A stretch of DNA of 63,302 bases from Deltaproteobacteria bacterium (GTDB taxonomy: Bacteria; Desulfobacterota; Syntrophorhabdia; Syntrophorhabdales; Syntrophorhabdaceae). Of the stretch, positions 1 to 63,302 are shown piece after piece. The notes under the pieces are model-generated. The model did no database searches and was not told where the DNA came from. It saw nothing but the letters and a program-made list of their open reading frames with translations. Where the stretch lies: assembly GCA_029553295.1 (NCBI GenBank), contig JAKPCK010000005.1, positions 1 through 63,302 on the forward strand, in the 5' to 3' direction. A program made the position numbers and the translations under genes. Numbering within the stretch: position 1 is the first letter of the stretch; each line of letters opens with the position of its first letter.

Positions 1-24
1 ATAACAATACCATAAACCCCGAAT

Positions 25-30
25 AGGAGG
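25..30 (+). promoter_or_regulatory. Ribosome binding site of the decarboxylase gamma gene
   Basis: A perfect AGGAGG lies nine bases before the ATG at 40. It supports the small gene at 40-183, which is short enough to be missed by length-based gene calling. Confidence 0.7.
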
Positions 31-39
31 TATAACCAC

Positions 40-183
40 ATGATGGATCGATGGACCTTTGGAATAACAATGCTCGTTGTGGGTATGGGCGGCACACTCC
101 TTACACTTATTTTATTGAGCCTAATTATGTCAGTTCTCAAGAAGATATTTCCATATAAGCCCGATGAAGAAAAAAAAGACTAA
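40..183 (+). CDS. Na+-translocating decarboxylase gamma-like subunit (OadG family)
   Basis: This 47-residue protein starts MMDRWTFGIT, has one hydrophobic helix at about residues 8-34, and ends in a charged tail (KPDEEKKD). In oxaloacetate, methylmalonyl-CoA and glutaconyl-CoA decarboxylases the gamma subunit is a single-span membrane protein that anchors the carboxyltransferase/biotin part to the beta sodium pump. It stands 15 bases before a beta-subunit gene and has a strong Shine-Dalgarno sequence, so function is assigned mainly by context and topology. It is shorter than OadG of Klebsiella (about 80 residues) and lacks its long C-terminal domain. The carboxyltransferase subunit is not in the window and may lie upstream of base 1. 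Confidence 0.7.
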   Translation: MMDRWTFGITMLVVGMGGTLLTLILLSLIMSVLKKIFPYKPDEEKKD

Positions 184-198
184 AGGAAGGAGTTCAAT

Positions 199-1338
199 AT
201 GATTGAGGCAATAATCAGTGGTGCAAACGGGCTCATAGCAGGATTCATGAACCTGCACTGGTCTAATCCCGTAATGATGGCCATAGGATGTTTACTTCTC
301 TACCTGGGTATTAAAAAGGACTTTGAGCCACTTCTTCTCGTGCCTATTGGATTTGGATGTATCATAGTCAATATCCCTCTTGCAGGGCTTATGGAAAAAG
401 AAGGCTTTTTAAGGACCATATATGATGCCGGTATCATTACCGAACTGTTTCCCCTCCTTATCTTTGTAGGTATTGGTGCTATGACGGATTTTACACCTGT
501 CCTTGAAAACCCCTATACATTCCTCCTTGGTGCAGCAGGTCAGTGCGGTATATTTCTCACATTGCTTCTTGCCCTTGCCCTTGGTTTTAAATACAACGAG
601 GCAGTTACCATAGGCATAATCGGTGCATGTGATGGTCCTACTGTTATCTATGTTGCATCCCAGTATGCCCAGAATCTCCTTGGCCCATGTTCTGTTGCTG
701 CCTACTCCTATATGTCTTTAGTCCCGGTGCTCCAGCCACCTATCATGAGGATACTAACGACAAAAAAAGAGAGGGAGACTATAATGAAGACAGGCAAGAG
801 GACTGTTTCCAAAACCACAAAACTCCTTTTTCCCATTGTCATTACAATTGTAGGTGGTCTAATTGCACCTAAGGGTCTACCGCTTCTTGCCACTATTATG
901 CTCGGCAATTTTATGAAGGAATCCGGTGCAGTTGCAAGACTTACAAAGGCCTCAGAAAATGAGATTACCAATATCGTAACCCTCCTCCTTGGCATATCCA
1001 TCGGTGCCACCATGGATGGAAAGGTCTTTGTCCAGCCCACCACCATCATTATACTGGCACTGGGTCTTATAGCCATATGTCTTGATACAGTATGCGGTAT
1101 TTTGTTCGGTAAAGTCCTATACCTTATAACAGGTGGTAAGATTAACCCGCTTATCGGTGCAGCAGGTATATCTGCCTTCCCCATGTCTGCCCGTGTTGTC
1201 CAGAAAGAAGGGCAGAGGTATAACAAGAAAAACTATCTGCTTATGCATGCCATGGGTGCTAATGCAGGGGGGCAGGTAGGCTCTGTCATGGCAGCAGCGG
1301 TTATGCTCTCTGTTTTAAAGGGTATGGGGGTAATATAG
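199..1338 (+). CDS. oadB: Na+-translocating decarboxylase beta subunit, copy 1
   Basis: This 379-residue polytopic membrane protein belongs to the OadB/GcdB/MmdB family. These subunits remove CO2 from carboxybiotin and export Na+ across the cytoplasmic membrane. Visible family blocks are [15 protein letters not shown] near residues 39-53, IGACDGPTVIY with the conserved Asp145, LQPPIMR, and NPLIGAAGISAFPMSARV near the C terminus, which carries the Ser and Arg implicated in Na+ coupling. Length is typical for the family (375-435). GGAAGGAG precedes the ATG. The gamma-like gene lies just upstream, and the gene ends at a terminator shared with a convergent second copy. The substrate (oxaloacetate, glutaconyl-CoA, methylmalonyl-CoA or malonate) cannot be decided without the alpha subunit. 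Confidence 0.9.
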   Translation: MIEAIISGANGLIAGFMNLHWSNPVMMAIGCLLLYLGIKKDFEPLLLVPIGFGCIIVNIPLAGLMEKEGFLRTIYDAGIITELFPLLIFVGIGAMTDFTPVLENPYTFLLGAAGQCGIFLTLLLALALGFKYNEAVTIGIIGACDGPTVIYVASQYAQNLLGPCSVAAYSYMSLVPVLQPPIMRILTTKKERETIMKTGKRTVSKTTKLLFPIVITIVGGLIAPKGLPLLATIMLGNFMKESGAVARLTKASENEITNIVTLLLGISIGATMDGKVFVQPTTIIILALGLIAICLDTVCGILFGKVLYLITGGKINPLIGAAGISAFPMSARVVQKEGQRYNKKNYLLMHAMGANAGGQVGSVMAAAVMLSVLKGMGVI

Positions 1339-1365
1339 ATTAAAATCCTATAAAATTCGAAATAA

Positions 1366-1408
1366 AAAAGGCCATCTATAAAAATAAATATAGATGGCCT
1401 ATATTTTT
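1366..1408. terminator. Bidirectional rho-independent terminator
   Basis: A perfect 12-bp stem (1369-1380 with 1389-1400) and an 8-base A/T loop are flanked by an A-run on the left and a T-run on the right. It can therefore end transcription from both sides. It sits exactly between the convergent beta-subunit genes. Confidence 0.85.
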
Positions 1409-1421
1409 GTTTTAATCTTAG

Positions 1422-2543
1422 CTATTTCAGCATAGCCAGGAATGTCCCTGCTGCCACCGCTGTCCCTATAACACCTGCCACATTGGGTCCCATGGCATGC
1501 ATAAGGAGGAAGTTTTTAGGGTCTGCCTCCTGACCTACCTTCTGGGATACCCGGGCTGCCATAGGCACTGCCGATACACCGGCAGAGCCTATCAATGGAT
1601 TTATCTTTTCCTTCAAAAAAAGATTCATAATCTTGGCAAATATAAGGCCACCAACTGTAGAGAATGCAAAGGCAATAAGACCGAGTAAAAATATAAATAG
1701 AGGTTTTGGGCTTAAAAATACCTCTGCCTTCATGGTAGAACCTACGGCAAGCCCTAAGACAATGGTTACAATATTGAGAAGGTCATTCTGGGCGGTCTTG
1801 AGCAGTCTATCCACTACCTTACATTCTCTAAATAGATTGCCAACCATCAAAAGACCCATAAGGGGTGCTGCATCAGGGGTCAAAAGACATATAACAACTG
1901 TGGCAACCAGAGGGAATATTATCTTCTCTGTTTTTGAAACAGACCTAAGCTGTTTCATCCTTATCTTTCTCTCTGCCTCTGATGTAAGGAGTTTCATAAT
2001 AGGCGGCTGGATTAAGGGCACCATGGCCATATAAGAGTATGCGGCAACAGCAACCATACCCATCATATGGGGGGCGAGGGCTGATGCGAGATATATTGTT
2101 GTTGGGCCATCTGCTCCACCAATTATACCAATAGAGGCTGCCTCTTTAATAGTAAAGCCGAAGAAGATGGAGCCGAAAAATGCTACATAGACACCGAGTT
2201 GGGCTGCGGCACCGAGAAGTAATGTCTTAGGGTTTGCAATCATGGGTCCAAAATCAGTAAGTGCCCCTATGCCGAGAAATATAAGACATGGTATAATCTC
2301 TGTCTCAAGACCGTATTTAAAGAATAGATTAATAAGCTGACCCGGTCCTGTAAGGGGTGCGATAGGCATATTAACGAGGAATATGCTAAAGCCAATGGGG
2401 ACTAAAAGTAATGGTTCAAAGTCCTTTTTTATGGCAAGATACATGAAAAGACATCCGATAAGCCACATTATGACATATCTGTAGTCAAGATGGGGGATAC
2501 CTGTTTTTAAGAATATCTCATACAATACATTCAGTAGCTGCAT
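1422..2543 (-). CDS. oadB: Na+-translocating decarboxylase beta subunit, copy 2
   Basis: This 373-residue polytopic membrane protein is a clear paralog of the beta subunit at 199-1338. It has the same [14 protein letters not shown] block, [11 protein letters not shown] with Asp145 at the identical position, LQPPIMK, and [18 protein letters not shown] near the end. Its Asp-containing motif is the canonical GGADGPT, whereas copy 1 has GACDGPT. The start ATG at 2543 is preceded by GGAGGT, which is embedded in the end of the upstream gamma-like gene, so the two are translationally coupled. Two beta/gamma modules facing each other suggest two decarboxylases with different substrates or a recent duplication. 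Confidence 0.9.
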
Positions 2544-2545
2544 GT

Positions 2546-2677
2546 CTACTTACCTCCCTTCTTTGTTGTAGACCTGATAACAAAGCTCATGAGCTTCACG
2601 CTCAAAGAAAGGAGAATTAGTGTTAGAAACACAATCAACAGCCCTGTTCCGGCAACTCCTAATGCTTCTCTAATCAT
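2546..2677 (-). CDS. Na+-translocating decarboxylase gamma-like subunit, copy 2
   Basis: This 43-residue protein begins [10 protein letters not shown], has one hydrophobic helix at about residues 8-28, and ends in a basic tail (TTKKGGK). It ends two bases before the beta-subunit start, and its ATG is preceded by AGGAGG. Size, topology and position mirror the gamma-like gene at 40-183, so I infer the same role as a membrane anchor of a biotin-dependent sodium-pumping decarboxylase. Sequence alone is too short for a firm family call. Confidence 0.65.
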
Positions 2678-2686
2678 GTTTTAAAA

Positions 2687-2692
2687 CCTCCT
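2687..2692 (-). promoter_or_regulatory. Ribosome binding site of the second gamma-like gene
   Basis: CCTCCT on the plus strand reads AGGAGG on the minus strand, nine bases before the start at 2677. It supports translation of the 43-residue gene. Confidence 0.65.
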
Positions 2693-2699
2693 ATCTATT

Positions 2700-2716
2700 T
2701 TTAATGTAACATTAAA
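2700..2716. promoter_or_regulatory. Perfect 17-bp palindrome, candidate operator
   Basis: TTTAATGT-A-ACATTAAA is an 8-bp perfect inverted repeat about one central base. It lies 22 bases before the start of the leftward gamma/beta operon. Its size and position suit a dimeric repressor site, but no regulator is identified. Confidence 0.4.
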
Positions 2717-2873
2717 GCCATTGAGGCCAGCCTATGTAAATATTTTAAATATCTGAAAAGGTCTTTTTACTGAGAAACAAATCTATTTCTTTACCCCTTT
2801 TAATGCCTATATTTAATGTTGAATGCACTATGTTGTCAAGAGAATAATTTCACAAAAAAGATATTGTAAATCC

Positions 2874-2903
2874 TTGAAACGACATGCAAAAAAAGTTTTA
2901 TAT
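2874..2903 (+). promoter_or_regulatory. Possible sigma70 promoter for phoB-phoR
   Basis: TTGAAA (2874-2879) and TTATAT (2898-2903) are separated by 18 bases, about 50 bases before the phoB start. The surrounding region is AT-rich, so chance matches are likely. Confidence 0.3.
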
Positions 2904-2953
2904 TTTTCTATTGCAATAATAGACAAAATAATTAAATTGTATTCTGATAAACT

Positions 2954-3637
2954 ATGAATAGATTCATAGCAGTGGTAGATGATGAACCGGATATATTAGA
3001 GCTTGTCTCTATAAATCTCAAGAAGGCAAACTTTGCTGTTGAGTGTTTTGAAAATGCTGAGTCCTTTTTTAGGTCACTCAAACAAAAAACCCCTGACCTT
3101 GTTATCCTTGATCTGATGTTGCCTGATATGGATGGCTTTGAGGTATGCAAGTCCTTAAAGAGTCATAATAGATATGCATCTATACCTATAATTATGCTTA
3201 CTGCAAGGGTAGATGAAACAGAAAAGGTTTTAGGCCTTGAACTTGGGGCTGATGACTATATAACAAAGCCCTTTTCCCCAAAAGAGATGGTGGCAAGGGT
3301 AAAGGCGGTCTTAAGGAGACACAGACCCTCAGAAGATGTTAAACAATTAATAGACATAGCTGGGACAATATTTATAGATTTGGAAAAATATTCTGTATTA
3401 GTGAATGATAAAAAAGTGGATTTGACATCAACAGAATTCAAGATACTGAGTCTCCTTGCATCAAGGAAAGGCTTTGTATTTTCCAGGGATGCCATCCTTC
3501 AGCATCTATGGGGCAGCGAAAAGATGGTCATAGACAGGACAGTAGATGTCCATATAAAACACCTGAGGGAAAAACTCGGCAGCGCTGCAGGTTTTATAAA
3601 AAATATCAGGGGCTTGGGCTACAAGATAGAGGAATGA
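2954..3637 (+). CDS. phoB: PhoB-type response regulator
   Basis: This 227-residue OmpR/PhoB-family regulator has an N-terminal receiver (residues 4-115) with acidic pocket DDE at 9-11, phosphoacceptor Asp53, Thr83 and Lys105. A C-terminal winged-helix DNA-binding domain follows (about 130-225). The receiver carries LMLPDMDGFEVC, typical of the group. It is followed with a 4-base ATGA overlap by a PhoR-like kinase, and pstSCAB lies 4.4 kb downstream, so control of the phosphate regulon is the best reading. There is no obvious Shine-Dalgarno before the ATG. Other OmpR-family roles are possible, but the neighbourhood favours PhoB. Confidence 0.85.
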   Translation: MNRFIAVVDDEPDILELVSINLKKANFAVECFENAESFFRSLKQKTPDLVILDLMLPDMDGFEVCKSLKSHNRYASIPIIMLTARVDETEKVLGLELGADDYITKPFSPKEMVARVKAVLRRHRPSEDVKQLIDIAGTIFIDLEKYSVLVNDKKVDLTSTEFKILSLLASRKGFVFSRDAILQHLWGSEKMVIDRTVDVHIKHLREKLGSAAGFIKNIRGLGYKIEE

Positions 3638-5358
3638 GGATAAGCATATTTACAAAAAATATGGGGGCCTTTCTCATAGTGGTCCTGCTTTTAGGACTAT
3701 CCATGCCCTTTATAGCTTTCAAAACTATAAAACAACACTATATAGCTACCTTTACCGATAACCTGAAAAACATGACCCTGCTACTCAGACCTGAAATCAC
3801 AGACTTTTTCAGGACTCGAAAACTAAAAGAGATGGATAATTATGTTAAATCGTTCAAGCATAATGTAAATATGCGCATAACTGTTATGGATAGCGATGGG
3901 TTAGTCATAGCTGATTCAGAAAAAGACCCAAGGGTCATGGAAAACCACAGGATGAGACCGGAGTTTATAGACGCAGTTTCAGGAAGGATAGGAAAATCTA
4001 TGCGTTTTAGTGTAACGGTCGAGGAAAAGATGTTGTACGTGGCAGTGCCAATTGTTGCAGATGGAAAAATAATAGGGGTTTTAAGGATAAGCGAATTCTT
4101 AAAGGACATAGAAAACCTCCTTAATGACCTCAGGAACAAAATTATATGGCTGACATTAATAACAGCTACTTTTGCCTTTATAATTACCTTGATTATATCC
4201 AGAGGCATCTCAAAACCCTTAGCAGAGCTTGTTTTAGCAGCTAAACAGGTATCCCAGGGCAACTTTAATGTAAAGGTCTTCTTGAAAAACAATGACGAGC
4301 TCAAGGATCTTGCAGAAAGCTTCAATGAAATGACAATAAAGATGCAGAACATGTTTCAACATCTGGCCAATCAAAAAGAGGAGTTCAACACCATTATCTC
4401 ATCCATTGAAGAACCTCTCTTTGTTTTAAAAAAAGATGGAACAGTAAAGCTATGCAACGAGAGCTTTAAAAGGATTGCCGATAACAGAGAATTAAAAGGA
4501 GGGTATTTCTGGGAATACTGCAGATCCCCTGAACTCGATGACATTGTAAAGAAAGTAAAATTAGAAAGAAAGCACCACCTGGAAGAGATAAAAATAAAGG
4601 ATAGATTTTATCTTTGCAGTTTTACTTTTTTGAATCAGACAGAAGAGATTGTGATTATTTTACAGGACATTACCAGGTTCAAGCAGCTTGAGACACTAAA
4701 AAAGGAGTTTATAGCCAATATATCCCACGAACTAAGGACACCACTTACTGCCATAAAAGGGTTTATAGAAACCCTTGAAGAAGAAGAGCATATCCAGAAT
4801 GTCAGGTATCTCGAGGCCATAAAAAGACATACCAACAGGCTTATGAATATTGTAAATGATATCCTTGTATTGAGCGAACTGGAGAAAGAGGGTATCAGGC
4901 TTGAAAAAGAGGATGTGAATCTTATAGACCTGACAGAAAACATACTGAAGATATTTGAGCAGAGGATAAAGGAAAAGGGTTTGAGTGTTGTCCTTAATGC
5001 ACAGGAAAATATAAGACCTATTAAGGCTGATTCTTTTCGACTTGAACAGATGCTCATAAACCTCATGGACAATGCAATAAAATACACAGAAAAAGGCACA
5101 ATAACGATCTCCATTAACCAGGATGAAGATATATGTATGATTACAGTAGAGGATACGGGTATAGGTATACCAGAAAGCTCTATCCCCCGTATCTTTGAGA
5201 GATTCTATACAGCAGATAAATCCCGTTCAAAAAAATTAGGCGGCACAGGTCTTGGGCTCTCTATTGTCAAACATATTGTGTTACTCCACAAAGGATCCAT
5301 CGATGTCCAGAGTTCATTCGGTAAGGGTACGAAATTTACAATAAAATTACCTATGTAA
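3634..5358 (+). CDS. phoR: PhoR-like membrane sensor histidine kinase
   Basis: Starting at the ATG that overlaps the phoB stop, the protein is 574 residues. A transmembrane helix near residues 9-32 is followed by a periplasmic sensor of about 130 residues, a second helix near 168-190, a HAMP linker (about 190-240) and a PAS-like domain. Next come the phosphoacceptor block ISHELRTPLTAI with His365, then the N box (NLMDNAIKY), DTGIGIP, FERFYTADKSRS and GTGLGLSI of the ATPase domain. It phosphorylates the adjacent response regulator. A longer reading frame upstream exists but would bury the start inside phoB and precede the first membrane helix, so I reject it. The large periplasmic domain differs from E. 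coli PhoR, which has almost none. Confidence 0.87.
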   Translation: MRISIFTKNMGAFLIVVLLLGLSMPFIAFKTIKQHYIATFTDNLKNMTLLLRPEITDFFRTRKLKEMDNYVKSFKHNVNMRITVMDSDGLVIADSEKDPRVMENHRMRPEFIDAVSGRIGKSMRFSVTVEEKMLYVAVPIVADGKIIGVLRISEFLKDIENLLNDLRNKIIWLTLITATFAFIITLIISRGISKPLAELVLAAKQVSQGNFNVKVFLKNNDELKDLAESFNEMTIKMQNMFQHLANQKEEFNTIISSIEEPLFVLKKDGTVKLCNESFKRIADNRELKGGYFWEYCRSPELDDIVKKVKLERKHHLEEIKIKDRFYLCSFTFLNQTEEIVIILQDITRFKQLETLKKEFIANISHELRTPLTAIKGFIETLEEEEHIQNVRYLEAIKRHTNRLMNIVNDILVLSELEKEGIRLEKEDVNLIDLTENILKIFEQRIKEKGLSVVLNAQENIRPIKADSFRLEQMLINLMDNAIKYTEKGTITISINQDEDICMITVEDTGIGIPESSIPRIFERFYTADKSRSKKLGGTGLGLSIVKHIVLLHKGSIDVQSSFGKGTKFTIKLPM

Positions 5359-5470
5359 GTCCTGCAAAACCCTGCAGGGGTCTTGTTATTAAAAGATAAA
5401 GAATTGAAAGGTCTTAGAGGTATACTCTCTTTTTGAAGATAATCTACTTTATCATGAGTCCTTGTTAGGC

Positions 5471-7861
5471 TTATCTGGATTGCGTTCTAACCTGCTTTCG
5501 GACGAAGATAAAATCTCCTCCTTCGTGGCCCACATAGGGCAAATCAGAATACTCCGGGGTCTGAGGTGCATTGGTTACAACTAATTTTCTTATTTCCTCA
5601 AATAGCCTTGTCCCCTCCATAATACCACTATTTTTGTTTAAAACATCAAGAAACATCTTTGCAAAAACAGAATGTCCATGACCACCCTCATCAGCTACTG
5701 GTTCCACACCCCCTGATGTGAGCACCACCCGTGTTTTTTTCTCGGCAAGGCGTCGGAGATAATCTGAACCTTTAGCCGTCAGTGTTACACCCCTTGTTAG
5801 GGTGCCACCATAACAGCTATCTGCTACAATCATAACATGTTTTGCAGTCATGGCTTTTACAGCATCTGAGATATCACTTGTTGAGATCCAATTGGCTGGA
5901 CTATCTGTATCAGCATCAACAGGTAACCAGTATCCCCTACCTGTATCCTTGTCTAAATAACCATGCCCTGCATAATAGATTAAAAGATTGTCCTGTTGCG
6001 TGAGATTTTTCCGTAGATTACTAAAGGCATCCAAAATCTGTTTTCTTGAGGCATCAAGGAGTAAAACAACCTCATAACCATATTCTTTATTTAGCAGGGT
6101 GCTTACAGCCTCAGCATCACTTTTAGCAGTCTTTAATTTTCTCAAATTTTTATATTCATTATTACCTATTACGAGGGCATAGTATTTTCCAAAATTTATA
6201 TATGCGCCCTCTTTTATACGTAAAAGCTCGTCACGCCTTTGTTTGGCTATGTCTGCATATCGGCCCTTGCTATATTTTTCCAAATAGCGATCCATATCTT
6301 TTGGTTCTTTTGAATCCTTAATCGTCTCCCATAACTCTATCTCTTCCCTTTCTGCTTTTAATGCCTCAAGTTGTCTCTCTAACATACGTGCAAGGTCTGC
6401 ATATTTTCCTTTAGGATAGCGTCTTAAGTATTCTTTAAAATCCTCTGGTTTAGAACTCTCTCTAATATTATTCCAAAATGCCATTTCCTCTGTATCGGCC
6501 TTCATGCGTAAAAGGATATCAATTCTTGACTTTGCAAGGTCTGCAAAAAGTCCATCAGGGTATATTTGTAGGTAATTTTTATAATCCTCTATATTTTTGC
6601 TTTGTTCTATCTTTTCCCATATACGTATCTCTAAGTTATCCTGTTTTTCTTTTGCAGCAATAATATTTTCTATTCTTTTTTTGGCCTGGGCTACATATAT
6701 TCCCTGTGGATAGGCATTCAGATATCGGCGCAGATCCTCTGGGTCTGAACTACCCTTTACCTTCTCCCAGAGTGCCTCTTCAACCTCCACCTCTTTGGAA
6801 ACTGATGCTACAGACCTTAAACGTTTTAGCGAGGTTACAGCCATGTCCACAAACAAACCCTTAGGAAACTGCTGCATATAACCCTCAAAATCATTGGGGT
6901 TTTTACTGTCTTTTATCTTGTTCCAATATGCTACATCCTTTTCCAGGGATTCCTTTTCCTCTAATGCCTGAATCTTTGCTTGAGCTGCCCCCAAGAAGGT
7001 GCCTTTCGGGTATTGTTCCAGGTATTTCTTGTAACTCGAGACAGTATTCTGTTTGGAGGCCTCCTCCCATGCACGTTTTTCTGCCTCATCCAATTCGCTC
7101 TTTTTATCCGTAGTTTTATCTGTAGCTGGAATTGCGATGGCAAATGCCTCTGCAGGCAGATTGGCTATTGATGGCAATGCTGCTTCTGTTGACCCTTTTT
7201 TAAGGAGGGTTTTTTTCCTTTCAAATTCCCAGCTAAAATTATTTGAACCACCACCGAGGTTTAGAAAGCCTGCACCAGCTACTGAATAACTACCTTTTAA
7301 AATGCTTTTGTCAAAATCAATTTCATAAATATTGAATTTCATATTATAGGCACCAGGGAAAAATAGCCAAGAACAAACAGGCGTTGTCTCCATAGTAATG
7401 CTCTTTGGTGATGTTACATTAATTGTAACAGGGGCACTGGCACATAAAAGAGGTCCGATCCACCTTACCTTTCCATCCATCATGAATTTTATCTGGGATG
7501 TCTTTTTATCAATGCCAACCTGAAATATGTATGGCTCACTATATGAAGCCATTCCAGGAAAAGGGCCACCTTGTATATACCACCTAATACCTTTTTTTTC
7601 ACATGTCTTACCATCATCCCCTAATGTGCATATATCAGACAGGGTATTCTCATTAGTCCTGATCATAGCAAGGAGGCCCCCGATAATTCTATCCATATCG
7701 AATCTATCTGCAGGCTCACATCTATTATTCAGACATAGGCTTACACCTTCTGGAGGGGCAAAACTGGAGGTAGGGGTTGATGCACAGCCATAGAGATGGA
7801 ATAGAAAAATAAGAAAAGCAGAGATAAATGGAAATTTTTTTATTAATGGGCGCAAATCCAT
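5471..7861 (-). CDS. Caspase-like (peptidase C14) repeat lipoprotein
   Basis: This 796-residue protein has a lipoprotein signal (hydrophobic stretch ending HLYGC, Cys26), an all-beta-looking segment to about residue 230, and six tandem repeats of about 46-50 residues. Each repeat follows the pattern W..I..S..PEDF..YL..YP.G.(F/Y)A..A. A C-terminal caspase-like domain begins near residue 560. The catalytic dyad is visible: His633 in YYAGHG and Cys683 in ADSCYGG, so the protease is probably active. Caspase-like bacterial proteins often act as activated proteases in signalling or defence. This one is predicted to be membrane-anchored outside the cytoplasm. It lies between phoBR and pstSCAB but on the opposite strand, with no obvious partner. 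The exact role is unknown. Confidence 0.8.
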   Translation of the reverse strand: MDLRPLIKKFPFISAFLIFLFHLYGCASTPTSSFAPPEGVSLCLNNRCEPADRFDMDRIIGGLLAMIRTNENTLSDICTLGDDGKTCEKKGIRWYIQGGPFPGMASYSEPYIFQVGIDKKTSQIKFMMDGKVRWIGPLLCASAPVTINVTSPKSITMETTPVCSWLFFPGAYNMKFNIYEIDFDKSILKGSYSVAGAGFLNLGGGSNNFSWEFERKKTLLKKGSTEAALPSIANLPAEAFAIAIPATDKTTDKKSELDEAEKRAWEEASKQNTVSSYKKYLEQYPKGTFLGAAQAKIQALEEKESLEKDVAYWNKIKDSKNPNDFEGYMQQFPKGLFVDMAVTSLKRLRSVASVSKEVEVEEALWEKVKGSSDPEDLRRYLNAYPQGIYVAQAKKRIENIIAAKEKQDNLEIRIWEKIEQSKNIEDYKNYLQIYPDGLFADLAKSRIDILLRMKADTEEMAFWNNIRESSKPEDFKEYLRRYPKGKYADLARMLERQLEALKAEREEIELWETIKDSKEPKDMDRYLEKYSKGRYADIAKQRRDELLRIKEGAYINFGKYYALVIGNNEYKNLRKLKTAKSDAEAVSTLLNKEYGYEVVLLLDASRKQILDAFSNLRKNLTQQDNLLIYYAGHGYLDKDTGRGYWLPVDADTDSPANWISTSDISDAVKAMTAKHVMIVADSCYGGTLTRGVTLTAKGSDYLRRLAEKKTRVVLTSGGVEPVADEGGHGHSVFAKMFLDVLNKNSGIMEGTRLFEEIRKLVVTNAPQTPEYSDLPYVGHEGGDFIFVRKQVRTQSR

Positions 7862-7952
7862 TGTTATTTATCCATTATTTTCAAAGGCCTTATTTAAAAA
7901 TATTTTAATTTGTTTTTTAGATTATTTCAATACTGTCGATTCGGCTAGTCTT

Positions 7953-7974
7953 AAAAATTAACCAAAAATTAACA
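7953..7974 (+). promoter_or_regulatory. Candidate Pho box upstream of pstS
   Basis: AAAAATTAAC occurs twice with an exact 11-bp period (7953-7962 and 7964-7973). PhoB binds two 11-bp direct repeats, so period and location (77 bases before pstS, behind an AT-rich possible -10) fit. The repeat sequence itself is not the E. coli CTGTCAT consensus, so this is an inference. Confidence 0.45.
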
Positions 7975-8050
7975 GAAAATTTATTTTATCGTAACAATTG
8001 AGGTCTAAACTACATCCAGATTTAAAAATTCAGATACCGGAGGTTAGTGT

Positions 8051-9106
8051 ATGTTTAAATGGTTAAAGGTATTAAGTTTTTTTGTATGTATCTTGATAGT
8101 AGGTTTTTCGGGTTTAAATGTTTATGCTGCAGAAGGTGAACTCATAGGTGCAGGTGCAACATTCCCCCAGCCCCTATATTCGAAGATGTTTGATATTTAT
8201 TTTCAGCAACATAAAATCAAGATTAATTATCAGGGTATTGGCTCAGGTGGCGGTATAAACCAGCTTATTAAAAAGACTGTGGATTTTGTTGGTACAGATG
8301 CATTTATGACAGAGAAGGAATTAAAGGATGCCGGTGCACCTGTTTTGCATATACCTACATGTCTTGGTGCTGTGGTTATTACCTATAATCTCCCTGGCAA
8401 CCCTAAATTGAAATTAACACCTGATGTAATTGCCCATATCTTCCTCGGAAATATTAAAAAATGGAATGACCCAAAGATAGCAGGTATCAACAAAGATGTA
8501 AAGCTGCCTGATCTGTCTATCACTGTTGTAAGAAGGGCTGATGGCAGCGGCACCACATATATATTCAGTGAATATCTAAGTAAGGTAAGCAGTGCCTGGA
8601 AGGAAAAGATGGGAACAGGCAAATCACTTAACTGGCCTGAAGGCTTTATTGGTCAGAAGGGAAACCCAGGGGTTGCTGGCTATATTAAACAGACCCCTGG
8701 AGCAGTGGGCTATGTAGAGCTCTTATATGCCCTTCAAAACCAGATGGCCTTTGCCAGCATAAAAAATAAGGCGGGTAACTTCATTGAACCAACACCAAAA
8801 ACAGTAAGCAATGCAGCCAAGGTAAAGATCCCTGATGATACAAATGTATCCCTTACTGATACCAGTGCAAAAGACGGCTACCCCATTAGCGGTTTTACAT
8901 GGCTTATATTCTATAAAGAGCAGAATTATGCCGGAAGGTCAAAACAGAGGGCAGAATCCCTTGCCAAGATGCTTATGTGGGTTGTTACAGATGGACAGAA
9001 ATATGTAGAGCCTCTTCAGTATTCACCCCTTCCAAAAGAGGCGTCAACCGCTGCCCAGAAGATTATAAAAAGCATGACCTATAATGGAAAACCAATACTT
9101 AATTAA
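8051..9106 (+). CDS. pstS: Phosphate ABC transporter, substrate-binding protein
   Basis: This 351-residue periplasmic protein has a signal peptide (cleavage likely after NVYA, about residue 26). Family motifs are GAGATFPQPLY, GSGGGI, VDFVGTDAFM, RRADGSGTT and PGAVGYVEL, which form the phosphate pocket of PstS. It captures inorganic phosphate with high affinity and delivers it to the PstC/PstA channel. CCGGAGG lies seven bases before the ATG. It is the first gene of pstSCAB, with only five bases before pstC. Expression is probably PhoB-dependent through the repeats at 7953-7974. Confidence 0.95.
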   Translation: MFKWLKVLSFFVCILIVGFSGLNVYAAEGELIGAGATFPQPLYSKMFDIYFQQHKIKINYQGIGSGGGINQLIKKTVDFVGTDAFMTEKELKDAGAPVLHIPTCLGAVVITYNLPGNPKLKLTPDVIAHIFLGNIKKWNDPKIAGINKDVKLPDLSITVVRRADGSGTTYIFSEYLSKVSSAWKEKMGTGKSLNWPEGFIGQKGNPGVAGYIKQTPGAVGYVELLYALQNQMAFASIKNKAGNFIEPTPKTVSNAAKVKIPDDTNVSLTDTSAKDGYPISGFTWLIFYKEQNYAGRSKQRAESLAKMLMWVVTDGQKYVEPLQYSPLPKEASTAAQKIIKSMTYNGKPILN

Positions 9107-9111
9107 CTGAG

Positions 9112-10005
9112 ATGACAAAGACAGATAAATCAGAAAGAAGGTTTACAAACATAATCTTTATATCGGGGCTATCAATAATTGTCCTCCTCCTTGCCATATT
9201 CTCCACACTCTTGATAGCCTCGATACCATCCATCAAGACCTTTGGTATTGGTTTTTTTATAAGCAAACACTGGGATCCTTCCCTTGAGAAATTCGGTGCC
9301 CTACCCTTCTTGTATGGGACGCTGATAACATCTATTATAGCCCTTTTTATCTCCATACCCTTTTCCATTTCCATCTCCATTTTTCTTGGTGAGTTTTTTA
9401 GAGAGGGGTTTATCTCAAACTTCTTAAGGAGTTCCACTGAGGTCCTTGCCGGTATACCCTCTGTAATATACGGACTCTGGGGACTCTTTCTTCTTATGCC
9501 CATAACAAGATTTATCCAGACATCCCTCGGCACCACCCCCTACGGAGTCGGGATCTTTACAGCATCTCTTATACTGGCCATTATGATTATACCCTTTTCA
9601 GCATCCATCGGTAGAGAGGTCATATCCTTAATACCTGCTGATTTAAAAGAGGCTGCGTATTCCCTTGGCGCAACAAGATTTGAGGTGATAAAAAACATAA
9701 TAATCCCTTATGCCCGCTCCGGCATCATAGCAGGGATACTCCTTGCATTCGGTCGGGCAATAGGTGAGACTATGGCAGTTACCATGCTTATAGGAAACAG
9801 CAATTTCCTGCCCAAGAGCATATTCAGTCCTGCCAATACTATGGCAAGTGTTATAGCCAATGAATTTGCCGAATCTACAGGTATTACTGCATCATCTCTT
9901 ATATACATAGGACTTGTCCTTTTTCTTGTTACCATGTTTGTAAATATAGCCGGGACCTATATTATAAAAAAGATAAGCCTTGAGGCATCCAAGGAGGTGA
10001 CATAG
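9112..10005 (+). CDS. pstC: Phosphate ABC transporter permease PstC
   Basis: This 297-residue inner-membrane protein has about six transmembrane helices and the binding-protein-dependent permease domain, with the EAA-loop motif DLKEAAYSLGATRFEVI near residue 180. It pairs with PstA to form the phosphate channel. Its position between pstS and pstA fixes the assignment. The final codons contain AAGGAGGTGA, which is the ribosome binding site of pstA, so the two are translationally coupled. Confidence 0.93.
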   Translation: MTKTDKSERRFTNIIFISGLSIIVLLLAIFSTLLIASIPSIKTFGIGFFISKHWDPSLEKFGALPFLYGTLITSIIALFISIPFSISISIFLGEFFREGFISNFLRSSTEVLAGIPSVIYGLWGLFLLMPITRFIQTSLGTTPYGVGIFTASLILAIMIIPFSASIGREVISLIPADLKEAAYSLGATRFEVIKNIIIPYARSGIIAGILLAFGRAIGETMAVTMLIGNSNFLPKSIFSPANTMASVIANEFAESTGITASSLIYIGLVLFLVTMFVNIAGTYIIKKISLEASKEVT

Positions 10006-10955
10006 TGAATACTGCTGAAAACATAGCTGAAAATATAGAAGACACAAATATGCATAAGATAATACCCTTTCCTTCTCCTTTACGCATCCATGAAGATAAA
10101 ACTCTACGGAATAATAGTCCAGTAGGCTATAGGATCTTTAAAGACAAGTTATTTAAATGCCTTGTTATCATCCTGTCTATCTTGAGTTTTTTACCATTAC
10201 TCCTTGTCCTCTTCCACATCACAAAAAACGGCATATCAGTGATAAATTGGGGTTTTTTGACAGAACTGCCCCTCCCTATAGGTGAAAAAGGTGGTGGTGT
10301 TTTTAACTCCATCATCGGCTCTCTCATACTAATAATCCTCTCCAGTATCATATCTATCCCCCTTGGCATATCAGCAGGTATTTATCTTGCAGAAAAAAAT
10401 AAGGGCAGGATTGCAAATATAATAAATCTGTGTATAGTAGTACTTCAGGGGACACCCTCAATTGTTATAGGCATAATCACATACATATGGGTTGTGGCAC
10501 CTTTAGGTGGCTTTTCAGCTTTATCAGGTGGCATTGCCTTGAGCATCATGATGCTACCTGTTATAATAAAATCTACAGAAGAGACACTAAAGCTCATACC
10601 ATATCACCTCAAGGAGGCATCCCTTGCCCTCGGTGTCCCTTACTACAAAACAATACTCAAGGTTATCCTGCCTACAGGCTTAAGCGGTATCTTAACGGGT
10701 ATACTCCTCAGTGTGGCAAGGATTACTGGTGAGACAGCTCCACTGCTTTTCACTGCCTTTGGTAATCAATTTTTAAATTACAATATTCTCAAACCTATAG
10801 ACTCGCTCCCTTACCGTATATTCTATTATGCCATGAGCCCCTACCCGGAGTGGCATACCTTTGCATGGGGTGCATCTTTTATACTTGTGATGATTGTCCT
10901 GTCTTTTAATCTTATAGCGAGAGGTATATCAGCTAAATGGAAAGTCCAATTCTAA
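10005..10955 (+). CDS. pstA: Phosphate ABC transporter permease PstA
   Basis: This 316-residue permease starts at GTG 10005, overlapping the pstC stop by one base, with AAGGAGGTGA at 9991-10000. It has about six membrane helices after a long N-terminal cytoplasmic segment of about 55 residues, and an EAA loop reading [16 protein letters not shown]. The N-terminal extension is longer than in many PstA proteins. It forms the translocation pore with PstC. Its last 19 bases overlap pstB. Confidence 0.93.
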
Positions 10956-11695
10956 GCGTAGAGAATTTTTCTGCCTTCTTTGGCGAGAATCAGATTCTAA
11001 GGGATATAAGCATAAATACATCGCCCAATAAGGTAACAGCACTTATGGGACCTTCAGGTTGTGGTAAGACCACGCTCATCCGTTGTATAAACAGGATGCA
11101 CGAATTAATTCCAGGTGCAAGGGTATCAGGGAAGATATACCTTAAAAAACAGGATATCTACATGATGGAGCCCATAGTCTTGAGGAGAAAGATAGGTATG
11201 GTCTTTCAAAAACCCAATCCGTTTCCAATGATGAGCATATACGACAATGTAATAGCAGGTTATAAACTAAACGGGATAAAGCTCAAAAAAGATGAGTCTG
11301 ATAGTATCGTGGAGCGCTCTCTAAGGAATGCTGCCCTGTGGAATGAGGTCAAGGATTCACTCCACAGAAAGGGGACATTTCTGTCCGGTGGGCAACAACA
11401 GAGGCTTTGCATTGCCCGTGCCCTTGCCATGAACCCTGAGATACTGCTTCTTGACGAACCTACATCTGCCCTTGACCCTAAGTCTACAGCCCATATAGAG
11501 GAGTTGATTGTAGAGTTAAAACAAAATGTCACCATGTTGCTTGTAACCCACAACATTGCCCAGGCTGCCAGGGTATCTGACTTTACAGCATTTATTTATC
11601 TCGGTGAACTTATAGAGTTTGGTCCAACTGAAAAGATGTTCACCGTCCCCAAGGACAAGAGGACAGAGGAGTATCTTACAGGCAAATTCGGGTAG
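10937..11695 (+). CDS. pstB: Phosphate ABC transporter ATP-binding protein
   Basis: This 252-residue ATPase has Walker [10 protein letters not shown] (Lys44), signature [16 protein letters not shown], Walker [14 protein letters not shown] and switch His in LLVTHN. It hydrolyses ATP on the cytoplasmic face to drive phosphate import. It overlaps the end of pstA by 19 bases, completing a four-gene transporter operon. The usual next gene, phoU, is absent; ispG follows after about 95 bases. Confidence 0.95.
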
Positions 11696-11790
11696 AACAA
11701 ACAATGGGGTTTTTTATTTAGCAGGGTTTTGGAAAGGTCATTATTTTGTTTGACAACCAGAAAATAGGTGTATACAATTGATGCATCTTC

Positions 11791-12864
11791 ATGGCCAGAA
11801 AAAAAACCCGCAAGATACATATAGGTAACGTCCCTATAGGTGGGGGCAGCCCTATAGTTGTCCAGTCTATGCTCAAGACAAACCCGGAGAACCTGCAGGA
11901 TACACTCCATCAGGCCCTTGAACTTAAAAGGGCAGGGTGTGAGTTAATAAGGATTGCCCTCCCTCAGATAGATAAATGCAAGACAATACCTTTTCTAAAG
12001 AATGAGACAGGCGTCCCTTTGATAGGGGATATTCATTTTAATTATAAAATTGCAATAAAGGCTATGGAAGAAGGGATAGATGCAATCAGGATAAACCCGG
12101 GGACAATAAATAATATCCAGAAGGTAAAGGAGATAGTCAATGTTGCCATCCAGACAAAGACACCTATAAGGATAGGCATAAATGTGGGCTCTCTGGAAAA
12201 GAGGATATTAAAGAAATATACAAACCCCAATGCCGATGCCATGGTAGAAAGTGCCCTGTATTATATCAAGATGATAGAGGATATGGGCTGGCAGGAACTA
12301 AAGGTATCTTTGAAGGCATCGGATATACTTCAGACCATATCTGCCTATGAAAAATTCTCAAAAAAGTCTGATTATCCCCTACATGTTGGCATCACCGAGG
12401 CAGGACCTGTGTTTTCAGGGGCAATCAAATCAGCAATAGGTATAGGTATATTGCTCTATAAGGGTATTGGCGATACAATAAGGGTGTCCCTGACAGGCAA
12501 TCCAGTATATGAGGTTATTGCAGGGTACCATATACTTCGTGACCTTGGGATTAGAAAAAAAGGAATCAATATCATATCCTGCCCCACATGCGGCCGATGC
12601 AAGACAAGTATAATGGACATTGTGGAGGAGTTTGAAAAAGAGGTCGCCTACTTTGATACAAACATAAATGTGGCTATCATGGGATGTGAGGTAAACGGTC
12701 CTGGCGAGGCAAAAGAGGCGGATATAGGTATAGCCTTTGGCCAGGAAAAGGCAACACTCTTTGCAAGGGGCAAGATAATAAAAACAGGCATCCCAAAAGA
12801 GATGGCAAGGGAACTCCTAAAAGAGGAGATATATAATCTGGCCGCAAAGGAAACACGGGAGTAA
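11791..12864 (+). CDS. ispG: 4-hydroxy-3-methylbut-2-en-1-yl diphosphate synthase (IspG/GcpE)
   Basis: This 357-residue enzyme of the non-mevalonate isoprenoid pathway reductively converts MEcPP to HMBPP. The [4Fe-4S] ligands are visible as Cys264, Cys267 and Cys299 with Glu306 (CPTCGRC and GCEVNGPGEA). An N-terminal TIM-barrel starts IGNVPIGGGSPIVVQSM. Length matches the short bacterial form (about 350-375), without the plant-type insertion. It has no clear Shine-Dalgarno, and the ATG at 11780 is out of frame, so 11791 is kept as start. A hairpin at 13009-13033 may end its transcript. Confidence 0.95.
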   Translation: MARKKTRKIHIGNVPIGGGSPIVVQSMLKTNPENLQDTLHQALELKRAGCELIRIALPQIDKCKTIPFLKNETGVPLIGDIHFNYKIAIKAMEEGIDAIRINPGTINNIQKVKEIVNVAIQTKTPIRIGINVGSLEKRILKKYTNPNADAMVESALYYIKMIEDMGWQELKVSLKASDILQTISAYEKFSKKSDYPLHVGITEAGPVFSGAIKSAIGIGILLYKGIGDTIRVSLTGNPVYEVIAGYHILRDLGIRKKGINIISCPTCGRCKTSIMDIVEEFEKEVAYFDTNINVAIMGCEVNGPGEAKEADIGIAFGQEKATLFARGKIIKTGIPKEMARELLKEEIYNLAAKETRE

Positions 12865-13008
12865 AAGCCCTCTTGCTATGAAAGATACGCCTTTGAATAG
12901 CCATAGATGGGAAATCAAAAATCGATTTGTCCTGTTTCATAATTTTTTGATTTTATAGTAAAAAATTCTATAGTTTATAGCCTATCGTCTATTGTCTGCC
13001 ATTGAGGC

Positions 13009-13033
13009 ATCCATAAGACCTGTATGGATTTTT
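13009..13033 (+). terminator. Probable terminator after ispG
   Basis: A 7-bp stem ATCCATA/TATGGAT with a 7-base loop is followed by a short T-run. It lies just before the end of the convergent der gene. The stem is AT-rich and modest. Confidence 0.45.
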
Positions 13034-14357
13034 ATCTCTTCTTCTTGAATATCAATCTTATCGGTGCGCCATGAAAACCGTATTCCCTCCTCAATGCATT
13101 TTCTATATATCTCTTGTAGTTTTCAGGGATAAGCTCAGGGTGATTGGAAAACAATATAAATGTGGGGGGCATGGTCTTTTGCTGATGGATATAGAATATC
13201 TTAACAGGTTTTCCTTTGATGTATGTGAGGTTTGCCTGGCCTGATATAGATTCAAGGTATCTGTTAAGTTCAGAGGTTACAATCCGCTTTTGTAGCTCAT
13301 TGTGTATCAGCATATCTGTTTCTATTATCTTTTCTATGTTCATCCCTGTCTTTGCCGATGTAAAGACAACAGGGCAATACGATACATGGGGTATCTTTTC
13401 AGTCACCCCTTCTCTGTATATTTTTTCTTTTATACTTCCCTTTACAAGATCCCATTTGTTTATCACTAAACAGAGCCCTTTACCCCTGGATACTACTAAA
13501 TGGGCTATGCCACCATCCTGATGCCCTACCCCTTCTACAGCATCTATAACGAGGTTTACCACATCAGCCTTTTCCACACTTTTTATAGCCCTTGAGACAG
13601 AATATTCCTCCACCTTCATGGATATCCTGCTCTTTTTCCTAAGGCCTGCTGTATCAATGAGGATAACCTTCTTATCCATATAGTCTATCTCTGTGTCAAT
13701 GGCATCCCTTGTTGTCCCTGGTATATCACTAACTATCATCCTATCAGAGCCGAGTATGACATTTATGATAGATGATTTACCGGTATTGGGCCTGCCGATA
13801 AATGCTATCCTTATTTGCGACTTTTCATCTCTTTCTTTTTCCTCTATCTCATATATCTTCTGTCCCCTCACCAGTGTCTTTATATCCTCCAGGAGTTCAT
13901 CTACACCTAAACCGTGGAGTGCGCTTATTGGATAGAGTTTTTCTACCCCGGTCTCATAAAATTCACCGATGCTTAATCCCCTCTTTTCAGAATCTACTTT
14001 ATTAACAGCGCATAAAATCGGTTTATTAAACCTCCTTAGATTTTCCAATATTGTCATGTCCTCAGGCAGAAGACCATCTTTTGCGTCAAGGATAAAGATT
14101 ATGGCCGATGATTCTTTTAGAGAGGACTCAATCTGCTCCCTTACCTTTTTAGAGATAATCTCGTTTCCTGAGGATTCAAAGCCTCCTGTATCAACAAGTA
14201 TATAGCCCTCGCCACAGTATTCAAACTCACCGTAGTTTCTGTCCCTGGTTACGCCGGGGTTATCCTCTGTAATGGCCTTTTTAAATCCTATTATCCTGTT
14301 AAAAAGAGTTGATTTTCCAACATTAGGTCTGCCGACTATGCATACTACAGGTTTCAT
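13032..14357 (-). CDS. der: Ribosome-assembly GTPase Der (EngA)
   Basis: This 441-residue protein has two tandem GTPase domains, diagnostic of Der. The first P-loop is GRPNVGKST near residue 8 and the second GRPNTGKSS near residue 188. Each domain has its DTGG/DTAG G3 motif and NKVD/NKWD G4 motif. A C-terminal KH-like domain follows, with HPELIPENYKRYIENALR. Der is essential for 50S ribosomal subunit maturation. It is the last gene of a leftward run (Nudix, transporter, der), with 53 bases separating it from the transporter. Confidence 0.95.
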   Translation of the reverse strand: MKPVVCIVGRPNVGKSTLFNRIIGFKKAITEDNPGVTRDRNYGEFEYCGEGYILVDTGGFESSGNEIISKKVREQIESSLKESSAIIFILDAKDGLLPEDMTILENLRRFNKPILCAVNKVDSEKRGLSIGEFYETGVEKLYPISALHGLGVDELLEDIKTLVRGQKIYEIEEKERDEKSQIRIAFIGRPNTGKSSIINVILGSDRMIVSDIPGTTRDAIDTEIDYMDKKVILIDTAGLRKKSRISMKVEEYSVSRAIKSVEKADVVNLVIDAVEGVGHQDGGIAHLVVSRGKGLCLVINKWDLVKGSIKEKIYREGVTEKIPHVSYCPVVFTSAKTGMNIEKIIETDMLIHNELQKRIVTSELNRYLESISGQANLTYIKGKPVKIFYIHQQKTMPPTFILFSNHPELIPENYKRYIENALRREYGFHGAPIRLIFKKKR

Positions 14358-14410
14358 TTTACACCTTGCTTATAGATATTGCTGGAGGAGATATGTTCTC
14401 TGTATCACAA

Positions 14411-15571
14411 TCATTCTTTATACCGAACAACCAGGCTCAAGATAAAGCCCACAAGGGGGAGGATACATATAGATTTGAGGGCAACAGGGACCCCATAGGT
14501 GTCTGCCACGATCCCCAGCAGGGTTACGCCAAGCCCTCCTGTGCCTATGGCAAATCCAACCATGAGACCAGAGGCAACACCCAATTTATTAGGCAACAGT
14601 TTCTGCGCCATAACAATGGTTACAGAGAATGTGGATATCATGAGCATCCCCTGTAACCCGAGGATAAAATACAAAAGATAGCTGTTCTGGATAAAGGGGA
14701 CAAATATAAGGGGCAGGGTGATGGTGGCAAGGAACATGGTAAGCCTTAAAAAGAACCTGTGTCCCCACATATCGGCAAAGGGTGAGCCTATAAGTGTCCC
14801 GGCAGCACCGCATAAAAGATATATAAAAACAAGTTTTCCTGCAAATAGAGGGTCTCCTTTTAGATAGTTTATATAGTAGAAGGGTATGTAAGACAAAAGG
14901 CCCATCTGTGTCCATGACCTCATTATTACCACCATAATAACAACAAAAAGTGATATATAGGCTGCCAGAGGGGGCTTTTCTATGGACCTTGTTTTTTCAG
15001 CATGTTCTATGGTGGGTATTGATATTGTCTTTCTCTGGGATACAATGAGTGCAGTGCAGGCAAAGGAGATTATAACCATAAGGGGTAGCCAGGAGAAACC
15101 GAGATACTGAATAAGATATATGGAGATAATGGGACCTAAGGAGAATCCCAGATTACCACCTACAGAGAATATGGACATCCCTGTTACACTCTTTTCCCCG
15201 GTAAAGAAGTGGGCTGTCTTGTATCCCTCCGGGTGATAAGATGCAATCCCCAGTCCACTAATCACAACAAGGAAGAGGATCATTATATAATTATTGGGGA
15301 GAGGCAAGAGGGAATATCCTACCCCTGCGGATAAAAGGCCTATGGGCAGCAGTATGGCCTTTTCCTTTTTATCGGAATAGAAACCGAAAAGTGGCTGTAG
15401 AATAGATGATGTAAAGTTTGCCATCATAAGGATAAACCCCGTCATTGTATATGATAGGGATAGCTTATCCTTCAAAAAAGGGAGTGTTGCCGGGAGTGCA
15501 CCTTGATATATATCCACTACAAGGTGTCCCAATGAAAGTATCAATAGGACTTTTAGGTTAAATCTTGCCAT
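14411..15571 (-). CDS. MFS transporter of the Fsr (fosmidomycin resistance) type
   Basis: This 386-residue protein with about 12 transmembrane helices belongs to the major facilitator superfamily. Its sequence resembles the Fsr branch: LPFLKDKLSLSY near the first helices, SSILQPLFGFYSDKK after helix 2, ASYHPEGYKTA, and SIFSVGGNLGFSLGP. Fsr-like proteins are drug or metabolite exporters. The true substrate here is unknown. Its start overlaps the end of the Nudix gene by 14 bases, indicating one transcript with it. Assignment to the Fsr branch is by remembered motif similarity. Confidence 0.75.
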   Translation of the reverse strand: MARFNLKVLLILSLGHLVVDIYQGALPATLPFLKDKLSLSYTMTGFILMMANFTSSILQPLFGFYSDKKEKAILLPIGLLSAGVGYSLLPLPNNYIMILFLVVISGLGIASYHPEGYKTAHFFTGEKSVTGMSIFSVGGNLGFSLGPIISIYLIQYLGFSWLPLMVIISFACTALIVSQRKTISIPTIEHAEKTRSIEKPPLAAYISLFVVIMVVIMRSWTQMGLLSYIPFYYINYLKGDPLFAGKLVFIYLLCGAAGTLIGSPFADMWGHRFFLRLTMFLATITLPLIFVPFIQNSYLLYFILGLQGMLMISTFSVTIVMAQKLLPNKLGVASGLMVGFAIGTGGLGVTLLGIVADTYGVPVALKSICILPLVGFILSLVVRYKE

Positions 15572-16118
15572 CTTCCAATATGTGTCTAAACCGCATCAAT
15601 ATCCTGCATGTGGCGCCCCATATCCTATCACCGTTATAATAAATGGACGGCACCATCTCGAATCTCCCTTCATATTCGGCAGTCTCCATCCCTGGTTTCA
15701 CCCCCATAAGGCTTTTGATAGGAAAGAATATAAGATATGCTACCTCATCGGGGTTGGTCTTGAATCTGTATGGATACGGGATGACCCCTACATAGGGCGT
15801 TATGACAAAACCGGTCATTGTTATCATGTCATCGAGCCTGCCCAAAATCTCTATGTCGCGTTTTTTTACGCCTATCTCCTCACAGCATTCCCTTAGGGCT
15901 GTAGTCATTGTATCGCCGTCGCTGTCCTCACACATCCCGCCTGGAAAGGATACCTCACCTTTGTGAAGACTCACCTTTTCAGACCTCTTGGTAAGCACTA
16001 TAAAGACCTCACCATTATCTACAAAAAGAGGTATTATAACGCCGGCGCAGAGGAAATACGGGTTTTCAATCCTCTTTCCTTCGTAATTTTTTAATCTTTC
16101 TCTTATAATCTCAATCAT
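15558..16118 (-). CDS. Nudix hydrolase, CoA pyrophosphatase (NudL) type
   Basis: This 186-residue Nudix protein has the upstream signature LTKRS..VSLHKGEVSFPGG that marks the CoA/acyl-CoA pyrophosphatase subgroup. It is followed by the Nudix box core ALRECCEEIGV, whose glutamates bind the metal. The enzyme is expected to cleave CoA or a similar nucleoside diphosphate derivative to 4'-phosphopantetheine and 3',5'-ADP. It is the first gene of the run with the Fsr-like transporter and der. Substrate specificity is inferred from the motif only. Confidence 0.8.
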   Translation of the reverse strand: MIEIIRERLKNYEGKRIENPYFLCAGVIIPLFVDNGEVFIVLTKRSEKVSLHKGEVSFPGGMCEDSDGDTMTTALRECCEEIGVKKRDIEILGRLDDMITMTGFVITPYVGVIPYPYRFKTNPDEVAYLIFFPIKSLMGVKPGMETAEYEGRFEMVPSIYYNGDRIWGATCRILMRFRHILEDGKI

Positions 16119-16345
16119 GGTCTTAATAAATCACAATACAAGAGGAAAAATCAATGTTAAATAATTTGTTTTATAATGGGTACACTAAAAATCACAATCT
16201 GTTTTTTTAACCTTTTCTTGAAAATGTTTAATTCGTGATTATATTAAAAACAGTAATCAGCATCATCACTTAAGCCTGTTTTTTTATAAATTGGATTAAT
16301 AAATGATGGCTGTTAGATAAAATCTATCAAAAAAGGAGTGAGGCA

Positions 16346-18931
16346 ATGAACTGGGATAAATTAACAATAAAGGCGCAGGAGGCAATATCTGATGCCCAGA
16401 AAAAGGCAGAGGCCTTGAGACATCAGATGATAGAGAACGAGCATCTGCTTTCTGCCCTCATATCTCAAAAAGACGGGATAATAAAACCTATCCTGGATAA
16501 GCTCGGTGCAAATACAGGTGCAATCCTCTCACAGGTTGAGAATGAACTCAAAAAGATTCCAACGGTAGAGGGTATTGTTCAGATTTACATATCCCCCGGG
16601 CTTAAAAAATCCATTGACATAGCCTTTAATGAGGCAGAAAGGTTGAAGGATGAATATACAAGCACAGAGCACCTCTTGATTGGCATAGCTGAGACAAAGG
16701 AAGGGGGTGCATCCAGGATCCTTCAGCAAAATGGGGTCACAAAAGAAAGTATCTATGCTGTCCTTAAAGACATCAGAGGGTCTCAGAGGATAACTGACCA
16801 GGCGCCCGAGGAGAAATACCAGGCACTGCAGAGATATTGCCGTGATTTGACAGAGGAGGCAAGAAAAGGGAAGCTCGACCCTGTAATAGGCAGGGATGAA
16901 GAGGTAAGACGTGTTATGCAGGTGCTTTCAAGAAGGACTAAAAATAACCCTGTTATTATAGGCGAACCTGGTGTTGGTAAAACAGCAATAGTTGAGGGTC
17001 TTGCCCAGAGGATTATAAGCGGTGATGTCCCTGAGACATTGAAAAATAAAAGGGTCCTCGCCCTTGATTTAGGTGCAATGCTGGCAGGTGCTAAATACAG
17101 AGGTGAATTTGAAGACAGGTTAAAGGCCGTCCTAAAGGAGATAGATGAGGCATCCGGGACAATAATACTATTTATAGATGAGCTCCATACTATAGTCGGG
17201 GCAGGTAGTGCCCAGGGCGCCATAGATGCATCCAATATGCTGAAACCCGCACTTGCAAGGGGAGAACTGAGATGTATAGGTGCTACTACCCTCGATGAAT
17301 ACAGGAAATATGTAGAGAAGGATGCTGCCCTTGAGAGGAGATTTCAGCCAGTATATGTGGGAGAGCCATCTGTTGAGGAGACAATAGCAATCCTCAGGGG
17401 GCTAAAAGAGAGATATGAGCTCCATCATGGTGTCAGGATAAAGGACTCTGCACTTATTGCAGCAGCGACCCTATCTCACCGCTACATAACCGATAGATTC
17501 CTCCCTGACAAGGCTATAGACCTTGTGGACGAGGCATCCTCAAAACTTAGGATGGAGATAGACAGCGTCCCCACTGAGATAGATGAGGTTGAAAGAAAGA
17601 TAATCCAGACACAGATAGAGATAGAGGCGCTAAAGAAGGAAAAGGACGAGGCATCGAAAGAGAGGATGAAGAGGCTCGAGGAAGAACTGGAAGGATTAAA
17701 GTCAGAGGTGGCAGAAAAACGTGCACACTGGGAAAGAGAAAAAAACCTCATCATGACTATAAGTGACATAAAAGAAAAGATAGACAGGGCAAAGACAGAG
17801 GCAGATGAGGCAGAAAGGAAAGGTGATTTTGGCCGTGTTGCAGAGATTAGATATGGACAGATAACAGCCCTTGAACAGGAACTAACGCAAAAAAACAAAG
17901 AACTTCTAGAGCTGCAGAAAAACAGGAGGATGCTCAAGGAAGAGGTAGATGAAGAGGACATTGCAAAGGTAGTATCTAAATGGACAGGTATCCCGGTATC
18001 AAAGATGCTGGAAGGCGAGATGGAGAAGCTTGTCCAGATGGAAGAGAGGATCCACAAAAGGGTTATAGGTCAGGATGAGGCCATAGAGGCAGTATCCAAC
18101 ACCATAAGAAGGGCAAGGGCAGGACTCCAGGACCCCAACAGACCCCTTGGTTCATTTCTATTCCTTGGACCAACAGGTGTAGGTAAGACAGAGCTTGCCA
18201 GGGCACTGGCAGAATTCCTCTTTGATGATGAACAGGCTATTGTTCGACTCGATATGAGTGAATTTATGGAGAAACACTCTGTATCAAGGCTTATTGGTGC
18301 ACCCCCGGGGTATGTGGGTTATGAAGAGGGAGGATACCTGACAGAGGCTGTAAGGAGAAGGCCTTATTCTATAATACTCCTCGACGAGGTAGAAAAGGCG
18401 CATCCTGAGGTATTCAATGTACTGCTCCAGGTCCTTGATGACGGCAGGCTTACAGATGGTCAGGGCAGGACTGTAGACTTTAAAAACACCGTAATAATAA
18501 TGACATCCAATATAGGTAGTCAGTGGATAACAGACCTGGGTAGCAATGACTACGATGAACTCAAAAAGAGGGTCATGGAGGCTGTAAAGGCGCATTTTAA
18601 GCCTGAGTTTATAAACAGGATAGATGACATAATCATATTCCGTTCACTGTCTGTGGAGAATATAAAGGAGATAGTAAAACTCCAGCTCTCCTATCTCACA
18701 AAGAGGGCTGCTGAAAGGGGTATTGAACTGGAATATTCAGAGGGATTAAAAGAACTCATAGCCAAGGAAGGTTATGACCCCACATACGGTGCAAGGCCTT
18801 TAAAGAGGCTTATACAGAAAAAGCTCCAGGATAGCCTTGCCCTTATGATACTCAAGGGAGAGATAAAAGAGGGCGAAAGGGTCTTTATAGATGTTGACAA
18901 AAAAGGCAGTATAAAATTTCAACGGAGATAA
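16346..18931 (+). CDS. clpB: ClpB disaggregase (Hsp100 chaperone)
   Basis: This 861-residue protein has an N-terminal double Clp repeat (residues 1-145) and two AAA+ modules. Walker A motifs are GEPGVGKTA in the first and GPTGVGKTE in the second. A long coiled-coil middle domain (about 400-530) separates ClpB from ClpA/ClpC. A C-terminal D2 small domain follows. With DnaK it extracts and refolds aggregated proteins. AAAGGAG precedes the ATG and a strong terminator follows the gene, so it is monocistronic. CTTGAAA at 16217-16223 resembles a heat-shock -35 element, but no matching -10 is visible. Confidence 0.96.
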
Positions 18932-18943
18932 GAATAGTAGTTT

Positions 18944-18975
18944 AAAAAGAGGCCTTTTTAAAAGGCCTCTTTTTA
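18944..18975 (+). terminator. Rho-independent terminator after clpB
   Basis: The inverted repeat AGAGGCCTT/AAGGCCTCT (18948-18956 and 18962-18970) is flanked by an A-run and a T-run. It starts 12 bases after the clpB stop. Confidence 0.85.
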
Positions 18976-18986
18976 TTATCACCCCC

Positions 18987-19013
18987 TTGAAACACATTCA
19001 AAATTCTTATAAT
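18987..19013 (+). promoter_or_regulatory. Possible promoter of the hybrid histidine kinase gene
   Basis: TTGAAA and a perfect TATAAT are separated by 15 bases, about 48 bases before the start. The spacing is short. An alternative extended -10 (TGC-TACACT, 19027-19035) lies just downstream. Confidence 0.3.
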
Positions 19014-19060
19014 CTTTCTCAATGTGTGCTACACTTAAAAGATGAATAAAAATAAATCTA

Positions 19061-21121
19061 ATGCATCAAAAAATATGGAAAGACAAAATGCCATCCAAAG
19101 ACGACAAATCAATTGACAAGATTTCAGCCTTGAAAAAGAATATTAAAAAACTAAGGCTGATGTTATCAGAGCACAGAAAAAAAGAGGAGATTTTAAAGGA
19201 GAGATGTGAACGTCTGGAGATGGCCATAGAGGCAGGGGGGTTTGGTTTCTGGGACTGGGATTTAATAACTAATGAGGCATATTTCAACCCCACCTATTAT
19301 ACTATGCTGGGTTATGAACCTGGTGAATTTACTGCAAGTTATCAATCATGGTATAACCTCCTCCACCCAGATGACCGTATTAATGTTGTCCCCCGTATAA
19401 AGAAATACGTGGAATTGGGTCAATCTTATGAGGAAGAGTTCCGCTTAAGATGTAAAGATGGGACATGGAAGTGGATATCAGGCAAGGGAAAAATTTTTAT
19501 AAATGGTGCATCAGGCATACCTTATTGGGCAGTAGGAGTCCATATAGACATTACAGAACGAAAGACTGCTAAACAGGCGCTTTTAGAGAGCAAAAAGAGA
19601 TTGGATGAGGAAAGCGATAAATTAAGGACAATATCAGAGAATGCGCCTTTTGGGATTGTTCTTATGGACAGTAACGGTAGATTCGAATATGTCAATCCCA
19701 AGTTTATGGAGATGTTCGGTTATAACCTCCATGATGTACCTGATGGGAAGACATGGTTTAGAAAGGCATATCCTGACCATGAGTATCGAAAGAATGTAAT
19801 TAAGACATGGTTGACAGACCTTGAATCCTTTAAACAAAAAAGCAAGGTAGGCGAAAGACCCAATTATACCTTTACTGTTACCTGTAAGGATGGTTCAAAA
19901 AAGACCATTAATTTTATACCAGTTTTTCTTCCCAATGGCGGTCATCTATTAACCTGTGAGGATATAACAGAGAGACTCTACCTTGAATCTCAACTCCGAC
20001 AGGCGCAAAAAACAGAGGCAATAGGCACGCTTGCAGGGGGTATAGCCCATGATTTCAACAACATCCTAACAGCCCTCATGGGTTATGCTACGCTGATAAA
20101 AATAAAATTGAAGACTACAGACCCATTAATAACCTATGCAGACCAGATTTTAACTGCCTCTCAGAAGGCCGCAGACCTGATAAAAAATCTCCTTGCATTC
20201 AGTAGAAAGCAGCCTCTAAATCTAACATATATCGATGTAAATAATATTATAAAATCTACAGAGAAGCTCCTTAAACGTCTGCTCACCGAAGACATTGAGC
20301 TTAAAACCAAACTTACAAAAGACAACACAGTTATAATGGCAGACCAATCACAGATTGACCAGATACTCTTCAATCTTGCCTCCAATGCCAGAGATGCCAT
20401 GCCCAATGGAGGCAGGCTCACCATTGAAACAGATATAGTCAATCTGGATAAAGAATATATAGAGAAATATGGTTTTGGAAAACCAGGCAGGTATGTAATG
20501 ATTAAGGTTACTGATACAGGTTCGGGCATGGATAAGGATACTCTTGATAAGATATTCGACCCTTTTTTTACCACGAAGGAGGTGGGCAAGGGCACTGGTC
20601 TCGGTCTTGCTACTGTCTATGGGATAGTAAAGCAGCACAATGGTTTTATTAATGTAGATAGCGTATTAAATGTCGGCACAACTTTCCATATATATCTACC
20701 GGCACTGTCAACAGAAATAGAACAGATTCCCATTGAGCCTGTCTCTATCCCAACGGGCAATGAAACAGTCCTCGTGGCAGAAGATAATGAAGATGTGAGG
20801 GCCTTTTTAAAAGAGGTTTTGATTAAACATGGTTACAGGGTAATTGAGGCACAAGATGGCGAGGATGCCATAAAAAAGTTCATGACCCATAAGGATATAG
20901 ACCTCATAATATTGGATACTGTGATGCCAAAAAAGAATGGGCTTGAGGCCTTTAAAGAGATATACAAACTCGAACCTGATGTAAGGGTCATTTTTATGAG
21001 CGGATATTCAAGGGATATTGTCCTTGAAAAAGGCATAGGGGATAAAGAATTTGATTTTATCCCTAAACCTGTAGAGGTAGAAAAGCTGCTACTAAAAATC
21101 CGTGAGGTATTATCCAGTTGA
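19061..21121 (+). CDS. Cytoplasmic PAS-PAS hybrid histidine kinase
   Basis: This 686-residue protein has no membrane segment. It has a short coiled coil (residues 15-50), then a PAS_3 domain with PAC motif (about 55-165) and a second PAS (about 190-300). The dimerisation/phosphoacceptor helix GGIAHDFNNI (His330) follows, then an HATPase domain (DTGSGM, FFTTKEVGKGTGLGLATVYG), and a C-terminal receiver with Asp619 in LDTVMPKKNG. The receiver lets it relay phosphate to a phosphotransferase or act alone. No DNA-binding partner is adjacent. The start is uncertain: ATG 19061 and ATG 19088 are both possible and neither has a clear Shine-Dalgarno. Confidence 0.85.
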   Translation: MHQKIWKDKMPSKDDKSIDKISALKKNIKKLRLMLSEHRKKEEILKERCERLEMAIEAGGFGFWDWDLITNEAYFNPTYYTMLGYEPGEFTASYQSWYNLLHPDDRINVVPRIKKYVELGQSYEEEFRLRCKDGTWKWISGKGKIFINGASGIPYWAVGVHIDITERKTAKQALLESKKRLDEESDKLRTISENAPFGIVLMDSNGRFEYVNPKFMEMFGYNLHDVPDGKTWFRKAYPDHEYRKNVIKTWLTDLESFKQKSKVGERPNYTFTVTCKDGSKKTINFIPVFLPNGGHLLTCEDITERLYLESQLRQAQKTEAIGTLAGGIAHDFNNILTALMGYATLIKIKLKTTDPLITYADQILTASQKAADLIKNLLAFSRKQPLNLTYIDVNNIIKSTEKLLKRLLTEDIELKTKLTKDNTVIMADQSQIDQILFNLASNARDAMPNGGRLTIETDIVNLDKEYIEKYGFGKPGRYVMIKVTDTGSGMDKDTLDKIFDPFFTTKEVGKGTGLGLATVYGIVKQHNGFINVDSVLNVGTTFHIYLPALSTEIEQIPIEPVSIPTGNETVLVAEDNEDVRAFLKEVLIKHGYRVIEAQDGEDAIKKFMTHKDIDLIILDTVMPKKNGLEAFKEIYKLEPDVRVIFMSGYSRDIVLEKGIGDKEFDFIPKPVEVEKLLLKIREVLSS

Positions 21122-21615
21122 CTTTTCATTCCTCCAGTAGTTTGTATCTCCATCCATGTTAGTGCTGTATAACTGATAGTTGTTTCTCCCTGCCTTTTTT
21201 GCCTCATACATGGAGATATCTGCGGTTTTTATCAATGAATCTATATCTATGCCGTTGTCAGGATAGATAGATATGCCTATGCTTGTTGTTACAGTTAATA
21301 CATGGCCTTCGAGTAAAAAAGGTTCGTGGAATGCCTTAATAATCTTTTTTGCCACAGTTTCTATATAGTCTATAGCTGATATGGCAGGTATAATTATGAG
21401 AAATTCATCGCCCCCCATACGGGCAACAGTATCTGTTTTTCTTATGGCATCTGAGAGGCGCTTAGAAACAGATTTAAGTAACAAATCACCTATATTGTGA
21501 CCTAATGTGTCATTTATCTGCTTAAACCTGTCGAGGTCTCTGCATCTATTACAGTAACTGCCCCAGAAAAACTAAGTATTTTTTGATTGCTATTTTCTCT
21601 AACCTTTTCATCCAT
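21110..21615 (-). pseudogene. Decayed diguanylate cyclase (GGDEF) gene
   Basis: A GGDEF domain is readable on the minus strand: DLDRFKQINDTLGH, then ARMGGDEFLIIIPA and the C-terminal SIGISIYPDNG and EAKKAGRNNY. There is no ATG in this frame. The frame closes upstream at a stop near 21572, in front of the readable FFWGSYCN. An ATG at 21615 opens another frame (MDEKVRENSN) that reaches VTVID and then runs out of frame, as if about eight bases were inserted before the LDRF codons. The domain's usual TGLPNR start is missing. Active-site GGDEF is intact, but the gene appears truncated and frameshifted. It overlaps the convergent kinase gene by 12 bases. Confidence 0.65.
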
Positions 21616-21851
21616 AGGGGCTCAACCTCTTTATTTTTTATCTATCAACTATTTTTTTCCTTTAAAAAAATATTATAAGGTTTTTTGTTTTTTTGCGGGG
21701 CATCTTTTCAAGTATCACGTTGATATTTTTATCGGCAATCCATAGAAAAAATTAATAAAAAAATGGTAATTATACTAACAATTTAATTAAATGATAATTG
21801 ATAAGTTAAAATATACTTTAAAACAATAGAAGGTATACATGGAGATTAAAA

Positions 21852-21886
21852 AACAAAAGCCAGGGACTGGATAACTATCCCTGGCT
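21852..21886 (-). terminator. Rho-independent terminator of the PerR/rubrerythrin operon
   Basis: A perfect 9-bp stem AGCCAGGGA/TCCCTGGCT (21858-21866 with 21878-21886) is followed on the minus strand by a T-rich tail. It lies 34 bases past the FMN reductase stop. Confidence 0.8.
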
Positions 21887-21919
21887 GTATTGAATGTTAT
21901 GTGGCCTTTAAATGGGTTT

Positions 21920-22477
21920 TTAGATAAATTTTAATGTCCAGTTAACAAGGGCTTCCATAAGCTCCTTAACCTTTGCCAGTGTTGCCTCATCTGTTATATT
22001 TCCATTCTCATCTGTCTTTTTGTCAATGAATGGCACCATGACCTCGGGCTGGTTTAATAGGAGGATGTTGAGAAAAACACAGACCTGCCTTAAATGATAC
22101 TGTGCCCTTGCAGTCCCTAACATACCTATTGAACCACCCATGATGGCACCGGGCTTTCCAGAAAAGGCATTATCACCATAAGGCCGAGAGGCCCAGTCAA
22201 TGGCATTTTTCAATACCCCGGGCATTGAATAGTTATACTCTGGGGTTGCAATGAGTATTGCATGGGCATTTCTTATCTTTTCTTTAAATTCCTTCACAGT
22301 CACCGGGGGGTTAGCTTCGAGGTCTTGATTGAATGGTGGGATACCCTCCAGGTCAAATATCTCAAGCTCACAGTCTTTCGGCATTAATCCCTTGGCTGCC
22401 CTCAAAAGGGCCTTGTTATAGGAACCCTTTCTCAAGCTCCCTGCAAAACCCAATATCTTTATCGCTCTACCATCCAT
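21920..22477 (-). CDS. NADPH-dependent FMN reductase (flavodoxin-like)
   Basis: This 185-residue protein has the flavodoxin-like fold. The FMN phosphate loop is visible as GFAGSLRKGSYNKAL near residue 10, followed by ATPEYNYSMPGVLKNAIDW (residues about 78-96) typical of the ChrR/YieF/azoreductase family. GAIMGGSIGMLGTARAQYHLR completes the pattern. It uses NAD(P)H to reduce FMN, quinones or metal oxyanions. It closes a leftward operon with a PerR-type regulator, rubredoxin and rubrerythrin, so a role in supplying electrons for oxygen or peroxide removal is plausible. Confidence 0.88.
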   Translation of the reverse strand: MDGRAIKILGFAGSLRKGSYNKALLRAAKGLMPKDCELEIFDLEGIPPFNQDLEANPPVTVKEFKEKIRNAHAILIATPEYNYSMPGVLKNAIDWASRPYGDNAFSGKPGAIMGGSIGMLGTARAQYHLRQVCVFLNILLLNQPEVMVPFIDKKTDENGNITDEATLAKVKELMEALVNWTLKFI

Positions 22478-22496
22478 AATGTCTCCTCTATTATAA

Positions 22497-23015
22497 CTAT
22501 CTTAATCTCTCTTCTGAGAGGAAAAGATGGTCGGACTCTATCTCCACAAGGGCATCAAATATCTGTCTTATCCTCATATTGTCCGACTCGGAGGCAGCCT
22601 TTCTATAGAATGCTATTGCGCGCTCTTCCCTTGCGTGGGACTCTTCGAGGTTTTTTCTGTTTTCTTTATAGCATTTATCATCGCCTTTTGGCACTGAAGG
22701 CAGCCTAAGGATTTTTCTCCAGATTGCTGCATGTTCAGCCTCTATCTTCCCCAGCGCCTTAAATAATAGCTTTCCTTCAGCATCATCTGTCTCATCGGCT
22801 GCACAGAAATAAAAGGTGGCGTTGCTCACCTCTACCTTTAAGGCATGTTCTGCGTTTGCCCTGTCCTTTGCCGTCAGTTCCACATTAAATTCTACCTCAG
22901 CAGTTTTTGCCTCTTTAATATATTGAATATGGGCGCCGCAGAAGGGACAGTTTTGAGGTGGGTTTTCCCCTACATATGGGTCTCCACATATCACGCATCT
23001 CCATAGCTTGACCAT
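22497..23015 (-). CDS. Rubredoxin-rubrerythrin with N-terminal rubredoxin
   Basis: This 172-residue protein begins MVKLWRCVICGDPYVG. The iron site CxxC/CPFC of a rubredoxin domain occupies residues 1-30, and a four-helix ferritin-like diiron domain with AEHALKVE, KIEAEHAAIW and EIESDHLFL follows. In most rubrerythrins the rubredoxin is C-terminal; here the order is reversed. These proteins reduce hydrogen peroxide in anaerobes. I choose ATG 23015 because AAGGAGGT stands seven bases before it; a GTG ten codons earlier would place this ribosome site inside the gene. It is in the PerR operon. Confidence 0.85.
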   Translation of the reverse strand: MVKLWRCVICGDPYVGENPPQNCPFCGAHIQYIKEAKTAEVEFNVELTAKDRANAEHALKVEVSNATFYFCAADETDDAEGKLLFKALGKIEAEHAAIWRKILRLPSVPKGDDKCYKENRKNLEESHAREERAIAFYRKAASESDNMRIRQIFDALVEIESDHLFLSEERLR

Positions 23016-23079
23016 TTTTTTAACCTCCTTTTTTACTTTTATCACTCAAACTGCTTTCCTTCCCTTTTATGAAGAGAGG

Positions 23080-23140
23080 GCCCCTCCTTAATCTCCCCAC
23101 TTGCTGGGGAAACATAATCAAGGAGGGGCAAGGAGGGGAG
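23080..23140. repeat. REP-like nested palindrome inside the rubrerythrin operon
   Basis: An outer 10-bp inverted repeat GCCCCTCCTT/AAGGAGGGGC (23080-23089, 23120-23129) encloses an inner hairpin TCCCCA/TGGGGA (23094-23099, 23105-23110). A second copy of AAGGAGGGG follows directly (23130-23138). It lies between the rubredoxin and rubrerythrin genes. The form resembles dispersed extragenic palindromes and could act as an mRNA processing or attenuation element. Confidence 0.55.
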
Positions 23141-23174
23141 GATGATTAATGAAGCGTGCTTGCCATGGTTGTAT

Positions 23175-23306
23175 CTATGCCTTTTGAAATGCACTCTTTG
23201 GTGCATTGCATATAGGGCAGTGCCAGTCATCTGCAAGTTCAGTAAAGGGTGTCTTTTCATAATTTTCATTGTATTCATAACCACATATTGAACATACCCA
23301 AACCAT
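23175..23306 (-). CDS. Small rubredoxin-like protein
   Basis: This 43-residue protein, MVWVCSICGYEYNE..., has the complete rubredoxin iron site: Cys5 and Cys8 in CSIC, and the second pair in WHCPICNAP. It is shorter than classical rubredoxin (about 52 residues), resembling the rubredoxin module of rubrerythrins. AGGAGGA precedes the ATG by a few bases. It lies between the PerR-type regulator (12 bases upstream) and the rubrerythrin, so it probably carries electrons to that enzyme. Its small size makes it easy to overlook. Confidence 0.85.
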   Translation of the reverse strand: MVWVCSICGYEYNENYEKTPFTELADDWHCPICNAPKSAFQKA

Positions 23307-23317
23307 AATTTTCCTCC

Positions 23318-23743
23318 TTAATCTTTATTTAGCTCTAAATCCGAGCCTTCTATTTCCTTACATTTTTTACATATCCCATAAAAATCTACATGATTGCCTA
23401 TTATATCAAAACCATGAAATTCATCTTCCGGTAGCTCAAGGATAAAATCAGTAAATACATCAAATATCTCTCGACACTTAACACATATAAGGTGATGATG
23501 GGGCCTTGTATCGCAGTCAAACCTTTTTTTTCCTGTGTCTATTGATAGTTCAATAAGAAGACCCTTTTCCTTTAATTTCTCCAGTGTGTTATAGACAGTG
23601 GCAAAAGACATGGTGGGGAATCTCTCAGAAACTGCTTTATATACATCCAAAGCAGAGGGATGGACCTTATTAGACTCAAGGTATTCAATAATTGCAAGCC
23701 TCTGAGGTGTCTGTTTTATATCTGCAATCTCTGAAAGAATCAT
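23318..23743 (-). CDS. PerR-type Fur-family repressor
   Basis: This 141-residue Fur-family protein has a winged-helix N-terminal domain (TPQRLAIIEYLESNKVHPSALDVY... FATVYNTLEKLKEKGL) and a C-terminal metal-binding domain. CxxC motifs CVKC and CKKC form the structural zinc site, and RPHHHLIC gives regulatory ligands. The linked genes are all peroxide or oxygen defence, so PerR rather than iron-responsive Fur is the likely role. A good promoter (23793-23821) lies upstream. It probably represses its own operon. PerR versus Fur rests on context. Confidence 0.83.
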   Translation of the reverse strand: MILSEIADIKQTPQRLAIIEYLESNKVHPSALDVYKAVSERFPTMSFATVYNTLEKLKEKGLLIELSIDTGKKRFDCDTRPHHHLICVKCREIFDVFTDFILELPEDEFHGFDIIGNHVDFYGICKKCKEIEGSDLELNKD

Positions 23744-23792
23744 TTTTATTCTAAACCTCTTTTTTATTAAAAATTCTTTCTAACTTATATTC

Positions 23793-23821
23793 TTTATAAA
23801 ATAGAAATAATTTTTTGTCAA
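23793..23821 (-). promoter_or_regulatory. Sigma70 promoter of the perR operon
   Basis: On the minus strand a perfect TTGACA (23816-23821) and TATAAA (23793-23798) are separated by 17 bases, about 50 bases before the start. An imperfect AT-rich dyad around the -10 could be the repressor's own site, but this is weak. Confidence 0.6.
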
Positions 23822-23956
23822 GAAAAATTTGAATTTAATATAATTTTTAAAGTAACTATCCAAGACCTTTTAAAATCCTTCAAAGGCCTTGAATTTTTGC
23901 TACTTTTTCTGGGATATTTTTATAATTTTGAAATACAGCTAAATCTCCATGCTGCT

Positions 23957-24664
23957 TTACAATGGAGTATGTGCCTGATTTATTATTATGATGGGATTTT
24001 TATTAGGGTCGAGCCAGGTGATTATGGATTTTATAGCCTCTTCTGAGATTGCAATGCATCCGGCAGTAGGTGTATCATAGTCCTTCCATATATGGAGAAA
24101 TATTGCGCTTCCTCTGTATTTGACTACAGGGTTGGTGTTGTAATTTATTACAAGCCCTAATTTATAGAGATTGTCATCCCTTCTCATCTTTTCAAAACTC
24201 CTTGCATCTGTATCACCTCTGACGAAACGATTATACATAGGGTGCTCTGGGTCGTCTATCCATTTATCATAATCAGTAAGTTCCACATATTCCATCTTTG
24301 TATCTGGTTTTTTATCATAACCAAAGACAAACCCGAGTGTATAGACACCGGCAGGCGTTTTATTGTCCCCTTCCCTCTTTTTTTCCTTATCTATTATACC
24401 TGCCTTTCCTATCACTGCATCAAATGAATATACCTGTTTCCATCCTTCTGGAGCCTTTTCATAACAGCTTACCCTGCTTTGAAAATCACCTCTTAACTTA
24501 TTTTCTACAACGATTATCTGTCCTGCTTGTGTATATTGACTGAATCCATAATCCATAGCTTCAATATTATTTACAATGACATCCATGGAAAAGTGAAATA
24601 AAAAAGTAAAACAGATAAAATGTAAAATTTTTTTATCCCATTGCCGATGAACCAATAATAACAC
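23957..24664 (-). CDS. L,D-transpeptidase-like (YkuD) exported protein
   Basis: This 235-residue protein has a hydrophobic N terminus (residues about 11-30) as an export signal, and a YkuD-type catalytic domain. The key motif reads FLHIWKDYDTPTAGCIAIS, with His and Cys placed as in the catalytic HXn(S/T)xGC(I/R) signature. Earlier blocks are EKKREGDNKTPAGVYTLGFVFGY and DDPEHPMYNRFVRG. Such enzymes cross-link peptidoglycan or attach proteins to it in the periplasm. The start is GTG at 24664, preceded by TAGGGAG. The gene stands alone between the PerR operon and a divergent gene. Confidence 0.75.
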   Translation of the reverse strand: MLLLVHRQWDKKILHFICFTFLFHFSMDVIVNNIEAMDYGFSQYTQAGQIIVVENKLRGDFQSRVSCYEKAPEGWKQVYSFDAVIGKAGIIDKEKKREGDNKTPAGVYTLGFVFGYDKKPDTKMEYVELTDYDKWIDDPEHPMYNRFVRGDTDARSFEKMRRDDNLYKLGLVINYNTNPVVKYRGSAIFLHIWKDYDTPTAGCIAISEEAIKSIITWLDPNKNPIIIINQAHTPL

Positions 24665-24743
24665 TTTTATTTTTCTCCCTATTTTGATAGTATAAAATCA
24701 TCTTAATTGTTTTGTCTATAAAGAAAACAGAGGAGTTTAGGAG

Positions 24744-25187
24744 ATGAACGAAAAGGATAAGCCGGAATTTAAGATTGATTTGGATGATGGGGAAAAAGTC
24801 GTGGACAAATTTGTTATAAAAGATAATCTTTATGAGGAACAGGGTTTCCTTTCAAAAATAAAGACCAGTATCGGGAAGATAGCTATCATTGTCCTCCTTG
24901 TTTTGTGCATAATAGGTAATATATCTCTATGGGCGGCATTTTCTTCAACCAAAGATAGCCTGACAGAAATCTTTAAAAAGATAGAGGGCATAGATTTAAA
25001 AGGTATTAAGGCCCAGATTGCAGACCTTGAGTCAAGGATAGAAGGTCTTAAAAAAGAAAATGAAGGTCTCAAGGCAGAATTGGCTGGTATTAAAAACGAG
25101 ATGGAAAAGATAAGGACAGCTAAAGCCAGACCTGCTGCACCACAGGCACAAAAACAGAATAAGACTGCCAAGCCAAAGAGAAGGTAA
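24744..25187 (+). CDS. Membrane-anchored coiled-coil protein, unknown function
   Basis: I do not recognise this 147-residue protein. It has an acidic N terminus, one transmembrane helix at about residues 43-67, a coiled coil with regular leucines (about 85-125), and a basic Ala/Pro/Lys-rich C-terminal tail ending KTAKPKRR. That design suits a structural or scaffolding role at the inner membrane. AGGAG lies before the ATG. It precedes a thiamine-binding-like gene by about 35 bases. Confidence 0.6.
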   Translation: MNEKDKPEFKIDLDDGEKVVDKFVIKDNLYEEQGFLSKIKTSIGKIAIIVLLVLCIIGNISLWAAFSSTKDSLTEIFKKIEGIDLKGIKAQIADLESRIEGLKKENEGLKAELAGIKNEMEKIRTAKARPAAPQAQKQNKTAKPKRR

Positions 25188-25222
25188 AAGGGTTTTTTAA
25201 TCCTCGATTTTGGAGGTGTTAT

Positions 25223-25528
25223 ATGTCTGTATTAATGGAATTTGCCATGTTTCCCACTGACAAAGGCGAGAGTGTAAGTGAATTTGTGAGCAGGATAATC
25301 AAAAAACTGGAAGAAAGCGGTCATCCCTACAGACTTACACCAATGGGCACCATAGTAGAGTTTGAAACCCTTGAAGAGGCGCTAAATTTATTGAATCAAT
25401 CCTATAAACAGCTCGAGAAGGACTGTAACAGGGTATATTCAGCAATAAAGCTCGATATAAGAAAAGGTCAATCAGGCAGGATGGAAAAAAAGATTAAATC
25501 TGTAGAGGAAAAGATAAATAAACCATAA
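25223..25528 (+). CDS. MTH1187/YkoF-type thiamine-binding-like protein
   Basis: This 101-residue protein opens [25 protein letters not shown] and contains [21 protein letters not shown], the pattern of the MTH1187 family (ferredoxin-like fold). Relatives bind thiamine-type ligands or are uncharacterised. TTTTGGAGG lies before the ATG. It sits 11 bases before an FAA-hydrolase-type gene, which suggests co-expression but no known shared pathway. Confidence 0.75.
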
Positions 25529-25539
25529 AAGGGGCTAAG

Positions 25540-26154
25540 ATGTTTAATCCAACAAAGATTATTGCTATAGGACTGAATTACCATGACCATGCAAAGGAGA
25601 TGAATGTAAGTGTGCCAGAGTACCCCCTTATATTTATGAAACCCCCTACCACTGTCATACTAAACGGAGAATCAATAATTTATCCCCACCAGACTAAAGA
25701 ACTCCACTATGAGGGGGAATTGGGTATAGTAATTAAAGAAAAGATAAAAGACATATCTAAAGATGAGGCTTATAAATTCATTGCAGGTTATACATGTGCC
25801 AATGATGTGACGGCAAGAGACCTACAGAGGATAGATGGCCAGTGGACAAGGTCCAAATCCTTTGATACATTCTGTCCATTAGGGCCACGTATTGTATCTC
25901 ATGTAGACCCCATAGCAGGTCTTGAGATAATAACAAGGGTTAACGGCAATATAAAACAGTATTCCAATACCAAAAACATGATCTTTAATGTATATGAACT
26001 TGTAAGCTTTATATCACACATCATGACATTAATGCCGGGCGATGTTATTATCACGGGGACGCCCCCTGGCGTAGGGCCATTGGTAGTTGGCGATACAGTT
26101 GAGGTAGAGATTGAGGGTATAGGTGTATTAAAAAATATGGTTACTGCCAGATGA
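25540..26154 (+). CDS. Fumarylacetoacetate hydrolase family protein
   Basis: This 204-residue enzyme is of the FAH/HpaG type. Metal-binding glutamates lie in [10 protein letters not shown] and the aspartate in [11 protein letters not shown], and [15 protein letters not shown] is a further family block. The members cleave or decarboxylate 2,4-dioxo compounds, for example acylpyruvates or 2-hydroxyhepta-dienedioate. The length fits the short FAHD1 (acylpyruvase/oxaloacetate decarboxylase) subgroup. No clustered aromatic-degradation genes indicate the substrate. Confidence 0.88.
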
Positions 26155-26274
26155 TAAAAACTATACCATTGGGTGTTTTCCCATAGTAACAGTGAATGAC
26201 AGGTTGTCCGTAAAGGTAGATGTCAGCGAAAAAAGTAAGATTAAGATAAATTTTCAAAATGTAAGGAGAAGGGC

Positions 26275-26604
26275 ATGGAAAACATAACATTTGATGACTT
26301 CTTAAAGATAGACCTCAGGGTGGCAGAGATAAAGGCATGTGAGGATATCCAGGGGGCAGACAAACTCTACAAGCTTACCATTGATTTAGGTGAGACAAGA
26401 GATATAGTAGCAGGTATAAAACAGTATTATACAAAGGAAGAGCTTATAGGAAAAAAGATAGTTATTGTAGCCAACCTGGAACCGAAAAAACTAAGAGGTA
26501 TTTTATCTCATGGGATGTTGCTGGCAGCATCATCAGAGGACAAGTCATCGGTAGTCCTTTTGACCCTTGACAGGGATATCCCTAATGGCAGCAGGATCTC
26601 CTGA
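26275..26604 (+). CDS. Stand-alone tRNA-binding (EMAP-II/MetRS C-terminal type) protein
   Basis: This 109-residue OB-fold protein matches the C-terminal tRNA-binding domain of bacterial methionyl-tRNA synthetase: [52 protein letters not shown] and PNGSRIS. As a separate gene it may act in trans on MetRS or as a CsaA-like chaperone. AAGGAGAAGGGC precedes the ATG. The 120 bases before it contain no other gene that I can support. Confidence 0.85.
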
Positions 26605-26654
26605 TATTTTCTTCTACAATAAAATTAAAATCGTGTTTCGATTTTTAATATATA

Positions 26655-28250
26655 ATGGTTAACAGTATCCTGCTCTTTATAACAGGTCTTGTCCTCTTCC
26701 TATTCGGCATGATTAAGCTCAGCGAGCTTATGCAACAACAGTTAAGCGGCAGTATAAGGGATTATCTCAAGATATCTGTAGCAAGACCTGTTTATGGATT
26801 TTTTATGGGTATTGTCTCTACCTTACTTCTCCAGAGCAGTTCTGCAACAACACTCTTAACAATGGGGGTAGTAAGCGCAGGGCTTATAAGCTTTTATCAC
26901 TCCCTGGGGATAATACTTGGTGCAGATATAGGCACAACACTCACAGCCCAGCTTGTTGTATGGAGGTTTACGACCATCTCTCCCTTTATTATCCTTGTTG
27001 GGGGCATCCTCATGTTTACCGGTAAGGATAGACTGAGGTCATATGGAGAGGCTATTTTTTATTTTGGTCTTATATTTTTCGGCCTTAACCTTACATCAGA
27101 GGCTACAGCGCCTTTAAAAAATAATCAGTCATTTATAAGATTTTTTCAGGAGGCGAAAAACCCTTTAATAGGTGTCTGTATAGGTGCAGTCTTTACCGGT
27201 ATTGTCCAGGCATCTGCTATACCTGTAGGTATCATGGTTATAATGGGCCAGCAGGGGCTCATAAGCATTGATAATGCCGTTCCAGTAGTATTCGGTGCAA
27301 ACATAGGGACAACAGTTACAGCCCTCCTAGGCAGCCTGGTCCTAAATATTAATGCAAAAAAAAGTGCCTTATCCCATCTACTATTCAAGATAATAGGTGT
27401 GGCATTGGCACTTGTGTTTTTTCCATTTTTTATAGGCCTCATAAAAAATCTGTCATCCCATGTCTCACAGCAGGTGGCATTCAGTCATTTTATTCTAAAT
27501 CTCTCTATTGCCCTCTTGTTCGGTTTCTTGCTGAAGCCCTTCTCTTATATCATCGAGAAGATCATCCCTGGCAAGGATGAGACCCTGCCTATTTGGCCTG
27601 AGCATCTAAACAAAAAATGTCTTACGAGTGCAGAGGATGCCCTTGGTTGCGTCAGAAAGGAGCTTGTCAGAGAGATAGCCCTCGCCAGGAAGATGCTCTT
27701 TGAAAGCCTTGGTCTTATAAATAATTTTAAAAGCGCCAAAAGAAAGGACTTAGGATATATAGAGATTGTTATTGACAACCTTCAGGCTGAGATAACAAGG
27801 TATCTCTGGAATATATCCTGCGGTCAGTTGTCCCCTGAACTATCAAAAAGGCTCTTTGCATTCTCTTCTATTGTATATGATATTGAGAGGATGGGTGACC
27901 ACTCCACAAATATAGTAGAGTTATCCGAATCAAAGCACCTAAGAAGCGCCATGTTTTCAGAACCAGCGCTCGTAGAAATAAATGAGATAGGAAGATTAGT
28001 TGTAGAAACCGTTGATTTAACTTCGTCTGTCATAGAAAGTGGAAACAGGGTTAATCTAGATAAGATTGGGGAAATGACAGCAAAAATAGACTTTATTATA
28101 AAAGAGGCCATAGACAGGCACCTCCAGAGATTCTACCAGCGTATATGCAGGGCTGAGGCAGGCCCTATTTTTGTTGATATGCTTGTAAATCTCGAGGGGA
28201 TTGCCCGTCACTGCCGTATTATAGCCGAGCATCTAAAAACCCTTGAATAA
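26655..28250 (+). CDS. Na+/phosphate cotransporter (NptA/PF02690) with PhoU-like tail
   Basis: This 531-residue protein has an N-terminal membrane part (about 320 residues) with two Na/Pi repeats. The first has QSSSATTLLTMG, the second QASAIPVGIMVI, and each is followed by a GADIGTT or GANIGTT motif. The C-terminal 190 residues form a PhoU-like helical domain. It imports phosphate using the sodium gradient and is a low-affinity complement to PstSCAB. The PhoU-like tail is notable because no separate phoU lies beside pstB. There is no clear ribosome site. Confidence 0.9.
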   Translation: MVNSILLFITGLVLFLFGMIKLSELMQQQLSGSIRDYLKISVARPVYGFFMGIVSTLLLQSSSATTLLTMGVVSAGLISFYHSLGIILGADIGTTLTAQLVVWRFTTISPFIILVGGILMFTGKDRLRSYGEAIFYFGLIFFGLNLTSEATAPLKNNQSFIRFFQEAKNPLIGVCIGAVFTGIVQASAIPVGIMVIMGQQGLISIDNAVPVVFGANIGTTVTALLGSLVLNINAKKSALSHLLFKIIGVALALVFFPFFIGLIKNLSSHVSQQVAFSHFILNLSIALLFGFLLKPFSYIIEKIIPGKDETLPIWPEHLNKKCLTSAEDALGCVRKELVREIALARKMLFESLGLINNFKSAKRKDLGYIEIVIDNLQAEITRYLWNISCGQLSPELSKRLFAFSSIVYDIERMGDHSTNIVELSESKHLRSAMFSEPALVEINEIGRLVVETVDLTSSVIESGNRVNLDKIGEMTAKIDFIIKEAIDRHLQRFYQRICRAEAGPIFVDMLVNLEGIARHCRIIAEHLKTLE

Positions 28251-28392
28251 ATGAAACCCCACCAGGGTAGGGAGTGCAACACTGACTTTAGAGCATAGAT
28301 TAGAGACTGTAGACTTATGAAAAAAGCACTCTAAAATATTGTGAGAGAGGTATCTATTTGAAATTTATGTCCCAAAATGTTATGTAGAATCC

Positions 28393-28782
28393 ATGTATAA
28401 GACCCGTATATACTACCAAGATACAGATGCCGGGGGTGTTGTATACTTTGCAAACTATCTCAAATTTGCCGAAAAATCATGGTTTGAATACCTCTTATCC
28501 ATCGGCATAGATTTGATGGAATGGCAAAGTCAAGATACCTACATTATCGTCAAAACAGTTCATCTCGACCTCATGGAAAAAATCCTATACGGCGACACTA
28601 TTACCGTAAAGACTGAGGTGAAAGAGGTAAAAAATGCCTATTTCATCCTTGAACATACAGTCTTAAAGGACGAAAAGATAACTACAAGGATAGAGACAAC
28701 CATGGTCTGTATAAGTAGCCAGGGAAGGCCCAAAAGAATCCCCGATGGATTTAAGGATAAGCTCTTGAAACAATTAGAATAA
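28393..28782 (+). CDS. YbgC/4-hydroxybenzoyl-CoA thioesterase family protein
   Basis: This 129-residue hotdog-fold thioesterase has the motif YYQDTDAGGVVYFANYLKFAE, with the active-site Asp in DAGGVVYF. It hydrolyses short-chain acyl-CoA or aryl-CoA esters. In Gram-negative bacteria the gene is often linked to tol-pal; here it is not. Whether it acts on acyl-CoA or on aromatic CoA cannot be decided. The start has no strong Shine-Dalgarno. Confidence 0.85.
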   Translation: MYKTRIYYQDTDAGGVVYFANYLKFAEKSWFEYLLSIGIDLMEWQSQDTYIIVKTVHLDLMEKILYGDTITVKTEVKEVKNAYFILEHTVLKDEKITTRIETTMVCISSQGRPKRIPDGFKDKLLKQLE

Positions 28783-28811
28783 AGAGCTTAAACAGTTGAC
28801 CTTTGGTTTTC

Positions 28812-30104
28812 CTATTTACCCCTCAAGGCATCCCAGCTTTTCAGTATCTGAACTGCCATGGATAGCTGAAGGTCATTCTCATCTATCTTTTTCTTTGTAT
28901 CTTCCTCTGTCTTTTTATGGTTTTTATCTACCTCTATGTGTCTTTCCAGGTCCTTTTCTTTTAGCGGGATACCCTTTTCCTTTATCTTTACCATATTATT
29001 GTCCACTATGATGTCAGGTGTTATGCCCTCAGCCTGTATGGAACGTCCCTTTGGGGTGAAATATTTTGCCGTAGTCAGTTTAACAGCGGAGCCGTCTCCA
29101 AGGGGTAGGATGGTCTGGACAGACCCCTTGCCAAAGGTCTTTTGACCCACTATTATAGCCCTTTTGTGGTCCTGAAGCGCCCCTGCCACAATCTCAGATG
29201 CACTTGCACTCCCCTCATTTACAAGGACAACAAGGGGACCTTCATAGTCGCTTTTCTTTTTCTCAGCATAGAAACTCATCTTGTCATCTTTTTTCCTGCC
29301 CTCTATATAGACTATAAGACCATCCTTTAAAAACCTGTCAGAGACCTCCACTGCCTGCTCAAGGAGGCCACCAGGGTCGTTCCTCAGGTCAAGTACCAAG
29401 CCCTTCAGAGGCTTGTTGTTATTCATCTTTACAAGCTCCTGTATGGCATTATCAAGGTCTCGGGATGTCTTTTCCTGAAACTGCGTAAGCCTTATATAAC
29501 CGTATTCATCATCCAGCATCCTGAATTTCACGCTCTTTGCCACAATAACATCCCTTATAATGGTAAAATCCTTGGGGGTTGTAAAACCCTCCCTCATGAT
29601 GGTCAGGACAACAGGCTTGCCTTTCTGTCCCCTTATGAGTTTTACCACGTCTATAAGGCTCATATTCTTTGTTAACTTGCCATCTATCTTGATTATGTTA
29701 TCCCCTGTCTTGATGCCGGCCTTAAATGCAGGGGTGTCCTCAATCGGTGTAATTACTGTTGGAAAGCCATCCTTTATTGTTATCTCAATACCAACGCCAC
29801 CAAATTCACCCTTGGTCTCTGTCTGCATCTCCTTATACATCTCAGGGGTCAAAAAAGATGAATGTGGGTCAAGGGATTCAAGCATACCTTTTATGGCTGC
29901 ATAGATAATATCTTTGTCTTTTACCTCTTCTACATAGTTTTTCTTTACAATATCCAGGACATCTGAGAAGGTTTTAAGGTATTCGTATATCTCCTTGGAG
30001 TCAGAAGGGACTGCAGCTTTTTTACCCTGGGCACCCATCATAAAACCAAGGATAAATATGGAAATAAAAACAAGGCTAATTATTATCTTATATCTTCTGC
30101 TCAT
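28812..30104 (-). CDS. S41 C-terminal processing protease (CtpA/Prc type)
   Basis: This 430-residue exported protease has a signal/anchor helix (residues 7-25), a PDZ domain (about 100-175) and an S41 catalytic domain. The dyad is visible as Ser301 in EGSASASEI and Lys326 in TFGKGSV. It cuts periplasmic proteins at hydrophobic C termini and, in several bacteria, regulates peptidoglycan hydrolases. It is adjacent to the cobA-hemD gene on the same strand with 118 bases between. Confidence 0.92.
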   Translation of the reverse strand: MSRRYKIIISLVFISIFILGFMMGAQGKKAAVPSDSKEIYEYLKTFSDVLDIVKKNYVEEVKDKDIIYAAIKGMLESLDPHSSFLTPEMYKEMQTETKGEFGGVGIEITIKDGFPTVITPIEDTPAFKAGIKTGDNIIKIDGKLTKNMSLIDVVKLIRGQKGKPVVLTIMREGFTTPKDFTIIRDVIVAKSVKFRMLDDEYGYIRLTQFQEKTSRDLDNAIQELVKMNNNKPLKGLVLDLRNDPGGLLEQAVEVSDRFLKDGLIVYIEGRKKDDKMSFYAEKKKSDYEGPLVVLVNEGSASASEIVAGALQDHKRAIIVGQKTFGKGSVQTILPLGDGSAVKLTTAKYFTPKGRSIQAEGITPDIIVDNNMVKIKEKGIPLKEKDLERHIEVDKNHKKTEEDTKKKIDENDLQLSMAVQILKSWDALRGK

Positions 30105-30222
30105 CTTTTTGACCTCCTGCCTTGATAATACAACAATATTATTAAACTTTCAATCGTAAAGAAATATATATGTCAACGAGTTAACCGATGCTGAAAACAA
30201 TGTGGTTCTCTTTGTATCATCC

Positions 30223-31716
30223 TTACTGTGCAGAGTTTTTATAATACCCCTCTATTGCCTCAACAAGCCCTGGTATATCGTATCTTTTCGCCTCTATGGT
30301 GGCATCTATGCCATAATCCCTTAATGTCTTTGATGTTATGGGGCCAATGGATGCTACTATACACCTTTCAAGGGCCTGCTTGCCGTATGAAGCAATAAAA
30401 TTTTTTACAGTGGACGAGCTTGTAAATGTTATCACATCAGGGGTTTCTTTGAGTTTTTCTAATGTCTCTGGTATTGTTGTCTTATATATAGGAATAACAT
30501 CACACATACCGCCATTATTATTGATATAGTTCACCAGGATATCACGTGCCTCTTCTGCCCTAGGTAAAAGCAGTCGCTTATTTCTTATGTCAATGCCCTT
30601 CAGTATCTCTATTATCCCCTCTGAAGTCCATTTTTCTGGCACAAAATCCGATATGACCCCTCTGGATAAAAGGGCAGAGGCAGTGGCATCACCTATGGAT
30701 ATAACCCTTACCCCCTTTAGGCTCCTTACATCTCGTTTAGCCTTGAACAGGGCATCAAAGAATATGTCAACACTATTTGTACTTGTAAATATGACAGCAT
30801 AGTATCTGTCTATTGATTTTATGGCCTCATCCAGCCTCTCGTTGGGTTCAATGGTTTTTATATCTATAACAGGGATATAGAGGATATCTGCACCCCTATC
30901 AGATAGCGACCTGCCGAGCTTTGTAGACTGGTGTCTTGCCCTTGTTACTGCTATCTTCTTTCCAAAGAGCGGTCTTTTTTCAAACCATCTGAGCCTATCT
31001 CTCAGCTCCACTACCCGGCCCACAACAATAATGCCAGGTGGTTTTGCGCCCTGTTTTTCTGCCTCTTTATGGATCTCATCAAGGCTTGATACTATTACCC
31101 GTTGATTCGGCAGAGTCCCATGCATGATGATACATGCATCTGTCTTGGGGTCTATGCCGTTTTCTATGAGCCTGTTTTTAATAAGGCCTATATTTCTTAT
31201 CCCCATTAAAAAAACAAGGGTATCTACACCTGTTGCCAACCCCTTCCAGTTTATGGATGATGATGTCTTTGATTCATCCTCATGACCTGTAACAAAGGCA
31301 ACAGAGGATGCATAGTGTCTATGGGTGAGAGGTATCCCGGCATATGCAGGCACGGATATGGCTGATGTGACACCAGGACAGATCTCAAAATCAATACCTT
31401 TTTCTGCCAAAAAGAGGGCCTCTTCTCCTCCCCGGCCGAATATGAAAGGGTCTCCACCCTTTAGCCTGACAACTATACTGTATCTCTCTGCCTTTTTTAA
31501 CAAGAGTTCATTAATCTCATCCTGTGGTAATTCGTGCTGTGAGGCCTGCTTTCCAGCATAGATTATCTCGGCATCTTCCCTTGCAAAGCCCAACAATTCT
31601 TTATTGGCAAGATAATCATAGATTATACAGTCTGCCTGCTGAATCAATTCAAGCCCTTTTAGGGTTATGAGTTTTAAATCCCCTGGACCTGCACCAACGA
31701 GATATACCTTACCCAT
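30223..31716 (-). CDS. Fused uroporphyrinogen-III methyltransferase and uroporphyrinogen-III synthase
   Basis: From ATG 31716 the protein is 497 residues. The N-terminal half is a SAM-dependent CobA/SUMT domain with VGAGPGDLKLITLKG and RLKGGDPFIFGRGGEE. The C-terminal half is a HemD-type synthase (AVTRARHQSTKLG, TSTNSVDIFF, TSSSTVKNF). The enzyme cyclises hydroxymethylbilane to uroporphyrinogen III and methylates it to precorrin-2 for cobalamin, siroheme or heme d1. I reject a longer frame reaching 31800 because the family starts at MGKVYLVGAG and the cspA promoter lies there. The fusion is common in anaerobes. Confidence 0.9.
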   Translation of the reverse strand: MGKVYLVGAGPGDLKLITLKGLELIQQADCIIYDYLANKELLGFAREDAEIIYAGKQASQHELPQDEINELLLKKAERYSIVVRLKGGDPFIFGRGGEEALFLAEKGIDFEICPGVTSAISVPAYAGIPLTHRHYASSVAFVTGHEDESKTSSSINWKGLATGVDTLVFLMGIRNIGLIKNRLIENGIDPKTDACIIMHGTLPNQRVIVSSLDEIHKEAEKQGAKPPGIIVVGRVVELRDRLRWFEKRPLFGKKIAVTRARHQSTKLGRSLSDRGADILYIPVIDIKTIEPNERLDEAIKSIDRYYAVIFTSTNSVDIFFDALFKAKRDVRSLKGVRVISIGDATASALLSRGVISDFVPEKWTSEGIIEILKGIDIRNKRLLLPRAEEARDILVNYINNNGGMCDVIPIYKTTIPETLEKLKETPDVITFTSSSTVKNFIASYGKQALERCIVASIGPITSKTLRDYGIDATIEAKRYDIPGLVEAIEGYYKNSAQ

Positions 31717-31786
31717 AGTCCTGTTATTATACGTTGTAAATCCAATGCTTTCAATTAAATATTTTTTTCTAACCGTCACATTTAGC

Positions 31787-31816
31787 TTGACATAATGCAA
31801 TAAAAAGGCATAGTAT
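31787..31816 (+). promoter_or_regulatory. Promoter of the cold-shock gene
   Basis: A perfect TTGACA (31787-31792) and TAGTAT (31811-31816) are separated by 18 bases. The predicted leader is only about 40 bases. Confidence 0.5.
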
Positions 31817-31820
31817 ACCC

Positions 31821-31847
31821 ATTAAAGCATGTTTGCTTAATTTTTTT
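31821..31847 (+). promoter_or_regulatory. Leader hairpin with T-run before cspA
   Basis: ATTAAAGCA and TGCTTAAT pair with one bulged A, followed by seven T and then GAAAGGAG. It resembles a weak terminator or an RNA thermosensor in front of the ribosome site. Confidence 0.35.
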
Positions 31848-31864
31848 GAAAGGAGTTTAGCAGT

Positions 31865-32068
31865 ATGGCAGTAGGTAAGGTAAAATGGTTTAATGATTCA
31901 AAGGGTTATGGTTTTATCGAGCAGGATAACGGTGAAGATGTTTTTGTCCATTTCTCAGCAATCAAGCAGGATGGGTTTAAAACATTAAAGCAGGGCGAGA
32001 AGGTTGAGTTTGAGATTACTAAAGGTCCAAAGGGTCCACAGGCAGCAAACGTAACTAAGGCAGAATAA
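31865..32068 (+). CDS. cspA: Cold-shock domain protein (CspA family)
   Basis: This 67-residue single cold-shock domain protein begins [20 protein letters not shown], with RNP1 KGYGFIE and RNP2 DVFVHFS. It binds single-stranded RNA and melts secondary structure. GAAAGGAG precedes the ATG. It is flanked by a promoter and a terminator, so it is monocistronic. The assignment to CspA rather than another Csp paralog is nominal. Confidence 0.93.
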
Positions 32069-32096
32069 AAAAGAGGGGCTAATCCCCCTCTTTTTC
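32067..32096. terminator. Bidirectional terminator between cspA and mazG
   Basis: The hairpin AGAGGGG/CCCCTCT is flanked by an A-run and a T-run immediately after the cspA stop. It overlaps the last codons of the convergent mazG gene, whose transcript can also end here. Confidence 0.75.
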
Positions 32097-32834
32097 CATA
32101 GACTTTATCTCATCCCACAGTTTATCCATAACAGCTATATCTGATTTGCCCAGTTCTGTATTTTTTTCTATATACCCAAAGCGTCTGACAAATTTATCTG
32201 ATGTGAATCTCAGGGCATCTTCCGGGTCAATATTGTAAGACCTTGAGATATTTACCACTGTAAACAGGATATCTCCTATCTCTTCCTTTATCTTCTCCTT
32301 ATTATCAGATTTCTCTGCCTCTTGTAGTTCTCTTATCTCTTCCTCAAGCTTTTCGTGGATATCCCGTACATTTTTCCAGTCGAATCCTACCTTTGCAGCC
32401 CTTCTCGTAATTATGTATGCCCTGAGGAGTGCCGGCAAGATCTTCGGTATGTCGCTGAGGGGTGAATAATCCTCTTTTTCTGCCTTTTTTATCTCCTCCC
32501 ATCTTACCTCTATGGGTATGTCAGGGTTTTTTTCTATAAATACATGGGGGTGCCTGTTGAACATCTTTTTGTATGTAAGGCTTATCACATCTTTTATGTC
32601 GAACAGAGATTTTTCCCTGCATATCTGAGATATAAAGATAATATGAAATAGTAAGTCGCCCAACTCCTCTTTTATGCCCTCATAATCCTCTTTTTCTATG
32701 GCATCTATTAATTCGTAGGCCTCTTCCAGGACATATGTCTTGAAGGAATGGACCGTCTGCTTTCTATCCCATTTACACCCCCTGTCACTCCGAAGTGTCT
32801 CCATGAGCTCTACAAGTCTTGAAAATTCTTCCAT
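32079..32834 (-). CDS. mazG: Nucleoside triphosphate pyrophosphohydrolase MazG
   Basis: This 251-residue protein carries two MazG domains. The first has the metal-binding pattern EEAYELIDAIEKED..EELGDLLFH, and the second has EEIRELQEAEKSD..EEIGDILFTV. It hydrolyses NTPs to NMP and PPi, so it can clear damaged nucleotides or lower ppGpp. It is the last gene of the envelope operon, 13 bases after waaA. Length matches E. coli MazG (263). Confidence 0.93.
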   Translation of the reverse strand: MEEFSRLVELMETLRSDRGCKWDRKQTVHSFKTYVLEEAYELIDAIEKEDYEGIKEELGDLLFHIIFISQICREKSLFDIKDVISLTYKKMFNRHPHVFIEKNPDIPIEVRWEEIKKAEKEDYSPLSDIPKILPALLRAYIITRRAAKVGFDWKNVRDIHEKLEEEIRELQEAEKSDNKEKIKEEIGDILFTVVNISRSYNIDPEDALRFTSDKFVRRFGYIEKNTELGKSDIAVMDKLWDEIKSMEKEGD

Positions 32835-32847
32835 ATCAACCTTCTCC

Positions 32848-34095
32848 TTAATCTATTATCTGCATGATATTATCCACTGTCTTTTCCATATAACCCCTGT
32901 GCATATCAATAATATCCCTGCCCTTCTCTCCCATCTCCTCCACTTTTTCATGGTGTCCCAGGAGGTATCTTATATTGTCATAGAGTTCCTCGTAGTCTTT
33001 GACCATAATACCTGCCTTTTTCGCTATTATGAGGTCTGCTATCTCTTTAAAATTCTCTATAAAAGGACCAAAGACTACAGGGGTCCCGAAAAAAAGCGGC
33101 TCGAGGATGTTTTGACCGCCATAGGGTGCAAGGCTACCTCCAACAAAGGCAATCCTGCTTTTCTTGTATATATCTAAAAGGTCGCCAACCGTATCCACCA
33201 ATACTATATCTGCATTTACAGGTTGACCCTGTCCTAAACGGGTCTTTATGGTGGAATAGCGGGTGATTCTAAATACTTTACCCAGCTCATATTCTATAGG
33301 GCTTACAAGGTTTAGTTCCCTGGGTGCTATATATATACTCAGGCCAGGCATATCTCCTTTGAGCCTTTTTATTACAGAGAAAACACCCTCCATCTCCTTT
33401 TCCTTTATGCTCCCGAAGGTCACTATGTCCCCTTTCTGCATTGATGACTCCTGCCCCTTTATATCCCTGTAATATTTTATGTTCCCTGTAGTTATGACCT
33501 TATGAGGCTCCATGCCGATCGAGATATATCTCCTTCTATGTTCCTCTGATTGTGCCATCACCATATCTATATCTGATAAGACATCTCTCAGAAAAAAAGA
33601 AAACCTCTTGTAACTGGGGAGTGTCCTGTCCGATATCCTGCCGTTTAAGATGACAACAGGTATACCCCTTTTTTTTGCCGTCCAGATGAGATTGGGCCAT
33701 ATCTCTGTCTCCACAATAATAATTGCCTTAAATGTTGAACCGTCTATAAAACGGTCTATGGCAAGACCCAGATCCAGAGGGAGCGAATAGATATTGATTG
33801 CATTGTTGAATTTTCTTAAGAGCAGGTCCTTTGTATAGAATGTATTTGTCGTAACGACAAATTCCAGATTGAGTTCCCTTTTGTTTTTCCTTAAAAAGTT
33901 TATGAGTGTCTCTGCTATAACAGCCTCACCAATAGATGCAGCATGTATCCACAGGGCATTTTTTACCGGGGTTGCCTTTGTAGAGTTAAAGAGCCTCTCG
34001 CCTATATTTCTTCTTAATTTTCTTTTAAAAAGGGCAAAGAAAACAAAAAAAGGCAGGGCTACATAGACAAGGACATTATAGATTACCTTCCACAT
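32848..34095 (-). CDS. waaA: 3-deoxy-D-manno-octulosonic acid (Kdo) transferase
   Basis: This 415-residue GT-B glycosyltransferase is attached to the inner membrane by a short N-terminal helix (residues 4-24). Visible family blocks are IHAASIGEA, VETEIWPNLIW, NGRISDRT, and GGSLAPYGGQNILEPL in the CMP-Kdo-binding region. WaaA/KdtA adds Kdo to lipid IVA to complete the lipid A anchor. Its start overlaps the end of the frameshifted acyltransferase gene by 13 bases, so it depends on coupled translation from that reading frame. Confidence 0.94.
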   Translation of the reverse strand: MWKVIYNVLVYVALPFFVFFALFKRKLRRNIGERLFNSTKATPVKNALWIHAASIGEAVIAETLINFLRKNKRELNLEFVVTTNTFYTKDLLLRKFNNAINIYSLPLDLGLAIDRFIDGSTFKAIIIVETEIWPNLIWTAKKRGIPVVILNGRISDRTLPSYKRFSFFLRDVLSDIDMVMAQSEEHRRRYISIGMEPHKVITTGNIKYYRDIKGQESSMQKGDIVTFGSIKEKEMEGVFSVIKRLKGDMPGLSIYIAPRELNLVSPIEYELGKVFRITRYSTIKTRLGQGQPVNADIVLVDTVGDLLDIYKKSRIAFVGGSLAPYGGQNILEPLFFGTPVVFGPFIENFKEIADLIIAKKAGIMVKDYEELYDNIRYLLGHHEKVEEMGEKGRDIIDMHRGYMEKTVDNIMQIID

Positions 34096-34747
34096 ACTAT
34101 CCTGTCAGCCTCTTCTGTAAGTTCTATGAGTGTCTTTTCCAGATGCAGGCGGAGGTCCTCCATAGCCCTTTCATCCATATCACTATTTATATAGATGGGT
34201 TCACCCCAGAGGAAAACTATCCTTGAGAAAGGCAGGGGCAGTATAAAACTGTCCCATGATTTAAAAGTTTTTTTTTACCTGCACTGTATGTTACCGGCAC
34301 TATCCCGGCCTTTGTAATCCTTGCAAGCTCTATTATACCTTTTTTGACCTTATATCGAGGGCCCTTGGGGCCATCAGGGGTTATGGCTACATCAAAGCCA
34401 TTTTTTAGAGATGACATAATCTCCCTTACAGATGAGACTGTCTTTTTTCTGTATGAGCCCCTTATTGCATCGAGACCAAAGAATCTTATCACCCTTGCAA
34501 TGAACTCGCCATCCCTGTGTCTGCTTATTAGCACCTTACCTTTGCCCCTTATATTTGCAAAGGGCATCATGAGAAGCCTGCCATGCCAGAAGCAGACTAT
34601 AAAGTTTTCACCTCTTTGCCATCTCTCATCTACCCTGGACCTGTTTACATGCTCTATCCTTGATGTGAATCTAATGAAGGCTATAATCATGTAGATAATG
34701 GGAGGCAGTATGTTCAACAAAAGAAAGTATTTAATATCCTTAAGCAT
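34083..34747 (-). pseudogene. Lysophospholipid-type acyltransferase (DUF374), frameshifted at a poly-A tract
   Basis: The first frame gives 176 residues from 34747 with LPLAT blocks CFWHGRLLMMPF, SRHRDGE and TPDGPKGPRYKVKKG. It then loses the family ending after GKKK. At the nine-A run (minus strand, 34268-34276) adding one A restores GKKKTFKSWDSFILPLPFSR and WGEPIYI, through to a stop at 34083. The joined gene would be 221 residues, overlapping waaA in the usual way. It probably adds an acyl chain to lipid A or a lipid precursor. The frameshift may be a sequencing error, phase variation or a real mutation. Confidence 0.8.
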
Positions 34748-36503
34748 TTTTAGGCTGCCTCGTCATCTTTATTATCTTTTTTCCAGGCTCCTTGAAAAAC
34801 TGGAGTTCATAGAGCCTCTTATAGGGCCCATCTATGCTGATAAGTTCGTTGTGGTTACCCTCCTGGACTATAGTGCCTTTTTCAAGGACTATAATCCTGT
34901 GGGCATTCATTACCGTAGATAACCTGTGGGCAATGATTATGGTAGTCCTGTTCTTTATGAGATTTTCAAGGGCCTTCTGCACCTCTACCTCTGCTGTTGA
35001 ATCAAGGGAACTCGTTGCCTCATCCAGTATAAGCACAGGCGCATCTTTATAGAATGCCCTTGCTATGGCAATCCTCTGTTTCTGTCCCCCTGAGAGCCTT
35101 ACACCTTTTTCTCCTACCACTGTATCGTATTGTTTTGAAAGGTTCATTATAAAGTCGTGGGCATATGCCATCTTGGCAGCAATTATAACCCTCTCCATAT
35201 CTATATCGAGGCCGAAGGTGATGTTGCTTTTTATCGTATCGTTGAATAGGATGACATCCTGCGTGACAAGGGCTATATTTTTCCTCAGTGAATTAATGGT
35301 TATATCTTTTATGTTTATACCATCTATCTCGATGGCGCCCTCTGTAACATCGTAGAAACGGGGTATCAGGTTGGCAAGGGTGGTCTTGCCTACGCCGCTT
35401 TCACCCACAATGGCAAGGACCTCATTCTTTTTAATATTGAGGTTTATGTTTTTCAGGATCATCTTGTCTTCATATCTAAAACAGACATCCTTAAAAGAGA
35501 TACTGCCCTCAATCTTGTCTATAGCCACGGCACCATCTCTATCTGCTATATCAGGCACCCTGTCTATTATCTCAAAGACCCTCTGGCTTGCAGCAAGACC
35601 TTGCTGGATATTATGGTTTTCTTTGTTGAGCCTCTTGATGGGTTCATAGAGCATAAGAAGGGCTGCTGTAAAGGAGAAGAAGTTACCGGGGGTCGAGTTG
35701 CCGGATATAACCTCCTTGCCCCCATACCATATGACAACGGCAATGGCTATCCCCCCTAAAACCTCCATAATGGGTGAGGAAAAGGCCTTTACCTTATATC
35801 GCTTTAATATGGTCTTGAAGAGTGTCTCGTTCTCATTATCGAATCTCCTGGATTCATATTCCTCCATACAGAATGCCTTTATAATCCTCTGGCCTGTGAT
35901 GTTCTCATGGAGAAAGCTGGTAAGTCGGGCTATGGATTTCTGTGTATTTGTGCTTATCTTCCTTAGTTTTTTTCCAAAGGCTATTATAGGATAAGTAGCA
36001 AAGGGGAGGACGCAGAAGGAGATAGTGGCAAGGACCCAGTCCCTGTAAAACACTACAAATATGAGGCCTATTATGGTAAAGGAATCCTTCAATATTGCTG
36101 TAAAGGTATCTGATACTGCACTCTGGATAAGGTTAACATCGTTTATTATCCTTGAGATACTTGAGCCGGTGGATGTCTTATCAAAGTAGGCAAGGGGTTG
36201 TCTCTGGAGTGAATTAAATATAAGTGCCCTTATATCCGTTATTACCTTCTGTCCCACATATCCCATGAGATATGTCTGGAGATAATCGAATATACCCTTT
36301 ATAAGGTATAGGAGTATAACACCCCCGGGTATAAGGTAGAGCATGGTTGCATTTTTTTCAAAGAAAATCTTGTCCAATACAGGCTTGACAATAAATGCTG
36401 TAAGGCCGTTGGTAGCTGCCACAAGGGACATAAATATCATGGCCAGGACGAGCTTAATCCAGTATGGTTTTACGAATCTTAACAGTCTAAGATATAGTTC
36501 CAT
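34740..36503 (-). CDS. msbA: Lipid A exporter / flippase MsbA
   Basis: This 587-residue half-size ABC transporter has six N-terminal membrane helices and a C-terminal ATPase with Walker A GESGVGKTT, signature LSGGQKQRIAIARA and Walker B VLILDEATSSLD. MsbA flips core-lipid A across the inner membrane. Its 8-base overlap with the acyltransferase and 17-base overlap with lpxB place it firmly in the lipid A operon. General multidrug ABC exporters look similar, so the name rests on context. Confidence 0.9.
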   Translation of the reverse strand: MELYLRLLRFVKPYWIKLVLAMIFMSLVAATNGLTAFIVKPVLDKIFFEKNATMLYLIPGGVILLYLIKGIFDYLQTYLMGYVGQKVITDIRALIFNSLQRQPLAYFDKTSTGSSISRIINDVNLIQSAVSDTFTAILKDSFTIIGLIFVVFYRDWVLATISFCVLPFATYPIIAFGKKLRKISTNTQKSIARLTSFLHENITGQRIIKAFCMEEYESRRFDNENETLFKTILKRYKVKAFSSPIMEVLGGIAIAVVIWYGGKEVISGNSTPGNFFSFTAALLMLYEPIKRLNKENHNIQQGLAASQRVFEIIDRVPDIADRDGAVAIDKIEGSISFKDVCFRYEDKMILKNINLNIKKNEVLAIVGESGVGKTTLANLIPRFYDVTEGAIEIDGINIKDITINSLRKNIALVTQDVILFNDTIKSNITFGLDIDMERVIIAAKMAYAHDFIMNLSKQYDTVVGEKGVRLSGGQKQRIAIARAFYKDAPVLILDEATSSLDSTAEVEVQKALENLIKNRTTIIIAHRLSTVMNAHRIIVLEKGTIVQEGNHNELISIDGPYKRLYELQFFKEPGKKIIKMTRQPKNA

Positions 36504-37647
36504 ATCTGTGCTCTAAAAAACTAACTATCTCATCCCTTGCCATGCTATAAGAATCAAACCCGCCGAGTTCTGCCTTTATATATGCCAAATCCTTTTTTAT
36601 CTCCACTCTATCATTATTTAACATATAGATAACCCTTTCTGCAATCTTTTCAGGGTCGAGGTGCTGTATAAATTCGGGGAAGACCTCCTTCCCTGCTATG
36701 AGATTGGGCAGGCTTATAAACTTTACATCTACAAGCATTTTTGCCAGAAGGTATGACAGTGTTGAGATTTTATAAATCACTGCTGTTGGCACGCCCAGTA
36801 TGGCTGCCTCAAGGGTTGCACTACCTGATGCAATAATAGCAGCATCGCTATGGTATAGGGCATCGTAGTTATAGCCCCTTAAAGCAGTAATAGCCCTGCC
36901 AGAGATAGAATCTTTTATCAGTCTATCTGGTATATTTTCAGCAACAGGTAGGACTATCCCCACATGATCGAGTCTTTTTTTGAGTATATCTGTGATGGAT
37001 AGTAGGACAGGCATGTGCCTTAATACCTCGTTTTCCCTGCTACCTGGCATAATGGTTATTAAGGGATGCCCCATGTCAATATCTATCATCCTGAAAAACT
37101 CATCTCTGGCCATGGTAGGCTTGATTATATTGGCAAATGGATGACCCACATACCTTGCTTCTATCCCGTATTCTCTGTAAAACCCCTTTTCAAAGGGCAG
37201 TATGGATATTACAAGGTCAACATACTTTTTTATCTTATAGACCCTGCTTCTGTGCCATGCCCATACCTGGGGCGGTATAAAATATATAACAGGGATACCA
37301 AGCCTTTTGGCATAGCCGGCAATCCTGAGGTTGAAACCGGGGAAGTCAACGAGGATAACACATAGAGGCCTCACATCCCTTATATGTCTTTTTATGGTAT
37401 TCAATGCAGAGATTATATGATGGGTCTTTGTAAATATCTCACTTATACCCATAAGGGATATGGCATTGTAATCATAGACTACCTCCATACCCTCTTGCTT
37501 TAGCCTCCTGCCCCCCATGCCGCTAAAATCTATATTATATTTAGAATTGATACTCTTTACGAGATTTGTGCCGTGGATTTCCCCTGACAGTTCGCCTGTT
37601 AAAAGGACAATCCTGTTTGTTGTGCCTTTTTTTTCGTTATCTTTCAA
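36487..37647 (-). CDS. lpxB: Lipid A disaccharide synthase
   Basis: This 386-residue GT-B enzyme condenses UDP-2,3-diacylglucosamine with lipid X. Family motifs include LLTGELSGEIHG at residues 15-26, FSGMGGRRLKQEG, VDFPGFNLRIA, FIPPQVWAWH and LPGSRENEV. It overlaps msbA by 17 bases and the upstream oxidoreductase by 11 bases. Confidence 0.95.
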   Translation of the reverse strand: MKDNEKKGTTNRIVLLTGELSGEIHGTNLVKSINSKYNIDFSGMGGRRLKQEGMEVVYDYNAISLMGISEIFTKTHHIISALNTIKRHIRDVRPLCVILVDFPGFNLRIAGYAKRLGIPVIYFIPPQVWAWHRSRVYKIKKYVDLVISILPFEKGFYREYGIEARYVGHPFANIIKPTMARDEFFRMIDIDMGHPLITIMPGSRENEVLRHMPVLLSITDILKKRLDHVGIVLPVAENIPDRLIKDSISGRAITALRGYNYDALYHSDAAIIASGSATLEAAILGVPTAVIYKISTLSYLLAKMLVDVKFISLPNLIAGKEVFPEFIQHLDPEKIAERVIYMLNNDRVEIKKDLAYIKAELGGFDSYSMARDEIVSFLEHRYGTIS

Positions 37648-38554
37648 GGGAGGTTCTTATAAGGTTTACTATCTCAAGGGCCATAAGACCGGCTGTGCCG
37701 TCTACAGTGGGTCTTGCTCTGCCCTGGATTGAGTCAACAAACTCCTTCAACTCCTCTCTTACCGAGTCTATTTTACCGGCTTCATAATCAAGGGTCTCTA
37801 TCTCTCTTTCCTGTTTTTTTGTATTTACCGAGAGCCTGCCGTTTAATAGATCAATATATACAGCCCTGCCCCTCTCAAAGACTGTAAAGCTTCTCTCTTT
37901 TTTTGTTGAGACCCTGTTTACATGGAGTGTGGCAATGCAATTGTTTTCAAATTCTATAGTTGCAGTAGCCACATCCTCCTTATCATTTATAAAGGAAATA
38001 CCGTATGACTTGGAAACAGTCCTTACCTTTGCCTTTACAATACACAAAAGCAGATCTATATCGTGTATCATTAGGTCTGAGACCACATCTATATCTGTTG
38101 ACCTGCCTGTATATGGTCCTGTCCTTTTTGCCTCTACTATAATGGGATTCTCTATGAATTCTACTGCCTTTTTAAAGGCAGGGTTAAACCTCTCGAGATG
38201 ACCTATCTGGAGGACAACACCCTTATCCCTTGCCATATCTATTAGTTGTGCAGCCTCTTTTACATCCCTTGCCATGGGTTTCTCTATGAATACATGGACG
38301 CCTTTTTCTATACAATATCTTGCTATCTCATAGTGGGTCTCTGTAGGTGATGCGATTACAATGCCGTCTGATAAGGCCACTGCCTCCCTGTAATTGTCAA
38401 AGAACATGACATTGTGTCTCTCTGAGAGGTTTTTACCTGTGCACCTGTCTATATCCACTATCCCGGGGACATGGACGTCCTCTAAGGTGAGGAGTTTTTC
38501 AAGGTGTATGCTGCCCATGTATCCTGCGCCGACAAGGGATATATCTACCGGCAT
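37637..38554 (-). CDS. Gfo/Idh/MocA oxidoreductase, GnnA-like, in the lipid A operon
   Basis: This 305-residue NAD(P)-dependent oxidoreductase has a Rossmann motif GAGYMG (residues 9-14), the EKP motif with Lys92, and GHLERFNPAF. DLMIHDIDLLL carries the catalytic His-Asp region. GnnA, known from Acidithiobacillus ferrooxidans lipid A work, oxidises UDP-GlcNAc at C3 before transamination by GnnB. The location between lpxA and lpxB supports that role. However, I see no aminotransferase (GnnB) in the window, so the product sugar is uncertain. The start overlaps the lpxA end by 10 bases. Confidence 0.75.
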   Translation of the reverse strand: MPVDISLVGAGYMGSIHLEKLLTLEDVHVPGIVDIDRCTGKNLSERHNVMFFDNYREAVALSDGIVIASPTETHYEIARYCIEKGVHVFIEKPMARDVKEAAQLIDMARDKGVVLQIGHLERFNPAFKKAVEFIENPIIVEAKRTGPYTGRSTDIDVVSDLMIHDIDLLLCIVKAKVRTVSKSYGISFINDKEDVATATIEFENNCIATLHVNRVSTKKERSFTVFERGRAVYIDLLNGRLSVNTKKQEREIETLDYEAGKIDSVREELKEFVDSIQGRARPTVDGTAGLMALEIVNLIRTSLER

Positions 38555-39312
38555 ATACCCCTCTTGGAAGAACTGATAAAATTTATAAGCTCCTCTACAT
38601 GGGGACCACCTAATTCTTCCTGTATTATCTTAAGGGATGTACTGAGGGGCAGGGATGACCTGAACAGAATCCTGTATGCCTTTTTTAATGTGGCAATCTC
38701 ATCCCTTGAAAAATTATGCCTTTCCAGTCCCACTACATTAAGGCCATATAGTTTTGCCCTGCTACCTGCTGCTATCATAAATGGAGGGACATCCTTTGGA
38801 ACACCGGTTATGCCGCTTATAAATGCATATTTTCCTATCTTGCAGAACTGATGGACAGCACACAGGCCAGCAAATATAACAAAGTCATCTACCTCCACAT
38901 GACCTGCAAGGGTTGCGCAGTTTGCCATAATCACATTATTCCCTATCTTGCAATCATGGGCTATATGGACATATGCCATGAGAAAATTATTATCCCCTAC
39001 CTTTGTTATGCCACCTCCGTGGACTGTCCCCTTATTTATGGTCACATATTCTTTTATGGTGTTGTTGTTACCTATTATAAGAAGGGTATCTTCTTCCCTA
39101 TAGCTTATGTCCTGTGGCGGCCCACCTAAAGAGGCAAAGGGGCTTATTGTGCAATTTTCACCAATCTGTGTATTTCCCTGTATAACCACATGGTTCAAAA
39201 GCCTTGTGCCTTTACCAATCCTGACCTTTTCATGGATAATGCAGTAAGGACCTATCTCTACATCCTCTGCTATCTCAGCGCCTTTATATACAATTGCTGT
39301 TGGGTGTATCAA
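38545..39312 (-). CDS. lpxA: UDP-N-acetylglucosamine acyltransferase
   Basis: This 255-residue left-handed beta-helix enzyme is built of hexapeptide repeats and has catalytic His119 in AYVHIAHDC. It transfers a hydroxyacyl chain from ACP to the 3-position of UDP-GlcNAc, the first step of lipid A synthesis. A C-terminal helical domain contains LERHNFS and LKKAYRILFRSS. It follows fabZ by 11 bases, a classic arrangement. Because a GnnA-like gene is next to it, an amine acceptor instead of hydroxyl is possible. Confidence 0.95.
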   Translation of the reverse strand: MIHPTAIVYKGAEIAEDVEIGPYCIIHEKVRIGKGTRLLNHVVIQGNTQIGENCTISPFASLGGPPQDISYREEDTLLIIGNNNTIKEYVTINKGTVHGGGITKVGDNNFLMAYVHIAHDCKIGNNVIMANCATLAGHVEVDDFVIFAGLCAVHQFCKIGKYAFISGITGVPKDVPPFMIAAGSRAKLYGLNVVGLERHNFSRDEIATLKKAYRILFRSSLPLSTSLKIIQEELGGPHVEELINFISSSKRGICR

Positions 39313-39323
39313 TTCTCAACCCC

Positions 39324-39752
39324 TCAATCCTGTTTTAGCATAGCCATAATCCTTGCCTCAGCCACTTTCTCATCCTCCACATATGCCTCGCCACTAAAGA
39401 CCCACAACTCTTTTTTGTGTCTTATAACCTCAACAGAGAGTTTAAGCTGGTCTCCAGGGACAACGGGTTTTCTAAACCTGGCATTATCGATACCTATAAA
39501 GAATACAGACCCCTTCAAATCCGGAAACGACTTGAATGCAAGGACACCGCCTGTCTGTGCCATGGCCTCCACTATCAAGACACCGGGCATGATGGGTCTA
39601 CCTGGAAAATGCCCCTGAAAAAAGGGTTCATTGTATGTCACATTCTTTATCCCCACTATCTTTTTTGCATGGACAAACTCTATGATCTTATCCACAAGGA
39701 GAAAGGGATAGGTATGGGGTAAAAGCCTCATTATCTCATTGATATCAATCAT
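39324..39752 (-). CDS. fabZ: 3-hydroxyacyl-ACP dehydratase FabZ
   Basis: This 142-residue hotdog-fold enzyme has the catalytic pair His48 ([11 protein letters not shown]) and Glu62 (VEAMAQTGG), with [11 protein letters not shown] at the start. It dehydrates 3-hydroxyacyl-ACP in fatty-acid synthesis and competes with LpxA for its substrate, which explains the linkage. It overlaps lpxD by 8 bases and precedes lpxA by 11 bases. Confidence 0.95.
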
Positions 39753-40773
39753 CGGCCTCTCCTGAAAATAATTTTTCCTCTATCTTTTTCATCCTCTCAA
39801 AAAGCTCGGGTAGTCTCTTGAGCTGCACCTGGAGCTTTAGCCATTCCTTATGGGGCATATGGGGTGTCCCTGATACTGATGAACCTGCCTTTACATCCTT
39901 TGTTATCCCTGTCTGCCCCCCTGCCCTCACATTATCCCCTATTACCACATGGTCTCTCACACCCACCTGGCCGGCGAGGATCACATTCCTTCCTATCTTT
40001 GAGCTCCCGGCTATACCAACCTGGGCTACAATTATTGAATTTTCACCTATAGTGACATTATGGGCTATCTGAACAAGATTATCTATCTTTGTCCCTCTCT
40101 TTATCACTGTCTTATCAAGGGATGCCCTGTCTATGGTCACATTGGCACCTATCTCCACATCGTCCTCTATAACAACCTTACCCAGTTGAGGTATCTTACA
40201 GTGTCTCTCACCGTCCCATACATATCCGAATCCATCGGCACCTATAACTGACCCTGCATGTATTATCACCCTCTTGCCTATCTCTGTCCTGGCGTATATT
40301 GTCACCCCGGGGTATATAACAGTATCCTCTCCAATGGATGCACTATCTCCTATATATACAAAAGGATAGATGCATACCCCTTTTTCGATCCTTACCTCTC
40401 GGCCTATATGGACAAAAGGGGATATAGATACATCATCTGCTACCCTGGCGTCTTTTGATACAGATGCCAAAGGGCTTATACCAGGCTCTTGCTTTTTATT
40501 CACATCAAAAAGCCCTGCAACCTTGATATATGCAAGCTGGGGGTCTTTAACTACGATGATATTCCTGTCTTTAATCCTGTCGGCATATGTGCTGCTGACA
40601 ATTATGGCAGATGCCTGGCATGTATCAATGAATCTCTCATAACCAGCATGCATCAAAAAAGTAATCTCGCCCTCTTTTGCCTCCTGGATACCTGAGATAC
40701 CATATATGGGGACACTACCATCACCCCTCAGGTCACCGCCTATTATCTCAGATATATCCTTCAGGGTTATCAC
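39745..40773 (-). CDS. lpxD: UDP-3-O-(hydroxyacyl)glucosamine N-acyltransferase
   Basis: This 342-residue enzyme has an N-terminal uridine-binding domain (about 1-100), a hexapeptide beta-helix, and catalytic His238 in LVQIAHNV, matching the known position in E. coli (His239). A C-terminal helix extends beyond. It adds the N-linked acyl chain of lipid A. Its start overlaps the ompH stop by 4 bases and its end overlaps fabZ. Confidence 0.95.
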
Positions 40774-41309
40774 TTCTTAGTGGCCTTTTCCTTTGACTGT
40801 TTATTGTATTCCTCGATAACCTTATTGGTTATATCGATCCCTGGGGCAGCGTAGAGGAGTATGGCAGGGTGTTTCTGGAGTATCAATGTGTACTTTTCCC
40901 TCTCACCTATCTTTTTGATTACATCCATGACCTCATTTACGAGGTTCTGTTCAAACTCTGCAATCTTCTGTTGCATATCTCCCTGATACTCATTCTCCAG
41001 GTTCTGATAGTCTTTCAGCTTTTTATTATAGAGTTTTTGCTGCTCCTCTCTCTTCTCTGGTTTTACAGCAGCGCCCTGCTTGTCAAGGGAGTCTTTTAGC
41101 TTCTGTAGTTCCTCTTGTTTACTGGATAGATCTTTTCTTATCTTATTTATCTCATCATCCATGGTCTTCTTGGCCTGTTTGCCTTTTTCTGATTCCATGA
41201 CTACCTTGCCTATATCCACATAGGCAATGTTTGCCTGCTGAGCCATAACAAGATAAGGGGTCAATAACATAGTTAAAAAGATAATAGACACCAACAAAAA
41301 TCTCTTCAT
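40770..41309 (-). CDS. OmpH/Skp periplasmic chaperone
   Basis: This 179-residue protein has a signal peptide (cleavage near YLVMAQQ) and a long charged coiled coil (about 60-150). It matches OmpH/Skp, which holds unfolded outer-membrane proteins in the periplasm. [21 protein letters not shown] is the family start. It is located between bamA (13 bases) and lpxD (4-base overlap), the usual position. E. coli Skp is 161 residues. Confidence 0.92.
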
Positions 41310-41322
41310 ACTTCCTCCTGAT

Positions 41323-43578
41323 TTAATATTGTGTTCCTAAAGCAAAGTCGAATACGCTTCTGCTCTCTCCTCTTTTTGGAAATAGATTAAACCCAAGCTC
41401 AAGTCTTATTGGGCCAAGGGGTGAAAACCACCTTATACCAAAACCCGCAGATGCCCTCATACCTTTTAACATAAAACCGTCTGAATCGTCAAATCCTGCC
41501 CCTGCATCATAGAAGAGCACGCCTTTTACTCCTGCTGGTTTATATATGGGGAATATCCATTCAAGGTTGAAAAATAACTGGTTTTTTCCACCGATAATCT
41601 CTCCTTCGCTATCTAAAGGGCCTGCCTCGCCATATTTAAAACCCCTGACAGAGTAGAGCCCACCTACATAGAATTTTTCATAGATGGGTATCTGTCTGCC
41701 GCCATATGGCCTTATTATCCCTCCTGTCCCCTTTACAAAGAAAGTGCTATCCCAGAAACCGGCAGGGATATACTGACCGTAGGAGGCGATGCTCTTGATG
41801 AAATAGTTGTCGCCGCCAAATGGGCCGCCAGCTACCTCAAATGATGCTTCAGCAGCAACACCCACATTGGGATTCATTATATCATCTATTGTGTTCTTGG
41901 TTATGGATATAGAAGGTGCACTGGTTACCTTTGTACCAAACTGTTGTTTGACGTATATGCTCGCCGTATCCTCCATATTGGTAACCTGTGTCTTTTCATA
42001 CCTGTATGATAACGACCCCTTCACATCCTCTGTAAGCCTCCTTGTTAATCCAAATCCACCACCTAATTTTTTATAGTCGTATGAATCCATAATCCTCTTG
42101 TAATTAAAGATGCTGTAGTTTGTATCTAAATCAAGGTCAAATATCCTCGGCTCTACATATGTTAGTCTGAATTCCTGGGTCACACTCCCGATACCGGCAG
42201 AAAGATATACCTTTCTCCCTGTCCCAAAGAAGTTTTCCTGGGATATGTTGCCTGTGACCATGACCTTTTCATATGTGCTGTAGCCTACACCGAGGCTCAG
42301 AGTCCCTGTCTGCCTCTCCTCAACAGTAAGGTCGATGTTCACCTTATCCGGCTCATCTGTCTTTATAATCTTCATGTCCGTATCTTTAAAGTACGTTGTG
42401 TTTCTCAAGTTTTTCCTGCTCTTTTTAAGGTGTGTTGATGAAAACCTGTCACCCTCTGCAAAGGTAAGCTCCCTCCTTATCACCTTATCCAGCGTCTTTG
42501 TATTACCTATGATATTTATCCTGTTTATGAATATCTCCTGGTTCTTTTTTATCTCAAAGTCTATACTTACCTTCTGTGCATCATCGTCTACTGTGGTCAA
42601 GGGTGTTATCTCGCAGAAGGCATAGCCCCTATCCTGATACATATCTGTTAATGTAAGGACATCCTGTTGATACAATGATGCACGGAATATATTATCCTTT
42701 TTACTTTTTATGGTGGCTAACAGGTCTTCCTTTTTAAATATCACATCGCCCTTAAAATCAATCCTGTCTATCTTATACAGGTTGCCCTCATCTATTGTCA
42801 GTGTTATTGTTATTGTCTTTCCGTCCTTGGATATGTTTATGTCTGGCGCACCTATCTTTGCCCTCACATAACCCTTATCGTGGTATAGGGCCTCTATATT
42901 CTTCCTGTCCTCGTCAAGGGAATCTTCGTCGAGGATACCAGACCCGGTAAACCACGAGAATATACCCTTTTCTGATGTACTCATCATGGATTTTATCTCT
43001 GATGTCTTGACATTCTTGTTGCCCTTTATAATAATCTTTCGGACATATGCCTGTGGTGGCTCCTCTATTATAAACTTTACCGATACATCAAACTCCTTCT
43101 CGTAATCTATCTCATAGGTGACCTTTGTGGCATAATAACCCTTGCTGGCGTATAGTTTTTTGATCTCCTCTATACTCTCCTTTATTTTTTCTGTGTTCAA
43201 AACTGTGTTGGATTTAATCTTCAGTTTTTCTTTGATGTCGTTGGTCTTTACCTTTTCATTGCCTGATATATAGATGGCCTCTATTGTCTGTCTCTCTATA
43301 ACCACAAAGGTTACAATCTTTCCCTTATCCGTATCCTTGACATCTATCTGGACATCGCTGAAAAAACCGGTTTTATATATATTCTTTAGGTCTTCCCTGA
43401 GTTTCTCCAAGTCATAGGGGTCGTTCTCTCTCGTCTTGATGCTGTTCATTATATAACCCCTATCTATCTTGTCATTACCTATGATATCGAGTTTGATTAT
43501 CTTCTCTGTGTTATTGGCAAAAATAGGGCCTGACAGAAATATCAGGAGTATTGTAAACGTGAATATAAATTTTCTCAT
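41323..43578 (-). CDS. bamA: Outer-membrane protein assembly factor BamA
   Basis: This 751-residue protein has a signal peptide (residues 1-21), five POTRA repeats (about 25-420; each with the G(N/D).K pattern such as IIGNDKIDRGY and ISGNEKVKTNDI), and a C-terminal 16-strand barrel. The conserved VRGF motif is present as SVRGFKYGEAG, and the chain ends in FALGTQY. BamA inserts beta-barrel proteins into the outer membrane. It is the first gene of the leftward envelope operon, with about 100 bases upstream to nth. Confidence 0.95.
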   Translation of the reverse strand: MRKFIFTFTILLIFLSGPIFANNTEKIIKLDIIGNDKIDRGYIMNSIKTRENDPYDLEKLREDLKNIYKTGFFSDVQIDVKDTDKGKIVTFVVIERQTIEAIYISGNEKVKTNDIKEKLKIKSNTVLNTEKIKESIEEIKKLYASKGYYATKVTYEIDYEKEFDVSVKFIIEEPPQAYVRKIIIKGNKNVKTSEIKSMMSTSEKGIFSWFTGSGILDEDSLDEDRKNIEALYHDKGYVRAKIGAPDINISKDGKTITITLTIDEGNLYKIDRIDFKGDVIFKKEDLLATIKSKKDNIFRASLYQQDVLTLTDMYQDRGYAFCEITPLTTVDDDAQKVSIDFEIKKNQEIFINRINIIGNTKTLDKVIRRELTFAEGDRFSSTHLKKSRKNLRNTTYFKDTDMKIIKTDEPDKVNIDLTVEERQTGTLSLGVGYSTYEKVMVTGNISQENFFGTGRKVYLSAGIGSVTQEFRLTYVEPRIFDLDLDTNYSIFNYKRIMDSYDYKKLGGGFGLTRRLTEDVKGSLSYRYEKTQVTNMEDTASIYVKQQFGTKVTSAPSISITKNTIDDIMNPNVGVAAEASFEVAGGPFGGDNYFIKSIASYGQYIPAGFWDSTFFVKGTGGIIRPYGGRQIPIYEKFYVGGLYSVRGFKYGEAGPLDSEGEIIGGKNQLFFNLEWIFPIYKPAGVKGVLFYDAGAGFDDSDGFMLKGMRASAGFGIRWFSPLGPIRLELGFNLFPKRGESRSVFDFALGTQY

Positions 43579-43675
43579 TTAAAAAGGAAAATTAACAAAA
43601 AAACAGCACCCTTGTAAAGGCAAAATTCAAATATTGGAGAAAATAAATTACCTCGCTGCAAGGAGTATATATCGA

Positions 43676-44296
43676 TTACCTATGTCTACCTACAGATGTC
43701 TTTTTACACAACCTATCTATGGGGCATATGGTGCAGTGGGGTGAGATGGGTTTACATATCTTCTGCCCGAATGCAACAAGGAGTGAATTATATACAATCC
43801 AGTATCTTTTGGGCAGGATTCTTCTCAACACGTCTTCTGTCTCATGGGGTGTTTTTGTTGATATAACACCAATCCTATTGGATATCCTGTGGACATGGGT
43901 ATCTACACATATACCTAATTTACCAAAACCCTCTGTTATCACGAGGTTTGCTGTTTTTCTTCCCACACCTTTTATCTTTAACAACTCGTCCAGTTCATCA
44001 GGCACCATGCCATTGTATCTCTCCATAATTGTCCTTGATATCTCCTTTATTGTTCTTGCCTTTTTTCTATAGAAACCAACGGGATATATAAGCCTCTCTA
44101 TCTCCTCATCTTTTAGGCCGAGGATCTCCTCTGGTGTCCTTGCCCTATTAAAAAGCCTTGCCATTGCACCCTCTGTTGTCTCGTCCTTGGTCCTCAGGCT
44201 CAATATTGTACCTATAAGGATGAGAAAGGGATCCCTGTCACCTCTTTTTGACAACTCTGTTATTACAGGGACATCATCCCTGAGATACACCTCCAA
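43676..44296 (-). CDS. nth: Endonuclease III
   Basis: This 206-residue DNA glycosylase/AP lyase has the helix-hairpin-helix block IKGVGRKTANLV with the catalytic Lys and VDTHVHRISNR with the catalytic Asp. The C-terminal [4Fe-4S] motif has the spacing C-X6-C-X2-C-X5-C (CKPISPHCTICPIDRLC). It removes oxidised pyrimidines. No ATG is available; the TTG at 44296 is the best start, with AGGGAG upstream, and a GTG two codons later is a second choice. It is slightly short at the N terminus. Confidence 0.9.
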   Translation of the reverse strand: MEVYLRDDVPVITELSKRGDRDPFLILIGTILSLRTKDETTEGAMARLFNRARTPEEILGLKDEEIERLIYPVGFYRKKARTIKEISRTIMERYNGMVPDELDELLKIKGVGRKTANLVITEGFGKLGICVDTHVHRISNRIGVISTKTPHETEDVLRRILPKRYWIVYNSLLVAFGQKICKPISPHCTICPIDRLCKKTSVGRHR

Positions 44297-44375
44297 TATC
44301 CCAACTATCTCCCTGAATATATTCGATATTTTATATCCTATGCCCTAACCTCCAAAGTCCTAACAAGAGAAATCT

Positions 44376-44456
44376 CAACAAACCCAATAAACCCAACAAA
44401 CTCAATAAACCCAACAAACTCAATAAACCCAATAAACTCTGTAAACTCAATAAACC
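44376..44456. repeat. 9-bp tandem repeat (nine units)
   Basis: Nine consecutive copies of a 9-bp unit, CAA(C/T)AAAC(C/T), occupy 81 bases. It starts immediately next to the stop codon of the Mut7-C gene (44457) and lies in the gap before nth. Most units differ at one or two positions only. The unit is a multiple of three, so expansion would not shift any frame. Confidence 0.9.
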
Positions 44457-44903
44457 CTACCAATCTTTTAATAGGGATTTTATCCAGGTCTCCATGTGCT
44501 CTAAATGTGTGCCACCCCAGTATATCTTTTTGCAGGATGGGCATACCTTAAATCTGTCATGCCTGTGATATATAAATTCAGGGACATGCCCCTCTATCTC
44601 GCTTTTTTCTCTATCCACAAGCATAGTATTACAGTCAAGGCAACGGCATAGAAAAAGGCCCTTATCTATATAAGGGGATATTATCGGCATGACCTCCTCC
44701 ATCTGTTCCTTTATCCTGTCTGCCTTTATAAATATAGAACCTTCAGGGGTATTCTTTGTCCTCTTTGTAAAAAAACAAAAAGGCCCTGCTCCTTGAGTGA
44801 TATTTATCAATTCTTGATAATTTTTTATGTAGACTGTATCAAGACCGAGTATCCGTAGATACCTGGCAAGCCTCCCCAACATAACATCACAGATAAATCT
44901 CAT
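44457..44903 (-). CDS. Mut7-C RNase-like zinc-ribbon protein
   Basis: This 148-residue protein has an N-terminal Mut7-C domain (RFICDVMLGRLARYLRILGLDT, with Asp6 as a predicted catalytic residue). A C-terminal zinc ribbon follows with CRCLDC and CPSCKKIYWGGTHLEHM. The family (DUF82) is a PIN-like nuclease fold, probably an RNase. It overlaps the upstream deaminase gene by 4 bases (ATGA), so it is part of the same operon. Confidence 0.83.
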   Translation of the reverse strand: MRFICDVMLGRLARYLRILGLDTVYIKNYQELINITQGAGPFCFFTKRTKNTPEGSIFIKADRIKEQMEEVMPIISPYIDKGLFLCRCLDCNTMLVDREKSEIEGHVPEFIYHRHDRFKVCPSCKKIYWGGTHLEHMETWIKSLLKDW

Positions 44904-46156
44904 CGTGTAATCAATGACTCTGCTGTTTTTCTGGCATGTCTGATTATCTCTTCCTCACCCTGAACATATCTCCCTTCCATGACGACCCTACCCATGGAGA
45001 TTACAGTATCCACTACATATCCGTTGGATGCATAGACTATATTTGAATAGATGTCAAAACAGGGGGTCAATTCAGGTCTCGACAGATCAACAAGGATAAT
45101 ATCAGGGGAGTTGCCCTCCTTTATCTCCCATGCCCCGAGGAAAAATATCTCTGCAGCGGTTTTAGTGGCAAGGTCAAAAGCCTCTCTTGCCGGCAGTATT
45201 GTTGGTTCGTGGATAAAGAACTTTGCAAGAAGAGAGGCAAACTTAATGGTCTCAATAATGTCAAGGTGGTTATTGGATGCACATCCATCTGTGCCAAAAC
45301 AGTACTGGATTTGATGGTTTTTGAATAGAAAATGGGGAACTACCCTCCCTACAGCCAGTTTCATATTGGATACAGGCATATGAACAATCTTTGAGCCTTT
45401 TTTTTTCAAAATCCCACAGTCATATTCATCCAACCAGCATCCATGACAGCCTATATACCTGTTAGATAAAAGACCGATGGAATCAAGGAAATCCACTGTC
45501 TTTAATCCGTATTTTTCCTCTGTAAATCTTATTTCGTCACGGGTCTCAAGAAGGTGCATATGGACAAGGATGTTGTGTTTTTCTGCGAAATCCCTTATCC
45601 ATTCCAGGCTTTTTCTGGATACGGAATAGACAGCATGTGGGCCAAAGGCAAATGTTATATAAGGCTCGTATTTTTTGGAGAGCTCAAAAAGCCTTATGTT
45701 TTCATCTATCTCTTTATCAGCCTTTTTCTCATCGAACATATCTATGAAGACACCGCTTAAAAAACCCCTTATGCCCATCTCATAGGCCGCCCTTGCCGTA
45801 GCCTCCCAGTGCCAATACATATCATTGAATACTGTAACCCCATTTTTTATCATCTCAAGACAGGCGAGCTTAGACCCCCAGTACACATCTTCCTCTGTTA
45901 ATTTTGCCTCAAGAGGCCATATCTTTTCCTCAAGCCATACCTTAAGGGGCAGGTCATCTGCGTAACCCCTAAATAGTGTCATGGCAGCATGGGTGTGACC
46001 GTTTATAAAAGACGGTAGCGCGACCTTATTCTTACCGTTTATTACCCTGTCTGCCTTTTTAGTTGAATGTTCTGTAATCTCTGTAATCCTGCCATCTTGA
46101 ATGAATATATCCTTTGTTTCATTATCGAGCATTACATCCTTAATGAGTATATCCAT
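44900..46156 (-). CDS. mtaD: 5-methylthioadenosine / S-adenosylhomocysteine deaminase
   Basis: This 418-residue amidohydrolase has the metal-binding pair His54/His56 in NGHTHAAM, the block FRGYADDLPLKVWLEEKIWPLE, later HMHLLET and GTDGCASNNHLD. These are signatures of the MtaD/SsnA-type deaminase. It converts MTA to methylthioinosine (and SAH to S-inosylhomocysteine). The next gene upstream is a phosphorylase of the MTAP family, so the pair suggests MTA recycling through the inosine route. Confidence 0.88.
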   Translation of the reverse strand: MDILIKDVMLDNETKDIFIQDGRITEITEHSTKKADRVINGKNKVALPSFINGHTHAAMTLFRGYADDLPLKVWLEEKIWPLEAKLTEEDVYWGSKLACLEMIKNGVTVFNDMYWHWEATARAAYEMGIRGFLSGVFIDMFDEKKADKEIDENIRLFELSKKYEPYITFAFGPHAVYSVSRKSLEWIRDFAEKHNILVHMHLLETRDEIRFTEEKYGLKTVDFLDSIGLLSNRYIGCHGCWLDEYDCGILKKKGSKIVHMPVSNMKLAVGRVVPHFLFKNHQIQYCFGTDGCASNNHLDIIETIKFASLLAKFFIHEPTILPAREAFDLATKTAAEIFFLGAWEIKEGNSPDIILVDLSRPELTPCFDIYSNIVYASNGYVVDTVISMGRVVMEGRYVQGEEEIIRHARKTAESLITR

Positions 46157-46189
46157 AGCCTACCTCTTCATTTAAAAATGTATGGGTTA

Positions 46190-46876
46190 TCAATGCCTTA
46201 TTAATTCTATGAGGAATTTTTCTATTGTTTTTAGGTTTTCCTTCCAGTTTTTTTCCAGCTCCTCCATGGCAAGGGGTGTTTTTACAATACCGTGACAGTA
46301 ATTATCTATAGAGCAGATGCTTGCATAGGGTATATCTTGCTCCATACATAAGGTGGCCTCTGATGCCATGGTCATCCCCACTATATCGCCAGATCCCTTA
46401 AGCAGATTTATCTCGGCCTTTGTCTCAAATCTCGGGCCCCTTGTCTGGATATAGATACCCCTTTTTACCGGGACAAGGTCGATTTTTCTGCACATATCTA
46501 TAATATAACCCCTCGCCCCCTTATCCATCACAGGTACTATGTATCTTGCCTCATCTTCATAAAATGTAGGGATATCCCATAGAGATATAAAATCATGGGG
46601 GATTACAAACTTGCCTGGTTTTAGTCTTATTTTGAGGCTACCTACAGAGTTTATTGAAACAATCTTTTCTGCACCCAGTATCTTTAATGCCCATATATTT
46701 GCCCTGTGGTTTATTCTGTGAGGTGGTACAGGCGGTAACCCGTGTCTCTGGAGAAAGATATTATCCCCTTTTATCCTTAATAATACTTTCCCATAAGGGG
46801 TCTCTATGCTTTTTTCCTCCCAATCGTTAAATATATGTGTTTTAAAAAGCGATGAACCACCGATTATTGCCTTCAT
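46190..46876 (-). CDS. MTAP-family nucleoside phosphorylase, probable methylthioinosine phosphorylase
   Basis: This 228-residue phosphorylase belongs to the MTAP/PNP family: IGGSSLF at the start, RHG...PPHRINHRANIWALKILG near residues 45-70, and a GMTMASEATLCMEQDIPYASI block. Because its partner gene encodes an MTA deaminase, the substrate is likely methylthioinosine, as in Pseudomonas aeruginosa. At about 228 residues it is shorter than human MTAP (283), which also fits MTIP. It starts the leftward operon. Confidence 0.8.
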   Translation of the reverse strand: MKAIIGGSSLFKTHIFNDWEEKSIETPYGKVLLRIKGDNIFLQRHGLPPVPPHRINHRANIWALKILGAEKIVSINSVGSLKIRLKPGKFVIPHDFISLWDIPTFYEDEARYIVPVMDKGARGYIIDMCRKIDLVPVKRGIYIQTRGPRFETKAEINLLKGSGDIVGMTMASEATLCMEQDIPYASICSIDNYCHGIVKTPLAMEELEKNWKENLKTIEKFLIELIRH

Positions 46877-47052
46877 ATAAATATATCTCCCAACTATCTC
46901 TTACATCATTACTATATATATCCACAAACAGTCAAGGATAACAAAAAGACTTTGCAAAATAATGGTCTTGTGGGCACCATATTTTATAATATTTTTTTGT
47001 TTAATTTTTGATTTTATTCTTGATTTTAATCAATCAGTATATTATGAAGTAG

Positions 47053-48387
<1,335 letters not shown>

Positions 48388-48396
48388 GGTGCAAGG

Positions 48397-49254
48397 ATGG
48401 TAATAAAGATGAAAAAAGGTTTTATGGATGACCAGCAGTTTTGTTATGCAGTCATTGAAAACGCATTTGGTGGTATTGCAGTCCTTGATGGTTCCAATTG
48501 TGTATATACTAACAAAAAATTCTTAGATACCCTGGGTTACGAAGAAAACAGTGAGGTTATAGGAAGATCCCTGAAGCCATTTGTGCATCCAGAAGATAAG
48601 GACAAGTTTAGACAACTGATAAAAAAGAAAAGAGATGGTGAATATAAGCCCTCAAGATACGAGGTAAGATTTATACGAAAAGACGGCACAGCAGTGGATA
48701 CTTTAGCCTCCACAACTCAGATAAATTACCAGGATAAAAAATTAACAGTATTGAGGTTAACAGATGCATCAGGTCAAAACAGGGAAAATGAGACCCTAAA
48801 GGAGAGACTTGAAGACCTTGAGATGAAATACTATAAAGTAAACGAGATAAATAATTCCCTCAGCACCCTCATCAAACAAAAGGAGAACGAAAAAAAGGAC
48901 TTTGAAAGTACAGTCCTCGCCAATATAAAAGAGCTTGTTATGCCTTATATATCAGAGCTTCAAAAAACAGGACTTGACCCAAAACAGCAGGTATTTCTTG
49001 ACATCATTCAGACAAATCTCAATAACATCGTCTCGCCCTTTGTACAGAAGATAACATCAAAATATATGAATCTTACACCGACAGAGATAAAGATAGCCAC
49101 ATTTATAAAAGAAGGCAAGACAGCCAAAGCCATTGCAAAGATACTGAATGTATCAGAGAGTGCCGTGAACCTCCACAGGCAGCATGTAAGGGATAAACTC
49201 GGCCTGAGCAAGAAGAAGATAGGCCTGAGGACATATCTTCTATCTATGACGTAA
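48397..49254 (+). CDS. PAS-domain LuxR-type transcriptional regulator
   Basis: This 285-residue protein has a PAS domain (about 15-125), a coiled-coil linker (125-180), and a C-terminal LuxR helix-turn-helix (LTPTEIKIATFIKEGKTAKAIAKIL...VSESAVNLHRQHVRDKLGL). There is no kinase domain. It likely senses a small ligand or redox state and controls transcription. It lies only 9 bases after purA and is probably co-transcribed with it, which is an odd pairing. The targets are unknown. Confidence 0.82.
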   Translation: MVIKMKKGFMDDQQFCYAVIENAFGGIAVLDGSNCVYTNKKFLDTLGYEENSEVIGRSLKPFVHPEDKDKFRQLIKKKRDGEYKPSRYEVRFIRKDGTAVDTLASTTQINYQDKKLTVLRLTDASGQNRENETLKERLEDLEMKYYKVNEINNSLSTLIKQKENEKKDFESTVLANIKELVMPYISELQKTGLDPKQQVFLDIIQTNLNNIVSPFVQKITSKYMNLTPTEIKIATFIKEGKTAKAIAKILNVSESAVNLHRQHVRDKLGLSKKKIGLRTYLLSMT

Positions 49255-49269
49255 CCTACCTTTAGGTCC

Positions 49270-51456
49270 CTATTCCTTAAACATCTTCAGGCGCAGGGAG
49301 TTGGATACAACGGATATAGAGCTTATCATCATGGCAATGGCTCCGAACATGGGCTCAAGCCTTATTCCATATCCTGGATAGAGTAAACCGGCAGCAATGG
49401 GTATGCATATTATATTATAGATAAATGCCCAGAAGAGATTCTCCTTTATAACCCAGAGGGTCTTTTTGGAGAGTCTTATGAGTGTTATGAGCCTTGATAG
49501 TTGAGCCTTCATAAGCACTACGTCAGCAGATTCTATGGCAATATCTGTGCCTTTACCCATGGCAACGCCCACATCAGCTGTTGCAAGAGAAGGTGCATCG
49601 TTAACACCATCACCCACCATGAGGGTTATACCTTTTTTTCTGTATTCTTCAACTATCTTTGCCTTTCCATCTGGGAGAATCCTGTAAAAGAATCTATCTA
49701 TACCCACCTTTTCACTTATTGTCCTTGCACCCTCCATGCTGTCTCCGGTTATCATGACCGTCTCTATGCCCATCTCTTTTAGGGAACTCACAACATCCCT
49801 GGCCTCATCCCTCAAGATGTCACTAAAGGTTATGATGCCAATTATGGCATCTTCACCCCACACAAGGACAGGGGAGCCACCTTCTTCTGCCTTCTTGGTA
49901 TATTGATCTTTTATATCCTCTTGAATTACATTTCCTGTCTCTTCATACAACAATGTATTACCTATAAAATATGTCTTCCCTTCTATCTCGCCCTTTATCC
50001 CCTTTCCTATAATTGCCTGAAATCCTGTTACTTTTAAATTATCTATACCCAGCTCCTCTGCCTTTTTCCTCAGTGCCTCAGAAAAAGGGTGTTCCGAGTG
50101 TTTTTCAAGATTGTAGGCAATAGATAGGAGATCTGTTTCAGAATAAGGCCTGATAGGTGTTATATCAGATATGGCAATAACACCCTTTGTCAGGGTGCCT
50201 GTCTTGTCAAATAGGACATACCTCGCATTACTGGAGAGCTCCAGTGCCCCGGCATTTTTTATAAGTATACCTTTTTTTGCACCCACTCCTGTGGAGACCA
50301 TAATGGCTGTAGGCGTTGCAAGCCCGAGTGCGCATGGACATGCTATTATAAGCACGGCAACAGAAGACAGAAGTGCATTGGTAACCCTTGGTTCAGGCCC
50401 ATACAAAAGCCATAAGACAGATGTGATAATGCCGAGGAGTATAACAATAGGGACGAATACACTGGCTACCTTATCGCTTAGCCTCTGAACAGGCGGTTTT
50501 GTAAACTGTGCCTCCTCTACAAGGCGTATAACCTTTGATAATACAGTGTCCTTCCCAACCCTTATTGCCTTAATCAGTATTGAACCCCTTGTATTTATTG
50601 TCCCGGCTATCACCTCGTCGCCTATATCTTTCAGGGAGGGCAGGCCCTCACCTGTTATCATTGATTCATCTACATATGTGTTACCCTCAATAACAACACC
50701 ATCAGCAGGTACTTTTTCACCTGGTTTTATTAATACAACATCTCCCACCTCGAGGTTATCCGTTGGTAGCACAACCTCTTTTCCATCCCTTATCACTGTG
50801 CATTCCCTTGGTGAGAGCTCATACAGGAGTTTTATGGCAGCATATGTCCTTGTCTTTGCCTTTGATTCAAAGAACCTACCCAAAAGCACTATGGTGATAA
50901 TCATTGTGCTGGAATCAAAGTATACACTGGGTTTAATCCCTGAAGATGTAAGGCTGTCAGGAAACAGGGCAACAAAGGCGCTAAAGAAGAAGGCAGCAGA
51001 TGTCCCCAAGGATATGAGGGTATTCATATCCACTGCAAGGTGTCTTAAGTTAAGAATGGCAGGTTTATGGAATCGAAGACCAAAATAGAACTGAACAGGG
51101 AGGGTTAAAACAAGAAGAATTATATTATTAAAAGGCAGGACAGGCCACATAGAAAAAACCATCACCAGGACAGAAAAAAAGGCAGACCAGATAAAATCTC
51201 TTTTCAGGCCTGCCTCCTCTTTTTTTGCCCTGATCGTTACATCTCCCTCTATATCCACATCATAGCCTATGTCCCTTATAGCAGATATGACCCTTTTTAG
51301 CTCAAGGTCGCTACTTATGAGGACCTCTGCCTTTTTCAAAGGGAAGTTTACCCTGGCCTCTTTGATACCCTCTATCTTATTAAGTTCCCTCTCAATCCTT
51401 GCTGCGCAGGCTGCACAGCTCATGCCTGTAATGGGGAGTTCTATCTTCTCGGACAT
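49270..51456 (-). CDS. copA: Cu+-exporting P1B-type ATPase
   Basis: This 728-residue pump has one N-terminal heavy-metal-binding domain (GMSCAACAA, Cys14 and Cys17), eight membrane helices with the CPC motif (ACPCALGLATPTA), a phosphorylation Asp in DKTGT, the HP motif (HSEHPFSEA) and GDGVNDAP. The CPC and the C-terminal Met/Ser helix (MMISSISVVSNSLRLK) indicate copper or silver. It exports cytoplasmic Cu+. It follows a peroxiredoxin gene by 21 bases, an unusual pairing. No copZ or CueR-type regulator is adjacent. Confidence 0.94.
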   Translation of the reverse strand: MSEKIELPITGMSCAACAARIERELNKIEGIKEARVNFPLKKAEVLISSDLELKRVISAIRDIGYDVDIEGDVTIRAKKEEAGLKRDFIWSAFFSVLVMVFSMWPVLPFNNIILLVLTLPVQFYFGLRFHKPAILNLRHLAVDMNTLISLGTSAAFFFSAFVALFPDSLTSSGIKPSVYFDSSTMIITIVLLGRFFESKAKTRTYAAIKLLYELSPRECTVIRDGKEVVLPTDNLEVGDVVLIKPGEKVPADGVVIEGNTYVDESMITGEGLPSLKDIGDEVIAGTINTRGSILIKAIRVGKDTVLSKVIRLVEEAQFTKPPVQRLSDKVASVFVPIVILLGIITSVLWLLYGPEPRVTNALLSSVAVLIIACPCALGLATPTAIMVSTGVGAKKGILIKNAGALELSSNARYVLFDKTGTLTKGVIAISDITPIRPYSETDLLSIAYNLEKHSEHPFSEALRKKAEELGIDNLKVTGFQAIIGKGIKGEIEGKTYFIGNTLLYEETGNVIQEDIKDQYTKKAEEGGSPVLVWGEDAIIGIITFSDILRDEARDVVSSLKEMGIETVMITGDSMEGARTISEKVGIDRFFYRILPDGKAKIVEEYRKKGITLMVGDGVNDAPSLATADVGVAMGKGTDIAIESADVVLMKAQLSRLITLIRLSKKTLWVIKENLFWAFIYNIICIPIAAGLLYPGYGIRLEPMFGAIAMMISSISVVSNSLRLKMFKE

Positions 51457-51477
51457 AGTAACCTTTCATAGATAAAA

Positions 51478-51924
51478 TTATAGATTTGCCAATACCTCTT
51501 CTATATCCGGCACCTCTGGGATGGGATACACCTTAATGAACTTTACAAGGCCGTTCTCGTCTATAATAACATTTGCCCTCTCTGAAAAGCCGTCCTTATG
51601 CCTGAAAAGCCCAAGCCTCAAGGCCAGACCACCATGGGGCCAGAAATCAGAAAGTAGCCTTGTCTTGTTAATACCAATGGCCTCTGCCCATGCCTTTTTA
51701 CAATATATACTATCAATGCTCACACCTACAGCTATTGCATTTGCCGACTCAAATCTATCGAGGTTTTTTTCAAGGGATAGCATCTGGTCCCTGCATACCG
51801 GAGTCCACGCCAGAGGATGAAATGAGAGGAGTATCTTTTTGCCTTTAAAATCCTTGCTCCTGAATAGTTGTTCCTTCTGGTCCTTTAATTCAAAATCACC
51901 TACATTATGACCAATCTCTACCAT
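51478..51924 (-). CDS. Peroxiredoxin (AhpC/TSA family)
   Basis: This 148-residue thiol peroxidase starts MVEIGHNVGDFELKDQ. Peroxidatic Cys44 lies in WTPVCRDQM (the TxxC motif), and Cys75 could be the resolving residue. It reduces hydroperoxides. ATG 51924 is chosen because GGAGGTGG stands just before it; the twelve extra upstream codons lack family similarity. It precedes copA, so copper and peroxide stress may be co-regulated. Confidence 0.88.
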   Translation of the reverse strand: MVEIGHNVGDFELKDQKEQLFRSKDFKGKKILLSFHPLAWTPVCRDQMLSLEKNLDRFESANAIAVGVSIDSIYCKKAWAEAIGINKTRLLSDFWPHGGLALRLGLFRHKDGFSERANVIIDENGLVKFIKVYPIPEVPDIEEVLANL

Positions 51925-52095
51925 AATCCACCTCCATATAAGATATTGAGGCCCTTGCATGGGTCTTTAAACCAAACTGTAAAACATAGACCTTTAGGCC
52001 TTACTTTAAAATCTAATCATTTTATTTCTCCACGGCAAGGATGAAATTTTTTTATTTAAAAACTTGTAGATGTAACCTCCAAAAAAGATTTTCTG

Positions 52096-52104
52096 TGCTA
52101 TACT
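52096..52104 (+). promoter_or_regulatory. Extended -10 promoter of the DUF3303-like gene
   Basis: TGTGC-TATACT provides an extended -10 (TGn) with a good -10 hexamer. No -35 at the right distance is seen. It is 37 bases before the start. Confidence 0.4.
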
Positions 52105-52140
52105 TAATAAAAAATATAGATTCATCGAAAGGAGGCCGCC

Positions 52141-52401
52141 ATGTTTTTTATGAATATCTGTACTTGGGCACCGGAAGATGAAAAAGAAGTTACAAGAAGA
52201 AGGGCTAGCTGGAAATGGCCAGAAAACGTCAAGGTTATCTGCGAATTCATCGACCTTCAGGGCTGCAGGGTTATAAATGTTGTTGATACAGATGAAAAAG
52301 GCCTTATCCAGAGTAGATCAGCATGGATAGACATCATGATGTTTGAGACATTCCCTGTATACCCATTTGGCGAGAGCAAGCACCTCTTGAAAAACAGATA
52401 A
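52141..52401 (+). CDS. DUF3303-like small protein
   Basis: This 86-residue protein begins MFFMNICTWAPEDEKEVTRRR. The order of features (N-terminal beta strand, a W..P motif, a central VV.TD segment, W.D....E.FPV.PF near the end) resembles the DUF3303 family of small ferredoxin-like-fold proteins. Function is unknown. A strong AAAGGAGG lies before the ATG. It stands alone and converges on the Hrb-type gene. Confidence 0.6.
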   Translation: MFFMNICTWAPEDEKEVTRRRASWKWPENVKVICEFIDLQGCRVINVVDTDEKGLIQSRSAWIDIMMFETFPVYPFGESKHLLKNR

Positions 52402-52461
52402 ATGGGTTTTAAGGTCAGGGGTCTCAAGATGTGCCCTGAGGGGTAAAAGATATCTTTTCTG

Positions 52462-53163
52462 CTATCCCTCTTTTTCAAACTCACCCTTTGGGGCACCACA
52501 GATTGGGCATGACCAGGTATCAGGTAGGTCTTCAAAAGGTGTGCCTGGTTTTATCCCGCTATCCGGGTCGCCATTGGCAGGGTCATAGACATACCCGCAT
52601 ACCTTACATCTGTACTTATCAGATACAACAGGTTCTTTAACAGATTCTTTAGGTGTCTCTTCCGTTACATAGGTAGGGGCTGTCTTTGGGGATTTACCAC
52701 CTTTTACCTCATGATAATAGGCATATGTCATAGGTTCTTCATCGCTTAAGATATCAGCATCTATGACCTTTCCTATAAATACAGTATGCGTCCCCACATC
52801 GGAACTGCTTAAGACCTCGCACTCCAGATAACTTATAGTATTATCCAGGATTATTGGCGCACCTGTGACACCTAATCTGTATTTTGTCTCCTTAAACTTA
52901 TCTGTCTCCCTCCCGGATTTAAATCCAAATCTACCAATAAGGTTCATGGACGCTGATTTGCCAAGGACAGATACTGTAAAGACCTTGCTCTCTTTTATAT
53001 AGTCATGGGTCATGTTTTGTTTATTTATACTTATGGCTACTGTTGGAGGTTCTGATGTAATCTGGAAAACAGTATTGGCAATCTGCCCGTTAATCTTCTC
53101 ACCCATCTTTGAACTTATTATATAGACCCCGTAACATATCTTCTGTATAGCCTTTTTATTCAT
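52462..53163 (-). CDS. Flavin reductase-rubredoxin fusion (Hrb-like)
   Basis: From ATG 53163 (GGAGGAGGGG just upstream) the protein is 233 residues. The N-terminal part is a flavin-reductase domain ([39 protein letters not shown]). The C-terminal 50 residues are a rubredoxin: [18 protein letters not shown] and [14 protein letters not shown]. The same architecture is the high-molecular-weight rubredoxin of Moorella thermoacetica, which passes NADH electrons to A-type flavoproteins that reduce NO or O2. No FprA gene is in the window. Its start overlaps the end of the Lon-type protease by 8 bases. Confidence 0.85.
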
Positions 53164-55591
53164 TTGCCCCTCCTCCTTTATTATTTTCGTTTTCATCTTT
53201 TTCCTTATCTTTTTTCTTCTCCAGAGACTCATATATCTCTGTCAGTCTTTTTGTTACGAGATAATTTATGGTTCCTTCTGGGTACTGGCCTTCACCATCC
53301 AGCTCCCCTGCCTTTAGACCTGTAAGGATTTCCAACCCCTCCTCCATTTTTTCTATGGCATATATATGAAACTTACCCTCTCTTACAGCCTCAACAACAT
53401 CCTTTCTCAGGTTAAGATGCTTTATGTTTCTCTTGGGTATAATAACCCCGTGTTCTCCGTTCAATCCCCTTAATCTGCAAAGGTCAAAAAAGCCCTCGAT
53501 CTTCTGGTTTACACCACCTATGGGCTGGACCTCGCCATCCTGGTCCATAGAGCCCGTAACAGCAAGGCTCTGTTTTAAGGGGACACCAGAGATACTACTT
53601 AAAAGGGCATATAATTCAGCGCATGTTGCGCTATCCCCCTCTATCATCTCATAGAGTTGTTCAAAGGTAATGGATGCAGAGAGGCTGATAGGTTTTTTTA
53701 CTGCATATTTACTGCCAAGGTAACTTGAGATAATGAATATGGCCTTTTCATGGATCTTACCACTCATCTTTGTCTCACGTTCTATGTTGACTATACCGGC
53801 CCTCCCTGTATATGTCTTGGCAGTAATCCTCGAGGGCTTTCCAAAGCTGTGGTCACCCATATCAAGGACAGCAAGGCCGTTGACCTGACCTATCTTTGTC
53901 CCTTCAGTATTTACAATAAGGGTATCTTCAAGCATCATCTCCCTTATATGACCCTCTATCATATTCACCCTGTAAATCTTTTCATCTATTGCCTTTTCTA
54001 TATGCTCTGCCTTTACAATACTGCTATTTTCTTTAGATGCCCAGTAATGGGATTCCCTTATAAGGTCTGCTATCTCGCTGAATTTCATAGAGAGCTTTTC
54101 CTGATGGTCAGCAAGCCTTGACCCGAACTCTACAATCCTTGCCACTGCTGTCCTGTCAAAGGGCAGAAGGCCCTCGTTTTTCTGGCAGAGAGACACAAAG
54201 CCTGCATACTTTTCCATGTTCTCTTTAGTCCTCTCCATCCTGTTATCGAAATCTGCCTTGACCTTAAAAAGTTCCCTTGAGTCTTCATCAAAGGCCCTGA
54301 GTATATAATAGATATATGGATTGCCTACGATAATCACCTTTATATCAAGGGGTATGGATTCTGGCTTTAAGGCTGAAGTGCTGAAGAGTCTGTATTGTTC
54401 AAGGACATCCTCTATCCTTATCTCCTTGTTTTTTAATGCCCTTTTTAATGCATCATAGGAAAATGGGTTCTTCAGGAGGTCTAATGCCTCAAGGATCAGA
54501 TATCCACCGTTTGCCCTATGCAAGGCCCCTGCCTTAATCATGGTAAAATCAGTGGTTGCCATACCGTAAGTTACCTTATATTCAACCCTCCCGAAAAGAT
54601 TGGGGTATGTGGGATTGGTCTCGAATATGACAGGCGCGCCCTTATTCTCTTCGTTATTGACAATGACATTTACAGAATATTTTAGAAAAGACGGCTCCTG
54701 TTTAGGGAGTTTCAGAAAAGGTATTGGTGATGGCTGTTCCTCCATGGTTTTAAACTCATCGATGTGGGACAACACCTCATTTTTCACATCATTGAGGTAG
54801 TTTATAATCTTTTCGTTTCCCTCATATCTCCCTTTCATGGCCTCAATTACAGGCTCTATAATCTCAAGGGCAATCATACGTTCCAGTTTTACCAGCATAT
54901 CACGGACAAGCTTTTCTGAGTCCCTTAAGACCCTTACAATATCATTGAGCCTCTCCTGAAACCTCCTGCCTGTCTCCTCCATCTTTTTTTTCGTCTTTTC
55001 ATCAAGGCTATCGAATTCCTCTTTTGTAAGCAATTCCCCATTTTCCTTTAAAGGGAGTATAAGTATGCCAGTTGGTGCCTTCCGCACAGTAAAATTCTCT
55101 TTTTTTACCTCCTCGTCCAGCCTTGAGAGATATTCATTCTGTTTCTGTTGAAATTCCTCTATAATCTTGTTTCTCTGGGTATCATATTCCTTTGATTCAA
55201 AAGCCTTGGGTATCTCTATCCTCAAGAATTTGACCAGCTCGTCCATGTCTTTCTGAAACAAGATACCCTTTCCCGGTTCAGTGGAGATGGCTATGGGGCT
55301 ATCTGGATCCTTGAAATTATATACATAGCACCAATCACAGGGCACAGGCTCTGTCATGGCCTTATTTTTAATTAGTGTTGTTACGGTTGATACCTTACCT
55401 GTCCCGCTCTCACCAAGGGCAAATATATTAAATCCCATACTCCTTATGCCGAGGCCAAAGTCCAGCGCCTTTAATGCCCTTTCCTGACCTATGGTGCCTT
55501 GAAATTCCCCTAAATCTTCTGTTGTATTGAATGAAAAAGTCTCTGGGTCACATCTATTAAATAGTGATTCAGGGCCTAATTCTGTTACCAT
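53156..55591 (-). CDS. Lon-type ATP-dependent protease (LonB/AAA_32 family)
   Basis: This 811-residue protein has an N-terminal AAA+ ATPase with Walker [10 protein letters not shown] near residue 58, a long helical insertion, a Walker B-like region near 350, and a C-terminal Lon protease domain with catalytic Ser in GDSATCAEL and Lys in [10 protein letters not shown]. It lacks the Lon N-terminal substrate domain, so it belongs to the predicted cytosolic Lon-related group. It degrades damaged or regulatory proteins. The reading frame is intact and it overlaps the Hrb-like gene by 8 bases. Confidence 0.85.
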
Positions 55592-55637
55592 CTATACCTC
55601 CCCATTATATATTTCTTCCATTGATGCAGCTTTTATC

Positions 55638-56393
55638 TTATCTCATCCAGCTGCCGCCGGTTACGCATATGGTCTGACCTGTTATATATTCCCCTTCATC
55701 GGAGGCAAGAAAAAGGGCTGTATTGGCAATATCCTGGGGGACGCCCTTTCTCGGATACGGGATCTCATCGAACATCCTCTGTATCTCCTCTTCTGGATAG
55801 AGGTTCGGTATAAATTCATTGTAGATAAAACTCGGTGCTATGGTGTTTGCTGTTATTCTGTAAGGTGCTGCCTCCATTGCAAGACACCTTGTAAATGCCA
55901 TAACCCCTGCCTTTGCTGCAGCATAATGGGCATGACCTGCTGCAAGACCCCTGAAGCCGGCTACAGATGTAATACTTATTATGCGGCCGTATTGCTGTCT
56001 CATCATTATAGGCAAAACCTCACGGCAGAAATAAAACACACTTCTCAAAGATACACCCATAACAATATCCCAGTTTTCATCTGTCATATCCACTATACGG
56101 GATGGTCTATTTGTCCCTGCGTTATTGAAAAGGATGTCTATCCTTCCAAATAAATCCAATGTCTTTGCCACTGTATATCTTATCTCATCCAGGTTTAATA
56201 CATCGCATTTAAGCCCTATGGCCTCTATACCGAATTCTTTTTTTATCTCATTGGCAGTCTGTATGCTCCTACCCTCATGGGCATCTGTGATGACAACTGT
56301 TGCACCCTCACGGGCAAAAGTCCTTGCTGTTGCCTTACCAATCCCTGCCCCGGCAGCAGCTGTTAAAATTGCTACTCTTCCTTGTAATTTCAT
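55638..56393 (-). CDS. Short-chain dehydrogenase/reductase (SDR)
   Basis: This 251-residue classical SDR has an NAD(P)-binding loop TAAAGAGIG (a variant of TGxxxGIG), the NNAGTN block, catalytic Ser in ITSVAG, and the YxxxK pair in HYAAAKAG. FabG-type or 3-hydroxyacyl/alcohol dehydrogenases are possible; substrate is unknown. It is separated by 46 bases from the Lon-type gene and transcribed in the same direction. Confidence 0.88.
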   Translation of the reverse strand: MKLQGRVAILTAAAGAGIGKATARTFAREGATVVITDAHEGRSIQTANEIKKEFGIEAIGLKCDVLNLDEIRYTVAKTLDLFGRIDILFNNAGTNRPSRIVDMTDENWDIVMGVSLRSVFYFCREVLPIMMRQQYGRIISITSVAGFRGLAAGHAHYAAAKAGVMAFTRCLAMEAAPYRITANTIAPSFIYNEFIPNLYPEEEIQRMFDEIPYPRKGVPQDIANTALFLASDEGEYITGQTICVTGGSWMR

Positions 56394-56464
56394 GATTTAA
56401 TCCTGATATATAATACAGAATGTCTCTTTGTGACTCAAGGATAAAACATATTCTCTAAAAAATC

Positions 56465-56492
56465 TTGACAAAACAATGAGATTCTGTAGAAA
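56465..56492 (+). promoter_or_regulatory. Promoter of the iorAB region
   Basis: A perfect TTGACA (56465-56470) and TAGAAA (56487-56492) are separated by 16 bases, about 110 bases before iorA. It is the only good promoter in this intergenic gap. Confidence 0.45.
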
Positions 56493-56603
56493 ATAGTTAA
56501 GTGAATTTATTAACAAGCAATAAAAGACAACATAAAAAACTGGAGAAGGAGGTGAGGATTTAATTATTTTAAAAATAAAGGCAAAAAGCCAGATGGGGGA
56601 AAC

Positions 56604-58415
56604 ATGAAGAAAGAGATAATGCAAGGAAACGCTGCAATTGCAAGAGGTGCCTGGGAGGCTGGGCTTAAGGTTGCAGCTGCCTATCCAGGAACACCGAGTA
56701 GTGAGATCTTAAGAGAATTTGCTGAAAACTATCCTGACATCTATGCAGAATGGGCACCCAATGAAAAGGTAGCTGTTGAGGTGGCAAGTGGGGCAGCTAT
56801 AGCCGGTGTTAGGGCAATGGCCTCCATGAAACACGTGGGTTTAAATGTTGCTGCCGACCCCCTTATGACACTGTCATATACAGGCATTAAAGGCGGGTTT
56901 GTGATTGTAGTGGCAGATGACCCAAATGTCCATAGCTCCCAGAACGAACAGGATAGCCGTAACTGGGCACGTTTTGGTAAGGTTCCCATGCTTGAGCCGG
57001 GTGATGCCCAGGAGTGTAAGGATTTTACAAAGATTGCCTTTGAGATTAGCGAACAGTTTGATACCCCGGTGCTTTTAAGGACAGAGACAAGGGTAGCCCA
57101 CTCTGACTCCCCGGTTGTTCTCGAAGACAGGGTAGAATCAAAGGTAGTTCCAGGGCTAGACCCGAAAGAGGCCCCAAAATATGTTATGGTCCCTGTCAAT
57201 GTCAGGGTAAGGCGTAAAGCAGTAGAAGAGAAGATGAAAAAACTCTCAGAATACGCAGATACCTTTAAATACAACATAATGGAGATAAACGATACAAGTG
57301 TTGGGGTCATATCAAGTGGTGTATCCTATCTCTACACAAAAGAGGTATTCCCGGAATGGTCCTACCTGAAACTCGGTATGGTATGGCCGCTTCCAAAAAA
57401 ACTCATTGCAGAGTTTGCAAAGAAGGTAAAAAAGATTGTCATTGTTGAAGAGCTTGACCCATTCTTTGAAACAGAGATAAGGGCAATGGGTATAAAGATA
57501 TGGCATGGCAAGGATGTAATCCCCAATATGTATGAACTATCCCCAGAGATTGTGGAGAAGGCATTAAAAGGGAAGAAATATAAAGAGCCAAAGATAAGGG
57601 TAAAACCTGAGGATCTACCCAGGAGGCCACCAAACCTCTGTGCAGGTTGTTCCCACAGGCCTTTGTTTTATGCCCTTAAGAAACTCGGTGCATTTGTCTT
57701 TGGCGACATAGGTTGCTATACCCTCGCTACAGCACCACCACTCCAGGCCCTCCATACAACGATCTGTATGGGTGCAGGCGTAGGTCAGGCACACGGTGCC
57801 ATGAAGGCCCTGGGTAAAGATTGGCTTGGAAAAGTTGTTGCAGTTCTCGGCGATTCTACATTTTTACACAGCGGTGTAACACCTCTTATGGATATTGTAT
57901 ATAATAAAGGAAATTCAACAACAATAATCCTCGACAACAGGATTACAGGTATGACCGGTCACCAGGAACATGCAGGCACAGGGTTTACAGCAAGACAGGA
58001 ACCTACCAATATGGTTGACTATGCAGAACTCGGAAAGGCCCTGGGTGTAAAGAGCATCCGCTATGTAGACCCATACAACATAAAAGAGACCATGGACATC
58101 ATCAAAGAAGAGATGAACAAGGATGAGCCGTCTCTGATTATATGTAAAGACAGCCCATGTATGCTACTTCGTAGGGCAAAACCCCTTGAAAGATTTAAAT
58201 ACCCCTTCTATGTAGTAGATACAGATAAATGCAGGGGCTGTAAGATGTGTCTCGAGATTAACTGTCCTGCTATAAGCTGGAGAGAGGGTGAAGGTCAGAC
58301 AAAGGACGGCCACAAGAGGAAAGGAACCGCCTTTATAAACAAGGATCAGTGTGTAGGCTGTGAGGTATGCGCTCAGGTATGTAAATTCGATGCCATAGTC
58401 CCGGGCACAAAGTGA
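56604..58415 (+). CDS. iorA: Indolepyruvate ferredoxin oxidoreductase, alpha subunit
   Basis: This 603-residue enzyme has a pyruvate-ferredoxin-like N domain (GNAAIARGAWEAGLKVAAAYPGTPSSEI), a TPP-binding domain with GDS...NNRITG (GDSTFLHSGV, LDNRITGMTGHQEH) and two C-terminal [4Fe-4S] clusters (CRGCKMCLEINCP and CVGCEVCAQVCKF). It decarboxylates aryl-2-oxoacids from aromatic amino acids to aryl-acetyl-CoA and reduces ferredoxin. IorB lies 11 bases downstream. The family also includes other 2-oxoacid oxidoreductases. Confidence 0.95.
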   Translation: MKKEIMQGNAAIARGAWEAGLKVAAAYPGTPSSEILREFAENYPDIYAEWAPNEKVAVEVASGAAIAGVRAMASMKHVGLNVAADPLMTLSYTGIKGGFVIVVADDPNVHSSQNEQDSRNWARFGKVPMLEPGDAQECKDFTKIAFEISEQFDTPVLLRTETRVAHSDSPVVLEDRVESKVVPGLDPKEAPKYVMVPVNVRVRRKAVEEKMKKLSEYADTFKYNIMEINDTSVGVISSGVSYLYTKEVFPEWSYLKLGMVWPLPKKLIAEFAKKVKKIVIVEELDPFFETEIRAMGIKIWHGKDVIPNMYELSPEIVEKALKGKKYKEPKIRVKPEDLPRRPPNLCAGCSHRPLFYALKKLGAFVFGDIGCYTLATAPPLQALHTTICMGAGVGQAHGAMKALGKDWLGKVVAVLGDSTFLHSGVTPLMDIVYNKGNSTTIILDNRITGMTGHQEHAGTGFTARQEPTNMVDYAELGKALGVKSIRYVDPYNIKETMDIIKEEMNKDEPSLIICKDSPCMLLRRAKPLERFKYPFYVVDTDKCRGCKMCLEINCPAISWREGEGQTKDGHKRKGTAFINKDQCVGCEVCAQVCKFDAIVPGTK

Positions 58416-58426
58416 GGAGGTAGACC

Positions 58427-59020
58427 ATGAAAGATAACGAAAAAACAACAAACATATTTCTATCTGGTGTTGGTGGTCAGGGGACAATCCTTGCCAGCAA
58501 CATCCTCGGCGAGGTTTTTCTGAAAGCCGGCTATGATGTTAAAAAATCAGAGGTGCACGGGATGGCACAGAGGGGTGGAGATGTTACCACACACTTCAGA
58601 TTCGGCAAAAAGGTATATTCCCCTCTTATAAAATACGGTGATGTGGATTTTCTCCTGTCCTTTGAACTCCTCGAGGCGATACGCTACATTAACTGGGTAA
58701 AACCAGATGGCAAGATTATCATCAACAAACAGGAGATACTACCGCCAGCAGTAAGCCTAGGTCAGATGAAATACCCGGCTGATGTGGAAAAGACATTCAA
58801 GAAATTCTTTAAAGACAATGTATGGGTCATAGATGGACAGGGGATTGCAAGAAGCCTCGGCAATATCCAGGCAGCAAACGTTGTCCTTGTAGGTGCATTC
58901 TCCAACTTCTTCCCGGAAATCAAACCAGAGCAGTTTATCGACGCCATAAAAGGACTGCTTGCACCAAAACTACATGACCTAAATGTCAAAGCATTCTATG
59001 AAGGAAGAAAGGCCCTTTAA
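58427..59020 (+). CDS. iorB: Indolepyruvate ferredoxin oxidoreductase, beta subunit
   Basis: This 197-residue subunit has the CoA-domain pattern GVGGQGTILASNILGEV at residues 14-30 and SEVHGMAQRGGDV, typical of the beta subunit of 2-oxoacid:ferredoxin oxidoreductases. AGGAGGTAGACC precedes the ATG. It pairs with iorA. A hairpin with a T-run begins within its stop region, and an M16 peptidase reading frame overlaps it. Confidence 0.94.
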   Translation: MKDNEKTTNIFLSGVGGQGTILASNILGEVFLKAGYDVKKSEVHGMAQRGGDVTTHFRFGKKVYSPLIKYGDVDFLLSFELLEAIRYINWVKPDGKIIINKQEILPPAVSLGQMKYPADVEKTFKKFFKDNVWVIDGQGIARSLGNIQAANVVLVGAFSNFFPEIKPEQFIDAIKGLLAPKLHDLNVKAFYEGRKAL

Positions 59021-61571
59021 AAGGGGGCCTTTCCCCTTTTTTTACAAAAGCCTCTTAATAATTCTTCTGATTTTATCTCTATCCAGAACAGTTTATCCTA
59101 TGGAGACATCTATGCTCGATAATAATCTGCAGTATATACTTGACCAGAGAAAGGGTTCAGGCGTTGTAGCGGTCCAGATATGGGTAAAGGTGGGGAGTTG
59201 GCATGAGACCAACAACATAGCAGGGATTACTCACTTCATTGAACATCTTATCTTTAAAGGCACTGAAAAAATAAAGGCAAACGAGATGCCGGCAAGGATA
59301 GAGGCCATGGGAGGGAGCGTAAATGCCTTTACCTCCTATGACAACACTGTTTACCATATTGTTGTCCCTGCAAAGGCATTTAAGGAGGGCTTTGAGCTCC
59401 TTGCGGATGCAGTAAAGAATCCTGTCTTTCCTGAGGAAGAGATTAAAAAGGAAAAACACGTTGTCCTCGAGGAGATAAAGATGGGTGAGGATGACCCGCA
59501 GAGGAAGCTTTTTAAGGAATTATTTTCATTGAGCTATAATGACACACCCTATGGAAGACCTATTATAGGATACAATGAGACAGTAAAAAATATAGATAGG
59601 CAGGATATAATTGCATATTTCAGAACACACTATACCCCGGATAATATGGTTGTTGTAATAACCGGTGATTTTAATAAAGAAGAGGCAAAAAGCCTTATAA
59701 AAAAATATCTTTCATTACCTAAAGAAAAACATGAGATAAAGACATTGAATAATGAGGCAAAAAAACCAGAAAGGGGCAAGGAAAAGGTAATTGAAAGAGA
59801 TATAAAGGAGAGCTATCTTGCCATCTCATACAGGGTACCCCCTATAACCCATGATGATATACCAATCCTCGATGTCCTTGCCACTATCTTAGGTGATGGA
59901 GACAGCTCCCGCCTTAATGAGTATCTTAAATACAGAAAGGGTATAGTTACCGGTATATCTGCCGAACTTTTTGCGCCCCGATATGACGGTATATTCATTA
60001 TATATTCAACCTTTAAAGGGAATGATTACAGTCTTATATTAAACGAGATAGATAACGAACTGATGAGATTGATAAAAGACGGCATCAATGAATGGGAACT
60101 TATCAAGGCAAAAAATATTATAACCTCATCTTATATATATTCCAGGGAGACGGTCCAGGGCAGGGCAATGCAGATAGGTAAATATCTTACCCTTACAGGG
60201 GATATGGATTTTGTGGAGCAATATCTGAAAAAGATACAGTCTGTAGGTAAAGATGATATAAATAGGGTATTGGAAAAATATATCATGGGCAAAGACAGAA
60301 AGCTCGTTGTAATGACCCCTTCCAAAAAAACAGAGAATCCTTACACCTTTACGCTGAAAAATAACATGAGATGCGTTGTAAACAAGAACAAATCATCACC
60401 GAGCTTTGCCTTCAGGATAGGCTTTATTGGTGGCTTAAAGTATGAACCTGAAGGGAAAAACGGGGTATTCAATATAATGTCAAAGATGCTTCTTAAGGGC
60501 ACAAAAAACAGGGATGCCATATCCATCGCCAAAGAGATTGATATGCTGGCAGGTGACATAACACCCTTTAGCGGCAAAAATACCTTTGGACTCTCAGGGA
60601 GATTCTTGAGCAAGGATTTCAGGGCTGTTATGAAGCTAATCCACGAGCTCCTTACAGAGACCATCTTTAAGGAGGATGAACTGGCAAAGGTTAAGGATGA
60701 GGCCCTCTCTGAGATAAGGCAAAAATATGACGACCCTATCCCATACACATTTATGCGTTTCAGAGAGGTATTATTTGAAGGCCATCCATATGCAAAAGAC
60801 CCTGACGGGAGTGAGGAGGACATAAAGGCCATAACCATAAGGGATGTGGAAGACCTATACAGACAATATGTCACGCCATCAGGTGCTATACTTGCCATAT
60901 CAGGGGATGTAGATGAAAAAGAGATTAAATCTATGTTCGAAGACCTGTATTCTCAATGGAAGGGTAGATCCAATACCCTGAAAAAGGTGGATATTAAGCC
61001 AAAAAAACAGGAAGTTAATGTGGAGAGGCAGATGCTCCAGAGGCATATTATATTCGGCTTTCTGGGACCTGGTATAATATCAAAAGACAGGTATCCAATA
61101 GAGGTTATGAGTGCCATCCTGTCTGGTATGGGCGGCAGGATTCACAGGGTATTGAGGGAGGAGAACCCCTATGCCTATGCACTGACCTTTTTTAACAGAA
61201 ATGATTATGAGACAGGGAGCATGGGCATATATATAGGTACAGATTCTAAGTACCTTGAGGATGTAAAAAGGATTGCAAAAGAGGAACTGAAAAGGATTGC
61301 AAAAGAAGGGTTTACAGAGGAAGAGGTAAAAAATGCAAAAAATCGCCTCATAGGTAAAAACCTGATAAACATGCAGTCCAACAGAAACATAGTTACAGAG
61401 ATGTGCCTTGATACAATCTATGGGCTTGGTCCTGGTCATTTTAAGGCCAGGCAAAAATACATAGAAAAGGTAACAAGGGCTGATGTAAACAGGGTTGCAA
61501 AAAAATACATCAATCTCGACTATATGGTTCAGGTTATAGTTGGGGGTAGTGATAAGGAAGATAAAAAATAA
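58998..61571 (+). CDS. M16 family zinc peptidase (two-domain)
   Basis: From ATG 58998 the protein is 857 residues. It begins with a possible signal peptide (YKSLLIILLILSLSRTVYP), then an M16 domain with the metal motif HFIEH (His79, Glu82, His83) and the downstream Glu block VLEEIKMGEDDP. The second half is another M16 fold that lacks the motif, as in insulinase-type peptidases. The start is uncertain: ATG 58983 or 58998 overlap iorB, and ATG 59112 has a good GGAG but would drop the signal peptide. A terminator-like hairpin lies within the N-terminal coding part. Confidence 0.85.
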   Translation: MKEERPFKRGPFPFFYKSLLIILLILSLSRTVYPMETSMLDNNLQYILDQRKGSGVVAVQIWVKVGSWHETNNIAGITHFIEHLIFKGTEKIKANEMPARIEAMGGSVNAFTSYDNTVYHIVVPAKAFKEGFELLADAVKNPVFPEEEIKKEKHVVLEEIKMGEDDPQRKLFKELFSLSYNDTPYGRPIIGYNETVKNIDRQDIIAYFRTHYTPDNMVVVITGDFNKEEAKSLIKKYLSLPKEKHEIKTLNNEAKKPERGKEKVIERDIKESYLAISYRVPPITHDDIPILDVLATILGDGDSSRLNEYLKYRKGIVTGISAELFAPRYDGIFIIYSTFKGNDYSLILNEIDNELMRLIKDGINEWELIKAKNIITSSYIYSRETVQGRAMQIGKYLTLTGDMDFVEQYLKKIQSVGKDDINRVLEKYIMGKDRKLVVMTPSKKTENPYTFTLKNNMRCVVNKNKSSPSFAFRIGFIGGLKYEPEGKNGVFNIMSKMLLKGTKNRDAISIAKEIDMLAGDITPFSGKNTFGLSGRFLSKDFRAVMKLIHELLTETIFKEDELAKVKDEALSEIRQKYDDPIPYTFMRFREVLFEGHPYAKDPDGSEEDIKAITIRDVEDLYRQYVTPSGAILAISGDVDEKEIKSMFEDLYSQWKGRSNTLKKVDIKPKKQEVNVERQMLQRHIIFGFLGPGIISKDRYPIEVMSAILSGMGGRIHRVLREENPYAYALTFFNRNDYETGSMGIYIGTDSKYLEDVKRIAKEELKRIAKEGFTEEEVKNAKNRLIGKNLINMQSNRNIVTEMCLDTIYGLGPGHFKARQKYIEKVTRADVNRVAKKYINLDYMVQVIVGGSDKEDKK
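59007..59041 (+). terminator. Terminator-like hairpin after iorB
   Basis: GAAAGGCCC and GGGCCTTTC (59007-59015 and 59024-59032) pair around an 8-base loop, followed by CCCC and a T-run. It overlaps the iorB stop and lies inside the N-terminal coding region of the M16 gene if that starts at 58998. Confidence 0.6.
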
Positions 61572-61597
61572 TTAGTTGCCGTATGGACAGGAAACAA

Positions 61598-61605
61598 AAG
61601 GAGGT
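61598..61605 (+). promoter_or_regulatory. Ribosome binding site that decides the moaC start
   Basis: AAGGAGGT ends seven bases before TTG 61613, which begins the MoaC-like N terminus. It lies downstream of the alternative ATG at 61583, so TTG is the likely start. Confidence 0.65.
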
Positions 61606-61612
61606 AAGGTCT

Positions 61613-62086
61613 TTGAAATTCACGCATCTCGATGATAAAGGTAAGGCACAGATGGTGGATATCTCTCATAAAGAACAGACAGACAGAATAGCCAAGGCCT
61701 ATGGGAGGGTAAAGGTATCCACAGATACGTATAAATCCATCAAAGAAGGATATGGGCCAAAGGGTGATATCTTCTCTGTTGCCAAGATAGCAGGTATAAT
61801 GGCTGCTAAAAAGACACATGAGCTAATACCTCTTTGCCACCCCCTTTCTATTACCCACATTGATGTAGATTTCAGATTCAATGATGAAATGTGCACTGTG
61901 GAGATAACATCTACTGTAAAGACCACCGGCCAGACAGGTGTTGAGATGGAGGCCCTTGTATGTGCAACCCATGTAGCCCTCACAATATATGATATGTGCA
62001 AGGCTATAGATAAGGGCATAGAACTCGGACCATTTTATCTCCTTGAAAAAGAAGGTGGTAAAAGCGGAAGATATGAGAGAAAATAA
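61613..62086 (+). CDS. moaC: Cyclic pyranopterin monophosphate synthase MoaC
   Basis: From TTG 61613 the protein is 157 residues, close to E. coli MoaC (161). Family blocks are THLDDKGKAQMVDIS, AGIMAAKKTHELIPLCHPL, TGVEMEALV and YDMCKAIDKG. It turns 3',8-cyclo-GTP into cPMP for molybdenum cofactor. An ATG at 61583 would add ten residues without family similarity and precede the strong AAGGAGGT. It is 41 bases after the M16 gene, and MOSC and mogA follow. Confidence 0.92.
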   Translation: MKFTHLDDKGKAQMVDISHKEQTDRIAKAYGRVKVSTDTYKSIKEGYGPKGDIFSVAKIAGIMAAKKTHELIPLCHPLSITHIDVDFRFNDEMCTVEITSTVKTTGQTGVEMEALVCATHVALTIYDMCKAIDKGIELGPFYLLEKEGGKSGRYERK

Positions 62087-62148
62087 TCACATGACTAAAA
62101 TATGAGACTTTTTTTAGAGGCCTCTAAAACATACCAAGGAAAGGAAAA

Positions 62149-62586
62149 ATGAAAGGTAAGGTTTTATCGGTAAATATAAGCAAAGATAAAGGCGAAAAGA
62201 AGAACAATATAGGAAGGTGCAGATTGATAGAAAAAAAAGGCCTTGAGGGTGATGCCCATGCAGGTTTTATGCACAGGCATGTAAGTCTTCTGGCACTGGA
62301 AAGCATAGAAAAGATGAGGAAGAAGGGCATCAATATCGAATACGGGGATTTTGCAGAAAACCTGACGGTTGAAGGCATGGACCTCTTGTCTTTGCCTGTG
62401 GGCACAAAATTGAGGGTAGGAGATAGTGTAATTATAAGGGTAACCCAGATAGGTAAACAATGTCATAAAGGTTGTGCCATATTTCAGCAGGTCGGTGACT
62501 GTGTTATGCCAAAAGAAGGTATATTTGCCGAGGTTATAACAGGTGGGGATGTAAAAATTGGTGATAACATAGAGGTTATAGAATGA
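62149..62586 (+). CDS. MOSC domain protein
   Basis: This 145-residue MOSC domain protein has the blocks GLEGDAHAGFMHRHVSLL and FAENLTVEG, and the conserved Cys in GKQCHKGCAIF. Such domains bind a sulfur-bearing ligand or molybdenum cofactor and often deliver it to enzymes. It overlaps mogA by 4 bases, and MOSC-MogA pairs or fusions are common. It probably acts in molybdenum cofactor handling. Confidence 0.88.
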   Translation: MKGKVLSVNISKDKGEKKNNIGRCRLIEKKGLEGDAHAGFMHRHVSLLALESIEKMRKKGINIEYGDFAENLTVEGMDLLSLPVGTKLRVGDSVIIRVTQIGKQCHKGCAIFQQVGDCVMPKEGIFAEVITGGDVKIGDNIEVIE

Positions 62587-63068
62587 GATATACTGCTGCC
62601 ATTATAACAATAAGTGATAAAGGCTCAAAAGGTGAGAGAGAAGACAAAAGTGGACCTGCCATTGAGAAGATGCTAAAAGATTTCTATGACGTAAAAAAGA
62701 TATTGATTGTCCCTGATGAGGTAAATGTAATATCAGATAAATTAAAGACACTTGTCGATAGGGAAAAAATTGATTTGATTGTTACCACAGGTGGCACAGG
62801 TGTTGGAAAAAGGGATGTAACCCCTGAGGCAACAAGGATGATTATAGAGAAAGACCTCCCGGGATTTGCTGAGGTCATGAGGATGGAAAGTTATAAAATA
62901 ACCCCTCATGGTATTATTTCAAGAGGCATTTGCGGTATAAGGGGTGAAAGCATGATTATCAACCTGCCAGGAAGTCCTAAGGCAGCCACAGAATGTCTAT
63001 CTTTTATTATAAATGCTCTACCCCATGCGATATCCAAGGTCAAAGGCGATACGTCTGACTGCGGATAG
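62583..63068 (+). CDS. mogA: Molybdenum cofactor biosynthesis protein (MogA/MoaB)
   Basis: This 161-residue protein binds molybdopterin. Motifs are ISDKGSKGEREDKSGPAI near residue 10, VTTGGTGVGKRDVTPEA (residues about 68-84), and NLPGSPKAATECL near the end. It adenylates molybdopterin before metal insertion. The 4-base overlap with the MOSC gene suggests coupled translation. Its end overlaps the convergent barrel-like gene by about 50 bases. Confidence 0.92.
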   Translation: MRYTAAIITISDKGSKGEREDKSGPAIEKMLKDFYDVKKILIVPDEVNVISDKLKTLVDREKIDLIVTTGGTGVGKRDVTPEATRMIIEKDLPGFAEVMRMESYKITPHGIISRGICGIRGESMIINLPGSPKAATECLSFIINALPHAISKVKGDTSDCG

Positions 63069-63302
63069 TATTTTTTTTGTTATAGAAAGTGATATGTTTG
63101 TCTGTTCTGACCAGACCTTGAACCCATTTGAAAAGCTGAAGCCAATACGATAAGGTTCGTCAACAAGCCTGTGATTGCCTTTTGTTATAATCTGGAGATA
63201 GTCGAGCTCAAAACCGAGGACAAGGTTTTTTGTCAAACCTTTTTTCAAGCCAACAGAGGCATGCCAGGCATCTCCGTATGTTTTTTCGTATGTGAATCTT
63301 CT
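63018..63302 (-). CDS. Beta-barrel-like outer membrane protein, C-terminal part
   Basis: Only the C-terminal 94 or so residues are in the window; the N terminus lies beyond base 63302. They show alternating aromatic/polar strands typical of an outer-membrane barrel (WHASVGLKKGLTKNLVLGFELDYLQI, YRIGFSFSNGFKVWS). No family is recognised with confidence. The last part overlaps mogA by about 50 bases on the opposite strand, which is unusual and may mean a different stop in the true gene. Confidence 0.5.
   Translation of the reverse strand, partial: RRFTYEKTYGDAWHASVGLKKGLTKNLVLGFELDYLQIITKGNHRLVDEPYRIGFSFSNGFKVWSEQTNISLSITKKILSAVRRIAFDLGYRMG

Follow-up and report, generated by a model that had tools for sequence, protein, structure and literature searches.

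The 63,302-nucleotide stretch of DNA analysed here (the window) carries a gene for a caspase-domain protein between the phosphate genes phoBR and pstSCAB, and this arrangement raises the question of whether the caspase is part of the phosphate system. The open reading frame (5471-7861, minus strand) starts with ATG, encodes 796 amino acids with a Pfam caspase domain and is a real gene; its product is a probable lipoprotein of the envelope. phoB and phoR (2954-5358) and pstS, pstC, pstA and pstB (8051-11695), identified from the list of reading frames, Pfam and comparison with relatives, are all on the plus strand, so that the position and opposite orientation given in a preliminary description of this DNA are correct. 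A convergent, similar-looking gene pair (199-1338, plus strand; 1422-2543, minus strand) adjoins phoBR; its products resemble OadB/GcdB-type sodium-pump decarboxylase subunits.

The phoR-pstS junction was checked in six genomes of the family and could be read in three: G002, of the same genus, and G003 and G015, of the same family. The PstS proteins of these genomes are 86-88% identical to that of the window, and the PhoR proteins 72-73%. In all three, phoR and pstS are adjacent without a caspase gene: the PhoR and PstS alignments are separated by about 106-118 bp, with no caspase match between them. The gene order is phoB-phoR-pstS-pstC in each, continuing to pstA-pstB-ispG in the two with a stretch long enough, and the flanks in G002 are collinear from phoB through phoR, pstSCAB and ispG to der, at 73-92% identity. 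The junctions of the remaining genomes were unreadable: in G014 it was split between contigs, the 1.4 kb that follow phoR showing no caspase match; in G004 no pstS match was present in the stretch read; and in G001 PstS was 45% identical and the phoR match was only partial, at 30%.

BLASTN alignments of the window flanks stop at 5340-5354, 2-16 bp ahead of the phoR stop codon, and resume about 2.6 kb later, at 7952-7954. The segment absent in the three relatives (5359-7951, ends approximate) thus extends from the phoR stop codon to a Pho-box-like site, and contains the caspase gene and a promoter-like site. Since the match of the flanks breaks and then resumes at the Pho-box-like site, the caspase gene is most simply explained as one insertion between phoR and pstS and not as a conserved part of the phosphate system. 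Three collinear empty junctions, together with a close orthologue in a distant genome (see below), favour gain over loss as the direction of the change. Neither a target-site duplication nor a transposase was noticed by eye at the ends of the insert. The GC content of the gene (0.40) matches that of the window (0.41) and not that of the orthologues (0.46-0.57), so the transfer would not be recent, but old enough for the composition to adapt.

The Pho-box-like repeat, TTAACCAAAAATTAACA (7958-7974, plus strand), lies before pstS and was found by pattern search and comparison of relatives. It is the sole exact TTAACM-N5-TTAACM match in the 2.25-Mb genome and is likely a Pho box, presumably of the 11-bp-spaced TTAACA kind. 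Its counterpart is kept in all three relatives that are free of the caspase gene, and the site therefore belongs to pstS. The caspase gene has a promoter-like site (TTGAAA-17-TAAAAT, 10 of 12; 7902-7930, minus strand) inside the insert; the region holds six such sites against a mean of 8.6 in shuffled sequences, that is, no enrichment. A weak terminator-like hairpin follows phoR directly (5360-5379, plus strand), and terminator-like sites in the region number four, against a mean of 2.4 in shuffles.

Three orthologues of the caspase protein were found, 56-70% identical to it. The one in G242, a genome from another family of the phylum, is full-length and 70% identical over 785 residues. The orthologue in G426 (same contig as DYRD01000004.1) is 62-64% identical overall, with one repeat shortened and a frameshift near its start, and that on JAUVXZ010000100.1 (56%) is cut by the contig end. 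The frameshift lies in the N-terminal domain (L060:10050-10365) and could be due to a sequencing error or to decay of the gene. No match to the window PhoB, PhoR, PstSCAB, IspG or Der proteins was obtained around the three orthologues (19.9, 22.2 and 11.4 kb, the L061 stretch covering one side of its orthologue only), and the G242 genome gave no match to the window PstS at E 0.001. At the DNA level, similarity to the orthologues does not extend beyond the coding region. The preliminary description had suggested a possible response to phosphate and, as a check, conservation beside pst genes in relatives; such conservation is absent at every readable junction and in the stretches read around all three orthologues. 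A link of the caspase to phosphate is accordingly not supported, its basis being the place at which the gene was inserted.

Caspase-domain genes as such are ordinary in the family of the window. At E 1e-15, 4 of 38 other genomes match the caspase protein, in each case only from residue 539 onward, and the full-length orthologue of 70% identity lies by contrast in another family. At E 0.001 there are matches in 21 of 36 other genomes, and these fall without exception in the caspase domain. The genome itself encodes a protein with CARDB and caspase domains and a signal-like N-terminus (L043:1950-3644, minus strand), and at the contig end of L044 the C-terminal end of a second further caspase, which by eye is like the long caspases of relatives. 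Pattern searches for viral carriers matched 70 stretches, none with an encoded relative. Among plasmids 171 records matched, none of which covers 80% of the query at a single place; the ten matches listed cover the repeats, the caspase or both, and the N-terminal domain alone matched none.

Residues 1-26 (7784-7861, minus strand) resemble a signal peptide with a lipobox-like end, L-Y-G-Cys26, after a hydrophobic stretch; the Tyr at -2 is unusual. The best hydrophobic stretch scored 2.19 by a simple rule, against 0.70-1.21 in four cytosolic controls and 2.72 in PstS, the rule taking the best of any start within the first 80 codons and the controls being scored from the called start. The protein is thus likely, as judged from these features, to be a lipoprotein. 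The L060 copy (the G426 orthologue) has a lipobox-like LGG-C, and in the G242 orthologue the signal may be of the ordinary cleaved type. An export-like N-terminus was found by this lenient rule in 10 of the 12 caspase genes that were readable and usable, out of 29 caspase loci with the own genome included; in 16 the N-terminus lay beyond the stretch, and L025 had no usable start.

The N-terminal domain (residues about 39-222, some 185 amino acids; 7196-7747, minus strand) is absent from the preliminary description and matched no family in Pfam (E 0.1) or NCBIfam (E 1). Among 395 genomes sampled from the phylum, 6 carry it at E 0.001 and 5 with a five-row profile at E 1e-4, the own genome being included in both counts. 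The other carriers by profile are G242, G195, G398 and G120; G373 was a marginal candidate (6.0e-4), unconfirmed by the profile at 1e-4, and was discarded. The G242 protein has the same architecture as that of the window. The G195 and G398 proteins (L040:7867-10128 and L042:7964-10045) have the N-terminal domain and the caspase in common with it but differ in that CARDB domains replace the helical repeats ahead of the caspase; the L040 protein (G195) has a lipobox-like LWG-C, and in G398 only part of the N-terminal domain is matched, in a frame that contains a TAG. The G120 protein (L041:1269-2411, minus strand) is 380 amino acids long and combines a lipobox-like start and the N-terminal domain with no Pfam match, which suggests that the domain is a module common to several proteins. 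A model of the N-terminal domain only, built from two sequences, was too poor for use (mean pLDDT 45.4).

Six helical repeats of about 48 residues (W...YP.G) follow, at residues 265-552 (6206-7069, minus strand), starting at Trp265, 313, 365, 415, 463 and 511. Their pairwise scores (49-96) exceed in 15 of 15 cases the highest score among 1,000 shuffled pairs (43), confirming the tandem repeats of the preliminary description. In an AlphaFold model built from three sequences, which is confident for the repeats only, they form alternating short and long helices with pLDDT mostly 70-89 over residues 260-550; the whole-protein model has a mean pLDDT of 56.8, falling below 50 from residue 682 onward. 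The repeats gave no match to the Pfam TPR model. Foldseek searches with the model returned BamD entries below E 0.001, but with an rmsd near 30, a weak match. BamD/YfiO has no caspase, and the scores stayed below the curated cut-offs: 28.4 against 81.4 bits for TIGR03302 and, for YfiO with the G242 orthologue, 20.9 against 25 bits. By eye and by BLAST, the W...YL..YP.G repeat is also seen on a Shinella caspase (WP_272807880.1), which has two repeats placed after the caspase where the window protein has six, and on a Rhizobium cyclase (WP_131711484.1), again with two.

The caspase (Peptidase_C14) domain occupies residues about 556-790 (5492-6196, minus strand). Pfam matched residues 561-772 with E 3.3e-25 and 89.6 bits (cut-off 21.4). 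The score against the model for EACC1-associated caspases (NF047832) was 76.9, under its 140-bit cut-off. The catalytic dyad consists of His633 in YYAGHGY (codon 5963-5965) and Cys683 in DSCYGG (codon 5813-5815, both minus strand); both residues are exactly where they had been described and are invariant in alignments with the three orthologues. A sequence profile from the three orthologues matched GSU0716 of Geobacter sulfurreducens (E 3.8e-8), MALT1 and yeast metacaspase. In the modelled core, a caspase fold is supported: near E 1e-5 Foldseek matched MALT1, GSU0716 and the metacaspases of yeast and Candida, and VIA-align gave Z 13.2 and rmsd 3.9 over 160 aligned residues of Yca1. This bears out the expectation of a caspase fold in the predicted structure. 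TM-scores among the entries listed were 0.06-0.15, being normalised by the whole model, of which one domain only matches. As pLDDT is below 50 from residue 682, the model is poor for the C-terminal portion of the active site, which includes Cys683. Asp582 is aligned with an Asp of MALT1 that is a residue of the basic S1 pocket, and Asp681 stands two residues ahead of Cys683. Identity to the G242 orthologue is 193/235 residues in the caspase domain, 131/184 in the N-terminal domain and 203/288 in the repeats. The caspase domain is the best-conserved part at the sequence level, and with dN about 0.10 and dS saturated the pattern fits purifying selection.

In the explanation that we hold to be probable, the gene encodes a cysteine protease of the caspase clan (orthocaspase/metacaspase type) that is exported and probably anchored by a lipid, and it was acquired horizontally and inserted between phoR and pstS together with its own promoter-like site. 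Horizontal transfer into the lineage, followed by the insertion, is the most likely course of events. Judging from the anatomy of the protein, its attachment to the envelope would be through Cys26. The N-terminal domain, together with the six TPR/BamD-like repeats, would serve to hold or sense a partner, and the C-terminal caspase would cut an envelope protein close by, with a basic residue probably preceding the cut. Switching may be partner-gated, with a partner or stress signal releasing the caspase. Lipidation, protease activity and the basic P1 preference are predictions from sequence; no partner, substrate or trigger gene was evident. Of the envelope-anchored protease responding to phosphate or envelope stress in the preliminary description, the intact caspase-fold domain, the export signal and the probable anchoring are supported, and the phosphate link is not.

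The gene might have been recruited to the Pho regulon after the insertion, through the Pho-box-like site of pstS read in the other direction, and its product would then act as an envelope protease in phosphate starvation. The caspase gene starts about 96 bp from that site, the only exact match to the pattern in the genome, and its transcription runs in the direction leading away from the site. Against this, the conservation of the site in relatives that have no caspase gene assigns it to pstS, a promoter-like site of the caspase lies within the insert (the number of such sites being not above chance), and the stretches read around the orthologues contain no pho/pst gene, one of the orthologues belonging to a genome that gave no match for the window PstS. 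We consider such recruitment unlikely, a judgement that is slightly tempered, as is that on the inserted, exported protease, by the fact that only three of the six family junctions were readable. An error of assembly or binning, conceivable for an assembly of 157 contigs, is very improbable, both flanks sharing their gene order with G002, a member of the same genus, and the GC content matching; a misbinned contig was rejected on the collinearity.

The protease could also be a cell-death or anti-phage effector, which on a trigger at the surface would kill its own cell or neighbouring ones. The PADLOC caspase model matched (E 3.3e-12, run on the window protein only), and the distribution is patchy; the six pho/pst neighbours, however, include no defence gene by Pfam, no partner was identified, and the export signal does not suit effectors of the intracellular type. 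Cell death or fratricide has been proposed for surface-acting caspases in a 2012 survey (PMC3501461), and still we regard this role as rather improbable here. Inactive orthocaspases serving as scaffolds are discussed in another article (PMC6426788), and a pseudo-enzyme in which the repeats and the N-terminal domain do the work while the caspase domain only binds is given a slim chance, in view of the invariant dyad in what is the most conserved part of the protein. The exported protease thus remains the preferred reading. With it the tempting link between caspase and phosphate sensing is removed, as the three empty junctions point to an insertion; the interest that remains lies in the exported caspases with an unnamed N-terminal module in some genomes of the phylum, which would make a role of bacterial caspases outside the cytoplasm testable in a single-gene system.

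The orthocaspase and metacaspase subtypes are told apart by the presence or absence of the p10 domain; the model of the window protein is poor in its C-terminal part, where this distinction would be read. The window protein has the caspase domain and the His/Cys dyad in common with both, and differs in its additional N-terminal domain without a Pfam family and in repeats unmatched by the Pfam TPR model. GSU0716 (PDB 3bij), the best solved sequence relative, which matches in the DSC region, is a 285-residue chain without the N-terminal domain and the repeats. The MALT1 paracaspase, similar in sequence (residues 561-653) and in fold, is eukaryotic and has a different domain context. The 2012 survey (PMC3501461) describes bacterial caspases as abundant in Deltaproteobacteria, with horizontal transfer as a possibility, and reports TPR, WD40 and Sel1 repeats as well as N-terminal helices, possibly signal peptides. 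The claim of an architecture different from known metacaspases consequently holds for the N-terminal domain and not for the repeats: TPR-type repeats and probable signal peptides on bacterial caspases had been published, and the repeat itself occurs on another caspase and on a cyclase. Among the titles searched, no paper on the combination of N-terminal domain, repeats and caspase was noticed, which is no proof of absence. The N-terminal module is the one new element of the caspase protein. More tentatively, and with some doubt, it might be an envelope sensor swapped among outputs (helical repeats with caspase, CARDB with caspase, or no caspase), in which case the proteins would make up a family of caspase switches that work outside the cytoplasm, each in one piece, anchored in the envelope and gated by a partner.

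A DUF4384-type gene was not found in L039, L060, L061, L043, L044 or the window. It adjoins each of the G195 and G398 genes for the N-terminal domain, CARDB and caspase, as a pair (L040:7867-11012 and L042:7964-11346), and the two DUF4384-type proteins are 40% identical to one another.
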